Shown here piece by piece: positions 1-64,000 of a DNA stretch of 64,000 nt. Under the pieces are notes generated by a model that saw nothing but the letters and a program-made list of their open reading frames with translations, ran no database searches and was not told the origin of the DNA. The stretch is taken from positions 744,001 to 808,000 of the forward strand of contig NZ_WPCV01000002.1 of the NCBI RefSeq assembly GCF_018035235.1, given 5' to 3'. A program made the position numbers and the translations under genes. Source of the stretch: Citrobacter sp. On2M. Its GTDB lineage: Bacteria > Pseudomonadota > Gammaproteobacteria > Enterobacterales > Enterobacteriaceae. Numbering within the stretch: the stretch's first letter is position 1; every line of letters begins with the position of its first letter.

Positions 1-51
1 AAAGCGGTAATGCATGCCTGGCCGGATGGTCAGGCCGTTGACGAACCCTAA
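1..51 (+). CDS. 3' end of an unidentified gene (partial)
   Basis: Frame 1 is open from the first base and ends at a TAA at 49-51, giving a 16-residue tail that ends in AVDEP. The start and nearly all of the protein lie outside the window, and I do not recognise the family. A GC-rich inverted repeat follows at once, which fits the end of a transcription unit. With so few codons this could also be a chance open frame. Confidence 0.35.
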   Translation, partial: KAVMHAWPDGQAVDEP

Positions 52-60
52 TCGGCAAGT

Positions 61-83
61 ACCGGCGGCGCAACGTCGCCGGA
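61..83. repeat. GC-rich hairpin after the partial gene
   Basis: CCGGCG at 62-67 can pair with CGCCGG at 77-82 across a nine-base loop. There is no T-tract, so it is more likely a REP-like or transcript-end hairpin than an intrinsic terminator. Confidence 0.35.
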
Positions 84-217
84 ACTGAACTTGTCTGACC
101 TCTATCCACTCTTTCTGAATAATTTCCTCTGGTGTCGTTTTTCTCCGTGTTTGCCTTTAACTTGACCAACGTGATGTCTTTTCGTCACGCAAGGAATAAG
201 ACCAACAGGAGAACAAC

Positions 218-877
218 ATGGGTCATAACACACACACGCAGCAAAAAGTGGGATGGGGCGGTTATCTCGCTTTTTTTATTACAATTGTGCTTTTTTCAGG
301 CATGTTTGCGAAAAGTACCGAATGGTGGCGAGTCTTTGACTTCACCATCCTCAATGGCGCGTTTGGGCAGATCAATGCCGCAGGCGATACGGCAGTCTCT
401 TTTCGCGGTGCAGGGGGAATGGGAGCAAAAGATGGCTTCTTATTCGCACTTGAGCTGGCACCTTCCGTCATTCTTTCTCTCGGCATAATCTCCGTTACTG
501 AAGGGCTGGGCGGTTTGCGCGCGGCGCAACAGTTAATGACGCCTGTCCTGCGCCCGTTACTCGGTATTCCTGGTATTTGCTCGCTGGCGCTGATTGCGAA
601 TTTGCAAAATACCGATGCTGCGGCAGGGATGACCAAAGAGATGGCGGAAGAGGGAATTATTACTGAACAGGAACGCGCTATTTTTGCCTGCTGGCAAACC
701 AGCGGCAGCGCGTGTATTACCAACTATTTTTCCTCGGGTGCCGCGCTGTTTACCATGGTGACCGTGCCGGTGATTACGCCGCTGGCGGTGATCCTTGTCT
801 TCAAATTTGTGGGAGCGAATCTGCTGCGTCTGTGGATCGCGCAGCTTGAAAATCGCCGTCTGCAGCGGGAGGTCTGA
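218..877 (+). CDS. yjiH: YjiH-like inner-membrane protein with nucleoside-recognition/gate domain
   Basis: The 219-residue protein is hydrophobic and resembles E. coli YjiH (about 227 residues), a gate-domain membrane protein of unproven function. Membrane segments are visible near residues 8-25, 85-105, 120-140 and 180-205. The start has a good upstream site (AGGAGAACAAC). Its stop is one base before the yjiG start, so the two are almost certainly translated together, and iadA follows 11 bases after yjiG. In K-12 the same trio yjiH-yjiG-iadA exists, but far from bcp. The link with isoaspartyl dipeptidase suggests that the YjiH/YjiG pair moves isoaspartyl dipeptides or their products; this is inference from context only. 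Confidence 0.85.
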   Translation: MGHNTHTQQKVGWGGYLAFFITIVLFSGMFAKSTEWWRVFDFTILNGAFGQINAAGDTAVSFRGAGGMGAKDGFLFALELAPSVILSLGIISVTEGLGGLRAAQQLMTPVLRPLLGIPGICSLALIANLQNTDAAAGMTKEMAEEGIITEQERAIFACWQTSGSACITNYFSSGAALFTMVTVPVITPLAVILVFKFVGANLLRLWIAQLENRRLQREV

Positions 878-878
878 G

Positions 879-1340
879 ATGACAACGCAGGTACGTAAAA
901 ACGTCATGGATATGTTTATCGATGGTGCACGGCGCGGGTTTACTATTGCAACTACCAGCCTGTTACCAAACGTGGTGATGGCGTTTGTGATTATTCAGGC
1001 GTTGAAGGTGACGGGGTTGCTCGAGATTGTCGGGCGGGTGTGCGAACCGGTTATGGCGCTGTGGGGGTTACCGGGGGAATCTGCCACCGTGCTGCTGGCG
1101 GCGGTGATGAGTATGGGAGGCGGTGTCGGCGTTTGCGCCAGTCTGGTTGTCGCTGGTACGCTTTCGGGACATGATGCGACTGTATTGCTACCGGCTATCT
1201 ACCTGATGGGCAATCCGGTGCAAAATGTGGGACGCTGTTTGGGGACTGCGGGGGTCCATCCTCGTTATTATCCACTGATTATTGCGGTATGCGTCATTAA
1301 TGCGCTGCTCTCTATTTGGGTTATGCAGGTAATTGCCTGA
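879..1340 (+). CDS. yjiG: YjiG-like inner-membrane protein (SpmB-type gate domain)
   Basis: The 153-residue length equals that of E. coli YjiG. The frame is open further upstream, to 795, but the ATG at 879 is preferred: it follows the yjiH stop directly, sits behind GGGAGG, and gives the family length. The protein is hydrophobic, with a small-residue-rich motif near residue 70-80 (VMSMGGGVGVCASL) and a NPVQNVGR stretch near 112. YjiH and YjiG look like two halves of one spore-maturation/nucleoside-permease-like membrane unit. Function is unproven; co-transcription with iadA suggests dipeptide transport or signalling. Confidence 0.85.
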   Translation: MTTQVRKNVMDMFIDGARRGFTIATTSLLPNVVMAFVIIQALKVTGLLEIVGRVCEPVMALWGLPGESATVLLAAVMSMGGGVGVCASLVVAGTLSGHDATVLLPAIYLMGNPVQNVGRCLGTAGVHPRYYPLIIAVCVINALLSIWVMQVIA

Positions 1341-1351
1341 CAAGGAAGGTT

Positions 1352-2515
1352 ATGAACTGTTCAATTCTTAATTTGACGTTGTTCCTGCAGGGACATGTGT
1401 ACGCGCCGGAAGATTTAGGACGCCAGGATATTCTGGTCTCTGGTACTAAAATTGTTGCCATCGCGCCGTCGATTTCTCCTGAAGACTTTCCCGGTTGCAA
1501 GTGCATCCATCTTGATGGTGCGATTGTGTGCCCGGGGTTTATTGATCAGCACGTCCACCTGATTGGCGGCGGCGGGGAAGCGGGGCCGCACACGCGTACG
1601 CCGGAAGTGCGCTTGTCACGACTGGTGGAAGCTGGCGTCACTTCGGTGGTGGGATTGCTGGGTACCGATGGCATCACCCGTCACCCGGAATCGCTGCTGG
1701 CGAAAACCCGCGCGCTGGAGTTAGAAGGTATCAGCGCATGGATGCTGACCGGGGCCTATTCTCTGCCATCGCCGACCATCACCGGCAGTATCGATCGCGA
1801 CGTGGCGCTGATCGATAAAGTCATTGGCGTGAAATGCGCGGTTTCTGACCATCGTTCCTCCGCCCCGGACACCTCGGCGCTGGCGAACATGGCGGCGCAG
1901 TCACGCGTTGGCGGATTGTTAGGGCGCAAGCCGGGGATCAGTGTTTTCCACATGGGTGACAGCCCGCGCATGCTGGAGCCGTTGTACGACATCCTCGAGT
2001 GCTGTGATGTTCCGATTACCAAGCTGTTGCCGACACACGTTAACCGTGCGGAACCGTTGTTCCAGGCGGCGTTAGAGTATGCCCGCCAGGGCGGATTTAT
2101 CGATATTACCAGCAGCATTGATGAGCCTGTCGATCCGGCCATGGCCATTGCCACGGCGCTGTGCCAGAATGTACCGCTGTCACGCATTACCCTGAGTTCG
2201 GACGGCAACGGTAGTCAGCCGGAATTTGATGCGTTGGGTAATCTCACCGGCATTGGTGTCGCAGGGTTTGAATCTCTGGCTGAAACGGTGCGTCAGTTAG
2301 TGAAGGTGCATGCCGTGCCGCTGGAACAGGCGCTGTGTCCGCTGACGCGTACGGTCGCAGAATTTTTGGGTCTCGAACATAAGGGGCGTCTGGCGGCGGG
2401 ATGCGATGCAGACATTCTGGTGCTTAACGATGCGCTGGAGGTTAATCACCTGTGGGCGAAGGGAAAAGCCGTGGTCAGAGAGAAGAAAGCCTGCGTAAAA
2501 GGGACGTTTGAATAA
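1352..2515 (+). CDS. iadA: isoaspartyl dipeptidase
   Basis: This 387-residue amidohydrolase-superfamily protein hydrolyses beta-aspartyl (isoaspartyl) dipeptides, which arise from damaged proteins. The binuclear-metal motif GFIDQHVHL is visible (His67, His69), as is the IadA signature GGGGEAGPHTRTPE. The metal-bridging Lys region (GVKCAVSDHRSS) and the late Asp (SSDGNGS) are present. The start at 1352 is chosen because AAGGAAGG lies just upstream; the open frame from 1316 runs into yjiG. K-12 IadA is 390 residues, so the protein is full length. It is the last gene of the unit and is followed by a REP-like palindrome. Confidence 0.93.
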   Translation: MNCSILNLTLFLQGHVYAPEDLGRQDILVSGTKIVAIAPSISPEDFPGCKCIHLDGAIVCPGFIDQHVHLIGGGGEAGPHTRTPEVRLSRLVEAGVTSVVGLLGTDGITRHPESLLAKTRALELEGISAWMLTGAYSLPSPTITGSIDRDVALIDKVIGVKCAVSDHRSSAPDTSALANMAAQSRVGGLLGRKPGISVFHMGDSPRMLEPLYDILECCDVPITKLLPTHVNRAEPLFQAALEYARQGGFIDITSSIDEPVDPAMAIATALCQNVPLSRITLSSDGNGSQPEFDALGNLTGIGVAGFESLAETVRQLVKVHAVPLEQALCPLTRTVAEFLGLEHKGRLAAGCDADILVLNDALEVNHLWAKGKAVVREKKACVKGTFE

Positions 2516-2533
2516 ACGCTTTTTCCGGCCTAT

Positions 2534-2544
2534 GGGGGGGGGGG
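2534..2544. repeat. 11-base G homopolymer
   Basis: Eleven consecutive G residues lie between the end of iadA and the REP palindrome. Runs this long are rare in enterobacterial chromosomes, are prone to slippage, and are also a common place for assembly error. Confidence 0.8.
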
Positions 2545-2546
2545 CG

Positions 2547-2592
2547 GATCCAGGCCTGATAAGACGCGTAGCGTCGCCATCAGACCTGGATC
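2547..2592. repeat. REP-like palindrome between convergent iadA and bcp
   Basis: A 14-base arm (2547-2560) pairs with 2579-2592 with one mismatch, and the loop holds a second perfect stem, GACGC/GCGTC. The text CCTGATAAGACGCGTAGCGT is typical of enterobacterial REP units. It sits where two convergent transcripts meet and may act as a transcript end or stabiliser. Confidence 0.8.
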
Positions 2593-2605
2593 GGTAAAAC
2601 GTAAA

Positions 2606-3076
2606 TCAGGCGTTCTCTTTCAGCCAGTTCAGTACCACGTCGTGGTGATTGCTGGTTTTGAAGTCATCGAACACGTGCTCAATTTTGCCTTCGGCATCAA
2701 TCAGGAAACTGATGCGATGGATGCCATCGTAGGTTTTGCCCATAAATGACTTCTCACCCCAGACGCCGAACTGCTCGCAAACCTGATGATCTTCGTCGGA
2801 CAGAAGCGTGAAGTTGAGGACTTCTTTTTCCGCAAAACGGGAAAGTTTCTCCGATTTATCGGTGCTGATTCCCAGCACTTCAACGCCTGCTTTTTTTAAC
2901 TCATCCATGTTATCGCGCAGGCCGCAGGCCTGGACGGTACAGCCGGGTGTCATGGCTTTCGGGTAAAAATAAACCAGAACACGCTGTCCCTGGAAGTCGG
3001 TTAAATTTACTTGTTCTCCGTCTTGATCCGGCAAGCTAAATTTCGGTGCGATATCACCGGCTTTCAGTGGGTTCAT
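2606..3076 (-). CDS. bcp: thioredoxin-dependent thiol peroxidase Bcp (peroxiredoxin Q)
   Basis: This 156-residue AhpC/TSA-type peroxiredoxin reduces hydrogen peroxide and organic hydroperoxides with thioredoxin as donor, in the cytoplasm. The motif YPKAMTPGCTVQACGLRD carries the peroxidatic Cys46 and the resolving Cys51, five residues apart as in the PrxQ/Bcp class. Length equals the K-12 protein. Its ATG overlaps the gcvR stop by one base (TAATG), so translation is coupled and the pair forms one unit, as in E. coli. Confidence 0.97.
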   Translation of the reverse strand: MNPLKAGDIAPKFSLPDQDGEQVNLTDFQGQRVLVYFYPKAMTPGCTVQACGLRDNMDELKKAGVEVLGISTDKSEKLSRFAEKEVLNFTLLSDEDHQVCEQFGVWGEKSFMGKTYDGIHRISFLIDAEGKIEHVFDDFKTSNHHDVVLNWLKENA

Positions 3077-3648
3077 TACTTAACTCCATCCTGTTCATCA
3101 TGCTGTGAGTAATTGACGACGTTAATACTGCCTTGCGCATTGAGTTCTGTACAGAGTGCTTTAAAGGCATCTTCAATATTTGCCGCATCATGTGACGCAG
3201 GACTATGTGCGGTAATTTGAATAAACAACTGCGCCGCCTTTCCGTTTTCCGCCGGTTGTGTGCGTGACACCAGTTCTGCAATATTCATTTGGTGGCTGTC
3301 GAACAGGGCGGTGAAGCGTTCAATTAAATGCGGAGAATCGGGAACATCGACCTGCACCCATACCGTGGCGGGCATTGCCGGACGGGGACGCGCGGTCGTG
3401 CGTTTCATCACAATCAGTAAATCCAGCTCTGCGCCTTTCAACGGCAAGGTTGATTCAATCAGGGTGATGGCATTCCAGGTGCCAGACAACAGCATGATAA
3501 ACGTGAACTCGTCACCCAGCATGGCCAGTCGGCTGTCTTCGATATTACAGCCGCAACTGCTGACATGACGAGTGATGGTGTTCACAATTCCCGGGCGGTC
3601 GGCACCCAGCGCAGTAATGACCAGATAGTGTTGCGATGACGAAGTCAA
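3076..3648 (-). CDS. gcvR: glycine cleavage system transcriptional repressor GcvR
   Basis: GcvR contains two ACT domains (about residues 5-85 and 95-170) and no DNA-binding helix. In E. coli it binds GcvA when glycine is low and so represses gcvTHP. The start is a TTG at 3648 (reverse strand), which gives MTSSSQHYLV and the usual 190 residues, with GGAAGAACAGG upstream. The longer open frame to 3714 adds 22 residues that do not fit the family. The gene is divergent from dapA and couples to bcp through a one-base overlap. Confidence 0.95.
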   Translation of the reverse strand: MTSSSQHYLVITALGADRPGIVNTITRHVSSCGCNIEDSRLAMLGDEFTFIMLLSGTWNAITLIESTLPLKGAELDLLIVMKRTTARPRPAMPATVWVQVDVPDSPHLIERFTALFDSHQMNIAELVSRTQPAENGKAAQLFIQITAHSPASHDAANIEDAFKALCTELNAQGSINVVNYSQHDEQDGVK

Positions 3649-3793
3649 ACCTGTTCTTCCTTTGAGCGGTGAGGTAATCATAAGGAAAGCATAAAAAAAA
3701 CATGCATACAACAATCAGAACGGCTCTGGTCGCTTGCTTTTATTGCCGTACCAAACGTACCATTGAGACACTTGTTTGCACAGAGGATGGCCC
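3649..3793. promoter_or_regulatory. divergent gcvR/dapA promoter region
   Basis: This 145-base spacer separates two divergent genes and must hold both promoters. It is AT-rich in the middle (around 3685-3705). I could not assign a specific operator. Confidence 0.5.
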
Positions 3794-4672
3794 ATGTTCA
3801 CGGGAAGTATTGTCGCGCTTGTTACGCCGATGGATGAGAAAGGTAAAGTCTGCCGGTCGAGCCTGAAAAAACTGATTGATTATCATGTCGCCAGCGGCAC
3901 CTCGGCGATCGTTTCGGTTGGCACCACTGGTGAGTCGGCCACCCTGAGTCATGATGAACATGGCGATGTGGTGATGATGACCCTGGAGCTGGCTGACGGG
4001 CGTATTCCGGTCATTGCCGGAACCGGCGCCAATGCGACCGCGGAAGCCATTAGTCTGACGCAGCGTTTCAACGACAGCGGAGTTGTCGGCTGCCTGACGG
4101 TGACGCCTTACTACAACCGCCCAACCCAGGAAGGTTTGTTCCAGCATTTCAAAGCCATCGCTGAACATACTGACCTGCCGCAAATTCTGTATAATGTGCC
4201 GTCCCGTACCGGCTGCGATATGCTGCCGGAAACCGTAGGTCGTCTGGCGAAAGTAAAAAATATTATCGCTATTAAAGAGGCCACGGGGAACTTAAGTCGC
4301 GTTCACCAGATCAAAGAGCTGGTTTCAGACGACTTTATTCTGCTTAGCGGTGATGACGCGACCGGACTGGATTTCATGCAGCTCGGTGGTCATGGCGTGA
4401 TTTCCGTAACGTCTAACGTTGCGGCGCGCGATATGGCTGAAATGTGCAAACTGGCGGCGGCTGGTCACTTTGCTGAAGCACGGGTGATTAACCAGCGTCT
4501 GATGCCGTTACACAACAAACTATTTGTCGAACCCAATCCTATCCCCGTGAAATGGGCATGTAAGGAGTTGGGACTTGTGGCGACCGATACGCTGCGTCTG
4601 CCGATGACGCCAATCACGGACAATGCTCGTGAAATCGTCAAAGCGGCGCTTAAGCATGCCGGTTTGCTGTAA
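3794..4672 (+). CDS. dapA: 4-hydroxy-tetrahydrodipicolinate synthase
   Basis: DapA condenses pyruvate with aspartate semialdehyde in the first committed step of lysine and diaminopimelate synthesis. The 292-residue TIM-barrel protein shows GTTGESATL (Thr44/Thr45), the Tyr of YNVPSRTG (about 133) and the Schiff-base Lys161 in AIKEATGN. The start MFTGSIV at 3794 gives the family length and follows AGAGGATGG; the ATG at 3776 would add six foreign residues. bamC begins 16 bases after the stop with no terminator between, so they form the known dapA-bamC operon. Confidence 0.97.
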
Positions 4673-4688
4673 AGTTTAGGGAGATTTG

Positions 4689-5723
4689 ATGGCTTACTCA
4701 GTACAAAAGTCGCGCCTGGCCAAGGTTGCGGGTGTTTCGCTTGTTATGTTGCTCGCGGCCTGTAGTTCTGACTCGCGTTATAAGCGCCAGGTGAGCGGTG
4801 ATGAATCCTATCTGGAGGCCACACCGCTTGCTGAGCTTCATGCTCCAGCTGGAATGATTCTGCCGGTGATGTCGGGTGATTATAATATCCCGGTAACCAA
4901 CGGCAGCGGTGCCGTGGGTAAGGCACTGGATATTCGTCCACCGGCTCAGCCGTTAGCGTTAGTCACCGGTGCTCGCACGCAAATCGCAGGCGATACCTCA
5001 ACGTTGCTGGTTGAAAATGGTCGTGGTAACACGCTGTGGCCGCAGGTTGTGAGTGTCATTCAGTCTAAAAACTACACAATCGCCAAACGTGATGATGCCA
5101 GCCAGACGTTAACCACCGACTGGGTCGACTGGAACCGTCTGGATGAAGACGAGCAGTACCGTGGGCGTTATCAAATCTCGGTTAAACCGCAGGGCTATCA
5201 GCAAGCGGTAACGGTGAAACTGATTAACCTTGAGCAGGCGGGCAAACCCGTTGCCGATGCGGCATCAATGCAGCGTTACAGCGCTGAGATGATGAACGTT
5301 ATCTCTGCTGGTCTGGACAAGAACGCCAACGACGCCGCGAATGCTGCGCAGAACCGCTCTGCAGCCACCATGGATGTTCAGAGCGCCGCCGATGACACCG
5401 GTTTACCTATGCTGGTGGTACGCGGACCGTTCAACGTGGTGTGGCAGCGTCTGCCGGCAGCGCTTGAGAAAGTGGGGATGAAAGTGACCGACAGCACCCG
5501 TTCTCAGGGCAGCATCGCCGTGACCTACAAACCACTGTCTGATAGCAGCTGGCAGGAGCTGGGCGCAAGCGATCCGGGGTTGGTATCCGGCGACTATAAA
5601 CTGCAGGTCGGTGATTTAGACAACCGTAGTAGCTTGCAGTTTATCGATCCGAAGGGGCATACCCTGACGCAAAGCCAGAACGACGCGCTGGTCGCAGTCT
5701 TCCAGGCAGCGTTCAGTAAGTAA
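4689..5723 (+). CDS. bamC: outer-membrane assembly lipoprotein BamC
   Basis: BamC (NlpB) is a lipoprotein of the BamABCDE complex, which folds beta-barrel proteins into the outer membrane. A lipoprotein signal is clear, with lipobox LLAAC and Cys25. The disordered N-terminal stretch that wraps BamD (about 26-95) is followed by two helix-grip domains. The ATG at 4689 gives 344 residues, the family length; the TTG one codon earlier is ignored. It is co-transcribed with dapA and followed by a strong intrinsic terminator. Confidence 0.96.
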
Positions 5724-5730
5724 AAATGAA

Positions 5731-5757
5731 GGGCTGGAGTTATCCAGCCCTTTTTTT
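5731..5757 (+). terminator. intrinsic terminator after bamC
   Basis: GGGCTGG (5731-5737) pairs with CCAGCCC (5744-5750) across a six-base loop and is followed by seven T residues. It separates dapA-bamC from purC. Confidence 0.93.
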
Positions 5758-5767
5758 CTGATATGAT

Positions 5768-5783
5768 ACGCAAACGTGTGCGT
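5768..5783 (+). promoter_or_regulatory. PurR operator upstream of purC
   Basis: ACGCAAACGTGTGCGT is a near-perfect 16-base match to the PurR box and its two halves are almost symmetric. It lies 51 bases upstream of the purC start, as expected for repression by PurR with hypoxanthine or guanine. Confidence 0.92.
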
Positions 5784-5834
5784 CGGCAGAAAAACGCAAT
5801 ATTTATCGTTAATTCACACCCAGGAGTAATAAAG

Positions 5835-6548
5835 ATGCAAAAGCAAGCTGAGTTGTATCGTGGTAAAGCGAAGACCGTATACAGCACGGAAAACCCGGAC
5901 CTGTTGGTGCTCGAATTCCGCAATGATACGTCAGCAGGGGATGGCGCGCGCATTGAACAGTTTGACCGTAAAGGCATGGTGAACAACAAGTTCAACCATT
6001 TCATTATGACTAAACTGCAAGAAGCGGGCATTCCTACCCAGATGGAGCGACTGCTTTCTGATACCGAATGTCTGGTGAAAAAACTGGAGATGGTACCGGT
6101 TGAATGTGTGGTACGTAACCGCGCGGCAGGCTCACTGGTTAAGCGTTTAGGCGTTGAGGAAGGTATTGAACTGAATCCACCGCTGTTTGATCTGTTCCTG
6201 AAAAACGATGCTATGCACGATCCAATGATTAACGATTCCTATTGCGAAACCTTTGGTTGGGTGAGCAAAGAGAATCTGGCGCGTATGAAAGAGCTGACCT
6301 ACAAAGCCAACGACGTGCTGAAAAAGATGTTTGATGATGCAGGTCTGATTCTGGTCGACTTCAAACTTGAGTTTGGTTTGTATAAAGGCGAAGTGGTCCT
6401 GGGCGATGAATTCTCACCGGACGGTAGCCGTCTGTGGGACAAAGAAACGCTGGATAAAATGGACAAAGATCGCTTCCGCCAGAGCCTTGGCGGCCTGATC
6501 GAAGCCTATGAAGCCGTCGCGCATCGTCTGGGTGTGAAGTTAGACTAA
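5835..6548 (+). CDS. purC: phosphoribosylaminoimidazole-succinocarboxamide (SAICAR) synthetase
   Basis: PurC joins CAIR and aspartate with ATP to make SAICAR in purine synthesis. The 237-residue protein has the family signature [12 protein letters not shown] (about residue 90-101) and VDFKLEFG (about 175-182) in the ATP-grasp-like fold. The start MQKQAEL at 5835 follows AGGAGTAATAAAG and gives the exact family length; the open frame to 5763 runs through the PurR box and is non-coding. Confidence 0.97.
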
Positions 6549-6556
6549 TCCTCCCC

Positions 6557-6582
6557 TGAGCCGGCGATCGCTCTCCGGCTCA
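6557..6582 (+). repeat. hairpin after purC
   Basis: TGAGCCGG (6557-6564) pairs with CCGGCTCA (6575-6582). No T-tract follows, so this is a 3'-end hairpin and not a clear intrinsic terminator. Confidence 0.6.
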
Positions 6583-6677
6583 TCAATCCCGCCGATTTTG
6601 ATTACTGTTTCTTATGGTAATCCTGTTCCGAACCGCCTACGATCATCATCATAATGAATAAAAAAGTTGAGGTGATT

Positions 6678-7544
6678 ATGCGCTGGCAAGGGCGTCGTGA
6701 AAGTGACAATGTGGAAGACAGACGAAACAGCTCTGGCGGCGGCCCCTCTATGGGCGGACCAGGTTTTCGTTTACCCAGTGGTAAAGGCGGTATCATCCTG
6801 CTGATTGTGGTGCTTGTCGCAGGTTATTATGGCGTGGATCTTACCGGATTAATGACCGGCCAACCTGTATCCCAACAGCAATCATCACACTCCATCAGCC
6901 CCAATGATGATGAAGCGGCAAAATTCACCTCGGTGATTCTGGCCACCACGGAAGATACCTGGGGGCAGCAGTTTGAAAAAATGGGGCGGACCTACCAACA
7001 GCCAAAGCTGGTCATGTATCGTGGAGCGACGCGGACCGGTTGTGGCGCGGGCCAGTCCGTAATGGGGCCATTTTATTGCCCGGCGGATGGTACGGTGTAT
7101 ATCGACCTCTCATTCTATGACGATATGAAAAACAAGCTGGGCGCCGATGGTGATTTTGCCCAGGGCTATGTTATCGCGCATGAAGTGGGCCACCACGTAC
7201 AGAAACTGCTGGGTATTGAACCGAAAGTTCGCCAGATGCAGCAGAACGCCTCACAAGCTGAGGTGAACCGTCTTTCCGTACGTATGGAATTGCAGGCGGA
7301 CTGCTTTGCTGGCGTCTGGGGCCACAGCATGCAGCAGCAGGGCGTGCTGGAGTCCGGCGACCTGGAAGAGGCGCTGAACGCCGCTCAGGCCATTGGCGAC
7401 GATCGCCTGCAGCAGCAAGGGCAAGGGCGCGTTGTGCCGGACAGCTTTACCCACGGTACTTCCGAACAGCGTTTTACCTGGTTTAAGCGCGGCTTTGACA
7501 GCGGCGATCCGGGACAATGTAATACGTTTGGTAAAGGCATTTAA
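6678..7544 (+). CDS. ypfJ: YpfJ, putative neutral zinc metallopeptidase
   Basis: This 288-residue protein has one membrane segment (about residues 37-58) after a short basic, Gly-rich cytoplasmic tail, then a periplasmic domain with the zinc-protease motif HEVGHH (about 168-173). Conserved cysteines (CGAGQS, FYCPADG) are typical of the family. The inner ATG at 6678 begins [11 protein letters not shown] as in E. coli and has GAGGTG upstream, so the ATG at 6654 is not used. tmcA starts 15 bases after the stop, suggesting co-transcription. Substrate and role are unknown. Confidence 0.92.
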
Positions 7545-7559
7545 GATACTGGGGCAGGG

Positions 7560-9575
7560 ATGTCTGATAACACAGCGCTGAGCGCGTTAACCGAACAGAT
7601 GGCTCGTGAGGGGATCCGTCGTCTGCTGATTATCAGTGGCGAGGAAAACTGGTGTCAGGGGCAGGCGTTATCGCTACGCGACATATTACCCGGCGACTGG
7701 TTGTGGGTAGGGGCGAATGCCCCTGCTGAACCAAACTGTACGCCACAGGCGCTGCAAACGTTACTGGGGCGTGAGTTTCGTCATGCTGTTTTCGACGCCG
7801 GGCAGGGATTTGACGCTGCAGCATTTGCCGCCTTAAGCGGTACGCTGATCGCCGGGAGCTGGCTGGTGTTGCTGACTCCACCGTGGCATACCTGGCACAC
7901 GCATCCTGATGCGGACTCACTGCGCTGGAGCGACTGCGCAGAACCCGTCCCAACACCGCACTTTATTGAACACCTCAAAAGAGTGATTTCCCGTGACGGA
8001 CAGGCTCTGCATTGGCAGCAACATCAGCCCGCTTTGCGTCCGCACTTTCCTGCTCGTGTCGACTGGCACGCGGCAACCGGTGAACCACAGCCTGAACAGG
8101 CGATGATTTTAACGCACTTGTTGGATATGTCTTCCGGCGTGGTGGCCATCACAGCTGCGCGTGGTCGGGGTAAGTCCGCGCTGGCAGGACAGCTGATATC
8201 ACGCATAAACGGGACGGCGATCGTTACCGCGCCCGCGAAAGCAGCAACAGACGTGCTGGCGCAATTTGCCGCAGAGCGTTATCGCTTTATGGCACCAGAT
8301 GCGCTGTTAAGCAGTACAGCACGTGCAGACTGGCTGATCGTGGATGAAGCTGCTGCGATCCCCGCGCCGCTGCTGCAGCAACTGGTGGCGCGTTTTCCCC
8401 GAACGCTGTTAACCACTACGGTACAGGGCTACGAGGGGACCGGCAGGGGCTTTTTGCTCAAATTCTGCGCCCGCTTTCCCAATCTGCGACGCTATGAGTT
8501 GCAGCAGCCCGTGCGCTGGGCGCAGGGATGCCCCCTGGAGAAAATCGTCAGCGATGCACTGGTGTTTGACGATGATAACTTCACGCATGTTCCATCGGGG
8601 GAGTTGCACTACTCGACATTTGAGCAGCAATCATGGCGTTTTCAACCGGCGCTGCCGCTGGCGGTATATCAGCTGCTTTCCGGGGCGCATTATCGTACCT
8701 CACCGCTGGACCTGCGACGCATGATGGACGCGCCGGGGCAGCATTTTCTGCAGGCTTCGGCTGCTGATTCGGTGGCGGGAGCCGTCTGGCTGGTCGATGA
8801 AGGGGGATTATCCGCAGAATTAAGCCAGGCCGTCTGGGCCGGATATCGCCGACCCAGAGGCAATCTGGTTGCGCAGTCGCTGGCGGCGCACGGTAGTGAC
8901 CCCTTAGCGGCGACGCTTGTCGGGCGGCGGGTCAGTCGAATCGCGGTTCATCCTGCGCGCCAAAGAGAAGGTATTGGGCAACAGCTGATTATGCAGGCCC
9001 GGCACTATTGCTCGCAGTGTGACTATCTGTCCGTCAGTTTTGGTTATACGGCTGAACTATGGGGTTTCTGGCAGCGCTGTGGTTTTGTGCTGGTGCGGAT
9101 GGGGAACCATCGCGAAGCCAGCAGCGGTTGTTATACCGCCATGGCGTTGCTGCCCATCAGCGAAGCGGGCAGGCGCCTTGCCGGGCGAGAGCATCAGCGT
9201 TTGCGTCGGGATGCGGAAATCCTGGCGCAGTGGAACGATGAGCACATCCCGCTTACTCCGCTGAAAGAGACTACGCTTAATGAGGATGACTGGGATGAGC
9301 TGGCTGGGTTTGCCTTCGCGCATCGACCACTATTGACATCACTGGGCTGTCTGAGCCGTCTGCTTGAGCACAGCGAGTTACCCCTTCCGGCATTGCGCGG
9401 ACGTATACAGGCTCAACGCAGCGACACCGAATTATGCCAACAGCTGAAGGTCTCAGGCCGTAAAGCGCTGCTGGTCGTTCAGCGCGCTGAAGCGGCACAG
9501 GCCTTAAATCAGCTGGATGCTGAGCGTGCACAGCGGCTACATAATCGCATTATGCAATGGCAATTTTTTCACTAA
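7560..9575 (+). CDS. tmcA: tRNA(Met) cytidine acetyltransferase
   Basis: TmcA makes N4-acetylcytidine at the wobble base of elongator tRNA-Met, using acetyl-CoA and ATP. The 671-residue protein shows an N-terminal DUF1726 region, an RNA-helicase-like module with Walker A AARGRGKSAL (about 199-208) and Walker B VDEAAA (about 261), then a GNAT acetyltransferase domain (VSRIAVHPARQREGIG, about 455-530) and a C-terminal tail. All parts match the E. coli protein (formerly YpfI). It begins 15 bases after ypfJ. Confidence 0.96.
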   Translation: MSDNTALSALTEQMAREGIRRLLIISGEENWCQGQALSLRDILPGDWLWVGANAPAEPNCTPQALQTLLGREFRHAVFDAGQGFDAAAFAALSGTLIAGSWLVLLTPPWHTWHTHPDADSLRWSDCAEPVPTPHFIEHLKRVISRDGQALHWQQHQPALRPHFPARVDWHAATGEPQPEQAMILTHLLDMSSGVVAITAARGRGKSALAGQLISRINGTAIVTAPAKAATDVLAQFAAERYRFMAPDALLSSTARADWLIVDEAAAIPAPLLQQLVARFPRTLLTTTVQGYEGTGRGFLLKFCARFPNLRRYELQQPVRWAQGCPLEKIVSDALVFDDDNFTHVPSGELHYSTFEQQSWRFQPALPLAVYQLLSGAHYRTSPLDLRRMMDAPGQHFLQASAADSVAGAVWLVDEGGLSAELSQAVWAGYRRPRGNLVAQSLAAHGSDPLAATLVGRRVSRIAVHPARQREGIGQQLIMQARHYCSQCDYLSVSFGYTAELWGFWQRCGFVLVRMGNHREASSGCYTAMALLPISEAGRRLAGREHQRLRRDAEILAQWNDEHIPLTPLKETTLNEDDWDELAGFAFAHRPLLTSLGCLSRLLEHSELPLPALRGRIQAQRSDTELCQQLKVSGRKALLVVQRAEAAQALNQLDAERAQRLHNRIMQWQFFH

Positions 9576-9648
9576 CATCTTCAATTTCCTGGCATGGTCA
9601 TTGCGGTTAAGCGGCGTAGAATGATTCTCATCAGTTAAGGAGATCGCC

Positions 9649-10347
9649 ATGAAACATGACCATTTTGTTGTTCAAAGTCCCGATAAACCCGCTCAACAGC
9701 TATTGCTGCTGTTTCATGGCGTCGGCGATAACCCGGTTGCTATGGGCGAAATTGGTTCCTGGTTTGCGCCGCTGTTTCCGGATGCGCTAATTGTCAGTAT
9801 TGGCGGGGCAGAGCCTTATGGTACGACTTCCGGACGTCAGTGGTTTTCGGTACAGGGCGTAACGGAAGATAACCGCCAGGCGCGTATTGACGCGATTATG
9901 CCGGTATTTATCGAAACTGTTCGTTACTGGCAGAAGCAAAGCGGCGTTTCACCGCAGGCTACCGCGCTGATTGGTTTTTCTCAGGGTTCGATTATGTCGC
10001 TTGAGAGCATCAAAGCCGAGCCGGGGCTGGCGTCGCGGGTCATTGCCTTCAATGGTCGCTATGCTACTTTGCCAGAGACGGCAACCACCGCGACGACGGT
10101 GCATTTGATTCACGGCGGTGAAGATCGGGTGATTGAGTTATCTCACGCCGTTGCTGCGCAAGAGGCATTAATTGCTGCGGGTGGAGATGTGACACTGGAT
10201 ATCGTCGAAAACCTGGGGCATGCCATTGATGAACACAGCATGCAGTTTGCACTCGATCATCTGCGTTTTACCGTACCGAAGCATTACTTTGATGAAGCGC
10301 TGAGCGGCGGTAAGCCTCATGATGATGATGTGATTGAGATGATTTAA
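9649..10347 (+). CDS. ypfH: carboxylesterase YpfH
   Basis: This 232-residue alpha/beta hydrolase belongs to the phospholipase/carboxylesterase family. The nucleophile motif GFSQGS is at about residues 108-113, the catalytic Asp lies in HGGEDRVI and the His in ENLGHAIDE. AAGGAGATCGCC precedes the ATG. In E. coli YpfH cleaves short-chain ester substrates in vitro, but its physiological substrate is unknown. It converges on ypfN across a REP-like hairpin. Confidence 0.93.
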   Translation: MKHDHFVVQSPDKPAQQLLLLFHGVGDNPVAMGEIGSWFAPLFPDALIVSIGGAEPYGTTSGRQWFSVQGVTEDNRQARIDAIMPVFIETVRYWQKQSGVSPQATALIGFSQGSIMSLESIKAEPGLASRVIAFNGRYATLPETATTATTVHLIHGGEDRVIELSHAVAAQEALIAAGGDVTLDIVENLGHAIDEHSMQFALDHLRFTVPKHYFDEALSGGKPHDDDVIEMI

Positions 10348-10352
10348 TCCGT

Positions 10353-10386
10353 AGGCCGGATGGCGATATGAAGTCTCCTCCGGCCT
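10353..10386. repeat. REP-like hairpin between ypfH and ypfN
   Basis: GGCCGGA (10354-10360) pairs with TCCGGCC (10379-10385). The wording GTAGGCCGGATGGCG is a familiar enterobacterial REP start. It lies between convergent genes. Confidence 0.75.
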
Positions 10387-10394
10387 GTGTTGGT

Positions 10395-10595
10395 TTATTT
10401 TTTCGGTTGATCCTTGTTCGGCCAATCGTCATCGTCGTCCCATTTATCGTTAAAGTCGCGATGCGGGGGAAGCTCCGGCTTGTTGGCGAGATATTTCTTT
10501 GGATCGACGCGCTTGAGATCTTTAATCACGTTAAGCAGCACGCCTACCAGAAACACTAACACTAAAATCCACCAATATTTAGCTAGCCAGTCCAT
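10395..10595 (-). CDS. ypfN: YpfN family small membrane protein
   Basis: This 66-residue protein has one N-terminal membrane segment (about residues 7-25, [17 protein letters not shown]) and a highly charged tail rich in Asp and Lys (DKWDDDDDW). It matches E. coli YpfN (UPF0370) in length and sequence. It lies 27 bases downstream of dapE on the same strand and probably belongs to the yffB-dapE-ypfN unit. Function is unknown. Confidence 0.93.
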
Positions 10596-10622
10596 GCATT
10601 TTTCCTCTTGCGGGAGTACTCA

Positions 10623-11750
10623 TCAGGCGACGAGTTGCTCCATGATACGTTGATACATACGGGCAAGCAGTTGCAGGTCGGCGGCATTAACACATTCATT
10701 TATTTTATGAATAGTGGCGTTGACCGGCCCAAGTTCGACTACCTGTGCCCCCATGCGGGCAATAAAGCGCCCGTCGGACGTCCCGCCTGTAGTCAGTAAC
10801 TGCGGTTTAATCTCATTATAGTGCTCAATAGCGTTCACTACTGCATCCACCAGTTTACCGCGTTCGGTCAGGAACGGCTGACCGGAAAGCCACCAGTCGA
10901 CGGTATAACGCAGCTGATGTTTTTCCAGCAGCGCGTGAACCCGTGCTTTAATCATTTCATCGGTCAGTTCTGTGCTGAAACGGAAGTTGAACTGAATAAA
11001 CAGTTCGCCGGGGATAACGTTGTTGCTGCCGGTACCTGCCTGAATATTGGCAATCTGCATGCTGGTCGCCGGGAAAAATTCGTTCCCCTGGTCCCACTCA
11101 ATCGCCACCAGTTCGTTGAGCATTGGTGCTGCGCGGTGTACCGGGTTATCGGCCAGATGAGGGTAGGCTACGTGGCCTTGCACGCCGTGAATGGTCAGGT
11201 TGCAGGTCAGTGAACCACGACGTCCATTCTTCACCACGTCGCCAACGATTTCCGTGCTGGACGGTTCGCCGACCAGGCAATAATCCAGTCGTTCGTTACG
11301 TGCCATTAGCGCTTCAACCACCTTCACGGTGCCGTTTTTGGCGCTGGCTTCTTCGTCTGAAGTTATCAAAAATGCCAGACGACCCTGATGGTTTGGATGC
11401 TGGGCGACAAAACGCTCTGCGGCCACGACCATTGCCGCCAGTGAGCCTTTCATATCGGCAGCGCCACGCCCGAATAACATGCCATCGCGAATGGTCGGCT
11501 CGAACGGCGGATTGATCCAGCGATCGACATCGCCGGCAGGCACTACGTCAGTATGACCGGCAAACGCCAGGGTTTCACCTGTACCGCGCCATGCCCAAAA
11601 ATTCTGTGTGTCACCAAAATCCATACGCTCAACGGTAAAACCTACCGCGCGCAGACGTTCAATCATTAACGCCTGGCACCCGGCATCATCCGGGCTCAGA
11701 GAAGGACGGCGAATAAGCTGCTGTGTCAGCTCAATAACCGGGCACGACAT
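10623..11750 (-). CDS. dapE: succinyl-diaminopimelate desuccinylase
   Basis: DapE removes succinate from N-succinyl-L,L-diaminopimelate in lysine and cell-wall synthesis. The 375-residue M20-family metallohydrolase shows zinc ligands in [10 protein letters not shown] (His about 66), RGAADMKG (Asp about 99) and [11 protein letters not shown] (Glu-Glu about 133-134), plus a C-terminal His (NATIHKINE). The ATG follows the yffB stop by three bases, with GAGGTG inside the yffB end as ribosome site. Confidence 0.97.
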
Positions 11751-11753
11751 AGA

Positions 11754-12110
11754 TTACACCTCATTAAAAAACAGAGTATAACTGGATTCACTGAAACCAA
11801 GCAGCATAGGCTTACCCGGCGCGCAGAGCAATGGGCGTTTGATAATTGCTGGCATTTCAATCATCAACGCGGCGGCGGAAGCCGCATCGGTGATTTGACT
11901 GCGAGTGGATTCATCCAGTTTACGCCAGGTCGTGCCACGCGTATTGAGCAGTGCCTCCCAACCTAACTCGCTGATAAAAGTGTGTAATAGCGCGTTGTCC
12001 AGACCATCGACGCGATAATCATGAAAGCGGTAGTCGACCTCATTTTCTTCCAGCCAGCGTCTGGTTTTTTTAATTGTGTCGCAATTCTTAATACCGTAGA
12101 GGGTGATCAT
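11754..12110 (-). CDS. yffB: ArsC/Spx-family protein YffB
   Basis: This 118-residue thioredoxin-fold protein belongs to the arsenate-reductase-like ArsC/Spx family. Only one N-terminal Cys is visible ([16 protein letters not shown], Cys10), as in E. coli YffB, whose activity is not established. It is the first gene of the unit with dapE, whose start follows three bases after its stop. Confidence 0.92.
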
Positions 12111-12497
12111 TTGAATCCTTATTAACTAATTTTGAATATCTATTCTTGTGCTGATGAATGCAGATAATACATATTGTCATTCAGGCGTTATAGAAAAATA
12201 TAACATTGTTGAGCAATGGTTAATAATAATTCCTGAAAGTTCCAATAATCTGTACTGAACCACAATTCAGAATTTATCTGTTTGCATCAGTCTGTTTTTC
12301 CATCAGAATTGGCAAAGTAGTAGATAGTGTATGAATATTTCAAAATATTGCATTAAGTCACATAAAATTTATGGGTATGGCGCATAGTGAATACATAACC
12401 CCAAACACGGGAGGATGTAATCACAACCATCGGTTAAATGATCTTCTTTTGATGATGATGTTTTTGTAGAATGCTCATAATAATAAGAGAGGTTGTT
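12111..12497. other. AT-rich intergenic region yffB-ypfM
   Basis: These 387 bases hold the promoter of yffB-dapE on the reverse strand and that of ypfM on the forward strand. The region is distinctly AT-rich. No RNA gene or repeat could be recognised. A 32-codon open frame at 12371-12469 lacks a ribosome site. Confidence 0.5.
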
Positions 12498-12557
12498 ATG
12501 ATTGAACGTGAACTGGGGAACTGGAAAGACTTTATCGAAGTGATGCTTCGTAAATAA
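12498..12557 (+). CDS. ypfM: small protein YpfM (19 residues)
   Basis: An ATG at 12498, preceded by AGAGAGGTTGTT, opens a 19-codon frame starting MIERELGNWKDF and ending VMLRK. It appears identical to the E. coli small protein YpfM as I remember it. Such conservation in an otherwise AT-rich, variable spacer argues that it is really translated. Function is unknown. It converges on acrD and shares the terminator at 12591-12623. Confidence 0.88.
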   Translation: MIERELGNWKDFIEVMLRK

Positions 12558-12590
12558 TTTTCTGGAAGAAATTCATATCCTGCAAGGGAT

Positions 12591-12623
12591 AAAAAAGGCG
12601 ACTCAACGTAAGTCGCCTTTTTT
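12591..12623. terminator. bidirectional intrinsic terminator between ypfM and acrD
   Basis: GGCGACT (12597-12603) pairs with AGTCGCC (12611-12617), flanked by six A residues on the left and six T residues on the right. It can therefore stop both ypfM (forward) and acrD (reverse). Confidence 0.92.
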
Positions 12624-12631
12624 GTGTCCGA

Positions 12632-15600
12632 TTATTCCGGTCGCGGTTTCAACGGGAAGCGTCTGCGCACCAGTACAAAGAACAGGGGCACGAAGTAAAT
12701 CGCCAGGATCGTGGCTGAAATCATCCCACCCATTACGCCAGTCCCCACCGCATGTTGGCCGCCGGAACCTGCGCCGCTGCTAATGGTCATCGGCAAGACT
12801 CCGAAGATAAACGCCAGCGACGTCATCAGAATTGGACGCAAGCGCTGGCGGCAGGCATGCAGCGTGGCGTCGAGCAGATCGTGTCCTTTCTCGTTCATCT
12901 CATTGGCGAATTCAACAATCAATATCGCATTCTTTGCCGAAAGCCCGATAACGGTGAGTAACCCGACCTGAAAGTACACATCGTTTTCCAGGCCGCGCAT
13001 CCAGGTGGCGAGTAGCGCGCCAATTACCCCCAGAGGCACAACCAGCATGACTGAGAAGGGAACCGACCAGCTTTCGTACAGGGCAGCCAGACACAGGAAT
13101 ACCACCAACAGAGAAATAGCGTACAGGGCTGGAGCCTGAGAGCCCGACAGTCGTTCCTGATAGGACATTGCCGTCCATTCGAGGCCGAATCCGGTTGGTA
13201 ACTGATGGACCAGCGATTCCATGATGTCCATCGCTGTACCGGTGCTGACGCCGGGCGCGGCTTCACCGACGATCTCGACGGCGGAGTAGCCGTTATAGCG
13301 TTCCAGACGCGGTGAACCGGTTTCCCAACGTGACGTGGCAAAGGCCGAGAAAGGCACCATGCCGCCGCTATTGTTGCGTACGTACCATAGGTTGATGTCG
13401 TCCGGGAGCATGCGATATTTTGCCGCCGCCTGCACGTAGACCTTCTTCACGCGGCCCCGGTCCATGAAGTCATTAACGTAACTGGAGCCCCAGGCTGTTT
13501 GCATTGTGTCGTTGATATCGTCAATGGAAACGCCCAACGCCTGGGCTTTGCGCTGATCGATATCAATTTGCAGCTGCGGGCTGTCGTCCAGACCGTTGTG
13601 ACGAACGCGGGTCAGGGACGCGTCTTTCCCGGCCAGCTCAATCAACTTGTCGCGTGCGGCCATTAACGCGTCATGACCGGCACCAGCGTGATCCTGCAGC
13701 TCCATATCGAAACCGGCAGAGCTTCCGAGGCCGCTAATCGCCGGAGGACTGCTGGCGAAGACGCGGGCCTCTTTAATCTTATTAAAGGCTTTGGTCGCAC
13801 GTTCGATAATGGCGAAAGAGGTTCCGGTGATGGCGTCGCGCTCATCCCAGTCTTTTAAACGGACAAACATACGCGCTACGTTTTGACCGTTCCCGCCCGG
13901 GCCGGAACCAACCGTGGAAAAGACCGACATAATGTTGTCTTTCTCATGGGTGAAGTAATACTTCTCTACTTCCTCAACCACTTTCAACGTTTGCTGCTGT
14001 GTGGAGCCGCTGGGCAACTGTATCGAGGTAGTAAACATGCCGCGATCTTCCAGCGGCAGGAAGGAGGTGGGCAGACGCAGGAACAGGAAGACCATGCCGC
14101 CGAGCAGCAGGCCGTAGATCAGGATCCAGCGCAGGCTACGGTGCAAAATTTTGGCGACACCTTTTTCGTAGCGCTCGGCGTTGCGATTAAACATCCGGTT
14201 AAACCAGCCAAAGAAACCCGTTTGTCCGTGATGTTCGCCCTTATGCAGTGGTTTGAGCAAGGTGGCACACAGGGCGGGGGTGAGGATCATCGCCACCAGA
14301 ACGGACAGCACCATCGCGGAGACGATGGTAATCGAGAACTGGCGGTAAATAGCCCCGGTAGTACCACCAAAGAAGGCCATCGGGATGAACACCGCCGACA
14401 GTACCATAGCGATGCCGACCAGCGCGCCCTGAATTTGCCCCATCGATTTCCGCGTTGCCTGACGCGGCGTGAGTCCTTCCTCACTCATAATACGCTCGAC
14501 GTTTTCCACCACCACAATGGCGTCATCGACCAGCAGGCCGATCGCCAGCACCATTGCAAACATCGTCAAGGTGTTAACGCTGTAGCCAAAGGCGTAAAGC
14601 ACGGAGAAAGTGCCCATTAACACTACCGGAACGGCGATGGTCGGTATAAGCGTGGCACGGAAGTTTTGCAGGAACAGGTACATCACGAGAAATACCAGCG
14701 CAATCGCTTCCAGCAGCGTTTTCACCACGTCGATAATTGAGGCTTTAACAAAAGAGGTGGTTTCATACGCCACCTTGTATTCCAGCCCGTGCGGAAAATA
14801 CTGTGACAGTTCGTCAAGGCGGTTAAGCACCAGCTCTGCCGTTGCCATTTCATTGGCCCCGGAGGCCAGTTTCACCCCCAGACCAGAAGCTGGGTTGCCG
14901 TTAAAGCGGCTGAGGTAGTCATACTTTTCTGCACCCATTTCAACTGTTGCTACGTCACCCAGTTTAACTTCAGACCCATCCTGGTTGACACGAAGTGTAA
15001 TCGCACGGAATTCATCTGGCGTTTGCAGCAGGGACTGGGCGTTGATCGTCGCATTTAGCGCCTGCTTGTCCACCGAAGGCGTGCCGCCAAGTTGTCCGAC
15101 GGCAATCTGCGCATTTTGTGACTCGATAGCGTTGGTCACATCTTTGGCAGTCATCTGGAAGCTGTTTAGCTTGGCTGGGTCGAGCCAGATCCGCATGGAA
15201 TATTGTGAGCCGTAGGCGTCTATATCGCCCACGCCGTTGATGCGGCTGAGCGGGTCCTGAATATTACTGGCGACGTAGTCGGCGATATCCTGCTTATCCA
15301 TTGAGCCATCGGTGGAGACGAAGGCGATGGTCAGAATATTGGTGTCCCCGGTTTTTCGTACCGTGACCCCCTGATCCTGTACCGCCTGCGGCAGCTTACG
15401 CATTGCCGATTGCAACTGGTTTTGCACCTGCTGGACGGCTTCATCAGGATCGGTTCCGGCGACGAAGCTCAGCGTAACTGACGCCTGGCCTGTCCCGCTG
15501 CTTTGTGACGACATGTACATCAGATTGTCGAGGCCGGTCATGTTCTGCTCGATAACCTGGGTTACGGTATTTTCCAGCGTTTGCGCAGAGGCACCTGGAT

Positions 15601-15745
15601 AGTTCGCGGTAATCCGCACGTTGGGGGGCGCCAGATCGGGATATTGCTCAACGGGCAGCGAAAAAATAGCCAGGGCTCCTGTCAGGCACAACAGGATAGC
15701 TAACACCCAGGCAAAAATGGGGCGATCGATGAAAAAATTCGCCAT
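12632..15745 (-). CDS. acrD: aminoglycoside/acriflavine RND efflux pump AcrD
   Basis: AcrD is the inner-membrane RND pump that works with AcrA and TolC to export aminoglycosides, bile acids, novobiocin and other amphiphiles. The 1037-residue protein has the RND layout: a first membrane helix (about 10-28), a large periplasmic loop, a helix cluster (about 340-560), a second periplasmic loop and a second cluster (about 870-1030). The conserved charged pair is seen in [19 protein letters not shown] (Asp-Asp about 407-408). It is full length against E. coli (1037). It is monocistronic, downstream of narQ, with a BaeR-like box upstream. Confidence 0.97.
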
Positions 15746-15815
15746 TAAAAGGGGACCTCGTGTTTCTGCGTATCGTTATAGGTATGACTTGCTTCACTTT
15801 AGCGGCAAGGTACGG

Positions 15816-15833
15816 GTCAAACGTGGAGAAAAA
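15816..15833 (-). promoter_or_regulatory. putative BaeR box upstream of acrD
   Basis: Read on the reverse strand the site is TTTTTCTCCACGTTTGAC. It matches the published BaeR consensus as I recall it (TTTTTCTCCATDATTGGC) at 15 of 18 positions, with a perfect first ten. acrD is a known BaeSR target in E. coli and Salmonella. The site is 71-88 bases upstream of the acrD start. Confidence 0.65.
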
Positions 15834-15838
15834 AAGAA

Positions 15839-15854
15839 GATAATGTAAATTATC
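15839..15854. repeat. inverted repeat upstream of acrD
   Basis: GATAAT (15839-15844) and ATTATC (15849-15854) form a perfect inverted repeat with four bases between, just beyond the BaeR-like box. It may be an operator for a dimeric regulator; none is assigned. Confidence 0.4.
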
Positions 15855-15917
15855 ATGCCCGTTTACGGCGTACCTTTCGTGCCAACGCCGTCAGGCCCGA
15901 CGACGCTGTTCGTTTTT

Positions 15918-17615
15918 TTACGTTAGTCCACCGTCGGATTCTGCCGAACGAAAACTGATGCTCACCAGCGTTCCCCCGCCAGAGGGTTGTGAGAAGGTCA
16001 ACGTGCCGCTCAGCCTTTCTGCCCGCTCACGCATAATATTTAACCCGTAGTGTCCTGAAGGCTCGTGCGGTTCACCTATGCCGATGCCGTTATCGCGTAT
16101 ATAAACCGTGTGGTTGCCATCCGGCGCGGTGACACAACTGACGGCAATTTCGGTGGCGCTGGCATGCTTAATCGCGTTCAGCACCGCTTCACGGATGATC
16201 TGCAGCAGATGCACCTGCATTTGCGCGTCCAGCGCCAACGTAGGTAGTCGGCAATCGAGCGTCAGTTTAGCCGAGGTCTGATTTTGCAGCGTCTCCAGCA
16301 TTTCATGTAATGCTGAGGGCAGATCGGCCTGCTGTAAGGTCAGGCGGAAGGTGGTGAGCAGTTCGCGTAACTGACGATAGGCATCGTTCAGCGCCTGAGA
16401 AAAATCGGCCATAATACTTTGCGCCGGGGCGTTATCTTCCGGGATCGAGCGCTTCAGCAACGTGAGCTGAATGCGTAAATAAGAGAGCACCTGCGCCAGC
16501 GAGTCGTGCAGCTCGCGCGCAATCGTCGCCCGCTCCTCCATTAACAACAGCTGCTGAAAATGTTTTTGCGCCTGATTGAAGTACAACCCGCGTCCCAGCA
16601 TTGAGGAAACGCTGTTGAGCAGCGGGATGGAAGCATTCACGTTTGGGCTTTGCCAGTGCAGTTCACCATAAACGGTCTCCTGCATCGTGACCGGCAGGAT
16701 CTGCATCGGGAGATCGGGGCTTTTCGTCCCTTCGCTGATACGCCAGTTATCGCCGACGGTCAGTTCCAGGAAATACGCGGCGTCATGCTCACGGACAATC
16801 TGTAAAATGTGGCGGAAGCAGTACACGTCAATCTGGCTGGTATTCAGCGCCTGAGAACACTGATACAGCACTTCCAGGCGACGATTAGCTTCGTGGAGAT
16901 CGTGCGTTTTCTCCGCAACGGAGGCTTCCAGTGAGCGGTAAAGCTTATGTAACTCACTCGACATCTGGCTAAAGGTCTTGCCCAGCAACCCCAGTTCGTT
17001 GGGCAAACCGGTATCCAGCGACGGGATATCAAACTGACCGTGTTCAATGTGCTGGCTGGCCATCACCAGCTTATTGAGTGGGCGTACCACCTGCTGGCGA
17101 ATGCGCCGCAAGGTAAAGAAGACGAGAGTGAATATGCCGATTCCGCCTGCCAGTGAAATACCGAAAACTAACATCACTTTGCGTTCGGCATAATGCTGCA
17201 GCGCCAGCACGAAGAGATCGATTTGATCGACATAGCTATTGATATTGGCCTGGTACCATTTTAAATCGCCATCGATCAGACGGGCGTTCATTTCCAGCCA
17301 GTTGGCGTGCAGATGCCCATAGCGGCTTTTTACCGCTTGCGGAACATACCATGCGTTCAGATTTTGTAATGCGGGTGAGTTTAACGCCTGCTGGAAAAGC
17401 TGGCGGTGAGCGTTGAGCTGCGGGCTTTGGCTTTGCAGATCGTAACCCAGACGGTAACTTTGCATGCGCAATGAGCCCGCAACGTTGATGGCTTCAGCAT
17501 CCCGTAAGCTGCTGGTCAGCGTGAGCAGCGCAATACCCGTTGAGAGAATTGACAGCAACACGATGTAGAAAAAAGCTTTAGCCAGACTGGCCGAGACCGG
17601 ACGCTTTACCGTCAC
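15918..17615 (-). CDS. narQ: nitrate/nitrite sensor histidine kinase NarQ
   Basis: NarQ senses periplasmic nitrate and nitrite and phosphorylates NarL and NarP. The sequence shows a first membrane helix (about 14-34), the P-box (GSLRMQSYRL, about residues 47-56), a periplasmic helical sensor, a second helix (about 147-168), a HAMP domain, a GAF-like middle part, the HisKA_3 motif ARELHDSLAQ (His about 370) and an HATPase with DNGIGIG. The start is a GTG at 17615, giving MTVKRPVSAS and 565 residues (K-12: 566), with GGGGA upstream; the ATG six codons earlier is less likely. It is divergent from aegA. Confidence 0.95.
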   Translation of the reverse strand: MTVKRPVSASLAKAFFYIVLLSILSTGIALLTLTSSLRDAEAINVAGSLRMQSYRLGYDLQSQSPQLNAHRQLFQQALNSPALQNLNAWYVPQAVKSRYGHLHANWLEMNARLIDGDLKWYQANINSYVDQIDLFVLALQHYAERKVMLVFGISLAGGIGIFTLVFFTLRRIRQQVVRPLNKLVMASQHIEHGQFDIPSLDTGLPNELGLLGKTFSQMSSELHKLYRSLEASVAEKTHDLHEANRRLEVLYQCSQALNTSQIDVYCFRHILQIVREHDAAYFLELTVGDNWRISEGTKSPDLPMQILPVTMQETVYGELHWQSPNVNASIPLLNSVSSMLGRGLYFNQAQKHFQQLLLMEERATIARELHDSLAQVLSYLRIQLTLLKRSIPEDNAPAQSIMADFSQALNDAYRQLRELLTTFRLTLQQADLPSALHEMLETLQNQTSAKLTLDCRLPTLALDAQMQVHLLQIIREAVLNAIKHASATEIAVSCVTAPDGNHTVYIRDNGIGIGEPHEPSGHYGLNIMRERAERLSGTLTFSQPSGGGTLVSISFRSAESDGGLT

Positions 17616-19859
<2,244 letters not shown>

Positions 19860-19926
19860 CCTGAGCTCAAGACAAACCCGGTTTCACGGCGTAGTATTAT
19901 TTCTCACTTTTCGTCGTGGAGCCGGT

Positions 19927-20502
19927 ATGTCGCAAAAAATCACCCTCATCAAAGACAAAGTCCTTTCCGATAACTACTTCATCCTGCGCAACATCACCTA
20001 TGATCTGACCCGTAGCAACGGTGAGGTGATTCGTCATAAACGCGAGGTTTACGATCGCGGCAACGGTGCCACTATCCTGCTGTATAACCCGGAGAAGAAA
20101 ACGGTGGTGTTAATTCGCCAGTTTCGCGTTGCTACCTGGGTCAATGGTAACGAAGATGGTCACCTGATTGAAGCCTGCGCCGGGCTTCTGGATAACGACG
20201 AACCGGAGGCGTGCATTCGCAAAGAGGCCATTGAAGAGACCGGCTTTGAAGTAGGTGAAGTACGTAAGCTGTTCGAACTGTACATGTCGCCGGGGGGCGT
20301 GACGGAGATAATCCACTTTTTCATCGCCCAATACAGCGACAACCAGCGGGCAAACGCGGGCGGCGGTGTGGAGGATGAAGATATCGAGGTTCTGGAGCTG
20401 CCGTTTACCCAGGCGCTGGAAATGATTAAAACGGGTGAGATCCGTGACGGTAAAACGGTGCTATTACTGAATTATTTGCAGTCGTCGCATCTCATGGACT
20501 AA
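19927..20502 (+). CDS. nudK: GDP-mannose pyrophosphatase NudK
   Basis: This 191-residue Nudix hydrolase splits GDP-mannose to GMP and mannose-1-phosphate in E. coli. The Nudix box is clear: [20 protein letters not shown] then GFEV (about residues 85-108), with the REXXEE core read here as KEAIEE. The ATG follows TGGAGCCGGT. It lies 67 bases downstream of aegA on the same strand and may be partly read from the aegA promoter. Confidence 0.94.
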
Positions 20503-20624
20503 TACCGGTATTTATATTTCTTTACAAATTTTCGGCCAATCCGACGATTCTTATTGAGCCACATCAGTCGCGCAAGGAAGATACCGCTTAGGCTGTGTGT
20601 TTTGACTTCGGGGTTGTACCGTTC

Positions 20625-21668
20625 ATGCGCTATCGCGTTATTTTACTTTTCCTGCTCGGGTTGTTACCCGTCAGTTTGCTGTGGGCAGCGCCTGCGCAAC
20701 AGGCGTTTTCTGACTGGCAGGTAACGTGCAATAACCAAAACTTTTGCGTGGCGCGCAATACCGGAGAACATCACGGCCTGGTCATGACTTTAAGCCGTAG
20801 CGCTGGGGCACATACCGACGCTGTGTTGCGTATTGAATTGGGTGGACTGGAGTCTTCCAATATCAAAGAGAGCGATATTGCGCCACGTCTGCTGTTGGAT
20901 GGCGCACCGCTCTCGCTTCGCGGCGAACGCTGGCGTATTACCCCCTGGCAGCTGATGATCGATGATCCGGCCACCATCAGCGCATTTTTACAAACCGTCC
21001 AGGACGCGAAGGCGATAACCCTGCAAAAAGGCGCACAAACCTTGTCACTGGTCGGGCTAAAAGCCGCGCTGCTGTTTATCGACGCCCAGCAAAAACGGGT
21101 CGGTAACGAAACTGCATGGATCGAAAAAGGCGACGAGCCACCGCTCAGCGTACCACCGGCTCCCGCTTTAAAAGGCGTGGCTGTCATTAACCCAACACCA
21201 ACGCCTCTCACGCAGCAAGAGCGCAGTGAACTGTTGGACTACGGTAACTGGCGGATCAACGGTATTCGCTGCTCGATCGATCCGCTGCGTCGCGAGATAC
21301 GCGTGACGGCCTTAACGGATGATAAAGCGCTGATGATGATCGGCTGTGAGGCCGGGGCGTATAACACCATCGATCTGGCGTGGGTGGTTTCACGTACTAC
21401 GCCATTGACTTCACGTGCGGTACGGCTAAGTCTGCCTTTTAAAACGGATGCAGAAAGTCGCGATATGGAGCTGACCAACGCTACGTTTGACGAGAAATCG
21501 CGGGAGCTGGTAACTCTCGCCAAAGGGCGAGGGATGGCAGATTGCGGGATCCAGACTCGCTGGCGCTACGACGGTCAGCGTTTTCGTCTGGTGCGTTATG
21601 CCCAGGAGCCAAGCTGCGATAACTGGCATGGGCCAGATGCCTGGCCCACGCTGTGGATCACGCGGTGA
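20625..21668 (+). CDS. ypfG: YpfG, exported DUF1176 protein
   Basis: The 347-residue protein begins with a Sec signal peptide (hydrophobic residues 4-19, likely cleavage at LWAAPA, about residue 21). It matches E. coli YpfG in length and almost throughout its sequence, including the C-terminal CDNWHGPDAWPTLWITR. Cysteines at about 34 and 39 of the mature N-terminus may form a disulfide. The start MRYRVILLF at 20625 is chosen over an upstream codon at 20595 because it puts the signal peptide at the N-terminus. Function is unknown. It marks the left edge of the inserted beta-glucoside block. Confidence 0.92.
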   Translation: MRYRVILLFLLGLLPVSLLWAAPAQQAFSDWQVTCNNQNFCVARNTGEHHGLVMTLSRSAGAHTDAVLRIELGGLESSNIKESDIAPRLLLDGAPLSLRGERWRITPWQLMIDDPATISAFLQTVQDAKAITLQKGAQTLSLVGLKAALLFIDAQQKRVGNETAWIEKGDEPPLSVPPAPALKGVAVINPTPTPLTQQERSELLDYGNWRINGIRCSIDPLRREIRVTALTDDKALMMIGCEAGAYNTIDLAWVVSRTTPLTSRAVRLSLPFKTDAESRDMELTNATFDEKSRELVTLAKGRGMADCGIQTRWRYDGQRFRLVRYAQEPSCDNWHGPDAWPTLWITR

Positions 21669-21690
21669 TGTGTTGATATGGCAGAAATAA

Positions 21691-23145
<1,455 letters not shown>

Positions 23146-23153
23146 TTAAATTA

Positions 23154-24887
<1,734 letters not shown>

Positions 24888-25199
24888 TCAGGAAAAAAGC
24901 TCTTTCCTTAATGCTATTATTTCTTTGACTAAGTCCTGGCAAAGTATCGCATTCATCAAATGATCCTGTGCGTGTACGAGAATTAAATTGACATTTATTT
25001 TTCCGCAGCCTTCATCCTGGCTGATTAAAGCCGTTTGTATTTTATGAGCCTGAAGGCTTGCTTCTTCTGAGCTTTTCAGCAATTGCGTTACAGCATCCCA
25101 ATTTTTTTCACGCGCATACTTCAGCGACTCCATTGCGTCGGAACGAGCTTGTCCGGCATGAATCAATAATTCCATTACTGTTTCTTCATTGGCAAACAT
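24888..25199 (-). CDS. PTS lactose/cellobiose family IIA component
   Basis: This 103-residue IIA protein belongs to the lactose/N,N'-diacetylchitobiose family. The motif VHAQDHLMN holds the phosphoryl-accepting His76, with Asp79 as the metal ligand. The start MFANEETVMELL follows AGGAGTT. It lies between the IIC gene and the porin gene, and accepts phosphate from HPr to pass to the IIB Cys. Confidence 0.93.
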   Translation of the reverse strand: MFANEETVMELLIHAGQARSDAMESLKYAREKNWDAVTQLLKSSEEASLQAHKIQTALISQDEGCGKINVNLILVHAQDHLMNAILCQDLVKEIIALRKELFS

Positions 25200-25234
25200 A
25201 AATAACTCCTGGTTTTTATTTGATAATCTGATGG

Positions 25235-26554
25235 TTATTCAGCTGTGGTAGCATTCACTTTATTGGAAGCAATAACGAAGGGTAAATAGATCAATGTTGC
25301 AACGCCGAGGCAGAGCAAGCCCACGAGTAAAGCCAACCAGTTACCACCTGTTCCAAGAAATGCGATGAGGGGGCCTGGGGTGGTCCACGGCACGGCATAG
25401 GCAACCGGGGGAATGATTTTCATCGTGACAAAGAAATAGCCAATCAGCGAGTTAACAATCGGCACCAGAATGAAAGGCACCATCATTATTGGGTTCAATA
25501 CAATAGGTAAGCCAAACATGACCGGTTCATTAATATTGAAAATACCGGGTATAAAAGACATCTTGGCCAGATCTCTATATTCAGCGCGACGTGAAGCAAT
25601 AAAGATCGCCAGTAATAACCCTAAGGTCATACCTGAGCCACCGCAGTTTGCAAATGCATCGTTGATTGATGTCCAGGTTACCGGGTAGGGGGCATCCCAG
25701 GTTGCGCCGTGCTGGGCGGCCCAGGAAAGGTTTTCCAGGTTTGCTTCGGAAAAAACCGTTTCACGAATAGCTGATGTTGTATTAGGGCCATGGATCCCGA
25801 GAACCCACAGAAAATTTCCGACGGCGCCCAGAACGATGACAGCGAAGATGTTCGTCCCCATATGCTTGAGAGGAGCCTGAATTAACGTATAGATCAGATC
25901 GTTGAGCCCATTGGGAGAGATAAGGGAGAGTAAAAAATTCAGTGCTGAAAAAAAGATCATCACAAAGAAAATGGGTAATAACACTTTGAACGATCGTGCA
26001 ACTGCAGGTGGAACCGCTGCTGGCATGGTGATGGTTATCTTGGGATTTCTTGCCATCCGACAAAAAATTTCACTGGTCAATAACGCCACGATGACTGCAA
26101 CAAACAGGCCTTGTGCACCTAAAAATTTGGTTGTCAGAAATGCCTGGTTATCGATCATCTGATAGGGAGTATAAACAATGAAAAACGCGCCAATAGCTGT
26201 TAATCCACACAGAAGCTCATCCTGTTCGTAGCTGATTGCCATGTTTCTGGCGACGAGAAACGCAATCATGATGGACATGATATTCACGGAGCCATTCATT
26301 ACTGGGGTAAAGATGGCTTGAGCCTTTTCCAGGTTCGGGAATATGCTGCTAAGATGCAGCAGTCCGGCGATAAAGCCATCGGGTGATAAGATCGCAAAAT
26401 TTATTAATACAATTAATGAACTTGCCATTATAATTGGAAAGGTATAGACAAACCCATCTCTAACAGCAGCAACGTGCTTTTGTGAATTTAATTTTATTGC
26501 TATTGGAACAAGAAAACGTTCCATCCCTCGCTCAAAGGTATTCATTAATCCCAT
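25235..26554 (-). CDS. PTS lactose/cellobiose family IIC permease
   Basis: This is the membrane channel of the PTS, about 439 residues, with roughly ten hydrophobic segments and the family stretches FNINEPVMFGLPIVLNP and PWTTPGPLIAFLGTGGNW. Sugar is translocated and phosphorylated with the separate IIB and IIA. The ATG at 26554 (MGLMNTFERGME) has AGGTGA at the right distance; the GTG three codons earlier at 26563 has no good site. It is most like CelB/ChbC proteins. A hairpin lies between it and the IIB gene. Confidence 0.93.
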   Translation of the reverse strand: MGLMNTFERGMERFLVPIAIKLNSQKHVAAVRDGFVYTFPIIMASSLIVLINFAILSPDGFIAGLLHLSSIFPNLEKAQAIFTPVMNGSVNIMSIMIAFLVARNMAISYEQDELLCGLTAIGAFFIVYTPYQMIDNQAFLTTKFLGAQGLFVAVIVALLTSEIFCRMARNPKITITMPAAVPPAVARSFKVLLPIFFVMIFFSALNFLLSLISPNGLNDLIYTLIQAPLKHMGTNIFAVIVLGAVGNFLWVLGIHGPNTTSAIRETVFSEANLENLSWAAQHGATWDAPYPVTWTSINDAFANCGGSGMTLGLLLAIFIASRRAEYRDLAKMSFIPGIFNINEPVMFGLPIVLNPIMMVPFILVPIVNSLIGYFFVTMKIIPPVAYAVPWTTPGPLIAFLGTGGNWLALLVGLLCLGVATLIYLPFVIASNKVNATTAE

Positions 26555-26603
26555 TACGGTCACCTGTAATTGTTAGGTATTTATTTTGGATAGGTCTTTT
26601 GGT

Positions 26604-26626
26604 TCCTGAGTTGGTTATTCTCAGGA
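26604..26626 (-). repeat. intercistronic hairpin between IIB and IIC genes
   Basis: TCCTGAG (26604-26610) pairs with CTCAGGA (26620-26626). No T-tract follows on the transcribed strand. It may set the ratio of IIB to IIC mRNA. Confidence 0.5.
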
Positions 26627-26653
26627 GCAGGAATATACTATGCAGTGCGTTGG

Positions 26654-26962
26654 TTACTTGAGAAGTTTCAGTGCAAACTCCAGAACTGCTTTGCCATTCA
26701 TTGATCCGTAATCTTTCATATCAATAACCGCGACAGGGATTTTTCCTTGTGCAACCTCTTCAATTTCAGATTTCTGAAAACGAACCTGTGGACCTAATAA
26801 GACAACATCGGCTTCATTGTTTTTGATCCGTCCTTTGGCTTCCCCAATAGCCAGAGCATTAATATTAAAATCAGCATTGATAGTTATGGCATGTTCAATC
26901 ATTCTCTTTACTAACATGCTGGTCGACATTCCCGCGGCACAAACCAATAATATATTTTTCAT
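26654..26962 (-). CDS. PTS lactose/cellobiose family IIB component
   Basis: This 102-residue IIB protein has the P-loop-like phosphorylation motif LLVCAAGMSTSMLV with Cys8 as phosphoryl acceptor. The start at 26962 (MKNILL) follows TGAGGA; the TTG four codons upstream is rejected because the Cys motif should be close to the N-terminus. It is the first gene of the unit IIB-IIC-IIA-porin-glucosidase and is divergent from the GntR gene. Confidence 0.93.
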   Translation of the reverse strand: MKNILLVCAAGMSTSMLVKRMIEHAITINADFNINALAIGEAKGRIKNNEADVVLLGPQVRFQKSEIEEVAQGKIPVAVIDMKDYGSMNGKAVLEFALKLLK

Positions 26963-27033
26963 ATAAATCCTCAATTGTTATATTAAATCTGAATGACTAC
27001 GTTTTAATATTATTTAATCCTTGGGGTGTTTTT

Positions 27034-27049
27034 TGTTACATTGGTCACA
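27034..27049. promoter_or_regulatory. CRP-like site between PTS unit and GntR gene
   Basis: TGTTA-CATTGG-TCACA matches the CRP core TGTGA-N6-TCACA at nine of ten positions. Catabolite control by cAMP-CRP would be normal for a beta-glucoside PTS. A palindrome TCGATATCGA follows at 27051-27060 and may be an operator. Confidence 0.6.
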
Positions 27050-27161
27050 GTCGATATCGATAAATAGGTTCAGTTTGATTAGAAAAAATGAACAACTTTC
27101 CATTTTTTCGTTTTAATATAACGTAACCAATTGTTTTTTATGAATGCAAAGAGGTGCTAAA

Positions 27162-27884
27162 GTGGTATTCCAGAATATTGCAAAAATGCTGAAAGATATC
27201 ATTAATGGATATTTATATAATGTGGGTGATTTATTGCCGTCAGAAGTCGAATTGGCACAGCGTTTTAATGTTTCACGCAATACCTTACGAAAAGCGCTGA
27301 ATCTCTTAGAGAGTGAGGGGGTAATTGAACGTAAGCACGGTTCCGGTACCTATGTGAAGAAGAAGATTTTTGTCGCACATGTACATCACATGAACAGTTT
27401 TAGTGAGATTGCATATAACAGTGGTAAAGAGGTCGTTAGCCAGATTATGAAGTTTGAACTACAGGTAGCCTCAGGACGTATTGCTAAAGAATTAAATATG
27501 GAGCAAAGTGAATCAGTATATTATATAAAACGACTGCGGGTGATTGATAATAAACCAGCGCAATTAGAGGAAACCTGGCTTTCAGTGAGTCGCTTCCCGC
27601 AATTAACCATTTCACATATGAGGAATTCCAAATTTACGTATATAGAAAAAGAATGTAATATTAAAATAATTGGCACGTTTGAAACGTTTTCTCCGGTATT
27701 TCCAACGGCGGAAATAGCCAGTATTCTTCATACCAGTACCAAAGATCCAATATTGAGAATTCAAACGCAGGCAGTTGATGAAAATTACCAACCAATTGAT
27801 TATTCTATATTGCATTCAAATATATTTGAGTTTCAGGTGAAATATTTTTTACCACGCCAGAAAGCATGCCAAGACTTAAAATGA
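27162..27884 (+). CDS. GntR-family regulator with UTRA domain
   Basis: The 240-residue regulator has an N-terminal winged helix (about 1-68: LLPSEVELAQRFNVSRNTLR, GVIERKHGSGTYV) and a C-terminal UTRA ligand domain of the MngR/PhnF/TreR type. It is divergent from the PTS unit and probably controls it, with a phosphorylated sugar as effector; this is inferred from position. The GTG at 27162 (MVFQNIAKML) has AGAGGTG five bases upstream; the ATG at 27144 is an alternative that adds six residues and has no ribosome site. Confidence 0.88.
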   Translation: MVFQNIAKMLKDIINGYLYNVGDLLPSEVELAQRFNVSRNTLRKALNLLESEGVIERKHGSGTYVKKKIFVAHVHHMNSFSEIAYNSGKEVVSQIMKFELQVASGRIAKELNMEQSESVYYIKRLRVIDNKPAQLEETWLSVSRFPQLTISHMRNSKFTYIEKECNIKIIGTFETFSPVFPTAEIASILHTSTKDPILRIQTQAVDENYQPIDYSILHSNIFEFQVKYFLPRQKACQDLK

Positions 27885-27935
27885 AAAACGATGTCTGCAT
27901 GCCAGAATAAAGGCTATTTTGTTGGTCACTTTAAT

Positions 27936-27954
27936 GAGGGACGTAATGTCCCTC
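27936..27954. repeat. hairpin between convergent GntR and tktB genes
   Basis: GAGGGAC (27936-27942) pairs with GTCCCTC (27948-27954) across a five-base loop. Reading on the reverse strand it is followed by ATTAAAG, so it may be a weak end for tktB. No proper T-tract exists on either side. Confidence 0.5.
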
Positions 27955-27980
27955 GTATGCGGGTTAAGACGGATGAATTG

Positions 27981-29975
27981 TTATTTTGTCAGCACCTTAT
28001 GCGCTTTCTCTACGATGTTGTCCACCGTAAAGCCGAAGAACGGGAACAGCTTGTCTGCCGGCGCCGACTCCCCATAGCCCGTCATACCAACAATCGCCCC
28101 TTTCAGCCCAACATATTTGTACCAGTAGTCGGCAATACCGGCTTCTACCGCCACGCGTGCGCTAACGTTTGCTGGCAGGACCGACTCCCGGTACGTCTCA
28201 TCCTGGGCGTCGAAGATATCGGTTGAAGGTAGAGAAACTACCCGTACGTTACGGCCTTCGCCGGTCAGTTTTTCCGCAGCCAGCAGCGTGATTTCCATTT
28301 CTGAACCGGTAGCAATCAGGATAACATCCGGCTTACCGCCGCTATCTTTCAGCACATAGCCGCCGCGGGCAATCTGCTGCACTTGCTCAGGCGTGCGTTC
28401 AACCTGCACCAGATTCTGCCTAGAAAGAATCAGCGCCGTAGGGCCGTTATGACGCTCGACTGCCAGCTTCCAACCCACTGCTGCCTCAACCTGATCGCAC
28501 GGTCGCCAGGTGCTGAAATTCGGCGTCAGTCGCAGGCTGGCGAGCTGTTCGACGGCCTGATGTGTGGGACCATCTTCCCCCAGACCAATCGAGTCGTGGG
28601 TATAAACCATGATTTGTCGGGCTTTCATCAGCGCCGCCATGCGTGCGGCATTACGGGCATATTCAACAAACATCAGGAACGTTGCGGTGTATGGTACGAA
28701 GCCACCGTGGTGCGCGATACCGTTGGCAATCGCGGTCATACCAAATTCACGCACGCCATAGTGGATGTAGTTTCCTGCATGATCCTCCTTAAGAGAAGTG
28801 GAGCCTTTCCAGATGGTCAGGTTGCTGGGCGCAAGATCCGCTGAGCCGCCAAGCAGTTCGGGCAGCATCGGTCCGTAGGCGTTCAGGGTATTTTGCGAGG
28901 CCTTACGGGTGGCTATTTTGGCCGGGTTGGCTTGCAGGTCGGTAATATATTTCTGGGTTGTTTCTTCCCATGCTTCCGGCAGTTCTCCGCTCATCCGCCG
29001 GGTAAACTCTGCCGCCAGTTCCGGATGCGCTTGTCGATACGCCGCGAATTTCTCATTCCAGTCCTGTTGCGCTTTTTCGCCTTTCTCGCGCGCGTCCCAC
29101 GCCCGATAAATCTCTTTGGGGACCTCAAAAGCAGGATGATGCCAACCTAATTTCTGTCGGGCCAGCGCCACTTCTTCTTCACCTAACGGCGCACCGTGCG
29201 CTTCCTCTTTCCCGGCTTTATTCGGTGATCCAAAACCAATCACCGTGCGGCAGATAATCAGCGACGGCTTGTCGGTAACGCTTTGCGCTTGCTGAATCGC
29301 TTTTTTCACCGCTTCAGGATCGTGACCGTCAATATCGTGTATCACATGCCAGTGGTAGGCCTCGAAGCGTTTCGCAGTATCGTCGGTAAACCAGCCGTCG
29401 GTTTCGCCATCAATTGAGATGCCGTTGTGATCGTAGAAGCCGATGAGTTTACCAAGTCCCAGCGTGCCCGCCAGCGAACAGACTTCGTGAGAAATCCCCT
29501 CCATCAGGCAGCCGTCGCCCATAAAAACCCAGGTGAAATGGTCGACAATCTCATGGTCCGGCTGGTTAAACTGCGCCGCCAGCGTGCGTTCGGCAATCGC
29601 CATTCCGACAGCGTTGGCTAAACCCTGGCCCAGCGGCCCGGTGGTGGTTTCCACGCCCGGCGTGTAGCCAAGCTCCGGGTGGCCGGGAGTTTTTGAATGC
29701 AGCTGGCGGAAGTTTTTTAATTCTTCCAGCGGCAGGTCATAGCCGGAAAGATGCAGCAGACTGTAAAGCAGCATTGATGCGTGGCCGTTGGACAAAATAA
29801 ACCGATCGCGATCGTACCAGTGAGGATCGCTTGGATTATGGCGGAGGAAATCATTCCACAGTACTTCGGCGATATCAGCCATACCCATTGGCGCGCCGGG
29901 GTGGCCTGAGTTAGCTTTTTGTACGGCATCCATACTTAGCGCACGAATGGCATTGGCAAGATCTTTACGGGTCAT
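27981..29975 (-). CDS. tktB: transketolase B
   Basis: TktB is the second, stationary-phase transketolase of the pentose phosphate pathway and uses thiamine diphosphate. The 664-residue protein carries the ThDP motif GDGCLMEG (about 154) with N further on, the substrate His residues (GHPGAP about 24, [15 protein letters not shown] about 457-471), and is nearly identical to E. coli TktB except for a shorter C-terminus (KVLTK in place of KVLGVKGA). In K-12 it is co-transcribed with talA upstream; here no talA is present and tktB lies head to head with maeB. Confidence 0.95.
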
Positions 29976-30253
29976 AGGAAATACTCCTTGAAAAGTAAAG
30001 CGTTAGAGCGTGTGTTAATTCACACTTTTGGAGAATTTGCAGGCGTTGTCAGCAAAAAGCATAGCAGACAGGCATGGTATTGCTGGCTTAAGCAGGTAAC
30101 ATGGTTGTTATAAATTGATAACAAATTCTTTCTTTGAGTAGTGAGAGTTTGGGGACCTTCAAAGTTTGCGCCGCTGACAGAGGTGATAATGTGCGGCTCA
30201 ATAGAAGGGTACCTGCGACACTTTTTTGATCGATACGTGAAAGGAACAACAAG
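29976..30253. promoter_or_regulatory. divergent tktB/maeB region, talA absent
   Basis: Only 278 bases separate tktB from maeB. In K-12 this position holds talA (316 codons). No transaldolase-like reading frame or fragment is visible. The region holds the maeB ribosome site (GAAAGGAACAACAAG) and, on the other strand, AAGGAGTATTTCCT before the tktB ATG. Confidence 0.7.
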
Positions 30254-32533
30254 ATGGATGACCAGTTAAAACAAAGCGCCCTCGATTTCCACGAATTTCC
30301 AGTACCAGGCAAAATTCAGGTTTCTCCGACCAAACCGCTTGCCACTCAACGTGATCTTGCGCTGGCCTATTCACCCGGTGTTGCAGCACCGTGTCTGGAA
30401 ATTGAAAAGGACCCGCTGGCGGCCTACAAATACACCGCGCGCGGCAACCTGGTTGCGGTTATCTCTAACGGTACGGCGGTGCTGGGGCTGGGCAACATTG
30501 GCGCGCTGGCTGGCAAGCCGGTGATGGAAGGTAAAGGCGTTCTGTTTAAGAAATTCGCCGGGATTGACGTGTTCGACATCGAAGTAGATGAACTCGATCC
30601 GGATAAATTTATCAACGTGGTCGCGGCCCTGGAGCCCACGTTTGGCGGCATTAACCTCGAAGATATTAAAGCGCCAGAATGCTTCTACATTGAGCAAAAG
30701 CTGCGTGAGCGCATGAATATTCCGGTCTTCCACGACGATCAGCACGGCACGGCAATCATCAGTACCGCCGCCATTCTTAACGGTCTGCGGGTGGTTGAGA
30801 AAAATATCTCTGATGTGCGCATGGTGGTGTCCGGCGCAGGTGCGGCAGCGATTGCCTGTATGAACCTGCTGGTGGCGCTGGGGATGCAGAAACATAACAT
30901 TGTGGTTTGCGACTCCAAGGGCGTGATTTACAAAGACCGCGAACCGAACATGGCGGAAACCAAAGCGGCTTACGCGGTGGTGGATGACGGTAAGCGCACG
31001 TTGGACGACGTGATTGATGGCGCAGACATTTTCCTTGGCTGTTCCGGCCCGAAAGTGCTGACGCAGGAAATGGTCAAGAAGATGGCGCGTGCGCCAATGA
31101 TTCTGGCGCTGGCGAACCCGGAACCGGAAATCCTGCCGCCGCTGGCAAAAGAGGTGCGTTCCGACGCCATCATTTGCACCGGTCGTTCCGACTACCCGAA
31201 CCAGGTTAACAACGTTCTGTGCTTCCCGTTCATCTTCCGCGGCGCGCTGGATGTCGGCGCTACTGCTATCAACGAAGAGATGAAACTGGCCGCGGTACAC
31301 GCCATTGCTGAGCTGGCGCACGCCGAGCAGAGCGAAGTGGTGGCTTCTGCCTATGGCGATCAGGACCTGAGCTTTGGCCCGGAATACATTATTCCTAAGC
31401 CGTTCGACCCACGTCTGATCGTCAAAATCGCCCCTGCGGTCGCGAAGGCGGCGATGGACTCCGGTGTGGCAACGCGCCCGATTGCCGACTTTGACGCTTA
31501 TATCGATAAGCTGACCGAATTCGTCTACAAAACCAACCTGTTTATGAAGCCGATTTTCTCGCTGGCACGCAAAGCGCCGAAGCGCGTGGTGTTGACGGAA
31601 GGGGAAGAGGCGCGAGTGCTGCACGCCACTCAAGAATTGATCACTTTAGGTCTGGCGAAGCCGATCCTGATTGGTCGTCCGAGCGTGATCGAAATGCGCA
31701 TCCAGAAACTGGGTCTGCAGATCAAAGCGGGCGTTGATTTTGAGATCGTCAACAATGAATCCGATCCGCGTTTTAAAGAGTACTGGAGTGAGTATTATCA
31801 GATCATGAAGCGTCGTGGGATCACTCAGGAGCAGGCGCAGCGGGCGGTGATTGCTAATACCACGGTGATCGGCGCGATCATGGTGCAGCGCGGTGAAGCG
31901 GATGCGATGATCTGCGGCACAATCGGCGACTACCACGAGCACTTCAGCGTGGTAAATGCGGTATTTGGTTACCGTGATGGCGTACATACGGCTGGGGCAA
32001 TGAACGCCCTGCTGCTGCCAAGCGGTAACACCTTTATCGCCGATACCTACGTCAATGACGATCCTACGCCGGAGCAACTGGCAGAGATCGCTGTGATGGC
32101 GGCAGAAACCGTGCGTCGCTTTGGCATCGAGCCGAAGGTGGCACTGCTGTCGCACTCCAATTTTGGTTCATCTGACTGCCCGTCGGCCAGCAAAATGCGT
32201 GAGGCGCTGGCGCTGATTAAGGCTCATGCGCCAGAACTGATGATTGACGGTGAAATGCACGGTGACGCCGCGCTGGTGGAAAGTATTCGTAATGACCGGA
32301 TGCCGGACAGCCCGCTGAAAGGCTCCGCCAATATTCTGGTCATGCCGAATATGGAAGCCGCGCGTATTAGTTACAACTTACTACGAGTTTCAAGTTCAGA
32401 AGGCGTAACGGTCGGCCCGGTACTGATGGGCGTAGCGAAACCGGTTCACGTATTAACACCGATTGCTTCTGTTCGTCGTATCGTAAATATGGTGGCGCTG
32501 GCGGTTGTAGAAGCGCAAACGCAGCCGCTGTAA
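30254..32533 (+). CDS. maeB: NADP-dependent malic enzyme (malic enzyme / phosphotransacetylase-like fusion)
   Basis: MaeB decarboxylates malate to pyruvate with NADP and supplies NADPH and pyruvate. The 759-residue protein has an N-terminal malic-enzyme part (about 1-420; [29 protein letters not shown]) and a C-terminal phosphotransacetylase-like part (about 430-759; [21 protein letters not shown]) that is regulatory in E. coli. Length is identical to K-12. It is monocistronic with a strong terminator, and divergent from tktB. Confidence 0.96.
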
Positions 32534-32552
32534 TTTCACTTTAATTAATTCC

Positions 32553-32582
32553 GGCGCGGGTTTCTCCCGCGCCTTTTTATTT
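32553..32582 (+). terminator. intrinsic terminator after maeB
   Basis: GGCGCGGG (32553-32560) pairs with CCCGCGCC (32566-32573) and five T residues follow. It insulates maeB from the eut operon. Confidence 0.93.
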
Positions 32583-32592
32583 CCTCTTTCTT

Positions 32593-32608
32593 AGTGATCC
32601 ACTTCACC
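32593..32608 (+). promoter_or_regulatory. CRP-like site in the eut promoter region
   Basis: AGTGA-TCCACT-TCACC matches the CRP core at eight of ten positions and lies 85-100 bases upstream of eutS. The main eut promoter of Salmonella is activated by EutR with ethanolamine and B12 and is CRP-dependent, so a site here is expected. I could not place the EutR site. Confidence 0.55.
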
Positions 32609-32692
32609 TTTTAAACCTGGTTGCCGAATTTTGTTATTTACTCTGACAAAAAATTGCCACGATGAGGGCAGTTTTAGCGGAGGCGGTGAGCA

Positions 32693-33028
32693 ATGGAAAA
32701 AGAACGCATTATTCAGGAGTTTGTGCCGGGGAAACAGGTCACGCTGGCGCATCTCATTGCGCACCCCGGTGAGGAACTGGCGAAAAAGATCGGCGTTCCC
32801 GAAGCGGGCGCTATCGGCATCATGACGTTGACGCCAGGCGAAACCGCGATGATTGCAGGTGACTTAGCGATGAAAGCGGCGGATGTACACATCGGCTTTC
32901 TCGATAGATTCAGCGGCGCGCTGGTGATCTACGGCTCAGTAGGCGCGGTAGAAGAAGCGTTATTACAGACGGTAAGCGGCCTCGGGCGATTATTAAATTT
33001 CACTTTGTGCAATCTGACAAAAAGTTAA
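32693..33028 (+). CDS. eutS: ethanolamine microcompartment shell protein EutS
   Basis: EutS is a circularly permuted BMC-domain shell protein that forms bent hexamers in the ethanolamine microcompartment. The 111-residue length is that of E. coli and Salmonella EutS, and the sequence ([28 protein letters not shown]) is nearly identical. It is the first gene of the operon, with GCGGAGGCGGTGAG before the ATG. eutP follows after 12 bases. Confidence 0.96.
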
Positions 33029-33040
33029 TCAGAGGCGGCG

Positions 33041-33520
33041 ATGAAACGTATTGCGTTTGTCGGTACGGTGGGGGCAGGGAAAACAACGCTCTTTAACGCG
33101 CTACAAGGGAATTATTCCCTCGCCAGAAAAACACAGGCCGTGGAGTTTAATGAAAACGGCGATATCGATACGCCAGGAGAATATTTTAGCCATCCGCGCT
33201 GGTATCACGCCTTAATTACCACGCTGCAGGATGTCGATACGTTGATTTATATACATGCGGCAAATGATAAAGAAAGTCGCTTACCTGCCGGGCTGTTGGA
33301 TATCGGCGCCAGTAAACGACAAATCGCCGTTATCAGCAAAACGGATGTGCCGGATGCCGACGTCGCCGCAACGCGACAACTACTTCGTGGGATGGGGTTT
33401 CAGGAGCCAATTTTTGAGCTCAATTGCCACGACCCAAGCAGTGTGCAGCACCTGGTGGATTATCTGACTGAGCTCAGCCAAAAGGAGGAAAGGGCAGGTG
33501 AAAAAACTCATCACAGCTAA
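33041..33520 (+). CDS. eutP: EutP, small GTPase-like/acetate kinase protein
   Basis: This 159-residue P-loop protein has Walker A GTVGAGKTT (residues 8-16) and a G4-like motif SKTD (about 99-102). EutP of Salmonella has been reported to have acetate kinase activity and could make ATP from the acetyl phosphate of EutD. Its 3' end overlaps the eutQ start by 23 bases, so translation is coupled. Confidence 0.94.
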   Translation: MKRIAFVGTVGAGKTTLFNALQGNYSLARKTQAVEFNENGDIDTPGEYFSHPRWYHALITTLQDVDTLIYIHAANDKESRLPAGLLDIGASKRQIAVISKTDVPDADVAATRQLLRGMGFQEPIFELNCHDPSSVQHLVDYLTELSQKEERAGEKTHHS

Positions 33521-34211
33521 CGATATTCGTGCGGCCCACGCACGCGGCGAACAGGAAATGTCTGTTGTTCTGCGCGCCAGTATCATCACCCCGGAGGCGC
33601 GCGAAGTTGCGGCGCTGCTCGGCGTCACTATCACTGAATGCGATGAATCCGCTCCGGCCACTATGTCGGCCACAACCGCAGCGCCTGCTGCGGTGGAGGA
33701 CGGCAAAACGGAAAGCCAGCGCATTCGTGAAACCATCATTGCGCAATTGCCAGAAGGGCAGTTTACCGAAAGCCTGGTCGCCCAACTGATGGACAAAGTG
33801 ATGAAGGAAAAGCAGTCGCTGGAACAGGGCGGAATGCAGCCGAGTTTTAAATCGGTGACTGGCAAAGGCGGTGTGAAAGTCATCGACGGCAGCAGCGTGA
33901 AGTTTGGTCGTTTTGATGGCGCGCAGCCGCACTGCGTCGGTTTAACCGATCTGGTGACCGACCAGGACGGCAGCAGTATGGCCGCCGGCTTTATGCAGTG
34001 GGATAACGCATTTTTCCCATGGACGCTGAACTACGACGAAATCGACATGATTCTGGAAGGCGAGCTGCACGTTCGTCATGAAGGCGAAACCATGATTGCC
34101 AAAGCCGGGGACGTGATGTTTATCCCGAAAGGCTCCAGCATCGAATTTGGTACGCCATCAACAGTGAAGTTCCTGTATGTGGCCTGGCCTGCGAACTGGC
34201 AGTCCTGCTAA
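33498..34211 (+). CDS. eutQ: EutQ, cupin-domain ethanolamine utilization protein
   Basis: The protein of about 237 residues has an unstructured, Ala-rich linker (about 40-65) and a C-terminal cupin domain (about 120-237; FDGAQPHCVGL, DEIDMILEGELHVRHEGE, AGDVMFIPKGSSIEF). EutQ is needed for anaerobic growth on ethanolamine and was reported to have acetate kinase activity. The start is a GTG inside the end of eutP, with AAAGGAGGAAAGGGCAG in front. K-12 EutQ is about four residues shorter, the difference lying in the linker. Confidence 0.94.
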   Translation: MKKLITANDIRAAHARGEQEMSVVLRASIITPEAREVAALLGVTITECDESAPATMSATTAAPAAVEDGKTESQRIRETIIAQLPEGQFTESLVAQLMDKVMKEKQSLEQGGMQPSFKSVTGKGGVKVIDGSSVKFGRFDGAQPHCVGLTDLVTDQDGSSMAAGFMQWDNAFFPWTLNYDEIDMILEGELHVRHEGETMIAKAGDVMFIPKGSSIEFGTPSTVKFLYVAWPANWQSC

Positions 34212-34220
34212 GGCGGATGT

Positions 34221-35024
34221 ATGAAGGATTTCATTACCGAAGCATGGCTCAGAGCGAATCATACGCTCAGCGAAGGGGCTGAAATTCATCTCCCCGCTGA
34301 TGCTCGCCTGACGCCGTCTGCCCGGGAATTGCTGGAAAGCCGTCGTCTGCGCATTAAGTATATCGACGAGCAGGGAAGCTTGTTTGTTGACGACGAGGAA
34401 CAGCAGCCGCAGCCGGTACATGGTTTAACCAGCAGCGATACACATCCGCAGGCGACCTGTGAACTGTGTCATCAACCGGTGGCGAAGAAACCTGACACGC
34501 TGACGCATCTGACGGCGGACAAAATGGTCGCCAAAAGTGACCCGAGGCTTGGATTTCGCGCCGCGCTGGACAGCACCATTGGTCTGGCCGTGTGGTTGCA
34601 AATTGAACTGGCGGAGCCGTGGCAGCCGTGGCTGGCGGATATTCGCTCGCGCCTGGGCAACATTATGCGGGCTGATGCTGTGGATGAACCGCTGGCCGCA
34701 CAAGCCATTGTTGGTTTAAGCGACGAAGATTTACACCGCCTTTCGCATCAGCCGCTGCGTTACCTGGACCACGATCATCTGGTGCCTGAAGCCAGCCACG
34801 GACGTGATTGCGCGTTGCTTAATCTGCTGCGCACTAAAGTCCGCGAAACGGAAACGGTGGCCGCTCAGGTATTTATCACCCGCAGTTTTGAAGTCTTGCG
34901 ACCGGACATTCTGCAGGCGCTCAACCGTCTTTCCAGTACGGTTTACGTAATGATGATTCTGAGCGTGGCGAAGCATCCGCTAAGCGTCAGCCAAATCCAA
35001 CAGCGACTGGGGGAGAAGTCATGA
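34221..35024 (+). CDS. eutT: ethanolamine-type cobalamin adenosyltransferase EutT
   Basis: EutT transfers adenosyl from ATP to cob(I)alamin and so supplies the coenzyme of EutBC. The 267-residue protein shows the metal-binding segment around HPQATCELC (Cys pair about 77 and 80), which binds Fe(II) or Zn, and the helical adenosyltransferase region ([21 protein letters not shown]). The length matches E. coli. The last four bases overlap the eutD start (ATGA), typical of coupling. Confidence 0.94.
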
Positions 35025-36037
35025 TCATTGAACGTGCTCGCCAACTCGCCAAACAAACGCCCGCTCGGGTGGTGTTCCCGGATGCGCTGGATGTACGGGT
35101 GCTGAAAGCCGCCAATTACCTGCACCAGCATGGTCTGGCACGCCCCATTCTCGTTGCCAGCCCGTTTGCGCTACGCCAGTTTGCGCTCAGCCATCGCGTA
35201 GCCATGGATGGTATTCAGGTTATTGATCCACAAAGCAATGTACAGATGCGTGAAGAGTTTGCCCTGCGTTGGCTGGCCCGCGCGGGCGAAAAAACGCCGC
35301 CGGATGCGCGCGAGAAGCTCAACGATCCACTGATGTTTGCCGCCGCGATGGTCAGTGCCGGTAAAGCCGATGTGTGTATTGCAGGCAACTTGTCGTCAAC
35401 GGCAAACGTGCTGCGTGCAGGATTGCGCATTATTGGATTACAGCCTGGCTGCAAAACGCTGTCGTCAATTTTCCTGATGCTGCCGCAGTATCTCGGGCCG
35501 TCATTAGGATTTGCAGACTGTAGCGTTGTGCCGCAGCCCACCGCTGCACAGTTGGCGGACATCGCCATCGCCAGCGCTGAAACCTGGAAGGCGATCACGG
35601 GTGAAGAGCCGCGCGTGGCCATGCTGTCGTTTTCCAGCAACGGCAGTGCTCGTCATCCCAATGTTGCTAACGTGCAGCAGGCTACGGAGATCGTTCGTGA
35701 GCGTGCCCCACAGCTTACCGTGGATGGGGAACTGCAATTTGATGCCGCTTTTGTGCCGGATGTCGCCGCGCAAAAAGCGCCCGCCAGTCCGTTAAAGGGC
35801 AATGCCAATGTGATGGTTTTTCCATCGCTGGAGGCAGGCAATATTGGTTATAAAATCGCCCAGCGTTTGGGAGGGTATCGTGCCGTTGGTCCATTGATTC
35901 AGGGCCTTGCAGCACCGCTTCATGACCTCTCTCGTGGCTGTAGCGTACAGGAAATTATCGAACTGGCGTTAGTGGCAGCTGTGCCGCGCCAGACTGACGT
36001 GAGCCGTGAAAGCGTCTCGCAAACACTGGTTGAATGA
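35021..36037 (+). CDS. eutD: phosphotransacetylase EutD
   Basis: EutD converts acetyl-CoA from EutE to acetyl phosphate and recycles CoA inside the microcompartment. The 338-residue protein belongs to the Pta family ([12 protein letters not shown] about 208-219, [19 protein letters not shown] about 272-290). It overlaps eutT by four bases and precedes eutM by 41 bases. Confidence 0.95.
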
Positions 36038-36078
36038 ACGGTCCCGTTCTGGACCCCTTTGATTAAGAGGAAAGCATA

Positions 36079-36372
36079 ATGGAAGCATTAGGAATGATTG
36101 AAACCCGGGGCCTGGTTGCACTGATTGAGGCTTCTGACGCAATGGTTAAGGCGGCGCGCGTGAAACTGGTTGGCGTGAAGCAGATCGGTGGCGGCCTGTG
36201 TACTGCCATGGTTCGTGGTGATGTGGCAGCCTGCAAAGCGGCTACGGATGCTGGTGCTGCTGCCGCGCAGCGTATCGGTGAACTGGTTTCTGTGCACGTT
36301 ATCCCGCGTCCGCATGGCGATCTGGAAGAAGTGTTCCCGATCAGCTTCAAAGGCGACAGCAACGATATGTAA
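36079..36372 (+). CDS. eutM: ethanolamine microcompartment shell protein EutM
   Basis: EutM is the major hexameric BMC shell protein, 97 residues with one BMC domain ([22 protein letters not shown]). It is nearly identical to E. coli EutM. AAGAGGAAAGCAT precedes the ATG. A stem-loop and possible pseudoknot follow in the 121-base gap before eutN. Confidence 0.96.
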
Positions 36373-36381
36373 GTCGTCCAA

Positions 36382-36427
36382 GTGACGCCACTGGATCGTT
36401 GAGAGAAAGCTGGCGTCACCCTCTCTC
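36382..36427 (+). repeat. intercistronic stem-loop / possible pseudoknot eutM-eutN
   Basis: GTGACGCCA (36382-36390) pairs perfectly with TGGCGTCAC (36411-36419). Inside its loop GAGAGA (36401-36406) can pair with TCTCTC (36422-36427) beyond the stem, the arrangement of an H-type pseudoknot. It may shape eutM mRNA stability or the eutM:eutN ratio. It is not a terminator: only a short, broken T-rich stretch follows and the operon continues. Confidence 0.6.
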
Positions 36428-36493
36428 CTTTTCACATTACCTTCTGCGGAGGGTAGGGGGAGGTTTTACCTGAAATATGCCACGGAGGCGGGT

Positions 36494-36781
36494 ATGAAAC
36501 TGGCAATCGTCACAGGACAAATTGTTTGTACCGTTCGCCATCAGGGGCTCGCGCACGACAAGTTGCTGATGGTGGAAATGATTGATGCCCAGGGAAATCC
36601 CGACGGGCAGTGCGCTGTTGCGATAGACAGCATCGGGGCGGGAACCGGAGAGTGGGTGCTGCTGGTCAGTGGAAGCTCAGCCCGCCAGGCGCACCATAAC
36701 GACTCATCGCCTGTCGATCTGTGCGTGATTGGCATCGTCGATGAAGTGGTGGCAGGTGGGAAAGTGGTATTTCACAAATAA
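36494..36781 (+). CDS. eutN: ethanolamine microcompartment vertex protein EutN
   Basis: EutN is a 95-residue pentameric EutN/CcmL protein that caps the vertices of the shell. The family motif GAGTGEWVLLVSGSSARQ (about 49-66) is clear. ACGGAGGCGGGT precedes the ATG. Its low required amount compared with EutM fits a separate control by the hairpin upstream. Confidence 0.95.
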   Translation: MKLAIVTGQIVCTVRHQGLAHDKLLMVEMIDAQGNPDGQCAVAIDSIGAGTGEWVLLVSGSSARQAHHNDSSPVDLCVIGIVDEVVAGGKVVFHK

Positions 36782-36792
36782 GGCAGAAAATC

Positions 36793-38196
36793 ATGAATCA
36801 ACAGGATATTGAACAGGTCGTGAAAGCGGTGCTGCTGAAAATGAAAGACAGCAGTCAGCCCGTCAGTGCCGTTCAAGAAATGGGCGTCTTTGCCTCCCTG
36901 GATGACGCAGTAGCGGCAGCAAAAGTGGCTCAGCAGGGGCTGAAAAGCGTCGCTATGCGCCAACTGGCCATTCACGCCATTCGTGAAGCGGGCGAAAAAC
37001 ACGCCAGAGAATTAGCGGAATTTGCCGTCAGTGAAACCGGCATGGGACGCGTTGAAGATAAATTTGCCAAAAACGTGGCGCAGGCTCGTGGCACCCCAGG
37101 CGTGGAATGCCTGTCTCCACAGGTATTGACCGGCGATAACGGCCTGACGCTGATTGAAAACGCACCTTGGGGCGTGGTGGCTTCGGTAACGCCGTCCACC
37201 AACCCGGCGGCGACCGTCATTAACAACGCCATCAGCCTGATTGCCGCGGGTAACAGCGTCGTCTTTGCGCCGCATCCGGCAGCAAAAGGCGTTTCTCAGC
37301 GCGCGATCGGCCTGCTTAACCAGGCGGTGGTCGCCGCAGGTGGTCCGGCTAACCTGCTGGTAACCGTTGCTAATCCGGATATCGAAACCGCACAGCGTCT
37401 GTTCAAGTACCCGGGCATCGGACTGCTGGTCGTCACCGGTGGTGAAGCGGTGGTGGAGTCTGCGCGTAAGCATACCAACAAGCGTCTGATTGCCGCAGGT
37501 GCCGGTAACCCGCCGGTGGTGGTGGATGAAACGGCCGATCTGACTCGCGCCGCGCAGTCCATCGTCAAAGGCGCATCGTTTGATAACAACATTATCTGTG
37601 CCGATGAAAAAGTGTTGATCGTCGTGGATAGCGTTGCTGATGAACTGATGCGTCTGATGGAAGGCCAGCACGCGGTCAAACTGACAACCGCCCAGGCTGA
37701 ACAGCTACAACCGGTACTACTGAAAAATGTCGATGAGCGCGGTAAAGGCACGGTCAGCCGTGACTGGGTCGGGCGCGACGCGGCAAAAATCGCCGCGTCG
37801 ATCGGCCTGAACGTTCCGGAGCAAACCCGCTTGTTGTTCGTCGAAACCTCCGCCACGCATCCGTTTGCTGTGACTGAACTGATGATGCCGGTGCTGCCGG
37901 TGGTGCGGGTAGCTAACGTTGACGAAGCCATTGCGCTGGCCGTTACGCTCGAAGGTGGTTGTCACCATACGGCGGCGATGCACTCACGCAACATCGACAA
38001 TATGAACCGTATGGCTAACGCCATCGACACCAGCATTTTCGTCAAGAACGGACCATGCATTGCCGGCCTTGGACTTGGTGGCGAAGGCTGGACGACCATG
38101 ACCATTACCACGCCAACCGGGGAAGGGGTGACCAGTGCGCGCACGTTTGTACGCCTGCGTCGCTGTGTGCTGGTGGATGCGTTTCGCATCGTATAA
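36793..38196 (+). CDS. eutE: acetaldehyde dehydrogenase (acylating) EutE
   Basis: EutE oxidises acetaldehyde to acetyl-CoA with NAD and CoA. The 467-residue aldehyde dehydrogenase-fold protein shows the catalytic Cys269 in FDNNIICADEK and the nucleotide-binding TGGEAVVESA. The first 18 residues (NQQDIEQVVKAVLLKMK) form an amphipathic helix, the usual encapsulation peptide that targets EutE to the shell. Confidence 0.96.
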   Translation: MNQQDIEQVVKAVLLKMKDSSQPVSAVQEMGVFASLDDAVAAAKVAQQGLKSVAMRQLAIHAIREAGEKHARELAEFAVSETGMGRVEDKFAKNVAQARGTPGVECLSPQVLTGDNGLTLIENAPWGVVASVTPSTNPAATVINNAISLIAAGNSVVFAPHPAAKGVSQRAIGLLNQAVVAAGGPANLLVTVANPDIETAQRLFKYPGIGLLVVTGGEAVVESARKHTNKRLIAAGAGNPPVVVDETADLTRAAQSIVKGASFDNNIICADEKVLIVVDSVADELMRLMEGQHAVKLTTAQAEQLQPVLLKNVDERGKGTVSRDWVGRDAAKIAASIGLNVPEQTRLLFVETSATHPFAVTELMMPVLPVVRVANVDEAIALAVTLEGGCHHTAAMHSRNIDNMNRMANAIDTSIFVKNGPCIAGLGLGGEGWTTMTITTPTGEGVTSARTFVRLRRCVLVDAFRIV

Positions 38197-38208
38197 GGAG
38201 TGAAAAAG

Positions 38209-39048
38209 ATGGCGCATGACGAACAACTGTGGCTCACACCCAGACTGCAAAAAGCGGCATCGCTGTGTAACCAGACGCCTGCCGCAAGCGATTCACCGCT
38301 GTGGTTGGGCGTTGATTTGGGAACCTGTGATGTGGTGTCGATGGTTGTCGACAACGAAGGGCAGCCGGTTGCGGTTTGTCTGGACTGGGCCGACGTCGTG
38401 CGCGATGGCATCGTCTGGGATTTCTTCGGTGCTGTGACCATTGTTCGTCGCCATCTCGATACGCTCGAACAACAACTGGGTTGCCGCTTTACTCATGCGG
38501 CTACCTCATTCCCGCCTGGCACTGACCCGCGTATCTCCATCAACGTGCTGGAGTCCGCCGGGCTTGAGGTGAGCCATGTGCTGGATGAGCCGACCGCCGT
38601 GGCAGATTTGCTGGCGCTTGATAACGCCGGAGTCGTCGATATCGGCGGTGGAACGACTGGTATCGCCATTGTGAAACAGGGCAAAGTGACTTACTCCGCT
38701 GACGAAGCGACCGGTGGGCACCACATTTCCCTGACGCTCGCCGGGAATCGTCGTATTCAACTGGAAGAAGCCGAGCAGTTCAAACGCAGCAACGGCAAAG
38801 AAATCTGGCCGGTGGTTAAGCCGGTTTACGAAAAGATGGCGGAAATTGTCGCCCATCATATTGCCGGACAAGGGATTACGGATTTATGGCTGGCCGGTGG
38901 GTCCTGTATGCAGCCGGGGGTTGATGAGCTGTTTCGTAAGCGTTTCCCGGAGCTGCAGGTGCATTTACCGCAGCACAGTCTGTTTATGACCCCGCTGGCG
39001 ATTGCCAATAGCGGAAAAGTAAAAGCGGAAGGAATCTATGCAAGCTGA
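38209..39048 (+). CDS. eutJ: EutJ, Hsp70/actin-like ethanolamine utilization protein
   Basis: EutJ resembles the DnaK/actin ATPase fold and may be a chaperone for other Eut proteins; its exact role is unproven. The phosphate-1 loop (GVDLGTCDVVSMVV) and the second phosphate loop (DIGGGTTGIAIV) are present. The ATG at 38209 (MAHDEQLW) gives about 279 residues, in line with E. coli, and follows AAGGAGTGAAAA; the GTG at 38200 is not favoured. Its end overlaps eutG by 11 bases. Confidence 0.93.
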   Translation: MAHDEQLWLTPRLQKAASLCNQTPAASDSPLWLGVDLGTCDVVSMVVDNEGQPVAVCLDWADVVRDGIVWDFFGAVTIVRRHLDTLEQQLGCRFTHAATSFPPGTDPRISINVLESAGLEVSHVLDEPTAVADLLALDNAGVVDIGGGTTGIAIVKQGKVTYSADEATGGHHISLTLAGNRRIQLEEAEQFKRSNGKEIWPVVKPVYEKMAEIVAHHIAGQGITDLWLAGGSCMQPGVDELFRKRFPELQVHLPQHSLFMTPLAIANSGKVKAEGIYAS

Positions 39049-40225
39049 ATTGCAGACCGCGCTCTTTCAGGCATTCGATGCACTGAATCTGCAACGCGTA
39101 AAAACGTTCAGCGTTCCACCGGTCACATTATGCGGACTGGGAGCGCTCAGTACCTGCGGACAGGAAGCGCAAACGCGCGGACTGACGCATATGTTTGTCA
39201 TGGTTGACAGCTTCCTGCATGAGGCGGGGATGACCGCCGCTCTGGAACGTAGCCTGGCGATGAAAGGCGTGGCAATGACGCTGTGGCCATGTCCGGTCGG
39301 CGAACCGTGCATCACGGACGTCTGCGCGGCGGTCGCGCAATTGCGTGAATCGAAGTGCGATGGCGTGGTGGCCTTTGGTGGCGGCTCTGTGCTGGATGCC
39401 GCTAAAGCAGTGGCGCTGCTGGTGACCAACCCGACGCAAACGCTAGCTGACATGACGGAGCACAGTGTACTGCGCCCGCGTCTACCGCTGATTGCCGTGC
39501 CAACCACCGCCGGGACCGGGTCAGAAACCACCAACGTTACGGTGATTATTGATGCCGCCACCGGACTTAAAAAAGTGCTGGCCCACGCAACCCTTATGCC
39601 AGACGTCGCCATTCTGGATGCCGCGGTAACGGAAGGCGTTCCTGCGCACGTGACGGCAATGACTGGCATTGACGCGCTGACCCATGCCGTTGAAGCGTAT
39701 AGCGCGCTAAACGCGACGCCGTTTACCGACAGCCTGGCGATTGGCGCGATTGCGATGATTGGTAAATCGCTGCCAAAAGCGGTGGGATACGGCCATGATC
39801 TGGCGGCGCGGGAAAGCATGTTACTGGCGTCCTGCATGGCGGGAATGGCGTTTTCCAGCGCGGGACTGGGCCTGTGTCACGCGATGGCACACCAGCCGGG
39901 CGCTGCGCTGCACATCCCGCACGGACAAGCTAACGCCATGCTGCTGCCCACGGTAATGGGGTTCAACCGCATGGTGTGCCGTGAGCGTTTCAGCCACATC
40001 GGACGGGCGTTAACCAACAAGAAGTCGGGCGATCGTGATGCCATCAACGCCGTCAGCGAGCTGATTAGCGAAGTGGGCCAGACCAAACGACTCTCTGACG
40101 TTGGGGCAAAGCCCGAGCATTACAGCGCATGGGCAAACGCTGCGCTGGAGGATATTTGTATTCGCAGTAATCCACGCACCGCCACGCAGGCCGACATTAT
40201 CGCGTTGTATGCGGCGGCACAATAA
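39038..40225 (+). CDS. eutG: iron-containing alcohol dehydrogenase EutG
   Basis: EutG reduces acetaldehyde to ethanol and regenerates NAD for EutE. The 395-residue group III dehydrogenase has the cofactor motif FGGGSVLDAAK (about 110-120), the stretch TTAGTGSETTNVTVI, and the metal-binding histidines in CHAMAHQPGAALHIPHG (about 281-297). It overlaps eutJ by 11 bases and ends 27 bases before eutH. Confidence 0.95.
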   Translation: MQAELQTALFQAFDALNLQRVKTFSVPPVTLCGLGALSTCGQEAQTRGLTHMFVMVDSFLHEAGMTAALERSLAMKGVAMTLWPCPVGEPCITDVCAAVAQLRESKCDGVVAFGGGSVLDAAKAVALLVTNPTQTLADMTEHSVLRPRLPLIAVPTTAGTGSETTNVTVIIDAATGLKKVLAHATLMPDVAILDAAVTEGVPAHVTAMTGIDALTHAVEAYSALNATPFTDSLAIGAIAMIGKSLPKAVGYGHDLAARESMLLASCMAGMAFSSAGLGLCHAMAHQPGAALHIPHGQANAMLLPTVMGFNRMVCRERFSHIGRALTNKKSGDRDAINAVSELISEVGQTKRLSDVGAKPEHYSAWANAALEDICIRSNPRTATQADIIALYAAAQ

Positions 40226-40252
40226 ATACACATATGACAGGGAGTGAAGGCT

Positions 40253-41485
40253 ATGGGAATTAACGAAATCATCATGTACATCATGATGTTCTTTATGCTG
40301 ATTGCTGCCGTGGACAGGATCCTGTCTCAGTTCGGCGGTTCGGCGCGCTTCCTCGGTAAGTTTGGTAAGAGCATTGAGGGATCGGGCGGTCAGTTCGAAG
40401 AAGGCTTTATGGCAATGGGCGCGCTGGGCCTGGCGATGGTCGGTATGACCGCGCTGGCGCCGGTACTGGCGCATGTGCTCGGACCAGTAATCATTCCGCT
40501 GTACGAAATGCTGGGCGCGAACCCGTCGATGTTTGCCGGAACGCTGCTGGCGTGCGATATGGGCGGCTTCTTCCTGGCGAAAGAACTGGCGGGCGGCGAC
40601 GTGGCGGCATGGTTGTACTCTGGCCTGATTCTCGGCGCGATGATGGGACCGACACTGGTCTTCTCCATTCCGGTTGCGCTGGGAATTATTGAACCGTCTG
40701 ACCGTCGTTATCTGGCGCTGGGCGTGCTGGCCGGTATCGTCACCATTCCGATTGGCTGTATTGCGGGTGGTTTGGTTGCGATGTACTCCGGCGTGGAAAT
40801 AAATGGTCAGCCAGTGGAGTTCACCTTTGCACTGATCCTGATGAACATGATCCCGGTGCTGATCGTGGCCGTGCTGGTGGCGCTGGGACTGAAATTCATC
40901 CCGGAAAAAATGATCAACGGCTTCCAGATCTTCGCCAAGTTCCTGGTAGCGCTGATCACCCTCGGTCTGGCGGCGGCAGTCATCAAGTTCCTGCTCGGCT
41001 GGGAGCTAATCCCGGGTCTTGATCCTATTTTCATGGCACCGGGCGATAAGCCGGGTGAAGTGATGCGCGCCATCGAAGTTATCGGTTCTATCTCCTGTGT
41101 GCTGCTGGGTGCCTACCCGATGGTGCTGCTGCTGACCCGCTGGTTTGAAAAACCGCTGATGAGCGTTGGCAACCTGTTGAAAGTTAATAATATTGCGGCT
41201 GCGGGTATGGTGGCAACGCTTGCCAACAACATCCCGATGTTCGGCATGATGAAAAACATGGATACCCGCGGCAAAGTGATCAACTGCGCCTTTGCAGTCT
41301 CTGCGGCCTTCGCCCTGGGTGACCACTTAGGCTTCGCCGCTGCCAACATGAACGCCATGATCTTCCCGATGATTGTCGGCAAGCTGATCGGCGGCGTGAC
41401 GGCGATTGGCGTGGCTATGCTGTTAGTACCGAAAGACGAAGATGTTCCGGCTCCAGCAGAAACCAATCCGGAGGCGCAATCGTGA
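40253..41485 (+). CDS. eutH: ethanolamine transporter EutH
   Basis: EutH is an inner-membrane protein of about ten segments that helps ethanolamine entry at low concentration or low pH. The 410-residue sequence is almost identical to E. coli EutH except for the C-terminal tail. ACAGGGAGTGAAGGCT precedes the ATG at 40253; the upstream GTG at 40244 lies within that ribosome site. The stop overlaps the eutA GTG start by four bases. Confidence 0.95.
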   Translation: MGINEIIMYIMMFFMLIAAVDRILSQFGGSARFLGKFGKSIEGSGGQFEEGFMAMGALGLAMVGMTALAPVLAHVLGPVIIPLYEMLGANPSMFAGTLLACDMGGFFLAKELAGGDVAAWLYSGLILGAMMGPTLVFSIPVALGIIEPSDRRYLALGVLAGIVTIPIGCIAGGLVAMYSGVEINGQPVEFTFALILMNMIPVLIVAVLVALGLKFIPEKMINGFQIFAKFLVALITLGLAAAVIKFLLGWELIPGLDPIFMAPGDKPGEVMRAIEVIGSISCVLLGAYPMVLLLTRWFEKPLMSVGNLLKVNNIAAAGMVATLANNIPMFGMMKNMDTRGKVINCAFAVSAAFALGDHLGFAAANMNAMIFPMIVGKLIGGVTAIGVAMLLVPKDEDVPAPAETNPEAQS

Positions 41486-42885
41486 ATACCCGCCAGCTAC
41501 TCAGCGTCGGTATCGATATCGGCACCACCACCACTCAGGTAATTTTCTCGCGCCTTGAGCTGGTCAATCGTGCGGCAGTGTCGCAGGTGCCGCGTTACGA
41601 ATTCATCAAACGCGAAATTAGCTGGCAAAGCCCGGTGTTCTTTACACCCGTTGATAAGCAGGGTGGGTTGAAAGAGGCCGAACTGAAAGCTCTGATCCTC
41701 GCCCAGTATCAGGCGGCGGGGATTGACCCAGAGACCGTCGATTCCGGTGCGATCATCATTACCGGGGAAAGCGCCAAAACCCGCAATGCACGACCTGCGG
41801 TGATGACGCTCTCCCAGTCGCTGGGTGACTTCGTGGTGGCAAGCGCTGGTCCACATCTGGAATCGGTGATTGCCGGTCATGGCGCGGGAGCGCAAACCCT
41901 GTCCGAACAGAAATTGTGCCGCGTACTGAATATCGACATAGGCGGCGGTACGTCGAACTACGTCTTGTTCGACGCGGGAAAAGTCAGCGGCTCGGCCTGC
42001 CTGAACGTCGGCGGACGGCTACTGGAAACGGACGGTCAAGGACGCGTGGTGCATGCGCATCAGCCAGGACAGATGATTGTTGATGACGTATTTGGTCCAG
42101 GCACTGATGCCCGAACCCTCAATGCGGCGCAGCTTGTTCAGGTGGCCCGGCGGATGGCTGCGCTGATTGTGGAGGTGATTGACGGCACGCTTTCACCGCT
42201 GGCGCAGGCGCTGATGCAAACCGGTCTGTTACCGGTTGGCGTGAAACCTGAAGTGATTACGTTGTCCGGTGGGGTGGGCGAGTGCTACCGCAACCAACCT
42301 GCCGATCCGTTCTGTTTTTCCGACATTGGGCCGCTGTTAGCAACGGCGCTGCATGAACATCCGCGCCTGCGTGAGATGAACGTGCAGTTTCCGGCGCAAA
42401 CCGTGCGCGCCACGGTGATTGGCGCCGGGGCGCATACGCTGTCGCTTTCGGGCAGCACTATCTGGCTGGAGGGTGTGGCGCTTCCGCTGCGCAATCTGCC
42501 AGTGGCGATTCCGGTTGATGAGGCTGATCTGGTGGCCGCCTGGCAACAGGCGCTAATGCAGCTCGATCTGGACCCGCAAACGGACGCCTACGTGCTGGCG
42601 CTGCCCGGTTCGCTACCGGTGCGCTACGCCGCGCTGTTAACGGTGATTGATGCGCTGCTGGCCTTTGTCGCGCGCTATCCGAATCCGCATCCCCTGCTGG
42701 TGGTAGCCGAGCAGGATTTTGGTAAAGCCCTGGGCATGCTTTTACGCCCACAGTTACAGCAACACCCGCTGGCGGTCATCGATGAGGTGGTTGTCCGGGC
42801 GGGGGACTATATCGACATTGGTACGCCTCTTTTTGGCGGATCGGTTGTGCCGGTGACGGTGAAATCACTCGCATTTCCTTCCTGA
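41482..42885 (+). CDS. eutA: ethanolamine ammonia-lyase reactivase EutA
   Basis: EutA removes damaged cobalamin from inactivated EutBC in an ATP-dependent way. The 467-residue actin/Hsp70-like protein has GIDIGTTTTQVIF (about 10-22) and DIGGGTSNYVLFDAG (about 152-166). The start is a GTG inside the eutH stop (GTGA). In K-12 MG1655 the eutA-eutB junction is disrupted by prophage CPZ-55; here the 11-base gap is intact. Confidence 0.95.
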   Translation: MNTRQLLSVGIDIGTTTTQVIFSRLELVNRAAVSQVPRYEFIKREISWQSPVFFTPVDKQGGLKEAELKALILAQYQAAGIDPETVDSGAIIITGESAKTRNARPAVMTLSQSLGDFVVASAGPHLESVIAGHGAGAQTLSEQKLCRVLNIDIGGGTSNYVLFDAGKVSGSACLNVGGRLLETDGQGRVVHAHQPGQMIVDDVFGPGTDARTLNAAQLVQVARRMAALIVEVIDGTLSPLAQALMQTGLLPVGVKPEVITLSGGVGECYRNQPADPFCFSDIGPLLATALHEHPRLREMNVQFPAQTVRATVIGAGAHTLSLSGSTIWLEGVALPLRNLPVAIPVDEADLVAAWQQALMQLDLDPQTDAYVLALPGSLPVRYAALLTVIDALLAFVARYPNPHPLLVVAEQDFGKALGMLLRPQLQQHPLAVIDEVVVRAGDYIDIGTPLFGGSVVPVTVKSLAFPS

Positions 42886-42896
42886 GGGAACGACTT

Positions 42897-44258
42897 ATGA
42901 AACTAAAGACCACATTGTTCGGCAATGTTTATCAGTTTAAGGATGTTAAAGAGGTGCTGGCAAAAGCCAACGAACTGCGTTCGGGGGATGTGCTGGCAGG
43001 TGTGGCAGCAACCAGTTCGCAAGAGCGCGTGGCGGCCAAGCAGGTGCTGTCGGAAATGACGGTAGCGGATATTCGCAACAACCCGGTGATTTCCTATGAA
43101 GAGGACTGCGTGACGCGTCTTATTCAGGATGACGTCAACGAAACGGCCTATAACCGCATCAAGAACTGGAGTATCAGCGAGCTGCGCGAGTATGTGCTGA
43201 GCGATGAAACCTCCGTGGATGACATTGCGTTTACGCGCAAAGGGTTAACGTCGGAAGTGGTCGCCGCGGTAGCAAAAATCTGCTCTAACGCTGACCTGAT
43301 CTACGGCGGAAAGAAAATGCCGGTGATCAAAAAAGCCAACACTACCATCGGTCTGCCGGGCACCTTCAGTTGCCGTTTACAGCCTAACGACACCCGTGAT
43401 GATGTGCAGAGTATTGCCGCACAAATCTACGAAGGGCTGTCCTTTGGTGCGGGCGATGCGGTAATTGGCGTCAACCCGGTAACGGATGACGTGGAAAACT
43501 TAAGCCGTGTGCTCGATACCGTGTATGGCGTTATCGACAAGTTTAATATTCCAACTCAGGGCTGCGTACTGGCACACGTTACCACCCAGATCGAAGCGAT
43601 TCGTCGTGGCGCGCCGGGCGGGTTGATTTTCCAGAGTATCTGCGGCAGTGAGAAAGGCTTAAAAGAATTTGGCGTTGAGCTGGCGATGCTGGATGAGGCG
43701 CGTGCAGTGGGCGCGGAATTTAACCGCATAGCCGGGGAAAACTGCCTGTACTTCGAAACAGGACAAGGCTCCGCGCTCTCTGCGGGCGCTAACTTCGGCG
43801 CCGATCAGGTGACGATGGAAGCGCGTAACTACGGGCTGGCGCGTCACTACGATCCGTTCCTCGTGAACACCGTGGTGGGCTTTATCGGGCCGGAGTATCT
43901 CTACAACGACCGCCAGATTATTCGCGCGGGTCTGGAAGATCACTTTATGGGCAAGCTGAGCGGCATCTCAATGGGCTGTGACTGCTGCTACACCAACCAC
44001 GCGGATGCTGACCAGAACCTCAACGAAAACCTGATGATTCTGCTCGCCACCGCTGGCTGCAACTACATCATGGGCATGCCGCTCGGTGACGACATCATGC
44101 TCAACTACCAGACCACCGCGTTCCACGACACTGCGACCGTGCGCCAGTTGCTGAACCTGCGCCCGTCGCCGGAGTTTGAACGCTGGCTGGAAACCATGGG
44201 CATTATGGCAAACGGTCGCCTGACCAAACGGGCGGGCGATCCGTCACTGTTCTTCTGA
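42897..44258 (+). CDS. eutB: ethanolamine ammonia-lyase large subunit EutB
   Basis: EutB is the catalytic TIM-barrel subunit of the adenosylcobalamin-dependent lyase that splits ethanolamine into acetaldehyde and ammonia. The 453-residue protein is full length, with the family segments GLPGTFSCRLQPNDTRDDVQ (about 152-171, with substrate-binding Arg/Gln residues) and GISMGCDCCYTNHADAD. TGAGGGAACGACTT precedes the ATG. eutC follows after 20 bases. Confidence 0.97.
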   Translation: MKLKTTLFGNVYQFKDVKEVLAKANELRSGDVLAGVAATSSQERVAAKQVLSEMTVADIRNNPVISYEEDCVTRLIQDDVNETAYNRIKNWSISELREYVLSDETSVDDIAFTRKGLTSEVVAAVAKICSNADLIYGGKKMPVIKKANTTIGLPGTFSCRLQPNDTRDDVQSIAAQIYEGLSFGAGDAVIGVNPVTDDVENLSRVLDTVYGVIDKFNIPTQGCVLAHVTTQIEAIRRGAPGGLIFQSICGSEKGLKEFGVELAMLDEARAVGAEFNRIAGENCLYFETGQGSALSAGANFGADQVTMEARNYGLARHYDPFLVNTVVGFIGPEYLYNDRQIIRAGLEDHFMGKLSGISMGCDCCYTNHADADQNLNENLMILLATAGCNYIMGMPLGDDIMLNYQTTAFHDTATVRQLLNLRPSPEFERWLETMGIMANGRLTKRAGDPSLFF

Positions 44259-44278
44259 TAACGCGGGGATGACACACG

Positions 44279-45169
44279 ATGGATCAAAAACAGATTGAAG
44301 AAATTGTACGCAGTGTAATGGCGTCAATGGGGGAGCCGCAGGTTCAAGCGCCATCAGCGGAAGTGAAATGCAGCACTACGCAGTGCGCCGCGCCGACCGG
44401 TGAAAGCTGTGCGATGGACTTAGGCTCAGCCGAAGCGAAAGCGTGGATTGGCGTTGAGAATCCGCATCGGGCAGAGGTATTGACCGAACTGCGCCGTAGC
44501 ACCGCTGCGCGTGTATGTACCGGGCGCGCCGGTCCTCGTCCGCGTACCCAGGCGCTGCTGCGCTTCCTGGCTGACCACTCGCGTTCGAAAGATACGGTAT
44601 TGAAAGAAGTGCCGGAAGAGTGGGTAAAAGCCCAGGGACTACTGGAAGTGCGCTCGGAAATCAGCGACAAAAACCTGTATCTGACGCGCCCGGACATGGG
44701 ACGTCGTCTGAGTGCGGAAGCCATTGAAGCACTGAAATCACAGTGTGTAATGAATCCGGATGTGCAGGTGATTATTTCTGATGGCCTGTCTACTGACGCC
44801 ATCACCGCCAATTACGAAGAGATTCTCCCACCGCTGTTGTCAGGCTTAAAACAGGCCGGACTGAAGGTCGGAACCCCGTTCTTCGTTCGCTATGGTCGCG
44901 TGAAAATAGAAGATCAGATCGGCGAACTGCTCGGCGCGAAAGCGGTGATCCTGCTGGTAGGTGAACGTCCGGGCCTCGGCCAGTCGGAAAGTCTTTCTTG
45001 CTATGCCGTCTATTCGCCGCGCGTGGCGACGACCGTTGAAGCCGACCGTACCTGTATCTCGAATATTCACCAGGGCGGTACGCCACCGGTTGAAGCTGCG
45101 GCGGTGATTGTAGATTTGGCCAAACGCATGCTGGAGCAAAAAGCGTCCGGCATCAATATGACCCGTTAA
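44279..45169 (+). CDS. eutC: ethanolamine ammonia-lyase small subunit EutC
   Basis: EutC binds the nucleotide part of adenosylcobalamin with EutB. The 296-residue protein starts with an amphipathic helix ([15 protein letters not shown]) that acts as an encapsulation peptide in Salmonella, followed by a flexible linker and the core ([48 protein letters not shown]). The first 50 residues vary from K-12, as is usual. Confidence 0.96.
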
Positions 45170-45178
45170 GGAGGCATC

Positions 45179-45838
45179 ATGCCCGCATTAGATTTGATTA
45201 GACCTTCAGTCACCGCAATGCGCGTGATTGCCTCGGTAAATGACGGTTTTGCCCGTGAACTTAAATTACCGCCACATATACGTAGTCTCGGACTCATCAC
45301 AGCAGATTCTGATGACGTGGCGTATATTGCCGCAGACGAAGCGACAAAACAGGCGATGGTGGAAGTGGTTTATGGCCGCTCGCTGTATGCCGGTGCGGCG
45401 CACAGTCCCTCTCCAACCTCGGGCGAAGTGCTGATCATGCTCGGTGGACCTAACCCGGCAGAAGTTCGCGCCGGTCTGGATGCGATGGTCGCCAATATTG
45501 AAAGTGGCGCGGCGTTCCAGTGGGCCAATGACGCAGAAGATACCGCTTTCCTCGCGCACGTGGTTTCGCGTACCGGTTCGTATCTCTCGGCGACCGCAGG
45601 ATGCCGACTTGGCGATCCGATGGCGTATCTGGTTGCACCGCCGCTGGAAGCAACATTTGGTATTGATGCGGCGCTCAAATCTGCCGATGTACAGATTGTC
45701 ACCTATGTGCCGCCACCGTCAGAAACCAACTACTCAGCGGCGTTTTTAACCGGTAGCCAGGCCGCCTGTAAAGCTGCCTGTAACGCTTTTGCTGATGCTG
45801 TTCTGGATATTGCTCGTAATCCTGTTCAGCGCGCGTAA
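45179..45838 (+). CDS. eutL: ethanolamine microcompartment shell protein EutL
   Basis: EutL is a tandem-BMC trimeric shell protein with a gated central pore, thought to admit ethanolamine or cofactors. The 219 residues match E. coli EutL in length and sequence. TAAGGAGGCATC precedes the ATG, 9 bases after the eutC stop. eutK follows after 11 bases. Confidence 0.95.
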
Positions 45839-45849
45839 GAGAGGTTGCA

Positions 45850-46380
45850 ATGATCAATGCACTGGGATTACTGGAAGTGGATGGCATGGTGGCTGCCGTA
45901 GACGCGGCGGATGCCATGCTGAAAGCCGCGAACGTGCGTCTGCTCAGTCACCAGGTGCTGGATCCTGGCAGGCTGACTCTGGTTGTGGAAGGCGATCTGG
46001 CTGCGTGTCGTGCAGCGCTGGACGCCGGAAGCGCAGCCGCAGCGCGTACAGGTCGTGTTGTCAGTCGCAAGGAGATAGGGCGGCCAGAAGATGACACCCA
46101 GTGGCTGATCGGCGGTTTTACGCGCCAGCCGAAGAAACCAGAACAGAAGTCAGAAGTGAAAGCAGATGTAAAAGCAGAGAAGACGCAGGGTGCCCCGGTG
46201 GCTTCTGAATCCTCTGCACAGCTTCTGACGCTGTTGGCATCGGTCCGTCAAGGAATGACGGCAGGGGAAGTGGCTGCGCACTTTGGCTGGTCACTTGATG
46301 AAGCCAGAAAGGCGCTTGAACAGCTCTTTTCTGACGGAGCGTTGCGTAAACGCAGTAGTCGCTATCGCTTAAAAAATTAA
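45850..46380 (+). CDS. eutK: ethanolamine microcompartment shell protein EutK (BMC plus HTH tail)
   Basis: This 176-residue protein has an N-terminal BMC domain (about 1-90), a Lys/Glu/Ala-rich linker (about 92-125: KKPEQKSEVKADVKAEKTQ) and a C-terminal helix-turn-helix-like domain (about 126-176) with a basic end (RKRSSRYRLKN) that may bind nucleic acid. K-12 EutK is about ten residues shorter, and the difference seems to lie in the linker. It is monomeric in E. coli and minor in the shell. Confidence 0.93.
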   Translation: MINALGLLEVDGMVAAVDAADAMLKAANVRLLSHQVLDPGRLTLVVEGDLAACRAALDAGSAAAARTGRVVSRKEIGRPEDDTQWLIGGFTRQPKKPEQKSEVKADVKAEKTQGAPVASESSAQLLTLLASVRQGMTAGEVAAHFGWSLDEARKALEQLFSDGALRKRSSRYRLKN

Positions 46381-46428
46381 CCTGTCGGAGGGCCGGGGGC
46401 TTCGTTGAAGCTTCCGGCTTAAAAGATC

Positions 46429-47481
46429 ATGAAAAAGACCCGTACTGCTAACCTGCACCATCTTTATCATGAAGCATTACCCGAAGACGTTAAACTTACG
46501 CCGAAAGTGGAGGTGGACAACGTTCACCAGCGGCGAACAACGGATGTGTATGAGCATGCGCTGACGATTACCGCCTGGCAGCAGATCTACGACCAATTGC
46601 ATCCGGGAAAATTTCATGGCGAGTTCACGGAAATCCTGCTCGACGATATTCAGGTGTTCCGTGAATACACCGGTCTGGCGCTGCGTCAGTCGTGTCTTGT
46701 CTGGCCGAACTCATTCTGGTTTGGTATTCCGGCCACTCGCGGCGAACAGGGATTTATCGGCACCCAGTGTCTGGGCAGTGCTGAAATCGCTACTCGTCCA
46801 GGTGGGACAGAGTTTGAACTGAGTACGCCGGATGATTACACCATTTTGGGTGTCGTCATTTCAGAAGAGGCGATTGCCCGTCAGGCTAACTTCCTTCATA
46901 ACCCGGAAAGGGTGCTGCATATGCTGCGCAACCAGTCGGCACTGGAGGTGAAAGAACAACACAAAGCCGCGCTTTGGGGCTTTGTACAGCAGGCGCTGGC
47001 AACGTTCAGCGAAAATCCGGCGAATCTCCATCAGCCTGCGGTGCGTAAAGTGTTGGGCGATAACCTGCTGCTGGCAATGGGCACGATGCTGGAAGAAGCG
47101 CAACCGATAATCACGGCGGAGAGCATCAGCCATCAGAGCTATCGCCGCCTGCTGTCGCGGGCGCGCGAATACGTGCTGGAAAATATGTCGGAACCGCTGA
47201 CCGTGCTCGACCTGTGTAACCAGCTGCACGTCAGTCGCCGGACGTTGCAAAACGCCTTTCACGCAATCCTCGGTATTGGGCCGAATGCCTGGTTAAAACG
47301 CATTCGCCTGAACGCCGTGCGTCGCGAGCTGATAAGCCCGTGGTCACAAAGTACCACGGTGAAAGACGCCGCCATGCAGTGGGGATTCTGGCATTTAGGG
47401 CAGTTCGCCACCGACTACCAGCAACTGTTTGCGGAGAAACCGTCGCTGACGCTGCATCAGCGTATGCGCCAGTGGGCGTGA
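46429..47481 (+). CDS. eutR: eut operon transcriptional activator EutR
   Basis: EutR is an AraC/XylS-family activator that responds to ethanolamine together with adenosylcobalamin and switches on the whole operon, including its own gene. The 350-residue protein has an N-terminal sensor part and a C-terminal double helix-turn-helix (about 250-350: [42 protein letters not shown]). It is the last gene, 48 bases after eutK, and is followed by REP sequences. Confidence 0.95.
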
Positions 47482-47490
47482 TGAAATTAT

Positions 47491-47569
47491 TATGCCGGAT
47501 GCCTTGCGTCTTATCCGGTCTGGGAGGCGGCGCTGTTGTTGGCCTGAGAAGCCTGGCGCCATCAGGCCA
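47491..47569. repeat. pair of REP units (BIME-like) between eutR and hemF
   Basis: Two hairpins lie side by side: CCGGAT (47495-47500) with ATCCGG (47513-47518), and GGCCTGA (47541-47547) with TCAGGCC (47562-47568). The wording is typical of enterobacterial REP. It separates convergent eutR and hemF. Confidence 0.82.
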
Positions 47570-49341
<1,772 letters not shown>

Positions 49342-49552
49342 ACGGCCTGAGTTGTAAAAAAAGGTTCTAAACGTTATATCGTATCGCGTTGTCCGTTGCG
49401 ACGGATCGGGATAAGAATTGTTTTACTTTTCATTTCAATACGTGACAATTCCGTATTATGCCATTTTTTCCGCCGCTTCGCGTCAGATATTGGCTAAATC
49501 AGCCGTTCGCGCCATAATCGCTTTTTAACGTCCTGAAAAGGTAACCAATACC

Positions 49553-49978
49553 ATGGAAATACGCGTTTTTCGCCAGGAAGATTTCGAAGAGGTGATCACC
49601 CTCTGGGAGCGCTGTGATTTGCTGCGTCCATGGAACGATCCGGAAATGGACATTGAGCGTAAGGTCAATCATGACGTCAGCCTGTTTCTGGTCGCTGAAG
49701 TGAACGGCGAGGTAGTTGGTACGGTGATGGGCGGCTACGACGGGCATCGCGGTTCGGCTTATTATCTTGGCGTGCACCCTGAGTTTCGCGGTCGCGGCAT
49801 CGCTAATGCGCTGCTTAACCGACTGGAGAAAAAGCTTATTGCCCGCGGTTGCCCCAAGATTCAAATCATGGTGCGTGACGATAATGATGTCGTGCAGGGC
49901 ATGTATGAACGTCTGGGCTATGAACATGCGGATGTACTCAATCTGGGCAAGCGCTTGATCGAAGATGAAGAGTACTGA
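49553..49978 (+). CDS. ypeA: YpeA GNAT-family acetyltransferase
   Basis: This 141-residue GNAT protein has the acetyl-CoA motif [21 protein letters not shown] (about 76-96). It matches E. coli YpeA in length and sequence; substrate is unknown. It is divergent from amiA and overlaps yfeZ by 14 bases, so ypeA-yfeZ-yfeY are likely one unit. Confidence 0.93.
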
Positions 49979-50414
49979 GTTTCATCCGGCCGACTATGAC
50001 AGCCATGGGCGTCTGCGCCTGCCTTTTCTCTTCTGGTGCGTATTGCTGCTGCAGGCACGCACCTGGGTACTGTTTGTCATTGCTGGCTCTTCCCGTGAGC
50101 AGGGCAATACATTACTGAATTTGTTTTATCCCGATCATGATGCATTCTGGCTGGGGTTACTTCCCGGCGTTCCGGCGGTACTGGCGTTTTTAGTCAGCGG
50201 CAGGCGTTTTGCGTTTCCTGTGATATGGCGCTGGCTGCGCGGATTACTGATCCTCGCTCAACTGGTGCTGTTGTGCTGGCAGCCGGTGATGTGGCTGGGA
50301 GGCGATCCGGTCAACGGCGTCGGGCTGGCGCTGCTGGTGGCGGATATTGTCGCGCTGATCTGGCTGTTAACCAATCAACGTTTGCGCGCCTGTTTTTCCC
50401 TCGAGAAAGAATAA
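49965..50414 (+). CDS. yfeZ: YfeZ inner-membrane protein (DUF2919)
   Basis: The 149-residue protein has four hydrophobic segments (about 20-42, 58-75, 82-103, 112-132) and matches E. coli YfeZ. Its ATG lies inside the end of ypeA (ATGAAGAGTACTGAG), a coupled start. Function is unknown. Confidence 0.9.
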
Positions 50415-50473
50415 CGGCACTTTTTGGCGAAAGCGGACTCCAAGCAACGTTGATAAATAAGGAAGGAAGTGAA

Positions 50474-51049
50474 ATGAAATCACTGCGTTTGACTTTATGC
50501 GCGATGCCGCTACTACTGACCGGGTGTTCAACGTTGTCGTCAGTAAACTGGTCTGCCGCCAATCCGTGGAACTGGTTTGGTTCTTCAACGCAGGTCACTG
50601 AGCAGGGCGTCGGAGCGTTAACGGGCGCGACACCGCTGGATGAAAAATCCATTGCTGATGCGCTGGACGGGGAATACCGTCTGCGCAGCGGAATGAAGAC
50701 CGATAACGGGAATGTGGTGCGTTTCTATGAAGCGATGAAAGATGACAAGCTCGCGATGGTTATCAATGGCACCCAGGGAACCATCAACCGTATTGATGTA
50801 TTAGACAGCGATATTTCGTCTTCTGCGGGTGTCAAAATCGGTACACCGTTTAGCGAGCTTTACACTAAAGCCTTTGGTCATTGTCAGAAAGCAACCGGCG
50901 ATGATAGCGCGGGCGTTGAATGTAAAGCTGAAGGAAGTCAGCATATTAGCTATGTCTTTTCCGGCGAGTGGAGCGGGCCTGAAGGCTTAATGCCGTCTGA
51001 CGACACGCTGAAAGCATGGAAAGTAAGCAAAATTATCTGGCAGCGTTAA
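50474..51049 (+). CDS. yfeY: YfeY lipoprotein (RpoE-regulated in E. coli)
   Basis: The 191-residue protein starts with a lipoprotein signal (lipobox LLTGC, Cys about 18) and matches E. coli YfeY (DUF1131), a member of the sigma-E regulon there. The open frame extends to 50225, but the ATG at 50474 has GGAAGGAAGTGAA upstream and places the signal at the N-terminus. Function is unknown. Confidence 0.92.
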   Translation: MKSLRLTLCAMPLLLTGCSTLSSVNWSAANPWNWFGSSTQVTEQGVGALTGATPLDEKSIADALDGEYRLRSGMKTDNGNVVRFYEAMKDDKLAMVINGTQGTINRIDVLDSDISSSAGVKIGTPFSELYTKAFGHCQKATGDDSAGVECKAEGSQHISYVFSGEWSGPEGLMPSDDTLKAWKVSKIIWQR

Positions 51050-51094
51050 TTTGCGTCTGAACAAATCGGCTTACTAAAAAAACAGGTAGAATAG

Positions 51095-52042
<948 letters not shown>

Positions 52043-52054
52043 TTTTTGATTCCT

Positions 52055-52078
52055 GATGGCGGTTACGCCGCCATCTTT
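52055..52078 (+). terminator. weak intrinsic terminator after yfeX
   Basis: GATGGCGG (52055-52062) pairs with CCGCCATC (52068-52075), followed by only three T residues. Confidence 0.65.
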
Positions 52079-52293
52079 CACAAAATAGTTACCTGTTGAA
52101 CCCCACAACGTCTGCCATGCAGATGATGCATCCGCATTGACGCTCATCGTAAAAAATCCCATTCCAGGTTCAGTGTTGTTTACCTGTCAGTTAGTTGTTT
52201 AAAGCACCGATATTAAACACTGCCCTTTTGAATTAATAAGTTCCGGATAGTTACTTTAAAAAATCTAAATATATCTGAATTAAATCACGGTTT

Positions 52294-52315
52294 AAATGTG
52301 ACGAAGATCTGATTC
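52294..52315 (+). promoter_or_regulatory. CRP-like site upstream of the lyase gene
   Basis: The 22-base site beginning AAATGTGA and continuing AGATCTGATT matches the CRP consensus at about 16 of 22 positions, with a perfect left half. It lies about 90 bases upstream of the promoter's -35 element. Confidence 0.5.
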
Positions 52316-52393
52316 TTTTACTCTATTCATAAAAATAAAATGTCTTATAAGTGTAATTAATTTCATCATAAATTGATTTAATGCCTTCATTTG

Positions 52394-52421
52394 TTGACAA
52401 TTAAAATGATGGTCTTGTAAT
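52394..52421 (+). promoter_or_regulatory. sigma-70 promoter for the lyase-permease unit
   Basis: A perfect -35 TTGACA (52394-52399), a 16-base spacer and a -10 TGTAAT (52416-52421, one mismatch). It is about 70 bases upstream of the lyase start, which has a strong GGAGG at 52482-52486. Confidence 0.72.
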
Positions 52422-52490
52422 CTGAAAATGAGCGAAAAATAACGGAATTTATTCTTAACCATTTGGCAACAAAAGTGCATTGGAGGTTTT

Positions 52491-53867
52491 ATGTCTACAA
52501 AATTATGGGGTGGGCGTTTTGATATGCCTACAAATAAGCTGGTCGAATCATATAACGCGACAATTATGCTGGAACAACGCCTCTGTCCTTTTGATATTCA
52601 AGGGAGTATTGTCCACGCAACTATGTTGGGCCGTCAGGGGATTATTGCACAGGATGAAGCGAATGCGATTATTGGCGGGTTAAGGCAAGTAGGTAAAGAA
52701 ATTGAAGAAGGGCAGTTCGTTTTTGACACTGTTGATGAAGATATTCATATGGCAATCGAAAGACGTATGACCGAAATAATTGGTCCTGTAGGTGGGAAAC
52801 TACATACAGGTCGAAGTCGTAATGACCAGACGACTGTCGATTCTAAAATGCATATGAGATCAACTATTCGTGAGATTCAGCAGGATATTGTTCATCTGCA
52901 AAAAATTATTATTAATAAAGCTGAAAATAATATTAATGCGATTATGCCGGGCTATACTCATTTACAGACCGGTCAGCCTATTCTTTTATCACACTGGATC
53001 ATGGCATATTATTGGATGTTACGTCGTGACTGGACTCGTTTTGAAGACCTTTATCAACGCATGGGAGAATGTCCTTTAGGTTCAGCAGCTCTTGCAGGTA
53101 CGACTTTCCCTATTGATCGTGATTTCACTGCTCAACAGCTTGGCTTTGATAAGCCGACTGAGAATAGTATTGATTCTGTCAGCGATCGTGACCATATGGT
53201 TGAATTCACTGCTGCAGCCGCTATGTGCTTTATGCATCTTACCCGTTTGTCAGAAGAATTGGTTTTATTCTCAAGTCAGGACTTTAAATTTATTGAGCTT
53301 TCTGATGATTTCTGTACTGGTTCCAGCATCATGCCCCAGAAGAAAAATCCTGATGTGGCTGAAAAAATGCGCGGTAAAGGCGGTCGTATGTACGGAAATT
53401 TAATGGCGATGCTGACCATTATGAAAGGGATCCCTCTCGCCTATAATACTGATATGAGTGAGGATAAAGAGCAGGTCTATGATTCCATGGATACTTTGCA
53501 AACCAGTCTAAAAATTATGGCGCCGATGCTCGATAAAATGGTTATTCTTTCTGAGAATACTCGCAACGCGGCGGCAAGAGGCTTCTCAAATGCGACCGAT
53601 ATGGCTGATTACCTGGTTCGTAAAGGAATTCCTTTCAGGGAAGCTCACCATATTGTCGGCAGTGCTGTTAATTACTGTATAAAACATAGAAAAATGCTGG
53701 AAGAGCTTACAATGGATGAATTTCATTCATTTGATAATAAAATTGAAAATGATATTTATGAGAATATATCTCTGGAAGCTTGTATTAAAGCAAGGATGTC
53801 TTATGGCGGAACAGGAACGGATGCCGTTAAAAAACAGATCGAAATTGCTAAATCATATCTGAACTAA
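52491..53867 (+). CDS. argininosuccinate lyase family protein (ArgH paralogue, probable altered specificity)
   Basis: This 458-residue aspartase/fumarase-superfamily lyase is closest to ArgH, which splits argininosuccinate to arginine and fumarate. It has LWGGRF at the start, DEDIH (His86), TGRSRNDQ (106-113), YTHLQ (His157) and the Ser loop GSSIMPQKKNPD (Ser278/279). Two spots differ from every ArgH I can recall: RAQP is TGQP (160-163), and YNKDxQEDK is YNTDMSEDK, with Thr320 and Ser323 where Lys and Gln are usual. That Gln contacts the substrate's amine side in known structures. Fumarate is therefore a likely product, but the partner may not be arginine. It is AT-rich, is followed by a DcuA/B-like carrier, and is not part of an arg cluster. 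Confidence 0.88.
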   Translation: MSTKLWGGRFDMPTNKLVESYNATIMLEQRLCPFDIQGSIVHATMLGRQGIIAQDEANAIIGGLRQVGKEIEEGQFVFDTVDEDIHMAIERRMTEIIGPVGGKLHTGRSRNDQTTVDSKMHMRSTIREIQQDIVHLQKIIINKAENNINAIMPGYTHLQTGQPILLSHWIMAYYWMLRRDWTRFEDLYQRMGECPLGSAALAGTTFPIDRDFTAQQLGFDKPTENSIDSVSDRDHMVEFTAAAAMCFMHLTRLSEELVLFSSQDFKFIELSDDFCTGSSIMPQKKNPDVAEKMRGKGGRMYGNLMAMLTIMKGIPLAYNTDMSEDKEQVYDSMDTLQTSLKIMAPMLDKMVILSENTRNAAARGFSNATDMADYLVRKGIPFREAHHIVGSAVNYCIKHRKMLEELTMDEFHSFDNKIENDIYENISLEACIKARMSYGGTGTDAVKKQIEIAKSYLN

Positions 53868-53889
53868 TCCTAAGCATAATAATTAATAT

Positions 53890-53912
53890 CTCCCGGATGC
53901 AATATCCGGGAG
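53890..53912 (+). repeat. intercistronic hairpin between lyase and carrier genes
   Basis: CTCCCGGAT (53890-53898) pairs perfectly with ATCCGGGAG (53904-53912) across five bases. No T-tract follows, and the carrier's ribosome site (TTGAGGTG) begins a few bases later. It may protect the lyase mRNA or tune carrier translation. Confidence 0.75.
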
Positions 53913-53929
53913 GGCTTTGAGGTGAAAAA

Positions 53930-55246
53930 ATGGATGCTTTGTTTTTTTTACAATTATTTATTGTGCTCGCTTGTATTGGTATCGGCGGGCGTTATGGCGG
54001 AATGGGACTTGGTGCTGGGGGCGGACTTGGTGTTGCAATATTAGTTCTGGGTTTTGGACTTAAGCCCTCCACACCATCTATTACTGCAATGTTAATTATT
54101 ATTTGTGTTATTGGCGCAGTCAGTGTATTACAGGCTGCTGGTGGACTTGATTATCTTGTGCGCGTGGCTGAAAAATTACTCCGTAAAAAGCCACAAGCTA
54201 TTACTTTTGTTGCTCCAATACTGACTTCAATATTTACGTTATTCTGCGGGACCACTTACGTTGCATTCTCTTTGTATCCGGTCGTCGCTGAGGTTGCCGC
54301 TGAAGCTAAGGTCCGCCCGGAGCGAGCGTTATCAGCAACAGTTATAGCGGCTAGTGTCGCGGTTGCCGCCAGCCCGATGAGTGCAGCAACAGCGGGGATG
54401 CTGGCTATTCTGCATGAATATGCTGGAATTAGCCTTGGACAAATACTGGCTATTGCTCTTCCTTCATTTTTTATGGCTGCCATTGTTACAAGCTTTTCAG
54501 TTTACAAACGCGGTAAAGAGCTGGAGGATGATCCTGAGTTTCAGAGGCGTGTTGCCGCTGGTGAATATGAGTTCATGCATACTGCGCAGAAAAAAGAATA
54601 TGTTGCTTCAGCGGGCGCAAAAAAAGGGGTCGTTATCTTTGCGATTGGGGTGGTGCTGGTTCTAATTTTAGGTTCTTTTACCGGGTTACTCCCTTCCTGG
54701 GATGGAAAAAGACTGTCAACCCCGATGGTTATTCAAATGATTATGCTGACAGCTGCTTTGTTTATTATGATTGTCAGTAAAGTACCAAGTAGTACCTTGA
54801 ACAGTGGCTCAGTATTCCGTGCTGGTTTAATGGGGGTGGTTGCAATACTTGGCGTTTCATGGATGACGGCAACGTTTTTTGATGCTTATCAGCCAGAATT
54901 GATTAAGGTCTTTGGTGGTATGGTAAATGGCGCACCGATGCTTTTTGGTGTGGTTGTGTTCTTGTTCTCTCTGGTCATTATGAGCCCTGCGGCGACGGTT
55001 GCCGCCATCATGCCACTAGGTGTTACCCTGGGAATACCAGCACCGTATCTTATCGCCATTTTTGCCTGTACCTGTGGTGATTTTATTATACCGGGCGCCA
55101 ATCAAATCGGTTGCGTTGCATTTGACCGAACAGGCACGACAAAGATTGGACGTTTTGTTGTCAATCATAGCTACATTCGTCCGGGTTTTGTGATGGTTAT
55201 CTCTCAGGTAATTTTTGCCTACTTAATTGCTCAGGTTGTCCTGTAG
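53930..55246 (+). CDS. DcuA/DcuB-family C4-dicarboxylate carrier (first copy)
   Basis: This 438-residue membrane protein has about ten to twelve hydrophobic segments and aligns with E. coli DcuA/DcuB over its whole length: GIGGRYGGMGLGAGGGLGVA at the start, LQAAGGLDYLV (about 68-78), VAASPMSAAT (about 145), and near the end DRTGTTKIGRFVVNHSYIRPG. Dcu carriers exchange fumarate, malate or aspartate for succinate during anaerobic growth. It follows the lyase by 62 bases on the same strand and is probably co-transcribed. It may bring in the lyase substrate or exchange its C4 product. Confidence 0.9.
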   Translation: MDALFFLQLFIVLACIGIGGRYGGMGLGAGGGLGVAILVLGFGLKPSTPSITAMLIIICVIGAVSVLQAAGGLDYLVRVAEKLLRKKPQAITFVAPILTSIFTLFCGTTYVAFSLYPVVAEVAAEAKVRPERALSATVIAASVAVAASPMSAATAGMLAILHEYAGISLGQILAIALPSFFMAAIVTSFSVYKRGKELEDDPEFQRRVAAGEYEFMHTAQKKEYVASAGAKKGVVIFAIGVVLVLILGSFTGLLPSWDGKRLSTPMVIQMIMLTAALFIMIVSKVPSSTLNSGSVFRAGLMGVVAILGVSWMTATFFDAYQPELIKVFGGMVNGAPMLFGVVVFLFSLVIMSPAATVAAIMPLGVTLGIPAPYLIAIFACTCGDFIIPGANQIGCVAFDRTGTTKIGRFVVNHSYIRPGFVMVISQVIFAYLIAQVVL

Positions 55247-55369
55247 AGCGCATTCTGTGGGAAATGGCAGTAGTAATATTGAGAAGGACGTAATGGCATC
55301 CTCTCTGAACTGAATCAAGGGGGATGCCAAAACAAGTAGGTATTAGCTCTATTTAATTACTCTACCGCG
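55247..55369. repeat. convergent spacer with inverted repeat between the two carriers
   Basis: TGGCATCC (55294-55301) pairs with GGATGCCA (55322-55329) across a 20-base loop. It could end both convergent transcripts, but there is no T-tract. No mobile-element signature is recognised. Confidence 0.5.
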
Positions 55370-56686
55370 CTACATCAGCATACTGGAAAAAAGGAAGCAA
55401 AAAAGCGTTGATGCGACAACGGTAACAAGGCCGGGTAGCATATAGCTGTGATTAACCACATACTTGCCAATTCGAGTTGTCCCAGTACGATCAAACGCCA
55501 CACAGCCAATCTGTGCTCCCCCCGGAATAATGAATGATCCACAGGTTAGTGGGAGCAGGGCGACCAAAGTTTCTGCCGGATATCCCATTAACACGCCTGC
55601 GGGGAGTAATGCTACAGCAGTTGCCGCTGGGCTATAAATTACGGCAGAAAGCCCAAAAACAATAATGCCGAACAATACTGGATTCTGAAAATCGTGGAAA
55701 GCCGTGTTAAATAATTCGTGCCATGCTTCAAAAAAGGAGTTCATCATCCATGACAGACCAAATATGGCGACAACACCCACAAGGCCGGCTTTGAAAACAG
55801 AACCTGAATCAAGTTTTGAAGGAGAAATTCGACACACCATCATAATAATACATGCTGTTGTCAGCATAACTATTTGCAGCGTGGTTGGGATACTCATACG
55901 CTCCATCCCTGTGCCGTTATTCCATTCAGGACGTAGTTCAGGAATTGAACCCATAAGCACGACCAGGATGATCCCGATAAGAAAAATCAGTAATCCTCTC
56001 TTGGCCTCTTTAGTCACTATGCTGGCTGCTCGCTCTTCAGCTTTTATCGATTCGAACTCACCTTCAGCAACTCTGCGTTGGAATTCCGGATCGCTGCTAA
56101 GCTCGTGACCTCTTTTAAAGACGAACAGGCAGCCGACAAGACAGCCAAGGAAAGTTCCGGGAATGGTGACTAACAAGATATCTAAAGCAGAGACATGTAA
56201 TCCAGCAAGAACTGCAATTGTCCCTGTCACGACCGCACTGACTGGGCTGGCAATGAGCCCAAAATTGGCAGCGATGACTGACATCGACATAGCTCTTTCT
56301 GGCCGTACCCTCGCATCTGCTGCAATTTCTGCAATTACTGGATAAACGGAAAAGGCAACATATCCAGTTCCGCAGATTGCAGTGAAAAGGTAAGCGACTG
56401 CTGGTCCGAGAAAAGTGATAGCGCCCGGCCACTTTCTGAGGATCCGTTCAGCCATCGTAACGAATAAATCAAGCCCGCCAGCAGCCTGGAGAATTGTGAT
56501 ACAAGTGATAACAGCAAGGATAATAGAAATAACAGTTATAGGAGGTGAGTCGGGCGGGAGTCCAAAACCAAAAGTCAGGATAGCGAGTCCTAACCCGCCT
56601 GCAGCCCCCAGGCCAATCCCGCCAAAACGCCCACCTATACCGATACATATAAGCACTATCGCAAACTGAGTTACGAATAACACCAT
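55370..56686 (-). CDS. DcuA/DcuB-family C4-dicarboxylate carrier (second copy)
   Basis: This is also 438 residues and clearly paralogous to the neighbour across the convergent spacer (shared GIGGRFGGIGLGAAGGLGLA, LQAAGGLDLFV, SDPEFQRRVAEGEFE, GCVAFDRTGTTRIGKYVVNHS). The two differ enough in the membrane core to suggest different substrates or directions. It is divergent from the GntR/FCD gene, which may control it through the palindrome at 56769-56786. AAGGAATTAATT precedes the ATG. Confidence 0.9.
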   Translation of the reverse strand: MVLFVTQFAIVLICIGIGGRFGGIGLGAAGGLGLAILTFGFGLPPDSPPITVISIILAVITCITILQAAGGLDLFVTMAERILRKWPGAITFLGPAVAYLFTAICGTGYVAFSVYPVIAEIAADARVRPERAMSMSVIAANFGLIASPVSAVVTGTIAVLAGLHVSALDILLVTIPGTFLGCLVGCLFVFKRGHELSSDPEFQRRVAEGEFESIKAEERAASIVTKEAKRGLLIFLIGIILVVLMGSIPELRPEWNNGTGMERMSIPTTLQIVMLTTACIIMMVCRISPSKLDSGSVFKAGLVGVVAIFGLSWMMNSFFEAWHELFNTAFHDFQNPVLFGIIVFGLSAVIYSPAATAVALLPAGVLMGYPAETLVALLPLTCGSFIIPGGAQIGCVAFDRTGTTRIGKYVVNHSYMLPGLVTVVASTLFCFLFSSMLM

Positions 56687-56768
56687 AATTAATTCCTTTT
56701 TATTAACAAATAGCTTGATATAATTTGAATAATAGGGGCTATAATCTTACCATAACAGTATATTAAGC

Positions 56769-56786
56769 AATCTAACTTATTAGATT
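56769..56786. promoter_or_regulatory. candidate operator for the GntR/FCD regulator
   Basis: AATCTAA-CTTA-TTAGATT is a perfect inverted repeat of seven bases per arm with four between. It lies in the divergent spacer between the second carrier and the regulator gene. GntR/FCD dimers bind short palindromes of this size. A half site with the same AATCTAA is seen upstream of the lyase at 52262-52268. Confidence 0.6.
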
Positions 56787-56830
56787 ATTTATACTCATGA
56801 GTTTTGTTGCTCTTTAATCAGAGAGTGTTT

Positions 56831-57487
56831 ATGGATAACAAAAACGAACTATTTGAAAGTATTAAAAATTATCTGCTTGATGATGCTAACCGTGATGCAG
56901 ATGGTCGCATTGAAACTGAGACTGAACTTGCTGTTCGTTTTAATACATCAAGATATAAAGTTCGTCAGGCGCTCAGCACACTGGTTCAGATGGGAATGCT
57001 TGAACGCTCTCCCCGTCGTGGCAGCGTCTTGAAAAATTTGGAACAGCACAACATAAATAACCAGTTGCTAATGCAGTTTGATTTGTCCGGGTTTGATATC
57101 ACAGAATTTACAGAGGCAAGGATCCTGATTGAGTGTGCGATTATCCCTCTGGCAACGCGCAGAATTTTCCCGGCAATGCTCTCTAAACTGGAGAGTGAGT
57201 TAAGGCTCATTGAAGAAAATGCTGATAACCCGCTGGTGGCCGATCGTCACGACAGGGATTTTCATTTACTGTTGCTACAGGCGAGTGGTAACCGGGTGCT
57301 TCAGGTTTTCTCTGATGTTTTGATTACTTATTTCGAGAAAACCAGGGAGTCGCTACCTGCTAACGATCGTCAGTATTTTCTTGATACGGCGACAAAACAG
57401 AGAGAAATACTGCTTCATATCAAAAAAGGGGATGCACAGATGGCATCTGAGTTGATGAGAGCACATTTGCTGGAAAAAAGGCTGTAG
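56831..57487 (+). CDS. GntR-family regulator with FCD (FadR-type) ligand domain
   Basis: The 218-residue regulator has an N-terminal winged helix (about 1-68: ETELAVRFNTSRYKVRQALS, GMLERSPRRGSVL) and an all-helical FCD domain (about 80-218: TEFTEARILIECAI, DRHDRDFHLLLLQASGN). The Asp/His pattern fits the metal site of FCD domains that bind carboxylic acids. It is divergent from the second carrier and probably controls the block with a C4-dicarboxylate or the lyase substrate as effector; this is inferred. The ATG at 56831 is preferred over an upstream codon at 56804. Confidence 0.9.
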   Translation: MDNKNELFESIKNYLLDDANRDADGRIETETELAVRFNTSRYKVRQALSTLVQMGMLERSPRRGSVLKNLEQHNINNQLLMQFDLSGFDITEFTEARILIECAIIPLATRRIFPAMLSKLESELRLIEENADNPLVADRHDRDFHLLLLQASGNRVLQVFSDVLITYFEKTRESLPANDRQYFLDTATKQREILLHIKKGDAQMASELMRAHLLEKRL

Positions 57488-57525
57488 GTCCTCTGTTCAT
57501 CTGTTCAGATCGTGAATGTTGTTGA

Positions 57526-57551
57526 GTCCCCGCACCGTCGGGGATTTTTTT
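57526..57551 (+). terminator. intrinsic terminator after the GntR/FCD gene
   Basis: TCCCCG (57527-57532) pairs with CGGGGA (57539-57544), followed by seven T residues. It closes the inserted block before ucpA. Confidence 0.9.
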
Positions 57552-57660
57552 ACCTGAGATTAACCTGATTTAGTGAGCTATTCCTCAGCACTAATTTGTT
57601 ATTGCTGTATCTTCTGCGTGAATGAAGCGAAGGCTTCATATTCAAAAGGAGAATATTGAA

Positions 57661-58452
57661 ATGGGAAAACTCACGGGCAAAACAGCATTGATTACGGGCG
57701 CATCTCAGGGTATTGGCGAAGGGATTGCCAGAACGTTTGCCCGCCATGGCGCGAACTTAATCCTGCTGGATATCTCCGATGAGATTGAAAAACTGGCGGA
57801 TGAACTGGCTGGACGCGGCCACCGTTGTACGGCGGTTCACGCTGACGTCAGAGATTTTGCTTCTGTTACCGCCGCGGTGAAACGCGCGAAGAAAATTGAA
57901 GGCAAAATCGATATTCTGGTCAACAATGCGGGGGTTTGTCGCCTCGGCAACTTCCTTGATATGAGCGATGAAGATCGCGATTTCCACATTGATATCAACA
58001 TTAAAGGTGTCTGGAACGTGACGAAAGCCGTTCTGCCGGAGATGATTGCGCGCAAAGATGGGCGTATCGTAATGATGTCATCAGTGACTGGCGATATGGT
58101 TGCCGATCCGGGTGAGACGGCCTATGCGCTGTCGAAAGCCGCGATCATCGGTTTGACCAAATCCCTGGCGGTGGAATACGCGCAGTCCGGCATTCGCGTT
58201 AATGCTATTTGCCCGGGCTACGTTCGTACGCCGATGGCAGAGAATATCGCGCGTCAATCTAACCCGGAAGATCCTGAATCCGTATTAGTCGAAATGGCGA
58301 AAGCGATCCCGATGCGCCGTTTGGCCTGCCCGCTCGAAGTCGGTGAACTGGCGGCGTTCCTGGCGTCGGATGAGTCCAGTTACTTAACTGGCACGCAAAA
58401 CGTGATTGATGGCGGCAGCACCCTGCCTGAAAGCGTTAGCGTCGGCGTCTGA
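57661..58452 (+). CDS. ucpA: short-chain oxidoreductase UcpA
   Basis: This 263-residue SDR-family oxidoreductase has the NAD(P) motif TGASQGIGEG (about 13-22), NNAGV (about 89) and the catalytic Ser/Tyr/Lys set (SSVTGDM..., YALSKAA, about 142-160). UcpA lies upstream of cysP in E. coli and was linked to furan tolerance; the natural substrate is unknown. The ATG at 57661 follows AAAAGGAGAATATTGAA; the longer open frame from 57622 is not used. Confidence 0.95.
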   Translation: MGKLTGKTALITGASQGIGEGIARTFARHGANLILLDISDEIEKLADELAGRGHRCTAVHADVRDFASVTAAVKRAKKIEGKIDILVNNAGVCRLGNFLDMSDEDRDFHIDINIKGVWNVTKAVLPEMIARKDGRIVMMSSVTGDMVADPGETAYALSKAAIIGLTKSLAVEYAQSGIRVNAICPGYVRTPMAENIARQSNPEDPESVLVEMAKAIPMRRLACPLEVGELAAFLASDESSYLTGTQNVIDGGSTLPESVSVGV

Positions 58453-58463
58453 TTGATGCCGGT

Positions 58464-58488
58464 CTCCTCCCCATGTGCAGGGGAGGAG
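58464..58488 (+). terminator. strong hairpin after ucpA
   Basis: CTCCTCCCC (58464-58472) pairs perfectly with GGGGAGGAG (58480-58488). The following sequence is pyrimidine-rich without a pure T-tract, so termination may be partial. Confidence 0.6.
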
Positions 58489-58609
58489 GTACCTCTTATT
58501 CTCTTTTCAACTTTCAAATCATCAAACGGTATATAAAACCGTTACTCCTTTAGCGCTGGTTATAAATATGATGGCAAATAGAAAGTCATTAAATTTATAA
58601 GGGTGCGCA
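58489..58609 (+). promoter_or_regulatory. cysP promoter region (CysB-controlled)
   Basis: An inverted repeat AACGGT-ATATAAA-ACCGTT (58525-58543) and a TATAAAT element (near 58560) lie before cysP, and the text closely resembles the E. coli cysP upstream region as I recall it. CysB with N-acetylserine activates this promoter in E. coli. The exact CysB boxes were not resolved. Confidence 0.55.
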
Positions 58610-59626
58610 ATGGCCGTTAACTTACTGAAAAAAAGAACCCTGACGCTGGCTGCAATGCTATTGCTGGTGGGTCAGGCGCAGGCAACGGAACTGCTGAACA
58701 GTTCATATGATGTTTCACGTGAGCTTTTTGCCGCCCTTAATCCATCGTTTGAACAGCAATGGGCGAAGGATAATGGCGGTGATAAACTGACGATTAAACA
58801 ATCACATGCCGGGTCATCAAAACAAGCGTTGGCGATTCTGCAAGGGCTGAAAGCCGATGTGGTGACCTATAACCAGGTCACCGATGTGCAGATCCTGCAT
58901 GACAAAGGCAAACTGATCCCCGCCGACTGGCAAAGTCGTCTGCCGAATAACAGCTCGCCGTTCTATTCCACCATGGGTTTCCTGGTGCGTAAGGGGAACC
59001 CGAAAAACATTCATGACTGGAATGACCTTGTGCGTTCTGATGTGAAACTGATTTTCCCGAACCCCAAAACCTCCGGTAACGCGCGCTATACCTATCTTGC
59101 GGCGTGGGGCGCTGCGGATAAAGCGGACGGTGGCGATAAAGCCAAAACCGAACAGTTCATGACCCAGTTTCTGAAAAACGTCGAAGTGTTTGATACCGGT
59201 GGTCGCGGAGCTACCACCACTTTTGCAGAGCGCGGATTGGGCGATGTACTGATTAGCTTCGAATCCGAAGTGAACAACATTCGTAAACAGTATGAAGCGC
59301 AGGGTTTCGAAGTTGTTATCCCGAAAACCAATATCCTCGCCGAATTTCCGGTAGCCTGGGTAGATAAAAACGTGCAGGCCAACGGGACTGAAAAAGCGGC
59401 GAAAGCGTACCTGAACTGGTTGTACAGCCCACAGGCGCAAACCATCATTACCGATTTCTATTACCGCGTGAATAACCCGCAGGTGATGGACAAACAGCAA
59501 GATAAATTCCCGCAGACCGAACTTTTCCGCGTGGAAGACAAGTTTGGTTCATGGCCTGAGGTCATGAAAACGCACTTTGTCAGCGGCGGTGAACTGGACA
59601 AACTGTTGGCGGCGGGGCGTAAGTAA
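58610..59626 (+). CDS. cysP: thiosulfate/sulfate-binding periplasmic protein CysP
   Basis: CysP is the periplasmic binding protein that delivers thiosulfate and sulfate to CysUWA. The 338-residue protein has a Sec signal with likely cleavage after AQA (residue 25) and the binding-protein fold ([10 protein letters not shown] about 64-73, [17 protein letters not shown]). It is the first gene of cysPUWAM; the cysU ATG follows its stop without a gap. Confidence 0.97.
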
Positions 59627-60460
59627 ATGTTTGCTGTTTCTTCCCGACGCGTGCTGCCTGGCTTCACCTTAAGCCTGGGCACCAGCTTACTTTTTGTCTG
59701 CCTGATATTGCTGCTGCCGCTTAGCGCGCTGTTGATGCAATTGGCGCAAATGAGCTGGGCACAATACTGGGATGTAATTACCAACCCGCAGGTGGTAGCG
59801 GCTTATAAAGTGACGCTGCTGTCGGCATTTGTGGCATCGATTTTCAACGGCGTGTTTGGCTTGCTGATGGCGTGGATCTTGACCCGCTATCGCTTTCCGG
59901 GCCGTACGCTGCTGGATGCGTTGATGGATCTGCCGTTTGCGTTGCCAACGGCGGTAGCAGGTCTGACGCTGGCGTCGTTGTTTTCGGTCAACGGTTTCTA
60001 CGGTGAGTGGCTGGCGAAGTTTGATATCAAGGTGACCTACACCTGGCTCGGTATCGCGGTGGCGATGGCGTTTACCAGCATTCCGTTTGTGGTGCGAACC
60101 GTGCAGCCTGTGCTGGAAGAGTTAGGCCCGGAATATGAAGAAGCCGCAGAAACGCTCGGTGCCACGCGCTGGCAGAGCTTTCGTAAAGTGGTGCTGCCGG
60201 AGCTGTCTCCTGCGCTGGTGGCGGGCGTTGCGCTTTCGTTTACCCGCAGCCTCGGTGAGTTTGGCGCGGTTATCTTTATCGCTGGGAACATCGCATGGAA
60301 AACGGAAGTGACCTCGCTGATGATTTTTGTTCGGCTACAGGAGTTTGACTACCCGGCCGCCAGCGCGATTGCCTCTGTGATCCTCGGGGCGTCATTGCTG
60401 CTGCTGTTTTCGATTAACACCCTGCAAAGTCGCTTTGGTCGACGCGTGGTAGGTCACTGA
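59627..60460 (+). CDS. cysU: sulfate/thiosulfate ABC permease CysU (CysT)
   Basis: CysU is one of two membrane subunits of the sulfate importer. The 277-residue protein has about six segments and the EAA coupling loop (EEAAETLGATRWQSFRKVVL, about 171-190). It starts at the base after the cysP stop, and its stop overlaps the cysW start (TGATG). Confidence 0.96.
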   Translation: MFAVSSRRVLPGFTLSLGTSLLFVCLILLLPLSALLMQLAQMSWAQYWDVITNPQVVAAYKVTLLSAFVASIFNGVFGLLMAWILTRYRFPGRTLLDALMDLPFALPTAVAGLTLASLFSVNGFYGEWLAKFDIKVTYTWLGIAVAMAFTSIPFVVRTVQPVLEELGPEYEEAAETLGATRWQSFRKVVLPELSPALVAGVALSFTRSLGEFGAVIFIAGNIAWKTEVTSLMIFVRLQEFDYPAASAIASVILGASLLLLFSINTLQSRFGRRVVGH

Positions 60461-61335
60461 TGGCAGACATTACTCAATTGAAACACTATGGCGCACCCCG
60501 CATCAACTGGGGGAAATGGTTTCTGATCGGGACTGGCATGCTGGTGTCAGCATTTATTTTGCTGGTGCCGATGATTTACATCTTCGTGCAGGCGTTCAGC
60601 AAGGGATTAATGCCGGTATTACAGAACCTGGCCGACCCGGACATGCTGCACGCTATCTGGCTGACGGTGCTGATTGCGCTGATTGCTGTACCAGTGAACC
60701 TGGTGTTTGGCGTGTTGCTGGCGTGGCTGGTGACCCGTTTTAACTTCCCTGGACGCCAGCTATTGCTGACCTTACTGGATATTCCGTTTGCCGTCTCACC
60801 AGTGGTCGCCGGCCTGGTATATCTGCTGTTTTACGGCTCTAACGGTCCGCTGGGGGGATGGCTGGATGAACACAATCTGCAAATTATGTTTGCCTGGCCG
60901 GGAATGGTGCTGGTCACAGTATTCGTCACCTGTCCGTTTGTGGTGCGTGAATTGGTGCCGGTGATGTTAAGCCAGGGCAGCAATGAAGACGAAGCGGCGG
61001 TTCTGCTTGGCGCGTCCGGTTGGCAGATGTTCCGCCGCGTGACGTTGCCGAATATTCGTTGGGCGTTGCTGTACGGCGTGGTGCTGACCAACGCCCGTGC
61101 GATTGGTGAGTTTGGTGCGGTATCGGTGGTTTCCGGCTCGATTCGCGGCGAAACCTTGTCCCTGCCGCTACAGATTGAATTACTGGAGCAGGACTACAAC
61201 ACCGTCGGCTCTTTTACCGCTGCGGCGTTATTAACGCTGATGGCGATTATTACCCTGTTTTTGAAGAGCATGTTGCAATGGCGCCTGGAAAACCAGGAGA
61301 AACGCGCGCAGCAGGAGGAAAATCATGAGCATTGA
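60460..61335 (+). CDS. cysW: sulfate/thiosulfate ABC permease CysW
   Basis: CysW is the partner of CysU, with 291 residues, about six membrane segments and an EAA loop ([20 protein letters not shown], about 177-196). The ATG overlaps the cysU stop by one base, and the end overlaps cysA by 11 bases. Confidence 0.96.
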
Positions 61336-62422
61336 GATTGCCAATATTAAGAAGTCTTTTGGTCGCACCCAGGTGCTGAACGATATCTCGCTGGATATTC
61401 CTTCGGGTCAGATGGTCGCGCTTCTGGGGCCATCCGGCTCGGGTAAAACCACGCTGCTACGCATCATTGCCGGGCTGGAGCATCAGTCCAGCGGGCATAT
61501 CCGTTTTCACGGTACTGACGTCAGTCGTCTGCATGCCCGCGACCGTAAGGTGGGATTCGTGTTCCAGCATTATGCGCTGTTTCGCCATATGAGCGTTTTC
61601 GACAACATCGCTTTTGGCCTGACGGTTCTGCCACGGCGTGAGCGTCCGAATGCGGCGGCTATCAAAGCAAAAGTTACCCAACTGCTGGAGATGGTTCAAT
61701 TGGCTCATCTGGCTGACCGTTTCCCGGCGCAGCTTTCCGGCGGGCAAAAACAGCGTGTGGCGTTGGCGCGTGCGCTGGCGGTAGAGCCGCAGATCCTGCT
61801 GCTCGACGAGCCGTTTGGCGCGCTCGATGCTCAGGTACGTAAAGAGCTGCGTCGCTGGCTGCGTCAGTTGCATGAAGAGCTGAAGTTCACCAGCGTGTTT
61901 GTTACTCACGATCAGGAGGAAGCGACAGAAGTTGCAGACCGCGTGGTGGTGATGAGCCAGGGCCATATCGAACAGGCTGATGCGCCCGATCTGGTATGGC
62001 GCGAACCGGCTACCCGTTTTGTGCTCGAGTTTATGGGCGAGGTTAACCGCCTGCAGGGGACGATTCGCGGTGGACAATTCCACGTCGGCGCACACCGCTG
62101 GCCGCTGGGCTATACGCCAGGCTATCAGGGACCGGTGGATCTGTTCCTGCGTCCGTGGGAAGTGGACGTCAGCCGCCGTACCAGTCTTGATTCACCGCTG
62201 CCGGTTCAGGTGCTGGAAGCCAGTCCGAAAGGTCACTACACCCAATTAGTTGTGCAACCGTTGGGGTGGTATAACGAACCACTGACGGTGGTCATGCAGG
62301 GGGATGATTCCCCGAGTCGCGGCGAGCGCCTGTTTGTTGGGCTGCAAAATGCACGTCTGTATAACGGCGACCAGCGCATTGAAACGCGTGAAGAGGAACT
62401 TGCTCTGGCGCAAAGTGCCTGA
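61325..62422 (+). CDS. cysA: sulfate/thiosulfate ABC transporter ATPase CysA
   Basis: CysA powers import by ATP hydrolysis. The 365-residue protein has Walker [10 protein letters not shown] (about 35-43), the Q-loop, signature LSGGQKQR (about 138), Walker [12 protein letters not shown] (about 158-168), the H-loop His (VTHDQEEA) and a C-terminal TOBE-like domain. It starts within cysW, preceded by GCAGGAGGAAAATC, and ends with a terminator before cysM. Confidence 0.97.
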
Positions 62423-62444
62423 TAGGTTAAAAAGTATGTTTATC

Positions 62445-62476
62445 GCCCGGTAAGCGCTGCGCCCCCGGGCTTTTTT
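62445..62476 (+). terminator. intrinsic terminator between cysA and cysM
   Basis: GCCCGG (62445-62450) pairs with CCGGGC (62465-62470) and six T residues follow. It is probably partial, because cysM is transcribed with cysPUWA in E. coli. Confidence 0.85.
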
Positions 62477-62489
62477 ACGAGCTTAAAAC

Positions 62490-63401
62490 GTGAACACATT
62501 AGAACAAACAATTGGCAATACGCCTCTGGTGAAATTACAACGTCTGACGCCGGATAACGGTAGTGAAATTTGGGTCAAGCTGGAAGGCAATAATCCCGCG
62601 GGTTCGGTGAAAGACCGCGCCGCGTTGTCGATGATCGTCGAAGCGGAAAAGCGTGGAGAAATTAAGCCTGGCGACGTGCTAATTGAGGCCACCAGCGGCA
62701 ACACCGGCATTGCGCTGGCGATGATCGCCGCGCTGAAAGGCTATCGTATGAAGCTTCTGATGCCAGACAACATGAGTCAGGAGCGCCGTGCGGCGATGCG
62801 AGCCTACGGCGCTGAACTGGTTCTGGTGACCAAAGAGCAGGGGATGGAAGGAGCGCGCGATTTAGCCCTTGAGATGGCGCAGCGTGGCGAAGGTAAACTG
62901 CTCGATCAGTTTAATAATCCTGATAACCCGTATGCGCATTACACCACGACCGGCCCCGAAATCTGGCAGCAGACGTCAGGACGTATCACTCATTTCGTCT
63001 CCAGCATGGGGACCACCGGCACCATAACCGGTGTGTCGCGTTTTCTGCGCGAGCAGGAAAAACCGGTTACTATCGTGGGTCTGCAGCCGGAAGAGGGCAG
63101 CAGTATTCCGGGAATCCGCCGCTGGCCAGCGGAGTATATGCCGGGCATTTTTAACGCCTCGCTGGTGGATGAAGTGCTGGATATTCATCAGAACGATGCG
63201 GAAAACACCATGCGTGAACTGGCCGTTCGCGAAGGCATTTTCTGCGGTGTCAGCTCTGGCGGCGCGGTGGCCGGTGCGCTACGCGTGGCGCGTGCGACGC
63301 CGGGAGCTGTGGTGGTGGCGATCATCTGCGATCGCGGCGATCGCTATCTTTCGACCAGTGTCTTTGGTGAAGAGCACTTCAACCAGGGGTTGGGGATTTA
63401 A
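62490..63401 (+). CDS. cysM: cysteine synthase B
   Basis: CysM makes cysteine from O-acetylserine and sulfide, or S-sulfocysteine with thiosulfate, using PLP. The 303-residue protein has the PLP Lys41 in NPAGSVKDRAAL, the TSGNTG loop (about 68-73) and the Ser/Gly-rich phosphate loop (SSMGTTGTITG). The start is a GTG at 62490 (MNTLEQTIGNTP), just after the terminator; the ribosome site (GAGC) is weak. Confidence 0.96.
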   Translation: MNTLEQTIGNTPLVKLQRLTPDNGSEIWVKLEGNNPAGSVKDRAALSMIVEAEKRGEIKPGDVLIEATSGNTGIALAMIAALKGYRMKLLMPDNMSQERRAAMRAYGAELVLVTKEQGMEGARDLALEMAQRGEGKLLDQFNNPDNPYAHYTTTGPEIWQQTSGRITHFVSSMGTTGTITGVSRFLREQEKPVTIVGLQPEEGSSIPGIRRWPAEYMPGIFNASLVDEVLDIHQNDAENTMRELAVREGIFCGVSSGGAVAGALRVARATPGAVVVAIICDRGDRYLSTSVFGEEHFNQGLGI

Positions 63402-63408
63402 CTGGTAG

Positions 63409-63434
63409 GCCTGATAAGCGTAGCGCCATCAGGC
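63409..63434. repeat. REP hairpin after cysM
   Basis: GCCTGAT (63409-63415) pairs with ATCAGGC (63428-63434), with a typical REP loop (AAGCGTAGCGCC). Confidence 0.8.
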
Positions 63435-63450
63435 AACCGCCTGGCACGAT

Positions 63451-63483
63451 GGCTGGATAAGCTGTTGCGTGTTTTATCCAGCC
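63451..63483. repeat. perfect 10-base-pair hairpin overlapping the amidotransferase stop
   Basis: GGCTGGATAA (63451-63460) pairs with TTATCCAGCC (63474-63483). The right arm contains the stop codon of the reverse-strand amidotransferase gene. It probably ends that transcript or the cysM transcript. Confidence 0.65.
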
Positions 63484-64000
63484 TGAGATGATCCATCGTT
63501 ACGTTTTTCCACAAGCTTATCAAGGAATTGCCACAGCTTCTCATTCATCTGTTGGTAATCCCATGCGCGCATCTCTTCAGCAGAGCGGATGAAACGCTTC
63601 CCTTTGGCTTCGGCCAGCTCCTGCTCTGAGTGCTGAATTAATCCTTCGACCGCTTCGGCGGTAAATTCCATATGACACTGAAAACCATAGACGAAATTAC
63701 CGTATTGTACGATTTGTCGCGGGCAGCCAACGCTTGTGGCGAGAATTGTCGCCTGGTCGGTTAATCCCGGCATATCGTTGTGCCAGTGACCGACGGTAAG
63801 CGGTGAACCAAAATGGCTGAACAACGGATGCTGTTGGCCTGCTTCGGTCAGGGCGATCGGGTAGTGACCAATCTCTTTTTCCGGGCTCTGGCATACTTTC
63901 GCGCCCAGCGCTTCGCCGATTAACTGCGACCCCAAACAGATCCCCACCACGATTTTACGTGCCGCAATCGCCTGGTTGATCAGATGCTGCTCGGCCTGAG
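63474..64000 (-). CDS. yfeJ: class I glutamine amidotransferase-like protein, YfeJ type (5' end outside window)
   Basis: The frame is open to the right edge, so the N-terminal part is missing; at least 174 residues are visible. The class I amidotransferase motifs are present: the nucleophile elbow VVGICLGSQLIGEALG with its Cys, and the His of YGFQCHMEFTAEAVE, with a Glu shortly after. It resembles GMP-synthase-type amidotransferases without a synthetase domain, and Salmonella has such a gene (yfeJ) next to cysM. K-12 does not have it here as far as I recall. The substrate is unknown. Confidence 0.8.
   Translation of the reverse strand, partial: QAEQHLINQAIAARKIVVGICLGSQLIGEALGAKVCQSPEKEIGHYPIALTEAGQQHPLFSHFGSPLTVGHWHNDMPGLTDQATILATSVGCPRQIVQYGNFVYGFQCHMEFTAEAVEGLIQHSEQELAEAKGKRFIRSAEEMRAWDYQQMNEKLWQFLDKLVEKRNDGSSQAG

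Follow-up and report, generated by a model that had tools for sequence, protein, structure and literature searches.

The window is a stretch of 64,000 nucleotides from Citrobacter sp. On2M. Within it, a block of four genes lies between the gene for a Dyp-type peroxidase (yfeX) and ucpA. The genes and associated features, with their positions in the window, are:

52294..52315, + strand: CRP-like site AAATGTGACGAAGATCTGATTC, with a conserved half-site
52391..52400, no strand: operator candidate TTGTTGACAA, an exact match to TTGTYRACAA 5' of LYA
52491..53867, + strand: LYA, an ArgH-superfamily C-N lyase of 458 amino acids (profile and structure-family matches)
53930..55246, + strand: Dcu1, a DcuA/DcuB-family carrier directly 3' of LYA (PF03605, TIGR00770)
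55294..55329, no strand: inverted repeat of 15 nt between the convergent Dcu genes, a possible two-way terminator
55370..56686, - strand: Dcu2, a second DcuA/DcuB-family carrier, convergent with Dcu1 and divergent from the regulator (PF03605, TIGR00770)
56697..56711, - strand: imperfect related site ATTTGTTAATAAAAA, directly 5' of Dcu2; second occurrence of the shared motif
56831..57487, + strand: GntR/FCD regulator (PF00392, PF07729), present in 13 of the 15 related loci
57524..57547, + strand: terminator-like hairpin 3' of the regulator

This confirms the initial annotation as to the four genes and their domains, and as to their arrangement: a Dcu carrier 62 bases 3' of the lyase, a second, convergent Dcu carrier, and a divergent FCD regulator. 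Both carriers match PF03605 and TIGR00770 above the cut-offs, and Dcu1 shares 36-38% identity with the three Dcu proteins encoded elsewhere in the genome. The regulator's GntR (31.6 bits) and FCD (66.5 bits) matches are also above cut-off; a TTG further 5', at 56804, could serve as its start as well. The block was described as AT-rich against its flanks, and it is: its GC content is 42.8% (52163-57540), versus 52.2% for the window and 54% for yfeX and ucpA. It was also said to be bounded by terminators, which holds at one end, where the hairpin follows the regulator; a terminator scan found none between yfeX and LYA. In at least 20 E. coli records among the matches listed, the corresponding stretch has murP and murQ annotated instead.

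Purifying selection acts on the block genes. In comparison with two E. coli copies, dN/dS is 0.02-0.05 for LYA, Dcu1, and Dcu2 (dS is saturated for the regulator), and against C. werkmanii it is 0.02-0.03 for all four genes; these ratios are rough, with dS of 1.2-2.7.

The models and structures of ArgH match LYA far better than those of aspartase or fumarase do. LYA is above the cut-off of the argH equivalog model (TIGR00838, 610 bits; NCBIfam cut-off 279.5), and among solved structures it matches 2e9f (E = 1.7e-132) far better than 6g3d (E = 7.2e-62). It also keeps the catalytic motifs of the superfamily (SRNDQ, YTHxQ, and GSSIMPQKKN). The genome encodes a separate ArgH that is 43% identical to LYA, and each of the 17 bearer genomes tested has an ArgH-like gene besides LYA, with 41-48% identity to it. 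The ArgH-like search of the three Deferribacterota gave one match only.

To compare residues, we collected lyases from open reading frames of 380-520 amino acids that scored over 150 bits, which gave 147 rows, or 117 after identical ones were removed; one distant row (L152|5) is omitted from the comparison groups. S24, D28, and Q323 are invariant in 93 of 93 ArgH comparators, which were found by similarity to LYA and whose function as ArgH is inferred. LYA has T24, E28, and S323 at these positions, as does every member of its clade that covers them (15/15, 15/15, and 16/16, respectively, among the closest 16). It is also altered at T320 and K292, where the genome's own ArgH has K and L. The ArgH active site is built from three subunits. 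By offset, the three invariant positions correspond to S29, D33, and Q328 of the human enzyme, which we take to contact arginine; LYA differs at all three. In a phylogenetic tree (74 comparator rows after thinning, sequences of at least 400 amino acids), the LYA clade comprises 21 rows with support of 100/99. LYA is an extra ArgH-type enzyme beside the cell's ArgH, changed at residues that would read the arginine end. This supports the view that LYA is misnamed as argH and would cleave an N-substituted aspartate to fumarate and an amine.

Alternatively, LYA might still cleave argininosuccinate, and the operon would scavenge external argininosuccinate for arginine and fumarate. The argH model is the best family model for LYA, its catalytic motifs are intact, and the replacements of S by T and of D by E preserve the chemistry of the side chains. 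Also, an agmatinase gene lies near the related plasmid operon (2 loci), and one plasmid locus with MmgE and no lyase carries an arginase gene. However, the change of all three invariant residues in every one of the closest 16 clade members that covers them, the second ArgH-like gene in every bearer tested, and the lack of any arginine-degrading gene in the annotation displayed around the E. coli copies argue against this, and we consider it unlikely. The absence of an arginine gene nearby, as initially annotated, holds for the six proteins scanned, of which LYA alone was arginine-like. Since S24T and D28E are conservative changes, the leaving group could still be an arginine-like amine. More speculatively, a shorter amine such as lysine would fit, as E is longer than D by a methylene and T bears a methyl that S lacks.

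The initial annotation would have been undermined if the four genes did not stay together, but they do. A Dcu gene lies 3' of the lyase in all 15 related loci, the FCD gene is kept in 13, and a second, non-adjacent Dcu gene is present in 12 (one of these, L058, counted from the match table only). These counts take the loci as they stand, including L044 and L178, with interrupted lyase genes, and L177, with an interrupted Dcu1. None of 59 control ArgH loci has any Dcu gene; many of these are short contigs, so this is a weak control for distance and less so for adjacency. (Six of the 65 control loci were omitted because no lyase was recognised in them.) At least 80% of the block is present in 142 of 5,426 E. 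coli genomes. The gene set is horizontally spread, across Citrobacter, some E. coli, and unrelated bacteria.

In E. coli, dcuR, ansB, a dcu gene, and aspA come after the block, both on a chromosome and on a plasmid. In strain SMS-3-5, the chromosomal stretch continues with pepT (peptidase T), dcuC, and a gene for an isoaspartyl peptidase. These annotated neighbours handle asparagine, aspartate, and C4 acids. In another reading, LYA would be an extra aspartase-like enzyme, or a C-S or C-O lyase, and the group that it eliminates from a substituted succinate would be ammonia, a thiol, or an alcohol. Other members of the superfamily release ammonia or water, Dcu carriers take aspartate and malate, and aspA is nearby in E. 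coli. But in E. coli aspA already provides aspartase, and LYA matches ArgH far better than it does aspartase or fumarase. We think this reading is very improbable.

The motif TTGTYRACAA is found 5' of LYA in 13 of the 14 loci with an FCD gene (L176 is the exception, with no exact match) and in neither of the two loci without one, or 13 of 16 block loci overall. For comparison, the 969 kb of the 65 control loci contain 9 matches. With one mismatch allowed, the motif occurs twice in the window, versus 0.10 expected. In L034, L041, and L058, there is an exact match between the regulator and a Dcu gene. By our reading, the candidate operator overlaps a -35-like TTGACA at 52394-52399. Across the Citrobacter genome, exact matches to the pattern are about as numerous as those to a reversed-pattern control (9 against 10 forward), so we do not claim any further member of the regulon. 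Upstream of the candidate operator, the AAATGTGA half of the CRP-like site is identical in all six aligned Citrobacter promoters. We rejected another candidate operator, the palindrome AATCTAA-N4-TTAGATT at 56769, which has one exact occurrence in the window; three of the six aligned Citrobacter promoters have an altered form of it.

Five of the 15 related loci also contain an MmgE/PrpD gene that is distantly related to iminodisuccinate epimerase. The same MmgE/PrpD subfamily lies beside another group of altered ArgH-like lyases in 10 of 12 plasmid loci that we inspected (from 40 listed of 678 matching). In this plasmid group, positions 28 and 323 are changed, whereas 5 of 10 lyases retain S at position 24. 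A single origin of both altered groups is not rejected (AU test, p = 0.067, 47 rows).

These pairings suggest that the substrate could be iminodisuccinate or a close relative, with aspartate as the leaving amine, as in Agrobacterium tumefaciens BY6. The aspartate and asparagine genes annotated around the E. coli copy would fit, and the MmgE from L039 has iminodisuccinate epimerase as its best PDB match (2hp0, E = 1e-38). However, those from L176 and Agrobacterium (two of the three tested) match the IRG1-type decarboxylase of B. subtilis first. According to PMC7347537, His99 is the first and Tyr145 the second base of the epimerase. By our own residue counting, His99 is kept, within DHSG, in 7 of 7 neighbouring MmgE proteins, and Tyr145 is Asn in all 7 that align. 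Given the missing tyrosine and the mixed PDB ranking, we do not name these neighbours iminodisuccinate epimerases. Also, 10 of the 15 loci and the window have no MmgE (this genome's one MmgE/PrpD match is outside the block), and the natural source of iminodisuccinate is unclear. We therefore consider iminodisuccinate an improbable substrate, more so than argininosuccinate.

Other neighbours hint at lysine-, ornithine-, or guanidino-type amines. In L141, a group-B lyase gene is followed by genes for an ornithine cyclodeaminase/mu-crystallin family protein and an aminotransferase, and the Agrobacterium plasmid operon also holds a PuuE-like deacetylase and an agmatinase. Because these hints disagree, we do not name a substrate.

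We propose that the block is a horizontally acquired, putative catabolic operon (probability of roughly 0.6) whose substrate would be an N-substituted aspartate, but not argininosuccinate. Dcu1 and/or Dcu2 would import the dianionic substrate in exchange for succinate. LYA, given its intact superfamily motifs, would remove the beta-proton and expel the amine, yielding fumarate and an amine or amino acid. The fumarate would feed anaerobic respiration and leave as succinate. Because the regulator gene and its site are co-conserved across orders, we predict that the FCD protein represses from the TTGTYRACAA sites overlapping the LYA promoter, until the substrate or product releases it. In some other genomes, MmgE/PrpD could plausibly interconvert stereoisomers that the lyase cannot cleave. 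The initial annotation had outlined such a system. That outline gains from the conserved gene set with its shared candidate operator, from a lyase that is additional to ArgH and has lost residues that would read the arginine end, and from the E. coli neighbours and the precedent of FraA (see below). In the open-licence literature that we searched, with its limited coverage, we found no earlier description of this gene set.

A broader proposal is tentative, and we would not bet on it: N-succinylated amines (fumarate adducts of amino acids or amines) might be a nutrient class for gut bacteria, and LYA one member of an ArgH-derived lyase family that turns them into respirable fumarate, with a different amine for each lyase and in many cases a Dcu carrier as partner. 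As part of the same proposal, the family might be amplified in Sutterellaceae-type genomes and, in E. coli SMS-3-5, gathered with asparaginase, aspartase, peptidase T, DcuC, and isoaspartyl peptidase. Counting fragments, Sutterellaceae-type genomes of 1.8-2.9 Mb contain as many as 27 matches to the fumarase/aspartase superfamily and as many as 12 to Dcu. If our reading holds, it would define an unrecognised anaerobic source of a nutrient and electron acceptor in the gut, offer a function that can be tested for the expanded lyases of Parasutterella and Turicimonas, and contribute enzymes of use in the synthesis of N-substituted aspartates. Also, the gene annotated as argH in E. coli records with the block (among the matches listed) is probably not an arginine enzyme and would mislead metabolic models.

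Among known systems, ArgH is like LYA in family, length, and catalytic motifs; LYA differs by S24T, D28E, Q323S, T320, and K292, by its setting with Dcu and FCD genes, and by being extra to the real ArgH. A. tumefaciens BY6 reportedly degrades iminodisuccinate with an epimerase and a stereoselective C-N lyase, a pairing of C-N lyase and MmgE/PrpD that recurs in the 5 related loci, but the neighbouring MmgE proteins lack Tyr145 and the block in the window lacks MmgE. PDB entry 6g3d, labelled argininosuccinate lyase, is presumably the EDDS lyase of Chelativorans, which is also an ArgH-like C-N lyase acting on an N-substituted aspartate; it is not the closest solved relative of LYA, which is far closer to ArgH. 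The enterobacterial aspA-dcuA module resembles LYA-Dcu1 in that a fumarate-releasing lyase adjoins a Dcu carrier, and an aspA-dcu-ansB set adjoins the block in E. coli, but aspartase acts on free aspartate and LYA is ArgH-derived. Finally, in the passages of PMC4072780 considered here, the fra locus of Salmonella encodes a putative sugar kinase and a phosphosugar isomerase, unlike the block, and no ArgH-type lyase is named; like the block, it has a Dcu-family protein, FraA, a putative transporter that belongs to the pathway for fructose-asparagine, which is an N-substituted asparagine.

The initial annotation described a lyase, two Dcu carriers and an FCD regulator, and we confirmed these as four genes at 52491-57487:

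52491-53867, + strand: LYA, ArgH-like lyase
53930-55246, + strand: Dcu1, Dcu carrier
55370-56686, - strand: Dcu2, Dcu carrier
56831-57487, + strand: FCD regulator, GntR/FCD family

A family model scores LYA as argH. The genome (5.04 Mb) encodes its own ArgH, 43% identical to LYA, at another place, flanked by an amino-acid kinase gene and a LysR gene; compare argB-argH-oxyR, which we take to be the gene order in E. coli. Among 20 genomes searched, all 17 that bear a member of the LYA clade have a second ArgH-like gene (41-48% identical to LYA), and the three Deferribacterota have a single match each. The LYA clade (21 rows, support 100/99) is sister to the ArgH of Deferribacterota.

LYA keeps the catalytic motifs. 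Residues 24, 28 and 323 of LYA align with S, D and Q in all 93 comparators. (These positions correspond, by offset, to human 29, 33 and 328; we take S29, D33 and Q328 to be contacts to the arginine part of the substrate.) In the 16 closest members of the LYA clade, these residues are T (15/15), E (15/15) and S (16/16), with one row too short to cover positions 24 and 28; residues 320 and 292 are T and K. Among seven more distant members, four (L131-L134) have T, E and S, and L045-L047 have V, E and Q. The plain reading of these residues is that the fumarate half-site is retained and the amine half-site is altered. LYA derives from ArgH but is better not filed as ArgH, because it lacks residues that are invariant in the comparators.

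To find relatives, we scanned one genome per species for lyases with at least 70% identity to LYA, and we added three more from the window's family. The scan returned relatives from Citrobacter, Budvicia, Thaumasiovibrio, Enterovibrio, Parasutterella secunda, Aphodousia and an uncultured Burkholderiaceae. The set covers three orders. In the neighborhood survey that the initial annotation had proposed, the genes stay together: a Dcu gene lies directly downstream of the lyase on the same strand in 15/15 related loci, and an FCD gene is present in 13/15 (within the stretch examined, up to ~8 kb away). No Dcu gene was found at 59 control ArgH loci, many of which are short contigs. A second, non-adjacent Dcu gene is found at 12 of the 15 related loci (including L058).

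The LYA-type lyase is rare in our samples. At 70% identity or above, it is found in 6 of 295 genomes of the window's family, counting the window's own. In the order sample, 1 of 394 genomes has it, and this is the window's own. In the order of P. secunda, 2/399 genomes, counting the centre genome, have a lyase at 57% identity or above.

LYA is 97-98% identical to lyases of Citrobacter braakii and Citrobacter sp. Cu233. The block is AT-rich, as had been claimed (42.8% GC vs. 52.2% for the window), and is flanked by yfeX and ucpA. This site is common to L042 and L043, and other genes flank the block in C. werkmanii (L034), C. amalonaticus (L035) and Citrobacter sp. MGH106 (L036). The 20 E. coli records listed among the matches carry murP and murQ between yfeX and ucpA. 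A second AT-rich stretch of the window (21691-27884) encodes a GH1 glycosidase, a LamB-type porin, a PTS EIIC and a GntR/UTRA regulator, and is perhaps an acquired beta-glucoside locus.

A tblastn search located the block in E. coli, on the conjugative plasmid NZ_AP022088.1 (93% protein identity). Gene order and orientation there match the window, and the genes that come next are dcuR, ansB, a dcu gene and aspA. Megablast with the window's block gave no match because its DNA is only 78% identical to the plasmid copy. Among 5,426 complete E. coli genomes, 176 match some part of the plasmid copy and 142 match at least 80% of it; the matches fall at 177 places, 173 on chromosomes and 4 on plasmids. 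In the SMS-3-5 chromosome (NC_010498.1 1117000-1155719; L212, L215), dcuR, ansB, dcu, aspA, pepT and dcuC come after the block, and an isoaspartyl peptidase gene lies beyond them, past remnants of insertion sequences; ~11 kb before the block is a tRNA-Asn gene. By its gene content, this region resembles an aspartate-to-fumarate foraging island. Two partial copies (L213, L214) have a truncated Dcu2 together with FCD, dcuR, ansB, dcu and aspA genes; LYA and Dcu1 are absent from the stretches inspected. A GH1/PTS set and insertion sequences adjoin the copy in L213, and an ISL3 transposase adjoins that in L214. The block behaves like a mobile unit that is kept under purifying selection.

We found TTGTTGACAA 100 bases upstream of LYA. 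The motif TTGTYRACAA is present upstream of LYA at 13 of 16 loci (the window and the 15 related loci) and before LYA in both E. coli copies examined; 65 control loci contain 9 matches in 969 kb. The two loci that lack it, L038 and L044, also lack an FCD gene within the stretch; L176 has an FCD gene but only an imperfect site. A related site (56697-56711) precedes Dcu2. By eye, the candidate operator before LYA overlaps a -35-like TTGACA, which would suit repression. A CRP-like half-site, called against what we take to be the CRP consensus, is identical across six Citrobacter promoters.

Five of the 15 related loci include an MmgE/PrpD gene (L039 by Pfam; L040, L041, L058 and L176 by similarity to the L039 protein). 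The best match of the L039 protein is iminodisuccinate epimerase 2hp0 (E = 1e-38); for the L176 protein and an Agrobacterium relative, B. subtilis IRG1 is the first match. PMC7347537 states that the epimerase converts the R,R and S,S isomers to R,S and proposes His99 and Tyr145 as bases. The equivalent of His99 is kept, and that of Tyr145 is Asn in 7/7 aligned MmgE/PrpD proteins (residues counted by hand).

This MmgE/PrpD subfamily also occurs on plasmids of soil bacteria. We inspected 12 loci (flanks of 7-8 kb) of the 40 listed among 678 matches. Ten have an ArgH-like lyase within the stretch, and two have MmgE but no lyase there. All ten lyases have Y or F at position 28, S or A at 323 and R at 320, and position 24 is split evenly between S and A (five each). 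Annotated examples encode LysR, the lyase, an amino-acid ABC transporter, MmgE and a deacetylase. These loci (L200-L211) are rhizobial and burkholderial operons; the deacetylase is PuuE-like, and agmatinase is nearby in two. The argH annotation of these lyases is probably wrong as well. The tree places the plasmid lyases apart from the LYA clade, but the AU test did not reject joining them (p = 0.067); a separate origin of the two altered groups is therefore favored, not proven.

Parasutterella, Turicimonas and near relatives have 8-27 matches to PF00206, the fumarase/aspartase superfamily, and 4-12 to Dcu (counting fragments); the window's genome has 6 and 5. The high-count genomes (G300, G301, G302, G306, G307 and G311; L141-L172) are Sutterellaceae-type, at 1.8-2.9 Mb, and several of their lyase genes adjoin genes for Dcu, M20 peptidase or other lyases. 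LYA may belong to a wider gut strategy. In L141 (9448-12979), the genes after a 61% identical relative of LYA encode a protein of the ornithine cyclodeaminase/mu-crystallin family and an aminotransferase; L149, L167 and L171 have ORFs of like size (families were tested in L141 only). In L193 (6966-10324; G000 contig C3), another Dcu gene neighbors two ORFs, one of which, by eye, reads like an aspartate/glutamate racemase and the other like a LysR protein.

The initial annotation proposed that the block imports and cleaves an N-substituted aspartate, and this interpretation is supported in outline. Dcu1 would import the dianionic substrate, LYA would release fumarate and an amine by beta-elimination, the fumarate would be reduced, and a Dcu carrier would export succinate. 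The FCD protein would be the repressor that controls the block. What we observed is the gene content, its conservation, the residue changes and the shared site; every transport and reaction step is inferred. The carrier step is supported by FraA: PMC4072780 describes it as a putative transporter that is homologous to the Dcu family, and its locus is needed by Salmonella for growth on fructose-asparagine.
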